DNA of 24,057 bases, taken from the IMG/VR virus record IMGVR_UViG_3300017776_000184, positions 1 to 24,057 of that record. One strand, given 5' to 3'. The stretch comes from a virus. Shown here one piece after another: positions 1 through 24,057 of this stretch (position 1 is its first letter; every line of letters begins with the position of its first letter). The position numbers were made by a program, and so were the translations under genes. The notes beneath the pieces are model-generated. The model saw only the letters and a program-made list of their open reading frames with translations, was not told where the DNA came from and did no database searches.

Positions 1-173
1 AAGAACTAGCAAATGAAGTAGCTAGAAACCAAAATCACGTTAACGACCTAAACAATAAACTAGCTACAAATCTGCACGTAAATGAACAGCTAAGTGCTAC
101 ATTGAAAGTCTTTAATGAAAAGCATCAGCAAGGCGTTAAAGAGCTTAAAAAAGCTATGGAGTCTGCTGCTTAA
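1..173 (+). CDS. C-terminal end of an unidentified coiled-coil protein (partial)
   Basis: An open frame enters from the left edge (first whole codon at position 3) and ends at TAA 171-173. The visible 56 residues are rich in Asn, Glu, Lys, Leu and Ala with no Pro or Cys, and read as a continuous amphipathic helix ending in KKAMESAA. The next gene starts at the very next base, so it belongs to the same operon. A scaffold or other head-associated protein is possible from its position upstream of the neck genes, but nothing visible identifies it. The start lies outside the window. Confidence 0.7.
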   Translation, partial: ELANEVARNQNHVNDLNNKLATNLHVNEQLSATLKVFNEKHQQGVKELKKAMESAA

Positions 174-452
174 ATGATAGTTCGTAAATGCGCTCAAGAT
201 CACAACGTAGTGATTCATTTAAATAAAAATCCAGGAATGGTTAAAAAGTTAAGTGAGTCTAAGACGTTAACATATCCAAATAGTAAAAAATATTTTCTAG
301 TGGTAGATGATGAAATAAAAACTAAATCTGATTCATTTCAAACTATAGAATTGGCTTATGTGGCTGAGTGTGCAAAACTGCACGAGTCTGGTCATGGGCG
401 CATTGACATTGTTAAACATAAATTAATAAATAATAAGGTTGTAGAAAGATGA
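174..452 (+). CDS. hypothetical protein, 92 aa
   Basis: I do not recognise this protein. It starts with ATG directly after the preceding TAA and ends in an ATGA junction. It is soluble by composition, with mixed charge, no membrane segment and no signal peptide. The central part (KYFLVVDDEIKTKSDSFQTIELAYVAE) looks like a small alpha/beta domain, and the C-terminus is basic. Codon choice (A/T in third positions) matches the neighbours, and the tight packing supports it being a real gene. Confidence 0.6.
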   Translation: MIVRKCAQDHNVVIHLNKNPGMVKKLSESKTLTYPNSKKYFLVVDDEIKTKSDSFQTIELAYVAECAKLHESGHGRIDIVKHKLINNKVVER

Positions 453-508
453 ACAATAGAAGTACTAGTTATGATATTCCAGTAAAGTATGTTTATGTCA
501 AAAAGTGA
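449..508 (+). CDS. possible 19-aa leader peptide
   Basis: A very short frame starts at the ATGA junction with the previous gene and encodes MNNRSTSYDIPVKYVYVKK. It stops at TGA 506-508, one base before an ATG at 510 that is a candidate start of the next gene. It could couple translation between the two genes or simply be chance. The only support is the junction geometry, so confidence is low. Confidence 0.25.
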   Translation: MNNRSTSYDIPVKYVYVKK

Positions 509-746
509 AATGAAAGCACTAACATATTATTTGCTTTTCTTAGTACTAACATTATTAATGGTTACAGTAGTTAATGGTTGCAGTGGCTGGTCTGTAATGG
601 GATACAATTTAGACGGTGCTAATGACTCAGTGTTTGATGAAGTTATACAAGATTCTATAACTCATTATTATCACGATATTAGAGTTGGACAAAATTGGTG
701 TTTTTATCATGCCCAATATGAATTAGTAGAGTTGGTAAGTGAATGA
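489..746 (+). CDS. small predicted lipoprotein (possible outer spanin)
   Basis: The N-terminus has a short charged region and then a hydrophobic segment (KALTYYLLFLVLTLLMVTVV) followed by VNGC, a plausible lipobox with Gly at -1 and Cys31 as the lipidated residue. The mature part would be about 55 residues, polar and Tyr/Asp-rich. In-frame ATGs at 489, 495 and 510 are all possible starts; all keep the signal peptide, and no strong Shine-Dalgarno decides between them. A short lipoprotein followed by a membrane-anchored coiled-coil protein is the arrangement of two-component spanins, which disrupt the outer membrane at lysis. That role is inferred from layout only, since no spanin family was recognised. 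Confidence 0.5.
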   Translation: MFMSKSEMKALTYYLLFLVLTLLMVTVVNGCSGWSVMGYNLDGANDSVFDEVIQDSITHYYHDIRVGQNWCFYHAQYELVELVSE

Positions 747-1032
747 TGTTCAAACTGCTAGGTCTTATCGTGCTAACGTGCTTGATGACAATGCTATTAT
801 CAGCATTAACCTCAAATGGTTACTACAGCTTACTGTATTGGTGTGTAGCCTTGTATACGGTTATTGGCGTATCGAAACCAGAATTAAAAATCTTGAGAAT
901 GGAATATTATCAGCAAATGCAGAGATTAGGAACTTACTTACTAAACATGAGCTGGCTGAAGCTAAATCCATTGCCGCATTGCAAGAAGAATTGAAATTTT
1001 ATCAAAAATTAAATCCGTGGAAAAAGAAATAA
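739..1032 (+). CDS. membrane-anchored coiled-coil protein (possible inner spanin)
   Basis: The start is GTG at 739, overlapping the previous stop by 8 bases, and the stop abuts the next ATG. Residues 1-25 are polar. A single transmembrane segment follows at about 27-44 (WLLQLTVLVCSLVYGYW), then a helical, probably coiled-coil segment from about 45 to 90 and a basic tail (NPWKKK). One N-terminal anchor followed by a coiled coil is typical of inner spanins and of some holin-accessory proteins. Codon use in this frame looks genuine. A second hydrophobic frame (743-994) lies almost wholly inside it, so which of the two is made, or both, is uncertain. Confidence 0.6.
   Translation: MNDVQTARSYRANVLDDNAIISINLKWLLQLTVLVCSLVYGYWRIETRIKNLENGILSANAEIRNLLTKHELAEAKSIAALQEELKFYQKLNPWKKK
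743..994 (+). CDS. alternative overlapping small membrane protein, two TM segments
   Basis: This frame begins ATGATG and overlaps the stop of the lipoprotein gene in an ATGA junction, the standard coupling seen across this genome. It lies within the 739-1032 gene in another frame. The product has two hydrophobic segments (FKLLGLIVLTCLMTMLLSAL and YYSLLYWCVALYTVIGV) and then a polar basic tail, a layout compatible with a small holin. Either this or 739-1032 may be a shadow. The better start context favours this one, while length and C-terminal quality favour the other. Overlapping lysis genes are known in phages, so both could be real. Confidence 0.35.
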   Translation: MMFKLLGLIVLTCLMTMLLSALTSNGYYSLLYWCVALYTVIGVSKPELKILRMEYYQQMQRLGTYLLNMSWLKLNPLPHCKKN

Positions 1033-1404
1033 ATGCTACAAGAATTTGCAACACTTTATGGAGATATTGGCCTTACTGGCTGTATAGTGGCGTGCTTTTT
1101 ATGGTTAATCTATACTATGAATACGCGCGCATCTAGTCAGGCTGAAAGTTTACAGACACTCACAGTATTAAATGAAGGTCAGAGCAAAGACATAGCAGAG
1201 ATTTTAAAAGAGATCGAATCACAAACGCAAATTGTAGTAAAGCTAATAGAGAGACATAACAAGAGTGATAATAACTCTGAAAGGCGTGCAGAAAAATTAA
1301 TGGAATCATCTGAACGTAGACAATCTAGTATCATTACAGAAATCAATGATGTAACCGATTCTCTGAATTATATAAAAGGACGTATTAATGGAAAAGGTCT
1401 ATAA
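1033..1404 (+). CDS. single-TM coiled-coil protein, BhlA/UviB holin-like layout
   Basis: The gene starts immediately after the previous TAA and ends in a TAATG junction. A short N-terminal stretch is followed by one transmembrane segment at about residues 13-30 (GLTGCIVACFLWLIYTMN) and a long polar helix to the end, with many Glu, Gln, Lys and Arg in heptad-like spacing. This matches the layout, though not an identified signature, of BhlA/UviB-type holin-like proteins or XhlA-like lysis accessories. It lies among other small membrane proteins upstream of a lysozyme-like gene, which supports a lysis role by context only. Confidence 0.55.
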   Translation: MLQEFATLYGDIGLTGCIVACFLWLIYTMNTRASSQAESLQTLTVLNEGQSKDIAEILKEIESQTQIVVKLIERHNKSDNNSERRAEKLMESSERRQSSIITEINDVTDSLNYIKGRINGKGL

Positions 1405-1541
1405 TGGATAGTGTAAGAGTTGCAGCGATTAGTTTTGGGAACTACGCATTAAACTTTAGTGGAGTGCATGAAATATTACAGATCGTTGTAGCGCTATTAA
1501 GTATAGTTTTATTGATAAGAAATATAAAGGAAAAGAAATGA
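1404..1541 (+). CDS. small membrane protein, 45 aa (holin-like)
   Basis: ATG 1404 overlaps the previous TAA, and the TGA at 1539-1541 overlaps the next ATG (1538). The product is MDSVRVAAISFGNYALNF followed by a polar turn and one C-terminal transmembrane segment (HEILQIVVALLSIVLLI) ending in the basic RNIKEKK. Both junctions are overlaps typical of real genes here. Small proteins of this kind are frequent in phage lysis regions, with a Ser/Gly/Asn-containing N-terminal amphipathic stretch before one membrane helix. A holin or antiholin role is a reasonable but unproven guess. Confidence 0.6.
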   Translation: MDSVRVAAISFGNYALNFSGVHEILQIVVALLSIVLLIRNIKEKK

Positions 1542-1753
1542 AGAAATTCGCAAAGAAAATCATCTCAATGTTTATGAAGGAGTTGATGGAAAAAATTCAA
1601 TCTGATGCGTTTGAAAATGCATTAGCTAAAAAATTAGCTAGTGCCATTAATCTACCAGAAATGAACGAAGCTGAAGAAGTTGCGTTCTTTAAAAACATAG
1701 CAGATGCTTGTACAGATAGTGTAGCTGAAGTTATGGGTGGGAAAGCAGATTGA
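1538..1753 (+). CDS. hypothetical helical protein, 71 aa
   Basis: I do not recognise this gene. It starts at an ATGA junction preceded by AAGGAAAAG, a good ribosome binding site, and ends overlapping the next TTG start. The N-terminus is basic and amphipathic (MKKFAKKIISMFMKELMEKI). The middle and C-terminus are acidic and helical (NEAEEVAFFKNIADACTDSVAEVMGG). There is no clear membrane segment. The charge split suggests a helical hairpin or membrane-surface peptide, but this is only a reading of composition. Confidence 0.6.
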   Translation: MKKFAKKIISMFMKELMEKIQSDAFENALAKKLASAINLPEMNEAEEVAFFKNIADACTDSVAEVMGGKAD

Positions 1754-2019
1754 TCACGTATCGAGGAATAAAATTTTCTGGTTATAATAAACCAAAGCGC
1801 ACTAGAAGTCATAAGACTAAAAGTCACGCGGTGTTGGCTAAAGTTGGAAGTAGAATACGTTTGATACGATTTGGACAACAAGGAGTTAGTGGTGCTGGGA
1901 AGAAGCCTAAAAGTGCAGCACAAAGAGCAAGGCGTAGAAGTTTTAAAAAAAGACACGCTAAGAACATTGCCAAAGGTCGCATGAGTGCAGCTTATTGGTC
2001 AAACAAGGTAAAATGGTAA
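1750..2019 (+). CDS. conserved basic phage protein, 89 aa
   Basis: The start is TTG at 1750, overlapping the previous TGA. The product is strongly basic, with about a third Lys, Arg and His. It contains the stretches YRGIKFSGYNKPKRT, IRLIRFGQQGVSGAGKKP and KRHAKNIAKGRMSAAYWSN, which I recognise as a pattern recurring in marine phage genomes, though I cannot name a characterised family. Such a protein could bind nucleic acid in the virion or during packaging. It is the first of three consecutive basic genes. The TTG start is supported because no other in-frame start keeps the conserved N-terminus. Confidence 0.65.
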   Translation: MITYRGIKFSGYNKPKRTRSHKTKSHAVLAKVGSRIRLIRFGQQGVSGAGKKPKSAAQRARRRSFKKRHAKNIAKGRMSAAYWSNKVKW

Positions 2020-2020
2020 T

Positions 2021-2152
2021 ATGGCAAAGAAAGTAAGTTGGACATTTGGTGGTAAACGCTACAGTGGTACACTTATTCGTGAGACTAAGACTCACAAGTT
2101 TGCGCGCACTAGTAGTGGTAAGATTAAAAAAATTAAAAAGAAAAGGAGTTAG
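2021..2152 (+). CDS. very basic small protein, 43 aa
   Basis: ATG 2021 lies one base after the previous stop, and TAG 2150-2152 ends the frame. The product begins MAKKVSWTFGGKRYSGTL, contains RETKTHKFARTSSG and ends in KIKKIKKKRS. It has no hydrophobic segment. The N-terminal half could form a small beta structure and the tail is poly-basic, suggesting nucleic-acid or anionic-surface binding. It sits between two other basic genes with no gap. Confidence 0.55.
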   Translation: MAKKVSWTFGGKRYSGTLIRETKTHKFARTSSGKIKKIKKKRS

Positions 2153-2153
2153 T

Positions 2154-2231
2154 ATGCCAAGTAAAAAAGGATATGGAAAGAAGATTAACTTTAAAAAGAA
2201 AAAAAAGAAGTTAATGCCTAAAAAGAAATGA
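2154..2231 (+). CDS. 25-aa lysine-rich peptide
   Basis: ATG 2154 is preceded by AAAAGGAG (2141-2148) at ideal distance, the strongest ribosome binding site in this stretch. The TGA at 2229-2231 overlaps the next ATG. The product MPSKKGYGKKINF...MPKKK has 13 Lys in 25 residues. An in-frame upstream ATG at 2046 would extend it, but that one lies inside the preceding gene without a ribosome site. The dedicated Shine-Dalgarno and stop-start overlap favour a translated micro-gene. Function unknown. Confidence 0.5.
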   Translation: MPSKKGYGKKINFKKKKKKLMPKKK

Positions 2232-2710
2232 TTGATCCAGGTCAAATGCGTCAAGTGATAAAGCACGTTCTTAGTGAACTAGGAGATAAGTATGCATCGC
2301 CTAAAGCATTAGATCTGGTATATAATACTGGTTTAGTTGAAAGTAAATATGTTTATTTAAAGCAAATAAAAGGCCCAGCTCGTGGCGTGTTTCAATGTGA
2401 ACCGTGGGTAGCAGTAGATATTATAGAAAATTATTTACAATATCGTGAAGAGTTAATGAAAAAAGTGGCTGAAGTATGTGAATTAGATTGGTCGCACTTT
2501 ACATTACCTAATGAAAAGAAATGGAAGTTTATACTTACCACTAACCTAGCCGCGCAAATAGTAATGTGTAGATTGCATTATAGACGCGTACCAAAACCAC
2601 TTCCACAAACATTAATTGACCAATCAGTGTATTATAAAAAATATTACAATACATATAAAGGTAAAGCAACACCTGAACACTATATGGAAATAGTGCAGCA
2701 ATATGGATGA
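2228..2710 (+). CDS. lysozyme/transglycosylase-like protein (candidate endolysin)
   Basis: The 160-residue product has an N-terminal half patterned like the lysozyme/SLT superfamily. A helix ends in NTGLVESKY, where Glu sits in the position of a catalytic glutamate (about residue 39). It is followed by KGPARGVFQCEPWVAVDI, which resembles the G-x-x-G-x-x-Q motif of lytic transglycosylases. There is no signal peptide, so export would depend on a holin, consistent with the small membrane proteins upstream. It overlaps its neighbours at both ends. The assignment rests on these motifs only; it could instead be a virion-associated peptidoglycan hydrolase. Confidence 0.5.
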   Translation: MIDPGQMRQVIKHVLSELGDKYASPKALDLVYNTGLVESKYVYLKQIKGPARGVFQCEPWVAVDIIENYLQYREELMKKVAEVCELDWSHFTLPNEKKWKFILTTNLAAQIVMCRLHYRRVPKPLPQTLIDQSVYYKKYYNTYKGKATPEHYMEIVQQYG

Positions 2711-2891
2711 TGCTATGAAAATGGATCGTTTAATAGAAGTGATGCGAGAATTACAATCGCTATGTAGAGATTTAGATGATCCTACAAATGATCCAGATAT
2801 GGTCACTAGTTTAATTATTGCGCTTATCATCACTACGCAAGTACCAGATGTAACAATCTTACCTAGTCAATTTGGAGTAGCCTTCGCATGA
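2703..2891 (+). CDS. hypothetical protein, 62 aa
   Basis: I do not recognise this gene. It overlaps the previous gene by 8 bases and the next by 4 (ATGA). The N-terminal half is an acidic amphipathic helix (MDRLIEVMRELQSLCRDLDD). The C-terminal half contains a hydrophobic stretch (MVTSLIIALIITTQVPDVTIL) that could be a weak membrane segment or a buried strand-helix. Position between a lysin candidate and the neck genes says little about its job. Confidence 0.5.
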   Translation: MDDAMKMDRLIEVMRELQSLCRDLDDPTNDPDMVTSLIIALIITTQVPDVTILPSQFGVAFA

Positions 2892-3862
2892 GTTATCAAA
2901 CCGCATTTTGCAATAATAATACAGATTTACAAGCCGTTGTAAGTGATATAGATCAATTTGATAGAAAACGAGTGCTTGCACCAAATTGGGCAACGACTGG
3001 TACTACAAATCTTTATCAACTCACTAATACTGGATATATATCGTTAGCGTATAAAGATGGTGCAGAACTTAGTATGGTTACCGATACACCTAACGCAGAT
3101 GGCGAAGCAAATTATAATAGTAACACAGATGTATTAACCTATTTTTTAGCGAATTCTAGTGTCTCAGCATTAAACTCATCAGTATTTGAAGGTGGTCAAG
3201 ATTGGGACACACTTAAAACTACAGTCTGTAAAGAGCAAGCAGATCATATGCGTAGTTATTTAAATAGACCGATATATAAACGTGGGAATTCTAATTATCA
3301 AGGTGCATCGGATAGAGCGTATGATTTTATCGTAATTCGTATTAACGCAATATTAGCGTGCGCAGACTTAGTAAGAAGCAGTGATGTAGAGCGCGCAGAT
3401 ATACTAGAAGAGATGGCGCTTGGCGAAGATGGATTACTTACTAAATTAAAACAAAAGCAATATGTCATGTGGAATGAAACTAGCTATAGATCCGAAAGTG
3501 GAGTTATAGCAGAGATTGCATTAAATGGAAATACTACTGGTTATATTGAAGATATTAAAATACAAGGCCCACCGCACACTGATTATGATGAAGTTCGAGT
3601 GGTTATTTCGACTGGTGGCACATTCACACCTGGCACACAATCTCCAGTTTTTTATGATGTGTATGTTAAAAATTCAGATGGATTAAGAATGCAGAAAGTG
3701 GTAGACGCAGAGCGTGTTACTGGAGATTATCAAAACCTAGCGTATGGAGCGCAAATACGTTTTCAAGCTGGGGTGTATACTGCGTCAGATGAATGGAGCA
3801 TAACTTTTCAAAGTGATAGCATTCCAATTGGATCGGTTAAGTCAGGTCAGTTATATCGATGA
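2888..3862 (+). CDS. head-tail adaptor-like structural protein
   Basis: The 324-residue product has a middle helical region (KEQADHMRSYLNRPIYKR ... YDFIVIRINAILACADLVRSS) that resembles the helical bundle of phage head-completion adaptors of the gp6/DUF1320 kind, where a first helix carries a D/E-x-x-x-SYL pattern and a later helix contains DxxR-like residues. The C-terminal third (about 210-324) is beta-rich and could be a decoration or immunoglobulin-like domain. It is followed by a tail terminator-like protein and the tail tube protein, the standard place for a neck adaptor. Longer than typical adaptors, so a two-domain protein. Function inferred from fold pattern and order. Confidence 0.5.
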   Translation: MSYQTAFCNNNTDLQAVVSDIDQFDRKRVLAPNWATTGTTNLYQLTNTGYISLAYKDGAELSMVTDTPNADGEANYNSNTDVLTYFLANSSVSALNSSVFEGGQDWDTLKTTVCKEQADHMRSYLNRPIYKRGNSNYQGASDRAYDFIVIRINAILACADLVRSSDVERADILEEMALGEDGLLTKLKQKQYVMWNETSYRSESGVIAEIALNGNTTGYIEDIKIQGPPHTDYDEVRVVISTGGTFTPGTQSPVFYDVYVKNSDGLRMQKVVDAERVTGDYQNLAYGAQIRFQAGVYTASDEWSITFQSDSIPIGSVKSGQLYR

Positions 3863-3888
3863 GATGTCATCTATTAAGGTATAAGTAG

Positions 3889-4317
3889 ATGGCAATTACG
3901 TATGAAAATGTCATCTATGATCGAGTTATAGATAGTTTGCATTCGATTATTGCAAATGAATTTAATATACCAATTCATTTTGACGAGCATCAAGGTAATC
4001 AAAGTTTTCTGATTACACCTAGTGCTGATAATATTGAAGAGCTATTTGTAAGCGGTCAGAGTAGAGAATACAATGTTATTATTGATTATCAATTAAAAAC
4101 TAATGGCACATATACTAAAAATAACTTTAAACAAATTGCGCAGATTATGGAGCGTTTAAAACGCTTAATATATAATAACAAGACCTATTCAGTGTCAAGT
4201 GATGTCAAATTTTACAATGCAAGTGTAGAGAGCATTAATTATGAACAAAATGAAGATGATACAAGTTTACTCAGCGCATCACTTGTATTCTCATGTACAA
4301 CTATGGAGTTAGTATGA
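3889..4317 (+). CDS. tail terminator/neck protein
   Basis: The 142-residue product has the layout of phage tail-completion proteins. An N-terminal helix (YDRVIDSLHSIIANEF) leads to a short strand (PIHFDEHQGNQSFLITPS). Paired strands follow (REYNVIIDYQLK), then a helix (FKQIAQIMERLKRLIYN) and a final beta pair ending in SASLVFSCTTMEL. Its place directly before the tail tube gene fits the protein that caps the tube and joins it to the head. The sequence match is by pattern, not by a named motif. It ends in an ATGA junction with the next gene. Confidence 0.55.
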   Translation: MAITYENVIYDRVIDSLHSIIANEFNIPIHFDEHQGNQSFLITPSADNIEELFVSGQSREYNVIIDYQLKTNGTYTKNNFKQIAQIMERLKRLIYNNKTYSVSSDVKFYNASVESINYEQNEDDTSLLSASLVFSCTTMELV

Positions 4318-4502
4318 GTAAGCAATATAAAGCGAAGCCAGGCTATAAAGATTTACCAGAAAAAGATAATATGTTAGGCTTAGGCTGTGCATCTAAACAC
4401 ATCTGGTTATTAGAAGGTATGCAAATTAATTATAGTGGTAAACTTCCAGAGAAGTTGAAGAAGTGCTTAGATGAAGTCAAACCGCCTAAAGGAGATAAAT
4501 AA
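4314..4502 (+). CDS. hypothetical protein between neck and tail tube, 62 aa
   Basis: ATG 4314 is chosen over an in-frame ATG at 4293 because GGAG (4305-4308) sits five bases before it and it forms the ATGA overlap with the previous stop. The product is small, basic and Lys/Pro-rich (KQYKAKPGYKDLPEKDNMLGLGCAS ... KCLDEVKPPKGDK) with two Cys. The stop overlaps the tail tube start (TAATG). Not recognised. Confidence 0.55.
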   Translation: MSKQYKAKPGYKDLPEKDNMLGLGCASKHIWLLEGMQINYSGKLPEKLKKCLDEVKPPKGDK

Positions 4503-5521
4503 TGGCTAGTGTAAATTTTCAAATAACAAAAAATACTCGCGTATTAATTGGAACAGAAGCCACGATGGGAACGCCAGCAGTGCAAGCGTGTGCAGCGGTA
4601 GAGATGCCGTGTACAGAGTATTCATTTACTGATATTGGTTCTGGTGGTCAAACTCTAGATGTAGCGCCATTTAGGATCGGTTCTGGTGGATCAACACAAA
4701 GTGATGATATGGTTAAGGCAAGAAGGCATGATCGTATGTATGAAATTTCAATGACATTTCATTGTACAGATCTAGCCACTAAGCGAGTATTGTTAAATCT
4801 TTATGAAGATGGAGCATCTGGAGGAATTTCTGCTTTATTAGGTAATATGCCAACCACATCTGTATTCGCAGATAACACAACGAATACAAAACCAGTGTCT
4901 ATTATTATAGAAAATGGTGGTCACGCTGCTGTCGCTGGTACAGATAAAGATATGGTGTTTACTTCTGCAATGTGTACTGGTATTTCTTTTTCTGGAGACA
5001 TTGGTAGTAATGCGGGAGTGGTCATGTGTACTGCAACATTTGTTACCGCATACCTACCTACTGCTACCACTAATGTAGGACACACAGTTGCTACCTCAGT
5101 CAGCGATCAACAAACTATGTTTAATATGCATGATTTAACAGCAACAAATTACGCAAGTCAAGATTTAACCTTATTTGGATTTGAAGTTAATATTGCACGT
5201 ACTGTAACTAGAGTTGGACATCAAGATGGTGGAGCGTTTAAACCATTTGGTTACTCAGTTGGCCCATACGAAGTCACTGGTAGTTTGACGTGTAAGCGTG
5301 ACGATCTTGCATTAACAGCTAGTGCAGAAGGTCAAAGTACCGTAGCATTGGATTTAGATACTGGAGTGTACCAAATTGAAATACCTCAGTGTATGAACGA
5401 TACTGCCGCAAACGCATTAGATGAAGATGGATGGAAAATGACACTACCATTTAGAGCCGTGTATACAGGAGCAACTTCAACCGCAATCTTTAAATTTGCT
5501 GGTGCTGGTGGCGATAGTTAA
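4502..5521 (+). CDS. major tail tube protein
   Basis: The 339-residue product begins MASVNFQITKNTRVLIGTEATMGTPA, the usual start of tail tube proteins (a strand, then 'G-x-E-x-x-x-G-T-P'). It continues as a mostly beta protein rich in Thr, Ala, Gly and Ser with repeated domain-like stretches. It polymerises into the tube around the tape measure and lets DNA pass. Placement supports this: tail terminator before it, chaperone pair and tape measure after it. It is long for the family, so it may carry an extra surface domain. The stop is followed by a 42-base gap before the chaperone gene. Confidence 0.7.
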   Translation: MASVNFQITKNTRVLIGTEATMGTPAVQACAAVEMPCTEYSFTDIGSGGQTLDVAPFRIGSGGSTQSDDMVKARRHDRMYEISMTFHCTDLATKRVLLNLYEDGASGGISALLGNMPTTSVFADNTTNTKPVSIIIENGGHAAVAGTDKDMVFTSAMCTGISFSGDIGSNAGVVMCTATFVTAYLPTATTNVGHTVATSVSDQQTMFNMHDLTATNYASQDLTLFGFEVNIARTVTRVGHQDGGAFKPFGYSVGPYEVTGSLTCKRDDLALTASAEGQSTVALDLDTGVYQIEIPQCMNDTAANALDEDGWKMTLPFRAVYTGATSTAIFKFAGAGGDS

Positions 5522-5563
5522 AATTTATCACTCTGCGTAGGACTCATATAATGAGACAATATA

Positions 5564-5827
5564 ATGACAGTAAAAACAGATCATGGAAATTTTAATGTTA
5601 ATCCGATAACATTTAAAGCTCGTAGAGAACTTCATAAATTAGAATTAAAAGCAGTCAGTGCGACTGGAGAGATTAATGCGTCTAAATTTTTTGACGTTTT
5701 AGACTGGGTATTAAACTTTGCATTTGCAGATCCAGAGTCTAAACTAGGTAAGCTAGATGATAATGCAATTGATTCAGTATTAATGAAGATTTACAACGCA
5801 TATAAAGAGCCATCTAAAAAAAAGTAA
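5564..5827 (+). CDS. tail assembly chaperone, gpG-like
   Basis: The product of 87 residues has a short beta N-terminus (MTVKTDHGNFNVNPITFKARRELHKL) and a helical rest ending in PSKKK. Between tail tube and tape measure genes, a small helical protein whose end overlaps a slippery sequence is the tail assembly chaperone (lambda gpG type), which coats the tape measure during tail assembly. Its last codons AAA AAA AAG TAA contain the heptamer A AAA AAG. Most ribosomes would end here, while a minority would slip back one base into the following frame. Confidence 0.7.
   Translation: MTVKTDHGNFNVNPITFKARRELHKLELKAVSATGEINASKFFDVLDWVLNFAFADPESKLGKLDDNAIDSVLMKIYNAYKEPSKKK
5818..5824 (+). promoter_or_regulatory. 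-1 ribosomal frameshift slippery site A AAA AAG
   Basis: Positions 5816-5823 are eight A followed by G. In the zero frame this reads AAA AAA AAG TAA, giving the heptamer A AAA AAG at 5818-5824, the most efficient type of -1 slip site in bacteria. The -1 frame is blocked by TAA at 5815 and opens exactly here. A small hairpin ACCG-TGTAG-CGGT lies nine bases downstream (5834-5846) and might stimulate slipping, though it has only four pairs. Confidence 0.75.
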
Positions 5828-5829
5828 TT

Positions 5830-6213
5830 TTGCACCGTGTAGCGGTTTGGATGTTTTACAATCGAAATCCATCTCGCAATCTAGTTTTTCCATACAAAGC
5901 AAAATCAACGACTTTAAACAAAGTCATTACATTTACTGAGGATGAACTATGGAACGAAGTGGATCGTATTTTAGCAGAAGATTCAAGCAGTAAGTTTACA
6001 CCTGGTGCATCTCTTTATTATAATTTATTATTTTGCGCAGACACTTCTTATTTTTGCAATTCTGAAACCAATATAACGATGGAAGAGTATATGTCTATGA
6101 AGCGATTTAATATTCCATTTGCAACTAACATAGATGACGCAGAATATGAGCGTCTAGTCATCTTTTCGGCTATAGATGAAGAGTATAACGCAATCATTAA
6201 TGAGAAGAAATAA
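5830..6213 (+). CDS. frameshift extension of the tail chaperone, gpT-like domain
   Basis: This frame is open only from 5818, exactly at the slippery heptamer, because TAA at 5815-5817 closes it upstream. It has no good start of its own (TTG at 5830 with no ribosome site). Reading continues after slipping as ...KKK-VILHRVAVWMFYNRNPSRN to TAA at 6211-6213. The fusion of 5564-5824 with 5824-6213 gives about 216 residues, the gpGT-type protein. By analogy with lambda, the extension binds the tail tube protein and recruits it to the tape measure. The next gene starts at the last base of the stop codon. Confidence 0.7.
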   Translation: MHRVAVWMFYNRNPSRNLVFPYKAKSTTLNKVITFTEDELWNEVDRILAEDSSSKFTPGASLYYNLLFCADTSYFCNSETNITMEEYMSMKRFNIPFATNIDDAEYERLVIFSAIDEEYNAIINEKK

Positions 6214-8633
6214 TGGCTGATAAGAAATTTATTATTGAAGTAAGGTCTAAAGGCTTTGCCAGATCACGTAAGGATATTAAAGGCTTAGACACCGACACTA
6301 AGCAGTTTAAAGACACACAAAAGCGTATGCGTCAGCAAACTAAAGGTTTGATTGCTGAACTTGGTACACTGCGTAATAAGATTCTTGTTTATACCTTTGC
6401 CGTAGGTGGCGCAGTGGCTATAATGAATAAATTTGTTAATGCCGCATCTGGTTTTCAGGACGTTAAAACTCGCTTAGTAGGATTAACTGGTAGTGTAGAA
6501 GAAGCAGAAAAAGCCTTTGCATCGTTTAACAAGATTGCATCTAAAACACCATTTCAACTTCAAGATGTTGTAAGTGCTGGTGCTACACTAGAAGCATTCG
6601 GTGTTGATTCTCAAGCTACATTAAAATCAGTTACAGATTTAGCTGCCTTTATGGGTACAACCGCAGTAGATGCAGCTAGTTCTTTAGGTCGTGCGTTTGC
6701 TGGAGGACAAGGTGCGGCTGACGTGTTTCGCGAAAAAGGCATACTTACACTTATTAAAGATTTTAAAGGTATTGATGATCTAACAAAGCTCACATTACCT
6801 CAGTTTAGAGTGGCTATGTTAGAAGCCTTATCAGATCCAGATGGACGTATTGCTGGTAGTGCAGATCGTTTGTCTGAAACCTATAGTGGAGCAGTGTCGA
6901 ATATGCAAGATGCTATGACGCGTTTTGCTGCTACTATTGGCGAAAGTGTTTTACCTATACTTACAGACTTAATAAAACTGACTGAACAATTTTTTAGAAG
7001 TATTGATGTAAAACAAATTGCAGAAGCATCTTTAGCGGTAGGTTCATTAGCTGTTGCATTTGGATTTTTAAAGACACAAACGATTACACTAGTGGCGTTT
7101 ATGGCATCTTGGACAAAAGTATTAAAAGCTATTGGTATTGCAGTCACATTATTTGGTATTGATAAGTTTGCAGAATTTGCTGGTACGTTTGATCATTTAG
7201 CTAAAAGTACAGAAGATAGTGAAGATGCTCTTGTAGATCATGCTAAACAATTAAAAGAATTTATTAATCAATTAAAAAATGGCTCAAGTGCTAGTTCAGA
7301 ATTAATAGAAGAAAATAAAGAAATAACTCAGTCATATGAGGAAATGACTAGGAAGTTAGAACTTAGATTAGCGGTATTAGATGGCGAATCGTTAGTAATA
7401 CAAGAACAAATTAGACTTGGGCGCACATTAAGTGATGCACAAAAGTTAGATGTAAGAAGACTTGAAGCATTTATTAAAGAAGTAGAAAGAAGAGAAAAGC
7501 TAGAAAAGGATCGCTTAGAAAGAGAAAAATCCGCAGCAGATACACGCAAAAAACTTTTACAAGATGAGATTGATTTAAAAGAACGTCTAGCGTTGATAAA
7601 CGCAACTAGTGCTGAGTTATTTAATCAAAGTATATTGGTGTCTGGAGAACAAGAACGTGATATTTTAATAACTAAACAAAAATTATTAAAAGATATTGTT
7701 ACTGAATTAGGTTTAAGTAATGAAACTTATAATTTTATGGTTGAAAATCTTAATGATTTAAATGATGTATATATTGATCATAATGATCGTTTAGTTGTTA
7801 GTAAAGATGCAACGATTAGTTTAGGAGAAAACCAAAAAAAACTTGCTGAAGCATTAATTAACACATTTCACGAGACAAAATTTTTAAAAGAAAAACAAGA
7901 AGAGGAAGAAAAAGCAGTACAATCTCTAGCAGAGCGTACATCCCAATTTGCATCTGTATTAGGTAGTACCAATTTAGGTCAGATTAATGCTATAAAAAGC
8001 ACCATAGCTATGATAGAAGCCAATAGAGAAACCATTGGTACTACAGAAGAAGTGACCGCTGCACTAAAGAAATTAAATGAACAGTTAACAGAACTTGAAA
8101 CCAATCAAACATCTAAGACATTAACAGATCAAGTTAATACGTTAAACATGGCGGCTGGCGCAGTAAATTCATTATCTAATGCCTTTAAAACATTGGCAAA
8201 TAATGAAGCTACTGCAGAACAAAAATTAAAATCATTTATTACTGGTATTGGTGGATTGATGCAAACTATTGGTGGCGCAACTGGTAATCCATTATTAGGT
8301 GGCGCTGGTGCGTTGGTTTCTGCGATAGGTGGTGCAATCGCACATACTGGTGGATTAATACATAATAACGGTGTGCAACGCTTTGCCACTGGTGGAGTAG
8401 TACAAGGCCAGGACAATGTTCCTATCATGGCTCAAGCTGGGGAATTTGTTATGCGTAGATCCGCAGTGCAGAATATTGGCGTACAAAACTTAGCAGATAT
8501 GAATCGCACTGGAAATACAAGTAGTGGATTGACGATTAATATTGCTGGGGATATGATTGGTAATGAAGATCATGTACGCACTAAAGTATTACCATTTATT
8601 AAAAATGAATTAAGGCGTGAAGCCAACGCGTAA
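6213..8633 (+). CDS. tape measure protein
   Basis: At 806 residues this is the longest gene here. The N-terminus is basic and helical, with a hydrophobic segment at about 50-72. It continues with the pattern SGFQDVKTRLVGLTGSVEEA ... GATLEAFGVDSQATLKSVTDLA, a conserved region of phage tape measures. A second hydrophobic region lies at about 270-315 and a long charged coiled coil at about 340-600. A Gly/Ala-rich segment leads to GGLIHNNGVQRFATGGVV and AGEFVMRRSAVQNIG, the usual tape-measure C-terminus. The protein sets tail length and enters the host envelope; by the usual 0.15 nm per residue the tail would be roughly 120 nm. Confidence 0.85.
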   Translation: MADKKFIIEVRSKGFARSRKDIKGLDTDTKQFKDTQKRMRQQTKGLIAELGTLRNKILVYTFAVGGAVAIMNKFVNAASGFQDVKTRLVGLTGSVEEAEKAFASFNKIASKTPFQLQDVVSAGATLEAFGVDSQATLKSVTDLAAFMGTTAVDAASSLGRAFAGGQGAADVFREKGILTLIKDFKGIDDLTKLTLPQFRVAMLEALSDPDGRIAGSADRLSETYSGAVSNMQDAMTRFAATIGESVLPILTDLIKLTEQFFRSIDVKQIAEASLAVGSLAVAFGFLKTQTITLVAFMASWTKVLKAIGIAVTLFGIDKFAEFAGTFDHLAKSTEDSEDALVDHAKQLKEFINQLKNGSSASSELIEENKEITQSYEEMTRKLELRLAVLDGESLVIQEQIRLGRTLSDAQKLDVRRLEAFIKEVERREKLEKDRLEREKSAADTRKKLLQDEIDLKERLALINATSAELFNQSILVSGEQERDILITKQKLLKDIVTELGLSNETYNFMVENLNDLNDVYIDHNDRLVVSKDATISLGENQKKLAEALINTFHETKFLKEKQEEEEKAVQSLAERTSQFASVLGSTNLGQINAIKSTIAMIEANRETIGTTEEVTAALKKLNEQLTELETNQTSKTLTDQVNTLNMAAGAVNSLSNAFKTLANNEATAEQKLKSFITGIGGLMQTIGGATGNPLLGGAGALVSAIGGAIAHTGGLIHNNGVQRFATGGVVQGQDNVPIMAQAGEFVMRRSAVQNIGVQNLADMNRTGNTSSGLTINIAGDMIGNEDHVRTKVLPFIKNELRREANA

Positions 8634-10732
8634 TGGCGCTTACATTTTCACAAGCATTTAAAGATACACTAAGTAATAATGCTGATATTTATCCAATAGT
8701 ATCTATTGCTGGAAGTGCGACTATATTTTTATCTACTCGTAATGTCACTGTGGATGGTCAAGCGTATGATGGTAGATTATTAAGTTCGCCTAGTATTACT
8801 TCTAGTATAAATTTTCGTAATCATACATCACGTACTAATTCAATCACACTGCGTATTGCAAATAATGGATATGAAAGCACGTTTGGTAGGCGTGGAAATC
8901 AAGCAGTTGTTATTTACTTTGCTACCGAAAATACTACAGATGATATTAATAATTGTGTAAAAGTATTTACTGGTCGTGTGCGTGGTATTACAAGCATGAC
9001 TGCCACTGAAATTGCAGTAGAATGTGAAGATAACACAGCGTGGAGAGATAACAGAGTATTGCAAGCACAGATTGCTACATTGACTGGATATAATGTTCCA
9101 GGTAGTAAACGCTATCGCCCATTACATTATGGAGACTTCACAGAGAATGCATCTACTGAAGCTAGTCCGAGTGTATGTGCAAGTAGAAAACTAAGACCAG
9201 TAGAGTTTATAGCCAAAGATCGAGACTCTTTATATTACGATGAAGGTATTAATGATACTGGTGGTAGACCGCATATTTATATTGATGGGATAGATCGCTT
9301 TGTGCCTATAGAAGAAGCATCAAGTGGCACAAATAATAAATTTGACACCAATACGTGTGTAGTAAATAATGATGATGATACTGCAACTAATAAAGCGTAT
9401 TTTCGATATACAGTGCGTTTATATGCTAATACTAGCGCCGCATCTGGAGATGTGTCTGCTTCCAATTTAACTGTAGTTGCAATAGCAAATACTATAGATG
9501 ATGACACTGGTACATCGGTAACGTGTGCAGTGACTGGTGGTGGTACGGCTCGTAAAGGTGCGTTTGGAGAATATAGCGGTGCATTAGTAGGACAAATTAA
9601 AACAGTCAAAGCTGGAATTACTGGAACATCTACACAAGGATCTAATGTTTATATATGGCTTAAAAATGGAGATGGTACTACTATATTAAATGAGACTGTA
9701 ACTACTAGCAATAGCTGGAGTCAAGAATTAACTTCTAATTCACTAGAATCAAAAAAAGATGTGACTAGTGTATGGTCTAGTAATGCGTCAGGTACAAACT
9801 TAAATGGTGTGATTTTAGGTTTTTATCAGCAAGCAACGTCTAGTACACAGACTGCTGTTATACAGAAAATGTTTTTAGATTTTACGTGCTTTATACCTAT
9901 TGATGAAAACGCAAATAAATACAATCCACAAGAGATACCACAAACATTATATATTGGCACTGATGGTACTGGTTTAGATAACACACTTACATACGATACA
10001 GACATAAGTGATCATGGGCCAACAGAAGTCCATGAGAATATTTTAACCAATCTTGGCCCAGGATCTAGCAGTATTGATGCCACCACTCAAGCAGCAGTAG
10101 AAGGCAATTTTAATAGTGATGGATTAACAAGGTGCAGTATTACTGATCCAGGTATGACTGTACATCAAGCTTTGTTAAAGCTACAAAAAGAAGCTGGGTT
10201 TATTGCGTATGTAAAACCTAGTAATGGTAAAGTGTATTATTTAATAGAAGATGCGAGTAGCAAAGCTATTACCGCTGATTTAACAGTTGCAGATTATAAA
10301 AATATACAATTTGGAACTATACCACTTAGTGATATGTTATGGTCAGTGACAACAAATTATGATAAGCATCCAGTAAAAAATACCTATTTATCTGGTTCAA
10401 CCTCAACAGATACTACTGAACAAAGTAACTATGGTTTTAGTGCTAATGATAACACGTTAATTAGAAATAATGACTGGGTTAATGAGGTGGAAGGCGGTGT
10501 AAATTTATTAGCATTGTATAAATTTCAGCGCGTATTAGTAGAATGTGAATTATTAAATCCACAACATTATAAATTAGAAGTAGGAGATATGATTACATTT
10601 TCAGACTCGCCAATTGATTTTAGATTGCGTGATAGCTCTGCTAGTTATACTGATTATCAATTTAGAATTACTGATACCACTCGCAGTATCAATAGTTTAA
10701 AAATTAAAGCAATGGAAGTGCATAAAGCATAA
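8633..10732 (+). CDS. tail hub/baseplate-like protein
   Basis: The 699-residue product follows the tape measure with a TAATG junction, the normal place for distal tail and hub proteins. The N-terminal 150 residues are beta-rich (YPIVSIAGSATIFLSTRNVTV ... VFTGRVRGITSM). A Thr/Ser/Asn-rich beta insertion spans about 230-430. The C-terminal third, with TVHQALLKLQKEAGFIAYVKP, GKVYYLIED and YKLEVGDMITFSDSP, has the layout of hub domains of the gp27 type (a domain probing a stored strand, then a return to a barrel). It may form the ring that anchors tail tip proteins. The central insertion could be a carbohydrate-binding domain. Assignment is by order and pattern. Confidence 0.55.
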   Translation: MALTFSQAFKDTLSNNADIYPIVSIAGSATIFLSTRNVTVDGQAYDGRLLSSPSITSSINFRNHTSRTNSITLRIANNGYESTFGRRGNQAVVIYFATENTTDDINNCVKVFTGRVRGITSMTATEIAVECEDNTAWRDNRVLQAQIATLTGYNVPGSKRYRPLHYGDFTENASTEASPSVCASRKLRPVEFIAKDRDSLYYDEGINDTGGRPHIYIDGIDRFVPIEEASSGTNNKFDTNTCVVNNDDDTATNKAYFRYTVRLYANTSAASGDVSASNLTVVAIANTIDDDTGTSVTCAVTGGGTARKGAFGEYSGALVGQIKTVKAGITGTSTQGSNVYIWLKNGDGTTILNETVTTSNSWSQELTSNSLESKKDVTSVWSSNASGTNLNGVILGFYQQATSSTQTAVIQKMFLDFTCFIPIDENANKYNPQEIPQTLYIGTDGTGLDNTLTYDTDISDHGPTEVHENILTNLGPGSSSIDATTQAAVEGNFNSDGLTRCSITDPGMTVHQALLKLQKEAGFIAYVKPSNGKVYYLIEDASSKAITADLTVADYKNIQFGTIPLSDMLWSVTTNYDKHPVKNTYLSGSTSTDTTEQSNYGFSANDNTLIRNNDWVNEVEGGVNLLALYKFQRVLVECELLNPQHYKLEVGDMITFSDSPIDFRLRDSSASYTDYQFRITDTTRSINSLKIKAMEVHKA

Positions 10733-11490
10733 TGGCACATAAGTTATACTATAGTATAGATGGTTATTATGATGCAACGGTAGTGGCGGCTGGATCGTTT
10801 GATCAATCTGATAATTCATTTACAGTTACTGATGGAAGTCAAGTTACAAATGAAGCTAATGTTAATAGTAATAGTATTACCGATACTGTGATTAGTAGTT
10901 TTGGAACAAATGATGTTATTAGAGTTGATTTTGGTGGTGTTAAGACTATTGATTTTATTGCGAACTATCATTCAGTGGCTGATACAAATGATTTATATTT
11001 TTATTCTAGCAACAGTTCAGCGGCTAGTTATAGTAATCGTGGTAATATAAACTCAAGTGCTATTGGTTGGAATGTAACTGAGTTTACAGAAGCTACTAAT
11101 CGATACTGGGTATTAAGAAGTCAGGATGGAACTTTTGATGGTATGCATGAAGTGATTATGGGAACTGCGCTAGACATTGGTCAACCAGAAGTTGAGAATA
11201 CAGACAATGAAGTATATAATACGGTGATTAACACTGCGTATAATGGCACTCAGTATAGTAATAAAATTGACGTTCCACACACAACTTGGAGCATTACATT
11301 GCCAATTATTACTACATCTTTAAAAAATTTACTTAATACATTTCAAAGCACAGTTCAGAATAAATATAAATTTATTTATTATGATGGCTCTACAAATCAT
11401 TATGTACGTTTGGCATCGCCACTAGTATTTAATGCAATTGCTCCATTAGCATATTCAGTGAATTTTAAACTAAGAGAGAGTTTTGAATAA
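10732..11490 (+). CDS. tail tip protein, paralogue 1
   Basis: The 252-residue product is related to the next gene. Both begin with an aromatic strand (LYYSIDGYYDA / FYYDNSGFYTA) and share SFGTNDVIRVDFGGVKT / DVGSNDAIRFDFGADKT. Both also end with an ITLxxx segment, a YKFIYY / YPFFYS pair, VRLASPLVFNAIAPL / VRLIDPIVFKEISPD and a closing LRE. It is largely beta, Asn/Ser/Thr-rich and acidic, without a signal peptide. As one of the last two genes of the tail operon it may be a tail tip or receptor-binding component, with the variable middle as the binding face. No named family was recognised. Confidence 0.55.
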   Translation: MAHKLYYSIDGYYDATVVAAGSFDQSDNSFTVTDGSQVTNEANVNSNSITDTVISSFGTNDVIRVDFGGVKTIDFIANYHSVADTNDLYFYSSNSSAASYSNRGNINSSAIGWNVTEFTEATNRYWVLRSQDGTFDGMHEVIMGTALDIGQPEVENTDNEVYNTVINTAYNGTQYSNKIDVPHTTWSITLPIITTSLKNLLNTFQSTVQNKYKFIYYDGSTNHYVRLASPLVFNAIAPLAYSVNFKLRESFE

Positions 11491-12263
11491 TGGCGAGTAC
11501 ATTTTATTATGATAATTCTGGTTTTTACACTGCGCCTACCGCAGATGGTACAATAACTCTAAATTCAGAAACTGGGGGTACAAACTTTGCAACATCCAGT
11601 AGTATCACGAATGAACATTATATTCGTGATGGTTCTATTGCAAATCCAATCACTGATGTAGGATCAAATGATGCTATACGCTTTGACTTTGGAGCAGATA
11701 AAACGTGTAGAACCGCAGCGTTACATTTTAATGCCGCAGAAACTGGTAACATTACCTTATGGAATTCAGCTAACGCTACTGGCGCAGTAACTAGTGTTTC
11801 TGCCATTACTGATGATTTTAGTGCTGGTTGGACTGTGTTTGGTATTACACCTCTACCAAAGCGCTATTATTTTTTTCATGCTAACGGCAACACTATTAGC
11901 AATTTATCCGAATTATTATTTTTAAATAAATTTACATTACCAGTTGAGCCAAGTGTTGGTTTGTCTGAGAATTATGAATTTGGTACTAAATATCAAAAAG
12001 CATATGGCAATAATGAATACGTAAAGAGTTCACATAAAGTAGGTAAAATCATTACATTGACTTTAGATTTTTTAAGTGATACTGAAGCCACTAATGTAAA
12101 AAACTTTGCGGCTATTGTAACGAATCGTTATCCATTTTTTTATAGTACAGATGCATACACTGGTACGATTTGTTTTGTACGCTTAATAGATCCTATAGTG
12201 TTTAAAGAAATTAGTCCAGATCTATTCAGTTGTACACTCACGCTGCGTGAAATCGTAAATTGA
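11490..12263 (+). CDS. tail tip protein, paralogue 2
   Basis: The 257-residue product is the tandem paralogue of the previous gene (shared segments are listed there). The first 30 and last 70 residues align best and the middle diverges. It starts with ATG overlapping the previous TAA and ends at TGA 12261-12263 just before attP, so it is the last gene of the structural operon. Beta-rich composition without Cys clusters fits an extracellular structural protein. The pair could form a hetero-oligomeric tip or give two receptor specificities; neither is shown by sequence. Confidence 0.55.
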   Translation: MASTFYYDNSGFYTAPTADGTITLNSETGGTNFATSSSITNEHYIRDGSIANPITDVGSNDAIRFDFGADKTCRTAALHFNAAETGNITLWNSANATGAVTSVSAITDDFSAGWTVFGITPLPKRYYFFHANGNTISNLSELLFLNKFTLPVEPSVGLSENYEFGTKYQKAYGNNEYVKSSHKVGKIITLTLDFLSDTEATNVKNFAAIVTNRYPFFYSTDAYTGTICFVRLIDPIVFKEISPDLFSCTLTLREIVN

Positions 12264-12300
12264 CGCGTAACTTAAATAGTAACAGATATATGTAGTTAGT

Positions 12301-12328
12301 TTTCGGTATAAAAAGTCTTATACCGAAA
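12301..12328. repeat. perfect inverted repeat of the arm-type motif
   Basis: The 11-base arms TTTCGGTATAA and TTATACCGAAA flank a six-base centre (AAAGTC). No run of T follows on either strand, so it is not a terminator. It is the palindromic version of the integrase arm-type sequence and may bind integrase or an excisionase dimer. Several TGCAT elements follow at about 12343-12379 and may be further protein sites. Confidence 0.6.
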
Positions 12329-12405
12329 TATACCGAAAAAAGGTGCATTTATATGCATTATTTTGCATTAACTCAATAATCAAAAGAGTAAGTAATATAA
12401 CGAAA

Positions 12406-12429
12406 AAACCTCACTAAAAAGTGAGGTTT
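12406..12429 (-). terminator. intrinsic terminator downstream of the tRNA fragment and integrase
   Basis: On the - strand the stem is AAACCTCAC-TTTTTA-GTGAGGTTT, nine pairs with a six-base loop, followed by further T residues before CG. It would end leftward transcripts from integrase. In an integrated prophage it would end the restored host tRNA transcript. On the + strand the tail is only TTTCTCG, so rightward termination of the tail operon would be weaker. Confidence 0.7.
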
Positions 12430-12449
12430 CTCGTGCATAACTTCGATAG

Positions 12450-12506
12450 TACCGATGACTGGAATCGAACCAGCACGTCTTTTCAGACAATGGATTTTGA
12501 ATCCAT
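12450..12506 (-). other. 3' half of a tRNA-Leu(CAA) gene (integration core)
   Basis: On the - strand an anticodon arm (12490-12506) has loop TTCAAAA, giving anticodon CAA at 12497-12499. It is followed by a variable arm GTCT-GAAA-AGAC of class II type. A T arm (12458-12474) has the loop TTCGATT, and the 3' acceptor strand is CATCGGT with discriminator A at 12450. CCA is not encoded (CTA follows). Upstream of the anticodon arm there is no D arm and no matching 5' acceptor strand (ACCGATG), so it is not a working tRNA. It restores the 3' part of a host tRNA-Leu gene on integration. Confidence 0.75.
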
Positions 12507-12552
12507 TAATTCTGAGAGGTGAAAGACCTATTTATACCGAAATATACCGAAA

Positions 12553-13668
12553 TTACGCAGTTGCTGTCTGCGTTATTGTGGTTAATTGATCTACGACTGC
12601 GTTATTTATACGCGTCATTTCTTTTGCACTAATACCAGCATAGTGTTTCTCTACTACTAACAATGTGCTATCTCCAATGGATTTACTCGCATCTTCTAAG
12701 CCTAACACTGGACGCGCTAATTGTGCGTTTAATCTGCGTAAGTCATGCGTAGTGAACTTGAATCCTAGTGCCATATTAATTTGTGGAATAATGTGATTTC
12801 TTACATAAGAATATTTAAAGTCTAATGGTCTTTTAAAACCTTTGTCTTTCCATTTCCTAAGTATTGCCATCACATCTTCATGTACAGTACGCACTAAACG
12901 AAATTTCTTACGTTTAACTCTTATACTCAATTCATTGGTTTCAAAATTAACGTGTTTCCATTTAAACTCTTTCTCTGGATAGTTAGTATTCTGTCCTAAT
13001 AATTCAGATATACGCAAACCAGTGAGTGTAAATAATTTTATATAGTCTTTATGGTATTGAGTTAAATGATCATCATATAATAACTGATATGCTTGACTAG
13101 GTTTCCATTCCAGGTGTGTAATCTCAGGTAACTCATCATCAGTATACTTATCTAGTTTATTAATGACTACAAAGTCAATACGCTCCATCATACGCGCCCA
13201 ATCAAACATTGCTTTTAACTCAGTTAGATAGCCATTAATAGTGTGTCTACTTAAATGAGCATGATGAGATTTGAATATTTCCCAACCTTGTTTTTCGCCA
13301 TCTGGAATCATAGTGCGTTTAAGTGAGCGTATTTCACGCACAGTAGTTTCTTTAGCAAAAACTCTATACATTGCTCTAATGCACGCATTTCTACGCTTAA
13401 TAGTACCTTTATTGGTTTTATTCGCTAAAAAGTTACCACGATAATCTTTTACTAATTGCTCAAGTGTAAGCTCTTCTTGTGGTTGCTTAACTACCTTTTT
13501 CCAATCATCTGATCCAATTTTTTTCATATTGTCAATATAATCAAAAGTAGCTTTAGCTGAAAGTGCTTCTTTTTTAGTTTTATAATAACTGTCTTTCCAT
13601 TTATTTGTAAATGGATCTTTATGAGTAAGTCTGTAATTACCCATTTTATGTTTATTAATTGATGCCAT
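12553..13668 (-). CDS. int: tyrosine recombinase integrase
   Basis: The 371-residue product has an N-terminal arm-binding segment (about 1-60) and a core-binding helical domain (65-185). The catalytic domain (190-355) shows Arg219 in TGLRISELLG, basic KRKKFR at 252-257 with the likely Lys, His308-x-x-Arg311 in THDLRR, and nucleophile Tyr343 in KHYAGIS. The usual second His/Trp is Asp333 (IGDST), a variant seen among some phage and island integrases. It catalyses recombination between attP and a host tRNA-Leu gene, and is excision-competent with the excisionase-like protein at 14840. AAGGA lies about ten bases before the ATG. Its stop abuts the last arm repeat, and the attP terminator ends its transcript. 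Confidence 0.9.
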   Translation of the reverse strand: MASINKHKMGNYRLTHKDPFTNKWKDSYYKTKKEALSAKATFDYIDNMKKIGSDDWKKVVKQPQEELTLEQLVKDYRGNFLANKTNKGTIKRRNACIRAMYRVFAKETTVREIRSLKRTMIPDGEKQGWEIFKSHHAHLSRHTINGYLTELKAMFDWARMMERIDFVVINKLDKYTDDELPEITHLEWKPSQAYQLLYDDHLTQYHKDYIKLFTLTGLRISELLGQNTNYPEKEFKWKHVNFETNELSIRVKRKKFRLVRTVHEDVMAILRKWKDKGFKRPLDFKYSYVRNHIIPQINMALGFKFTTHDLRRLNAQLARPVLGLEDASKSIGDSTLLVVEKHYAGISAKEMTRINNAVVDQLTTITQTATA

Positions 13669-13732
13669 GTGGTGTTGTCCTTTTGTTGTTAGATAAAAAT
13701 TTATTAATACATACTATGTTTTCTTATTTTAC

Positions 13733-14533
13733 TCACTCTGTAAGAAATTTAACTTTCGCAATAACTTTCAGACTCATCCATTCAATCTTATTGTAGCTAA
13801 TTGCCCCAACAGTTGTGCCATTTTTATGCTTGTATATGATCGGCTGTGGAATGTAGTGATTACCTACAACTGATTTCATTGCGTCAAAAATTAATGGCAT
13901 AGTAGATATATTTTTTTGAATTTGATTGTGTGTTTCAGTATCGATAATAGTATCAATCGGGTGTGATTCTAAATTTGTATGCTTTACCCCAACATCCCAA
14001 AAAAATTTCATTTTTTCGACAGAATAGCCTAGTTTTTTAGCTTGAAGTTCTAAATCAGTAACTTTGTTAATGACTCTGCCAAATTTGTATCCATCTCTGT
14101 ACAAAGTCACATTACAAATAAAATCATAGTCTAATGCCTCCCAGTGATTAGACTCAACTTGTTTTTTATTTACAAGCTCTTTTAAGTGGCCAATCTCCTC
14201 AGTTTTTTGCGCCACTTTGTCTCTGAGCAATTCAATATGCTCATAAAGCAACTGTTGTTCCATTTTAGTTTTATCTCCTTTACTTATAATAGTGTTGTCG
14301 TCACTATTCCTAGTAGTGGTTATAGTATTATCAATGTGGTGTATTTTGAATCCTAACGCTGTAGCTACAGAAAATAAACTGCTAGTTCTAACTTTTTTAA
14401 CCGTACCATCTCTCCATCTATATACCTGAGTACGTGATATTTTTGTTTTATTTTCAATATCACTTGGACTCATTCCGCAATTATCTATCATATAAATAAT
14501 AGCTTGTACTGATGATTTATGTTGCATTTCCAT
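13733..14533 (-). CDS. putative lysogeny repressor: HTH, coiled coil, PAS-like domain
   Basis: Residues 10-62 form a helix-turn-helix (MIDNCGMSPSDIENKTKISRTQVYRWRDG), 91-126 a heptad-patterned helix, and 137-263 an alpha/beta region resembling a PAS fold (KKLGYSVEKM, then IYKHKNGTTVGAISYNKIEWMSLKVIAKVKF). No LexA/S24 protease domain is present, so induction would not be by RecA-driven cleavage. The start is ATG 14533 with GAGG six bases upstream, rather than GTG 14545, which lies in that ribosome site. It is leftward, divergent from the Cro-like gene and 64 bases upstream of integrase, the place of a CI-type repressor. The PAS call is by pattern and moderate. Confidence 0.7.
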   Translation of the reverse strand: MEMQHKSSVQAIIYMIDNCGMSPSDIENKTKISRTQVYRWRDGTVKKVRTSSLFSVATALGFKIHHIDNTITTTRNSDDNTIISKGDKTKMEQQLLYEHIELLRDKVAQKTEEIGHLKELVNKKQVESNHWEALDYDFICNVTLYRDGYKFGRVINKVTDLELQAKKLGYSVEKMKFFWDVGVKHTNLESHPIDTIIDTETHNQIQKNISTMPLIFDAMKSVVGNHYIPQPIIYKHKNGTTVGAISYNKIEWMSLKVIAKVKFLTE

Positions 14534-14545
14534 ATTAAACCTCAC

Positions 14546-14639
14546 GTTGAATATAATTGAATATAAATGTAATAAAATGTAAAAAAAAGAAAAAAATACT
14601 TTTTAAAGGCAACATTAAGTTATAAACTAACCATAGAAT
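14546..14639. promoter_or_regulatory. divergent repressor/Cro control region
   Basis: This 94-base AT-rich gap separates the leftward repressor from the rightward Cro-like gene. Two back-to-back copies of TTGAATATAA occupy 14547-14556 and 14557-14566, and ATGTAA recurs at 14568-14573 and 14578-14583, so helically phased 10-bp repeats run for almost 40 bases: good operator candidates. TATAAA at 14621-14626 is a possible -10 for the rightward promoter. It would start transcription about six bases before the ATG at 14640, giving an almost leaderless message, which fits the absence of a ribosome site there. Confidence 0.55.
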
Positions 14640-14855
14640 ATGATTACAAAACGCAACAAAACAATAATTACGCTACAAGATTTGATGACAAATAATAAAA
14701 TAAGTTTACGTTCATTAGCTCGTCAGATAGCACTAAGTCCTAGTATGCTAAGTAGGATGATAAATGGCAAGCGTAAGTTTCGCTACGAACATAAAATAAA
14801 AGTAGCTTTAGTGTTGCGAAAAGATATTAAGGAAATAGTATGGCCAGGAAAATAG
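14640..14855 (+). CDS. Cro-like HTH regulator
   Basis: The 71-residue product is a single XRE-type helix-turn-helix: LQDLMTNNKISLRSLARQIALSPSMLSRMINGKRKF, with the recognition helix at SPSMLSRMI. It has the size and position of Cro, first gene of the rightward early operon and divergent from the repressor. It probably binds the repeats in the shared control region to turn down repressor synthesis. No Shine-Dalgarno precedes the ATG. It overlaps the excisionase-like gene by 16 bases. Confidence 0.75.
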   Translation: MITKRNKTIITLQDLMTNNKISLRSLARQIALSPSMLSRMINGKRKFRYEHKIKVALVLRKDIKEIVWPGK

Positions 14856-15070
14856 GCTCATTACAAGAATGGTTAAATATGGATCAAGCTGCTGAATATT
14901 TAGGTGTATCAAAGCGCTCTATTATTAATGCCATTGAACTCACTAAAAGTAATGTAGAAAATAAAAAATTAAAGATTAAACGATTTGGTAATCGATGGCT
15001 AGTGAGTAGAACTAGTATTGATAATACTACTGAAATCGTAACATCCGCAAAATATGGGCGGTGCAATTAA
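14840..15070 (+). CDS. excisionase-family DNA-binding protein
   Basis: The 76-residue product contains MDQAAEYLGVSKRSIINAIE ... KIKRFGNRWLVSRTSID, the winged-helix layout of HTH_17/excisionase family proteins (MerR-like, 'AAEYLGVS' followed by an arginine/lysine-rich wing and 'W-x-V'). AAGGAA at 14829-14834 supports ATG 14840 over the internal ATG at 14879. In the early operon of an integrating phage it may direct integrase to excise, or act as a transcription regulator. Its last codons overlap the left arm of the 15052-15120 inverted repeat. Confidence 0.7.
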   Translation: MARKIGSLQEWLNMDQAAEYLGVSKRSIINAIELTKSNVENKKLKIKRFGNRWLVSRTSIDNTTEIVTSAKYGRCN

Positions 15071-15120
15071 ACATGACATTACCTCACAACTACTACCTCG
15101 CGTCATAGTATCGCCCATAT
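15052..15120 (+). promoter_or_regulatory. long-range hairpin masking the start codon of the next gene
   Basis: ATATGGGCG at 15052-15060 is perfectly complementary to CGCCCATAT at 15112-15120. Inside, ATGAC (15073-15077) pairs with GTCAT (15102-15106). The left arm is in the end of the excisionase-like gene and the right arm contains the first two bases of ATG 15119. In RNA the hairpin would hide that start until ribosomes translating the upstream gene open the left arm. It could also be a protein-binding site in DNA. Confidence 0.5.
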
Positions 15121-15340
15121 GCTCCAACATTATTTATTTAAGATTAAAGATAAACGAGAAAGAATTGAATTAGCTATTGAGTTACGCAAGCTAATGATTA
15201 CAAGTGAAACTTATATACCTGGAAGGCGCAAAGCTGATATAGGTATAAATGGTACAGTGTGTGAAGGTAAGTTAAAACAAATTGAAGCGTTAATTGATAG
15301 GCGTGGATATGACGTTCAGAAACGCAAAAGCCAGAACTAG
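15119..15340 (+). CDS. hypothetical protein, 73 aa
   Basis: I do not recognise this basic helical protein (FKIKDKRERIELAIELRKLM ... EGKLKQIEALIDRRGYDVQKRKSQN). The pattern of two helices with Glu/Lys repeats and a GKLKQIEALIDRRGYDV segment suggests a small helical-hairpin protein. The ATG at 15119 has no visible Shine-Dalgarno and its first bases lie in the right arm of an inverted repeat, so initiation may depend on translation of the gene upstream. The stop lies within a strong hairpin at 15329-15347. Confidence 0.5.
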   Translation: MLQHYLFKIKDKRERIELAIELRKLMITSETYIPGRRKADIGINGTVCEGKLKQIEALIDRRGYDVQKRKSQN

Positions 15341-15384
15341 TCTGGCTATGCGCGTTCTGTATCAAACAACACCACATTGTTTTT
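15317..15384 (+). other. compound hairpin in the gap before the SSB-like gene
   Basis: AGCCAGA (15329-15335) and TCTGGCT (15341-15347) form a seven-pair stem. Around it CAGAAACGC (15317-15325) can pair with GCGTTCTG (15352-15359) with one bulge. A second weak stem AAACAA/TTGTTT (15364-15382) is followed by TT. Together they could reduce readthrough into the SSB-like gene or protect an RNA end. No long T run follows the strong stem, so it is not a standard terminator. Confidence 0.4.
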
Positions 15385-15413
15385 ATATAACAGACAACAA
15401 AGGAAGTTAATAA

Positions 15414-15902
15414 ATGGGATTATTAGATGATATCGAAATTTCAGAGAGTTCGGAAAGTTCTTATATGAAATTCGAGAAAGGCGAGAATCGTTTTCGCATG
15501 GTGTCCAAGCCAACACTCGGTTATATATACTGGGAAGATAAGACACCAACGCGTATTGCAAAAGCAAGCGAAGCAGCAGATGGATCAGAACCTAAGTTAT
15601 TCTGGAGTATGATCGTATGGAATAACGATAGAGTAAGAATCCTTGAGATTACACAGTCTACGGTGCATAAAGCTCTTAAATCACTAGAAGATAATTCAGA
15701 CTGGGGAAACCTGACTGAGTATGATGTGATTGTAAATAAGAATGGCGAAGGTATGGAAACATCATATAATGTAGTGCCATGCCCAAAGACACCGCTACCT
15801 AAAGAAGCGATTGCAACTATTAAAGATTTTAATAAGAATTATGATCCTAAGAAAATCTTTGAGACTGTTGAGCAATCAGATGCGGATAGCTTGCCGTTTT
15901 AA
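15414..15902 (+). CDS. ssb: single-stranded DNA-binding protein
   Basis: The 162-residue product ends in an acidic tail closing with DADSLPF, which matches the SSB C-terminal tip (acidic residues then Pro-Phe) that binds replication partners. The body (ENRFRMVSKPTLGYIYWED ... FWSMIVWNNDRVRILEITQSTVHKAL ... YDVIVNKNGEGMETSYNVVP) has aromatic and basic residues on predicted strands like an OB fold of phage gp2.5/gp32-like proteins. It has its own ribosome site (AGGAAG) after a hairpin-containing gap, suggesting separate control. It would coat single strands during replication with the primase-helicase downstream. Confidence 0.75.
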   Translation: MGLLDDIEISESSESSYMKFEKGENRFRMVSKPTLGYIYWEDKTPTRIAKASEAADGSEPKLFWSMIVWNNDRVRILEITQSTVHKALKSLEDNSDWGNLTEYDVIVNKNGEGMETSYNVVPCPKTPLPKEAIATIKDFNKNYDPKKIFETVEQSDADSLPF

Positions 15903-16252
15903 TGCCAAGTAGCGCATCACGTAAAGGTTATTCTGGAGAAGTCGAGGTCGTGAAAATACTTCAAGACCTCGGCTTTGATGCCAAACGTAGTTTTGGTTCT
16001 GATGGTCGTGCATTTGGCGAAGCCAGTGATATAGATGTAAAGGCCACTAAAGATGATTTGACACTCTTAGTGCAAGTCAAAAGGCGCAAGAAGATTGCGA
16101 GTTATTTAGAATTTAAAAACGCAAACGTAGTCATGGTCAGGCAAGATCGTAAACCGTGGGTATGGATTGTAGATAATAATATGATGCAAAAATTAATAGG
16201 CGAGGTCAAAAGTGAAAATAATTGTCCTACGCACGGTGGTAATCAGCCATGA
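15902..16252 (+). CDS. Holliday-junction resolvase-like PD-(D/E)XK nuclease
   Basis: The 116-residue product begins SRKGYSGEVEVVKILQDLGFDAKRSFGSDGRAFGEASDIDV, as in archaeal Hjc-type resolvases (KG-x-x-x-E, a Gly-phe turn, then the acidic residue). Candidate catalytic residues are Glu13/Glu15, Asp43/Asp45 and Gln58-Val-Lys60, where Gln replaces the usual Glu of E-x-K, a substitution found in related nucleases. It would cut branched DNA before packaging or during recombination. TAATG overlap couples it to the SSB-like gene. Confidence 0.65.
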   Translation: MPSSASRKGYSGEVEVVKILQDLGFDAKRSFGSDGRAFGEASDIDVKATKDDLTLLVQVKRRKKIASYLEFKNANVVMVRQDRKPWVWIVDNNMMQKLIGEVKSENNCPTHGGNQP

Positions 16253-16467
16253 TCTCGCCCAAACTTAAAATAATAGATGTGGTTAGTAACGCAGTGGAAA
16301 AAGCATTGATTAAACATATAAATAAACAAAACAATTGCTGGATAAATGAGGGAGAACGTGTGGACATAGCGATGGAAGTGTGTGATGAGGTAATTAGAAT
16401 TCTATATCCACGTAAAGATTATATCAGTCCGCATGATCCAGTAGATGAACACCAGGAGCGAAAATGA
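16249..16467 (+). CDS. hypothetical protein, 72 aa
   Basis: I do not recognise this gene. It overlaps both neighbours by four bases (ATGA). Residues 10-50 look helical (VVSNAVEKALIKHINKQ ... VDIAMEVCDEVIRIL), and the C-terminus is polar with several His and Asp (YISPHDPVDEHQERK). No motif of a known enzyme is visible. By position it is part of the replication operon. Confidence 0.55.
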   Translation: MISPKLKIIDVVSNAVEKALIKHINKQNNCWINEGERVDIAMEVCDEVIRILYPRKDYISPHDPVDEHQERK

Positions 16468-16661
16468 GTAACTGGAAACAGTATAAAATAGATGTAATTA
16501 AAAAGTACGTAGAAAAGTACGGTAGTAGAGACAAAGCAATTGTTGAGATGGATGCTCAAATTAGATCATTAAAACTTAAGGCAGATACACTAAGTGAAAT
16601 GGTGGACTGGGAACAAATAGAGAAAGAAATTGATGACGAAGAGAAAAATAGCGAAGCGTAA
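16464..16661 (+). CDS. hypothetical helical protein, 65 aa
   Basis: I do not recognise this gene. ATGA overlap at the start, with AGGAG nearby upstream. It is almost entirely helical and charged (WKQYKIDVIKKYVEKYGSRDKAIVEMDAQIRSLKLKADTLSEMVDWEQIEKEIDDEE), probably a coiled coil, with an acidic C-terminus. The next gene starts 29 bases before its end and is very basic. Confidence 0.55.
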   Translation: MSNWKQYKIDVIKKYVEKYGSRDKAIVEMDAQIRSLKLKADTLSEMVDWEQIEKEIDDEEKNSEA

Positions 16662-16806
16662 AGCACGTAAGAAAAAACTTAAAAAGAACTTAAATATGCG
16701 ACGCAATACAAAATTGCAAAATAAAGAATCTGCGAAGAAAAAAAGTAGACTGCGTAAGATTGCAGAGTTATTTAAAAAACGCGATCAATCGAGATTAGAG
16801 AAATGA
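16633..16806 (+). CDS. highly basic protein, 57 aa
   Basis: ATG 16633 starts a frame that overlaps the preceding gene by 29 bases and ends at TGA 16804-16806, overlapping the next ATG (16803). The product begins MTKRKIAKRKARKKKLKKN and continues RRNTKLQNKESAKKKSRLRKIAELFKKRDQ: nearly half Lys and Arg, helical, without Cys or Trp. Without it 16662-16802 would be an unexplained gap in a gapless operon, which supports it. It probably binds nucleic acid or the acidic partner encoded just upstream. No family recognised. Confidence 0.6.
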   Translation: MTKRKIAKRKARKKKLKKNLNMRRNTKLQNKESAKKKSRLRKIAELFKKRDQSRLEK

Positions 16807-17195
16807 ACACTAAAGAATTTAGAGATTACAGAAAGAAATTTTTAACAGATGCGTTATCACTTAGTGATAAAAAGTCCGAGGAGTATACGATTTCTAATCC
16901 AGATCGTTTATTCAATTTCAAGCACGTTGCGGAACGTCTTGGAACTACACCAGAACAAGCATTAATGACATATGTATTAAAACATATTGATGCCATATGT
17001 AATGATGCGAAGACTGGTACAATTGTATCCGATGAAAAGATAGAATCTCGTGCGCATGATGTATGCAATTACATGATTCTATATAGCGCTCTTAAAACAG
17101 AAACAACACCACAACCAAATGACAATAACACTAAACGAATCGGAGAGGAATCTAGCCGCGCAGTCAGGAATGGCGCGGATGGTACAAAACTCTAA
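16803..17195 (+). CDS. MazG-like / DUF1599-type nucleotide-modification-associated protein
   Basis: The 130-residue product contains SLSDKKSEEYTISNPDRLFNFKHVAERLGTTPEQALMTYVLKHIDAICND ... ESRAHDVCNYMILYSALK. This matches the DUF1599 pattern (K-x-x-EY ... D-R-x-x-NFK ... G-x-T-P-E-x-AL ... KH ... E-x-x-x-D-x-x-NY). Those all-alpha proteins are related to MazG-type nucleotide pyrophosphohydrolases and accompany phage DNA modification genes. Conserved Glu, Asp and His would bind Mg2+ and nucleotide. The C-terminal 25 residues are poorly ordered and overlap the next gene by 77 bases, so the functional part is likely 1-100. Confidence 0.65.
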   Translation: MNTKEFRDYRKKFLTDALSLSDKKSEEYTISNPDRLFNFKHVAERLGTTPEQALMTYVLKHIDAICNDAKTGTIVSDEKIESRAHDVCNYMILYSALKTETTPQPNDNNTKRIGEESSRAVRNGADGTKL

Positions 17196-17586
17196 AAACC
17201 GAGTAAAATCTAATGGCAAGCGCACACTTGATGTCGATATAAATGGCATCGGTGGAGAGATTGCAGTCTGTAGATATTTAAATAGATTTCCAGATCTATC
17301 TATTGGGCCACATCATCGTGGTTATGATTTAGTGGCTAAGAATAAAAAAATTGATGTTAAAACCACCACATATAATCCTGGATATTTACAAGCTAAACTA
17401 AATGCACGCATTGAAGATGCAGATCTTTATATACTAGTTTATTCACAATTTCCAGACTTTACCATTCTAGGCGGTGCATTAGCAGATCAATTAATTAATC
17501 AAAGCAATGTACGTGACATGGGTTATGGTCAAAAGTATATCTTAGAACAATCACAACTAAAATCTTTGAGGTCACTCTTTGCTTAG
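17119..17586 (+). CDS. PD-(D/E)XK nuclease-like protein
   Basis: The 155-residue product contains INGIGGEIAVCRYLNRFPDL, HHRGYDLVAKNKKIDVKTTTYNPGYL and later ADLYILVYSQFP. Candidate active-site residues are Glu47, Asp70 and Asp79-Val-Lys81, spaced as in small phage PD-(D/E)XK endonucleases. The N-terminal 40 residues are helical and basic, possibly DNA-binding. It overlaps the previous gene by 77 bases and the next by eight. Substrate is unknown; roles in branch cutting, host DNA degradation or restriction are all possible. Confidence 0.6.
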   Translation: MTITLNESERNLAAQSGMARMVQNSKNRVKSNGKRTLDVDINGIGGEIAVCRYLNRFPDLSIGPHHRGYDLVAKNKKIDVKTTTYNPGYLQAKLNARIEDADLYILVYSQFPDFTILGGALADQLINQSNVRDMGYGQKYILEQSQLKSLRSLFA

Positions 17587-17965
17587 TGGTAATAAAGGTA
17601 AGGTAGGCGAGTTGGCGGTGCGTAAAGATTTAGTGTCTGTCGGCTACAATATATATATACCAGAAGTCGATACTGCGCAAGTGGATCTTATTGTTGAGTG
17701 CCATACTGGGATTATTAAGAAAGTACAGGTTAAGACTGCGTATAAGCTAAAAACTGAGACAAGTCTTGAGATTGACACTAGAAAATATATTGATACTGGA
17801 CGTGTGGATATTATCGCAATCTATTACCAGCCAGAAGATATTATTGCTTATGTACCGTTTGAAAATAATCGGTCTATTAGCCTTGCATTACGCACGGCAC
17901 TTAACAATCAAAATGAAGGTAGGAAATGGTTTTATAGCTATAGTCGATTTCCTGAATTTAGCTGA
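17579..17965 (+). CDS. PD-(D/E)XK endonuclease-like protein
   Basis: Start TTG 17579 is supported by GAGG at 17568-17571, seven bases upstream. The product begins NKGKVGELAVRKDLVSVGYNIYIPEVDTAQVDLIVECHTG and then KKVQVKTAYK, close to the small 'group I intron endonuclease-like' PD-(D/E)XK family. Candidate residues are Glu11, Asp36 and Gln50-Val-Lys52 (Gln in the E-x-K position, as in the 15902 gene). It is the third nuclease-like gene in 2 kb and differs clearly in sequence from the other two. Confidence 0.65.
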   Translation: MLSGNKGKVGELAVRKDLVSVGYNIYIPEVDTAQVDLIVECHTGIIKKVQVKTAYKLKTETSLEIDTRKYIDTGRVDIIAIYYQPEDIIAYVPFENNRSISLALRTALNNQNEGRKWFYSYSRFPEFS

Positions 17966-18744
17966 TGATGAAAGTAATATCACTCGGAGTCGGAGTTCAA
18001 TCCACTGCAATGTATATGATGAGTTCACTTGGACGTATTGAACGTGCTGATCACGCAGTATTTGCTGATCCTGGAGCAGAGTTACCACGTACATATGAAA
18101 TTTTAGAATTATTAAAAGACTGGGCCAAATATAATAATGGCATACCAATTCATATTACCACAGAAAAAAATCTATATAAAGATATTCTTAATAAATCTAA
18201 CTCTACTGGTCATAGATGGGCCAGTATACCAGCTTTTAGTAAAAATGGTGGTATGATAAGACGGCAATGTACCGCGGAATATAAAATTGAACCAGTAGTA
18301 CAAAAAATACGTGATTTGCATGGATTAAAAAAACATAAGCATATGCCTAAGACTCAAGTGTGGTTAGGTATATCGTTAGATGAAATACAACGAATGAAAA
18401 TTAGTCAATTACCACGCATTGATTATTACTATCCATTAATTGAAGAGCGTATGACACGCTCAAATTGTATAAAACTATTTAAAGAAAAAAACTTTCCAGT
18501 GCCACCTAAATCTAGTTGTGTGTTTTGTCCTTATCACAGCGATAAAAACTGGAAAGAATTAAAAGAAGTGCATCCAGAAGCGTGGGATCAAGCAGTTAAA
18601 GTGGACGAATCTATACGTGATATGTCTAAAAAAGGTGTTAAAGAACCAATTTATGTACATCGATCATGCAAGCCATTAAAAGATGTTGAATTTGTAGATC
18701 AAGGAGAACTGTTTATGTGTGAAGAAGGATTCTGCGGATTATGA
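17965..18744 (+). CDS. PAPS-reductase-like PP-loop (adenine nucleotide alpha hydrolase) enzyme
   Basis: The 259-residue product starts KVISLGVGVQSTAMYMM, a PP-loop (S-x-G-x-x-S/T) variant for ATP-type pyrophosphate binding, followed by HAVFADPGAELPRTYE as in PAPS-reductase and ATP-sulfurylase-like proteins. Cys102 (RRQCTAEYKIEP), Cys185-x-x-Cys188 (SSCVFCPYHSD) and Cys252/Cys257 near the end could bind a metal or FeS cluster or carry sulfur. Such proteins are common in phages, with no settled role. It lies beside a zinc ribbon and a DNA methyltransferase, so nucleotide or DNA thio-modification is a plausible inference. Confidence 0.7.
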   Translation: MMKVISLGVGVQSTAMYMMSSLGRIERADHAVFADPGAELPRTYEILELLKDWAKYNNGIPIHITTEKNLYKDILNKSNSTGHRWASIPAFSKNGGMIRRQCTAEYKIEPVVQKIRDLHGLKKHKHMPKTQVWLGISLDEIQRMKISQLPRIDYYYPLIEERMTRSNCIKLFKEKNFPVPPKSSCVFCPYHSDKNWKELKEVHPEAWDQAVKVDESIRDMSKKGVKEPIYVHRSCKPLKDVEFVDQGELFMCEEGFCGL

Positions 18745-18989
18745 GAGACGCATATTTCGTAGCCAGTGTTCAGTATGACACTGAAGATCATCAAACTGCC
18801 GATAGCTATGCCTATGGCGAGCAATATAAACATTTAATAGAAAGTGTGAATAATCTACTCAAGAACAAGAAAAATAGCGAAGTGCTGTTTGCTGCTTGGG
18901 TGGATCGTAACGAAAGAGAACATGATTTAACTAAACAAGTGAGGGAAGAATGCAAAAAACAGAGAGAAGAGGAAGAACGCAACCAGTAG
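18741..18989 (+). CDS. hypothetical protein, 82 aa
   Basis: I do not recognise this gene. It overlaps the previous gene by four bases (ATGA). The N-terminus (RDAYFVASVQYDTEDHQTADSYAYGEQYKHLI) could be a small beta sheet and the C-terminal half a charged helix (DLTKQVREECKKQREEEERNQ). The next gene overlaps its 3' end by 40 bases. Confidence 0.5.
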   Translation: MRDAYFVASVQYDTEDHQTADSYAYGEQYKHLIESVNNLLKNKKNSEVLFAAWVDRNEREHDLTKQVREECKKQREEEERNQ

Positions 18990-19147
18990 ACACCAGTATA
19001 AAAGCGTGTCCAAAGTGCAAATTGACGTGGGAAAGAGTGAGTGTAAAGGTTTTTATGACACCGTACAAGATTCATCCATTAGGTGTGATACCGAGGTATG
19101 GCAAGGAAGTTAAGATTTGTCCGAAGTGCGTGAATGAAACTACTTGA
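18950..19147 (+). CDS. small zinc-ribbon protein
   Basis: The 65-residue product carries two CPKC knuckles, Cys20-x-x-Cys23 and Cys57-x-x-Cys60, enough for one zinc site. Between them lies a basic strand-rich segment (WERVSVKVFMTPYKIHPLGV). GAGGGAAG precedes the ATG at good distance, supporting this start despite the 40-base overlap with the upstream gene. The methyltransferase start overlaps its last codons. It may bind DNA or a partner enzyme. Confidence 0.6.
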   Translation: MQKTERRGRTQPVDTSIKACPKCKLTWERVSVKVFMTPYKIHPLGVIPRYGKEVKICPKCVNETT

Positions 19148-20570
19148 TTTATTTAGTGGAATTGGTGGTTTTCATAAAGGCTTTGAACAAGCTGGATTTG
19201 AATTTGACTGGGTGGGATTCAGTGAGATTGATAAGTACGCCAGCGCAGTGTATAAACATAGATTCCCAAATGCAGAGGAGTTAGGCGATGTTAACCTTAT
19301 TCAACCAAAACAATTACCAGATCACATTGACTTCCTTTGTGGAGGATTTCCATGTCAAGCATTCAGCGTGGCTGGAAAACGACAAGGTTTCGATGACACT
19401 AGAGGTACACTCTTTTTTGAAATCGCAAGGATTCTCAAGTATTTCAGAGAACACAGAAAACCAATCGACTATTTTGTACTCGAAAATGTTAAAGGCCTAC
19501 TTAGTCACGACAATGGACGAACATTTGCTACAATCTACCGAGTTCTTACCGACATTGGCTATACCGTTGAATTCCAGTTACTCAATACTCGCTGGTTTCT
19601 ACCCCAAAATAGAGAGCGGATATACCTTGTCGGATATGTTGGAAGTGGACGTGGATCAAAAGTATTTCCTATCGGAGAAGAGCGTAAAGCAGTTAATGGT
19701 AAGCAAAGAACGAGGAATGCCGTCTCCTATATTGACGCATCATATTACAAAGGAGTAGATGGTAAACGAACAATGATTGCAGAATTAAATCAAATTGGAA
19801 TAATAGGTAAAGACAGTGAAGCTACTCGAGTCTATGATTCAAATGGATTGTCTAGGACTATAAAATATGGCGGTGGTATGGGCGCTAAGACTGGGTTGTA
19901 TAAAGTAGGTGATTTGCAAATTACTGCTAAAAAACGTAGTCACGACACACCAAAAGAAATTAATGAGTATTTAAAAGCAAATAAGCATGGCAAAACTATC
20001 CAGGATATTGCGACTAATCTTAGTTTACCAAAAACTCAGGTAGAGCATTATTTTAGAAGTGATAAGTATCGAGCAGTGCCAAGTCCAGAACACTGGTTAT
20101 TATTAAAAGAATATTTAGGCTTTGATGACACCTATGATAAACACGTTACTGAAATTTATGAAAAAGAAGTTGAATTTGAAGCATCAAGACGAGTGTATAG
20201 TAGTGATGGTATCTCAAAAACTTTAGATACACACGAGAGTGGCTATTATCAAGTCAAACCAGTATTAACACCAAATCGTCCTGAAAAAAGACAAAATGGG
20301 CGCAGATTTAAAGAAGATGGCGAACCGATGTTTACCTTAACTGGACAAGATCAACATGGCGTGCAAGTTAAATCCAACATCAGGCGCTTAACACCAACAG
20401 AATGTGAGCGTTTACAAGGTTTTCCAGATGGTTGGACTAGTGAAGGTGTAATGAATGGCAAAGTAGTGCCGATGAGTGACACGCAAAGATATAAGCAGTG
20501 CGGTAACGCAGTGACGGTTAACGTGGTACAAGCCGTAGCAGAAAGACTTCGCCCACTAAAATGCAAATAA
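19134..20570 (+). CDS. DNA (cytosine-5) methyltransferase
   Basis: All main motifs are present in order: I DLFSGIGG (5-12), IV with catalytic Cys74 in GFPCQAFS, VI Glu117-Asn-Val, VIII QNRERIY (158-164), IX RRLTPTECERLQGFPDGW (417-434) and X GNAV (457-460). S-adenosylmethionine is the methyl donor. The long region between VIII and IX (about 165-415) is the target recognition part, with an HTH-like stretch at 286-311 (KTIQDIATNLSLPKTQVEHY). No cognate restriction enzyme is obvious, so it is probably an orphan enzyme shielding phage DNA or modifying host DNA. Codons for about residues 50-200 use C in third position far more than the rest of the gene. Confidence 0.9.
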   Translation: MKLLDLFSGIGGFHKGFEQAGFEFDWVGFSEIDKYASAVYKHRFPNAEELGDVNLIQPKQLPDHIDFLCGGFPCQAFSVAGKRQGFDDTRGTLFFEIARILKYFREHRKPIDYFVLENVKGLLSHDNGRTFATIYRVLTDIGYTVEFQLLNTRWFLPQNRERIYLVGYVGSGRGSKVFPIGEERKAVNGKQRTRNAVSYIDASYYKGVDGKRTMIAELNQIGIIGKDSEATRVYDSNGLSRTIKYGGGMGAKTGLYKVGDLQITAKKRSHDTPKEINEYLKANKHGKTIQDIATNLSLPKTQVEHYFRSDKYRAVPSPEHWLLLKEYLGFDDTYDKHVTEIYEKEVEFEASRRVYSSDGISKTLDTHESGYYQVKPVLTPNRPEKRQNGRRFKEDGEPMFTLTGQDQHGVQVKSNIRRLTPTECERLQGFPDGWTSEGVMNGKVVPMSDTQRYKQCGNAVTVNVVQAVAERLRPLKCK

Positions 20571-20579
20571 CAAAATATA

Positions 20580-20690
20580 ATGAAAAATAGTAGGTGGATG
20601 CAGCCATGTGGGCGAAACATTTATAAACAACCGCAGAGTAAAGATTTTTTTGAAAAAAGATCGCAAATATTTTGGTTGGCGCTAAAATAA
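20580..20690 (+). CDS. possible 36-aa ORF within the intergenic inverted repeat
   Basis: ATG 20580 opens a 36-codon frame to TAA 20688-20690 (MKNSRWMQPCGRNIYKQPQ...). No ribosome site precedes it. Its last base is the first base of the right arm of the inverted repeat 20629-20700. It may be chance in an otherwise non-coding stretch. Confidence 0.2.
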   Translation: MKNSRWMQPCGRNIYKQPQSKDFFEKRSQIFWLALK

Positions 20691-20700
20691 CTCTGCGGTT
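20629..20700. repeat. 11-bp inverted repeat with 50-base spacer
   Basis: AACCGCAGAGT at 20629-20639 is perfectly complementary to ACTCTGCGGTT at 20690-20700. The spacer contains a T-run/A-run pair (TTTTTT...AAAAAA, about 20645-20657) that can form an inner stem. No T run follows, so it is not a standard terminator. It lies between the methyltransferase and a small membrane protein gene. Possible roles are a structured RNA, an RNA processing site or an origin element. Confidence 0.55.
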
Positions 20701-20718
20701 ACAAAATAAGGAGATGGA

Positions 20719-20877
20719 ATGATCAAACATTATTGGGATAGTTTGTTTAACGACAACTTGACTTTTATACTGGGATGGGAAGCGTTTGTATTAATGATGC
20801 TTGCTTTTTTTGTCAGTATTGTAGTCAGGTTGCATAGGATAGAGAGGAAAATCGATGATATTAATGAATATTTCTGA
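20719..20877 (+). CDS. small single-TM protein, 52 aa
   Basis: ATG 20719 is preceded by AAGGAGATGG, a strong ribosome site. The product has a polar N-terminus (MIKHYWDSLFNDNL), one transmembrane helix (FILGWEAFVLMMLAFFVSIVV), then a basic-acidic helix (RLHRIERKIDDINEYF). The next tiny gene starts 23 bases before its end. Both are membrane proteins placed directly before the exonuclease and primase-helicase. Role unknown; holin-like or host-takeover functions are possible. Confidence 0.55.
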   Translation: MIKHYWDSLFNDNLTFILGWEAFVLMMLAFFVSIVVRLHRIERKIDDINEYF

Positions 20878-21004
20878 GTGGATTGTAGAAGCATTTATAC
20901 TGAGTCTAGCTGTACTTGCAGTCACAGTATCAGTGTTTATTATAATGATGATGGTAAGTTTAACAATACAATACGTGGAAAGGAAATTTTATGGCAAATA
21001 CTAA
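20855..21004 (+). CDS. small single-TM protein, 49 aa
   Basis: ATG 20855 has AGAGG seven bases upstream; a second in-frame ATG lies at 20864. The product is MILMNISEWIVEAF followed by one long hydrophobic helix (ILSLAVLAVTVSVFIIMMMVSL) and a basic tail (TIQYVERKFYGKY). It overlaps the upstream small membrane gene by 23 bases and the exonuclease gene by 14. Overlap at both ends supports co-translation as a pair with 20719-20877. Confidence 0.5.
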   Translation: MILMNISEWIVEAFILSLAVLAVTVSVFIIMMMVSLTIQYVERKFYGKY

Positions 21005-21647
21005 GTTACATGGAAATAACTATAAGCTAAAAGATGGTAAGCGCGCAGCAAGTGTGACTACTATTATTGGCAATATGTTGGGATGGAATAAAAACACATT
21101 AATTGCGTGGGCAAAGCGTGTAACAATGGCTGGCGAGGATAGTGACGCAGTGATGCGTGAAGCTGGGCAGATCGGTACGCTACTGCATATATTAATTCAA
21201 GGTCATATACAAGGTTTTGATGTCAGCACAGAGGATTTTACACCGAACCAGGAGAAACAAGCGTTGATTGCGTTTGGTGGATATATGAACTGGGTAAATA
21301 AAACTGATTTTAAGCCATTAGTTTCCGAGCTTGCACTCGTGAATGAAGATTTACGTGTTGGTGGCACTATTGATTGTATTGCGCGTATAAAAGGTGAGTT
21401 GGTTGTGGTAGATTGGAAATCTAGTAAGTATGGTCCATATCCAGAAATGATTGTCCAGCTAGGTGCATACGTGTTTATGTATGAAGCAGCACAACCTAAA
21501 GCCAAAGTATCTCATGGTCTTATTATGCGTTTTGGTAAGGAAGATGGTAAGTTTCATCAGCATCATATTGACCGTGCAAAGATTGACGCTGGTGCGCAAG
21601 TTTTTAAGCATTGCGTGGCGCTTAATAAACTTAAAGCGCTTTTGTGA
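20991..21647 (+). CDS. Cas4/RecB-like PD-(D/E)XK exonuclease
   Basis: The 218-residue product has the RecB-nuclease motif set: His66 in GTLLH, Glu113 in LVSELAL, Asp128 in GGTIDCIA, Asp141-Trp-Lys143 in VVVDWKSSK and Gln156...Tyr160 in YPEMIVQLGAYVFM. No Cys cluster for an FeS site as in true Cas4 is visible. Phage proteins of this kind act in recombination or degradation of DNA ends. AAAGGAAA precedes the ATG. It is translationally coupled (GTGA) to the primase-helicase, so the two are likely to act together at replication or recombination intermediates. Confidence 0.75.
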   Translation: MANTKLHGNNYKLKDGKRAASVTTIIGNMLGWNKNTLIAWAKRVTMAGEDSDAVMREAGQIGTLLHILIQGHIQGFDVSTEDFTPNQEKQALIAFGGYMNWVNKTDFKPLVSELALVNEDLRVGGTIDCIARIKGELVVVDWKSSKYGPYPEMIVQLGAYVFMYEAAQPKAKVSHGLIMRFGKEDGKFHQHHIDRAKIDAGAQVFKHCVALNKLKALL

Positions 21648-23509
21648 TTCGCCCAGAAGAAATATTTAGCACTATTAGAAATAATCGTGCTATTTGTCCT
21701 TTGTGTGACGATGGTAAAAAACGTGTACAAGGTACGGTGCAGATTAATGAGAAGTATGCATACTGTATGAAGTGTTTAAAAGATTGGCAATTTGATGGAT
21801 ATCGACCAAAACTTGCCAAACAAGAATATAAACTATCTAAAACTGAGTTAGTTGAACCTTCAAAAACTTTAGAAAAGAGTGGTTATGATGATGCTAGAAT
21901 TAATTTTGTTAAGAATTATGGCGAATTATTTAAAGAATTAAAGTTACCGTGGAACGAGGTGGCGCTGGAGAATCGGTTTGGACTCGGTGTTAAGCGTGAT
22001 AAAGATCGCAAGTTACAATTAGTGTTTAAGATTAATGATGAACACATCAAACATCATAAAGGCCCACAGTTTGGAGACGCAAAGTGCAAGGTATATCCAT
22101 CTCCCACGTACCTCAAACCTTGTGATACTTTGTTGTTGTGTGAAGGCGAAAAAGATGCCATCACTGCGAACTGTCATGGTGCGTCAGCTATTACTTTTAC
22201 GAGTGGCGCTGGCGCACTGCCTTCTGATTTAACTATGCTATCACAATATAATAAGGTGGTTATTGCCTACGATAATGACGATAAAGGACGTAAAGGTGCG
22301 TTAAAAGTAGCGAAGGAGTTGTGGTCTGATGATTGCGAAGTGTCGATTGTAGAATGGAATGGCGTGCCAGATCAGTATGATGTAACCGATCATTTTCTTG
22401 GTGGTACACTAGAAGATCTTTACGATATGGCCAAACCATTCGGAGATGATCCTGGAGATCTGGGCGGTATGCCTGTGTTCAGTCCAGACTCGTTTATGAC
22501 CGTATTTAAAGATCCGCCAGTTCCCATTGTAGATGGACTCTTGTTTGAGAAAGATATATTAGGTATTGCTGGAAGTACCAACGTAGGTAAGTCAGTGTTT
22601 AGTTTGCAGCTTAGTACCAGTATTGCGATGGGAGTGCCGTTTCTGAACTTTAAGATTCCAAAGCCGAAACGTGTGATGCACGTACAGTTTGAGTTGAAAG
22701 ATGAATCCTTTAGTAATCTGATACGTGTGACCAGTGGATCGATAAAAGAGAAATACCCAGTGGAAGCTCCACTTTTTAATGAGAACTGCTTTATACTGAG
22801 TTCTGGTCAGATGGATTTATTTACCGATAAATATGAGCAGATTGAAGCGAACTTACGCCATACAAATGTGGATGTTTTAGTAATTGACAACTTGTATACC
22901 AGCGTAGGCGTTGATGTTTCTCGGAATGAGTTTCTTATGGACGTACTGCGCAAGCTAATGAACTTGAAGCATACGTATGGCGTAGCTATTATATTGGTCT
23001 GTCATCATAAAAAGATGGATCTACCAGTGCCATTAGATGTTAGTCAGGTGTTAGGTGGATCTAGTTTAACAAACTCACTAGATGCGATTTGTCAAATTGC
23101 GAGTACGAAGCGTGCGGAAGGTGTGAAGGTTTTGAAGGTTACGAAGGTGCGAGCGCACAGTAAGTTTCATGGCATTCCACTGGCGTTGAAACTGCATAAT
23201 TTTTTAGATGAAAATGAAGCACAGACTTTGATGTTTGAGTACTTAAGACCGTTGCCAAAAAATGAGATGTTTTGGTACACTGATCCGAAAGAGTCAAATG
23301 AAGAGAGAGTGTTGAAAGCGATTGTATGTGAAGGCGATAATTTTAGTTGGGAATCTTTCCAGGTAGCGCTGGAAGAAGTGATGAAGTTGACTAGTAAAGG
23401 CGCAACTTATAATTGGATCGATAAAATGATTGCGCAAGGTTTGATTGAAAAGATTGAACATGGGCATTATCGTAAACTTTCTAGTGAAATTGATGGAATA
23501 TTGGAATAA
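21644..23509 (+). CDS. DNA primase-helicase (zinc ribbon, TOPRIM, RecA-like ATPase)
   Basis: The 621-residue product starts at GTG 21644, overlapping the exonuclease stop. Domains: zinc ribbon Cys18-x-x-Cys21 ... Cys41-x-x-Cys44; TOPRIM with Glu167 in CEGEKDAI and Asp210-Asn-Asp-Asp in AYDNDDKG; a RecA/RepA-like ATPase with Walker A GSTNVGKS (310-317), Walker B ending at Asp415 (VLVIDNLY) and VCHHKKM. The last 100 residues look like a winged helix (WIDKMIAQGLIEKIEHGHYRKL). The order resembles T7 gp4, but the ATPase is closer to RepA/AAA_25 than to DnaB. It unwinds DNA and makes primers; no polymerase gene is in the window. Confidence 0.85.
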   Translation: MIRPEEIFSTIRNNRAICPLCDDGKKRVQGTVQINEKYAYCMKCLKDWQFDGYRPKLAKQEYKLSKTELVEPSKTLEKSGYDDARINFVKNYGELFKELKLPWNEVALENRFGLGVKRDKDRKLQLVFKINDEHIKHHKGPQFGDAKCKVYPSPTYLKPCDTLLLCEGEKDAITANCHGASAITFTSGAGALPSDLTMLSQYNKVVIAYDNDDKGRKGALKVAKELWSDDCEVSIVEWNGVPDQYDVTDHFLGGTLEDLYDMAKPFGDDPGDLGGMPVFSPDSFMTVFKDPPVPIVDGLLFEKDILGIAGSTNVGKSVFSLQLSTSIAMGVPFLNFKIPKPKRVMHVQFELKDESFSNLIRVTSGSIKEKYPVEAPLFNENCFILSSGQMDLFTDKYEQIEANLRHTNVDVLVIDNLYTSVGVDVSRNEFLMDVLRKLMNLKHTYGVAIILVCHHKKMDLPVPLDVSQVLGGSSLTNSLDAICQIASTKRAEGVKVLKVTKVRAHSKFHGIPLALKLHNFLDENEAQTLMFEYLRPLPKNEMFWYTDPKESNEERVLKAIVCEGDNFSWESFQVALEEVMKLTSKGATYNWIDKMIAQGLIEKIEHGHYRKLSSEIDGILE

Positions 23510-23526
23510 GCATGGCGCACCTGAGA

Positions 23527-23646
23527 AGTAGAATATGTAGAAAACGTAGAATATGATATTCTACTACAAAAATAAAAGTAGAATATGTTTGGTGTGGTTT
23601 ATAGAGGAAAGAAAAGAGATATTCTACATATTCTACATATTCTACT
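23527..23646. repeat. repeat-rich element of GTAGAATAT units, candidate origin or RNA hairpin
   Basis: The 9-mer GTAGAATAT occurs at 23528-23536, 23546-23554 and 23578-23586. Its complement ATATTCTAC occurs at 23556-23564 and three times in direct tandem at 23619-23645. The arms 23527-23542 and 23631-23646 are a perfect 16-bp inverted repeat, and 23546-23564 is a perfect palindrome with one central base. It fills the gap after the primase-helicase. Iterons of a replication origin, an operator array or a structured transcript end are all possible. Confidence 0.7.
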
Positions 23647-23660
23647 CTTAGGATGCCCCA

Positions 23661-23876
23661 GTGATTTACGCTAAAAAATGCATATTATCTCATCATCCTG
23701 AGAAGTATTGTGAATTTGCTAGAGATGTCAGAAATGAGACTCATTGTATACTACTTTTGGAGTGGTGGCCAGAAGATATGAATGTAATTCATTTGCGCAA
23801 GTGCGCAGCGGATATGCTCAGTCGAGACAAATTAGCACACCGAAATCGTATGCGTAGAAAAAAAAATAAACACTGA
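23661..23876 (+). CDS. hypothetical protein, 71 aa
   Basis: Start GTG 23661 has AGGA about eight bases upstream. The product has four Cys and several His (AKKCILSHHPEKYCEFA ... NETHCILLLEWWPEDMNVIHLRKCA) and a basic C-terminus (DKLAHRNRMRRKKNKH). The Cys/His spacing might bind zinc but no standard finger is obvious. It follows directly after the repeat element, which could control it. Not recognised. Confidence 0.5.
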   Translation: MIYAKKCILSHHPEKYCEFARDVRNETHCILLLEWWPEDMNVIHLRKCAADMLSRDKLAHRNRMRRKKNKH

Positions 23877-24057
23877 GCGTATAATATAATTAACCTTCCA
23901 GGTGCAATATAACGAGCCTAAAAAAATATCATATTTAAGGCATAAATTACGTAAAAATCGATATTTTTTGATTTTATTTTATTCATATTTTGGTAACACT
24001 TTTCAAGGTTTTTGATTGATATTTTATAGTGTCTCATTTTGAACATTGCGCAATTTA
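23877..24057. other. non-coding, very AT-rich right edge
   Basis: I see no gene in these 181 bases. GCCT (23916-23919) and AGGC (23938-23941) can form an imperfect A/T-rich stem without a following T run. A run rich in T and A from about 23955 to 24040 could hold a promoter for genes beyond the window, but no pair of consensus boxes stands out. Confidence 0.4.

Follow-up and report, generated by a model that had tools for sequence, protein, structure and literature searches.

A candidate phage lysogeny repressor with a predicted PAS-like domain and a conserved internal start at its module border

What releases a temperate phage from lysogeny when the gene in the CI position encodes no recognizable self-cutting domain? 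This question is raised by a gene at 13733..14533 (-) of the IMG/VR virus record IMGVR_UViG_3300017776_000184, analyzed here over its positions 1 to 24,057 (the window, 24,057 nt). The gene is an intact open reading frame of 266 aa from the ATG at 14533, or of 270 aa from an alternative in-frame GTG upstream, at 14545. A sequence-only reading had placed it in the CI position and described an HTH followed by a coiled coil and, at the C-terminus, a domain of PAS-like pattern, with no S24 peptidase. The first two modules are borne out: the N-terminus carries a helix-turn-helix of the Cro/C1 type (14342..14479 (-); Pfam HTH_26, E 5.8e-6, exceeding the Pfam cut-off), and the coiled-coil segment (14162..14254 (-); residues ~98-128 of the 270-aa frame) forms one long helix in an AlphaFold2 model. 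The CI position is likewise correct, since a tyrosine integrase lies directly downstream on the same strand (12553..13668 (-); Pfam Phage_integrase, E 2.4e-5, slightly under the cut-off), while two genes diverge from the repressor candidate: a Cro-like HTH protein of 71 aa (14640..14855 (+); HTH_3, E 1.1e-5; phrog_3 transcriptional repressor, 9e-7) and an excisionase-like HTH_17 protein of 76 aa (14840..15070 (+); HTH_17, 1.9e-7; phrog_2655 excisionase, 5.7e-4). Integrase homologs occupy the equivalent position in the related loci L003, L114, L119 and L120. The switch region between the repressor candidate and the cro-like gene (14534..14639, no strand) includes a tandem 10-bp repeat (TTGAATATAA x2, 14547-14566) that is a weak candidate operator, being a short repeat in AT-rich DNA.

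The window holds further features of a phage genome. A probable attP core (12451..12510 (-)) resembles, as read from the sequence, the 3' part of a tRNA-Leu(CAA) gene, and ARAGORN calls no tRNA at this position. On both sides of the candidate, between 12263 and 12553, lie ATACCGAAA-type repeats that may serve as arm sites for the integrase, and next comes a hairpin with a run of T. A nuclease-like gene cluster (15902-17965 (+)) includes Hjc-like (15902) and PDDEXK_5 (17579) proteins and a phrog_18407 protein (17119), and is followed by a PAPS-reductase-like protein (17965-18744 (+); phrog_424, E 4e-43). A DNA methyltransferase (19134-20570 (+)) matches phrog_116 over 474 residues compared to 284 profile positions; thus, an insertion of ~190 aa is likely, whether an intein, a target-recognition domain or an inserted gene.

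The absence of a LexA-type protease also holds: searches of the repressor candidate, the 24-kb window and 18 related contigs detect no S24 peptidase, while control genomes gave matches. A tyrosine integrase is encoded by 15 of these 18 contigs, all of which lack a detectable S24 domain.

Relatives of the gene were gathered stepwise from IMG/VR, where the contigs are metagenomic fragments; they point to an aquatic origin of the samples. The gene is conserved in L003, and the same architecture recurs in about 16 further loci. By eye, the N-terminal regions of the 17 aligned sequences fall into five HTH groups: A (window, L003, L114, L119, L120), B (L103, L106, L116, L117), C (L107, L112, L118), D (L105, L125) and E (L005, L111, L115). 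At E 1e-3, blastp sets apart only L105/L125 and joins several of the other groups through matches that are weak or short (e.g., L111/L118, 26%; window/L103, over 20 aa); thus, a remote relationship between groups C and E is possible, and it is safer to speak of at least four dissimilar types. The C-terminal parts follow a different pattern of kinship, with identities of 86% for L111/L114, 84% for L117/L118 and 82% for L105/L120 where an N-terminal match is undetectable in each pair. The converse is seen for the window and L003, which share 96% N-terminal identity with no detectable C-terminal match. Group A has a backbone of integrase, Cro, Xis and SSB in common. By these sequence comparisons, regulators of temperate phages have the coil-PAS module in common although their HTHs are of four or more dissimilar types, and heads and tails are thus exchanged between them.

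Several loci depart from the standard layout. In L003 (3942-4744) and L120 (3686-4377), a frameshift falls within the PAS part, either by assembly error or by natural loss. In L103 (3433-4231), the HTH and the coil-PAS module are read in separate frames that meet at a run of seven G, and the HTH stop codon is found a few bases ahead of the PAS start; this layout is either a true split, a phase-variable G7 run or an assembly error. In two loci, the place of the integrase next to the gene is taken by a gene of ~550 aa on the opposite strand (L103, 4327-5982; L117, 4554-6206). By eye, the L103 neighbor looks ParB-like, and L103 and L117 are perhaps plasmid-like prophages. Beyond these loci, a viral protein of 245 aa in BFVD (A0A516M3Q0) is 42% identical to the modeled C-terminal domain with a TM-score of 0.77, and clearly belongs to the same family. 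Searches of phage and plasmid collections returned no relative of the C-terminal domain, the matches being absent, insignificant or restricted to the N-terminal half, and scanning DNA with a degenerate pattern of the WE.LDYD motif yielded only unrelated proteins beyond the contigs already in hand. No host was found by a protein scan of genome contigs or by the attP pattern.

Residues ~130-270, which make up the C-terminal domain, have no match in sequence-family searches of Pfam, PHROG, NCBIfam or the PDB. An AlphaFold2 model from a 4-row alignment was uninformative (pLDDT 46), and the alignment of 17 relatives gave a model with pLDDT 83.9 and pTM 0.73. The predicted order of elements in this model (the coil helix, two strands, several helices and three strands) is that of a PAS domain with its five-stranded sheet, here assigned to residues 135-270 (13736..14143 (-)) from the predicted fold and the conserved positions. 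When the model was searched against PDB folds, the best 50 of 995 matches were all PAS/LOV domains (probability 0.89-1.00, best E 2.8e-3), including FixL, DOS, HIF2a/ARNT, hERG and Vivid, with TM-scores against single PAS domains that are moderate (target-normalized maximum of 0.65). At the sequence level, the domain was not recovered as PAS: the Pfam PAS families match none of the 17 members, a PDB sequence-profile search with the family does not detect PAS, and hhalign against a small alignment of E. coli PAS domains gives a probability of 2.8%, no better than an EAL control, so that no sequence-level evidence for PAS is claimed. PAS sequences diverge widely, and a family-level sequence match is not strictly defining for the fold. 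Thus, of the two checks suggested earlier for residues 130-266, structure prediction gives a PAS-like fold and profile search does not recover PAS; since the profile tests fail, the assignment depends on the predicted fold, and a PAS-like C-terminal domain is supported but not proven.

The conservation of this domain is more than would be expected by chance, as relatives with dissimilar N-termini keep ~22 invariant C-terminal positions among the 17 aligned sequences. The invariant set includes L172-G173-Y174, W183-D184-x-G186, H195-P196, G228, Y231, P233, K253 and W256, and many of the invariant residues are polar (D184, H195, K224, Y231, K241 and K253, with R157 nearly invariant). No known cofactor or ligand motif is recognized among the conserved positions of the 17-member alignment. 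A LOV reading was not adopted, as no conserved Cys is seen by eye; nor was a heme reading, as the helix preceding the last three strands has no conserved His, also by eye.

A further feature of the gene, absent from the sequence-only reading as is the module exchange, lies between its two halves; these two features may be no less important than the PAS fold. The HTH/coil junction of the window gene includes a Shine-Dalgarno (SD) sequence, AAAGGAG (14275..14281 (-)), ahead of an in-frame ATG at 14263 (AAAGGAGATAAAACTAAA-ATG), and forms the strongest internal start region of the gene. The annotated start has the weaker SD of the two (-6.9, compared to -8.7 for the internal one), and the predicted product of the internal ATG is a coil-PAS protein of 176 aa (13733..14263 (-)) without the HTH. 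An SD-like stretch with an in-frame ATG, GTG or TTG is present at the HTH/coil border of every complete family member. With its immediate neighborhood excluded, the junction is the best start region in frame in 12 of 16 genes; L105, L107, L114 and L111 are the weakest cases. The anti-SD energies at the junction sum to -124 kcal/mol over the 16 genes, compared to -19 for random positions (0 of 20,000 draws reach -124) and -81 +/- 7.5 for synonymous shuffles with a free choice of start within 8 codons (0 of 2,000 reach -124), counts that overstate independence because the junction was chosen after the sequences had been viewed and the genes are partly related. Shared history among the family members means that the 16 genes stand for fewer than 16 independent cases.

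The border of the two modules coincides with this putative ribosome-binding site and start codon. The similarity of L003 to the window gene ends at the internal ATG, where the identity between the two drops. L111 and L117, which are in register at the junction, show only background similarity up to the start codon and 12-15 identical bases out of 15 from there on; in L105, L107 and L120, also in register, such a jump occurs no more than 15 bases away from the internal start. This reading of similarity changes covers pairs in register at the junction; pairs with coils that differ by indels fall outside it. As the internal SD and start exceed both chance and the synonymous null, the 176-aa coil-PAS protein without an HTH is probably made from the same gene as well.

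Taken as a switch, the gene product would maintain lysogeny as the repressor of a temperate, siphovirus-like phage, with an HTH that binds operators in the divergent int/rep-cro/xis region and a coiled coil and PAS domain that dimerize the repressor and set its DNA affinity. As no S24 protease is found, release from repression is proposed to occur by a change in the PAS domain and not by RecA-stimulated self-cleavage, and would be independent of the SOS response. The change may be triggered by a small molecule, the redox state or a protein partner. The short coil-PAS protein would associate with the full-length repressor and thereby modulate or relieve repression, and the HTH/coil border would double as an exchange point for DNA-binding heads and PAS tails between phages. 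A probability of about 0.6 is assigned to this main reading, in which lysogeny is maintained by a PAS-controlled repressor outside the S24 type and the same gene supplies its HTH-less partner.

The most serious challenge to the built-in partner is that HTH and coil-PAS were once neighboring genes, the internal SD and ATG being left over from their fusion, with only the full-length protein made today. The two separate frames of L103, the module border that falls at the ATG, and the location of the SD on the HTH side in the window and L003 are all as expected of such a fusion, which is a possible, if tentative, account. It is harder to reconcile with an SD that exceeds the synonymous null family-wide and with each HTH type having its own SD at this site; on these grounds, the internal SD seems to be kept. 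The sensing role of the PAS-like domain is open to a different objection, namely that the domain is a dimerization module only, a role to which PAS domains can be confined, in a constitutive repressor with induction by a falling repressor dose, by Cro or by proteolysis through a host protease. Some phage repressors outside the S24 type are plain oligomers (e.g., P2 C and Mu c), and no cofactor motif is recognized in the C-terminal domain here. The PAS domain of VqmA likewise carries dimerization (PMC8284805). This alternative is nonetheless rather unlikely, as ~22 invariant positions, many of them polar and maintained across dissimilar HTHs, exceed what a dimer interface usually needs.

Two other explanations leave the architecture in place and reassign its use. 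Conventional SOS induction could still operate if a separate antirepressor under LexA control attached to the PAS or coil part, in the manner of Gifsy or phage 186 Tum. Such a protein could plausibly dock on the PAS-coil, and antirepressors of small size are readily overlooked in fragmentary contigs; against this, no candidate is recognized near the switch, a weak point in an incomplete window, and the explanation is judged improbable. That the gene instead serves as an accessory regulator, acting on early genes or on those of the host, and not as the immunity repressor, is more doubtful again. The repressor function is inferred from position only, and L103 and L117 have the 550-aa opposite-strand gene, not an integrase, as neighbor; in most loci, however, the gene adjoins the integrase and diverges from the early gene, and no other CI candidate is seen within the window. 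The best reading is that a PAS-type repressor and an HTH-less partner are used by a phage family with an integrase and no detectable S24 repressor.

The proposed switch shares features with several known systems. With repressors of the Lambda CI/LexA type (HTH and S24), it has in common the genome position, the N-terminal HTH, the C-terminal part for oligomerization and the divergence from cro; it differs from these in the lack of S24, the PAS-like predicted fold in its place and the internal start codon between the domains. Tn5 provides a precedent for the latter, with an internal start in Tnp that yields the DNA-binding-deficient partner Inh. Similarly, a single reading frame probably yields an active and a truncated form in the phage gene, here as a prediction and in the setting of a lysogeny switch. 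One-component PAS regulators of bacteria and LOV-HTH proteins (e.g., the heme PAS of FG214, 10jx, a fold match) also combine a PAS fold and a DNA-binding domain in one polypeptide; these are cellular proteins, and no cofactor motif is recognized in the phage protein. A phage parallel is VqmA of vibriophage VP882, a PAS protein that governs lysis as an activator of the antirepressor Qtip, in a phage that has a separate CI as well (PMC12802170, PMC8284805). The PAS part of VqmA dimerizes and modulates DNA affinity, and is N-terminal to an HTH DNA-binding domain (PMC8284805). Both are phage-encoded PAS and HTH proteins that act, or in the present case would act, in a lysis-lysogeny circuit; by contrast with VqmA, the order here is the reverse, HTH-coil-PAS, and the gene is in the CI position itself. 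Among open-licence PMC papers, no PAS-type CI repressor and no repressor of HTH-coil-PAS layout was found.

More broadly, the switches of these temperate phages may form a modular family, one in which a PAS sensor is passed between dissimilar heads at a conserved internal start, each gene yields a repressor and an HTH-less PAS partner, and a metabolic or redox signal together with the isoform ratio controls lysogeny in place of SOS cleavage; this wider proposal is tentative and falls short of even odds. The exchange of heads and tails at a start codon would be a clear example of immunity specificity and signal input evolving separately. The PAS tail that replaces the usual self-cutting domain suggests an induction cue other than DNA damage. 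DNA damage is the usual trigger in tests of prophage induction; if the main reading is true, a temperate-phage family with a PAS-type, non-S24 repressor answers other cues, and mitomycin C assays would miss such phages.
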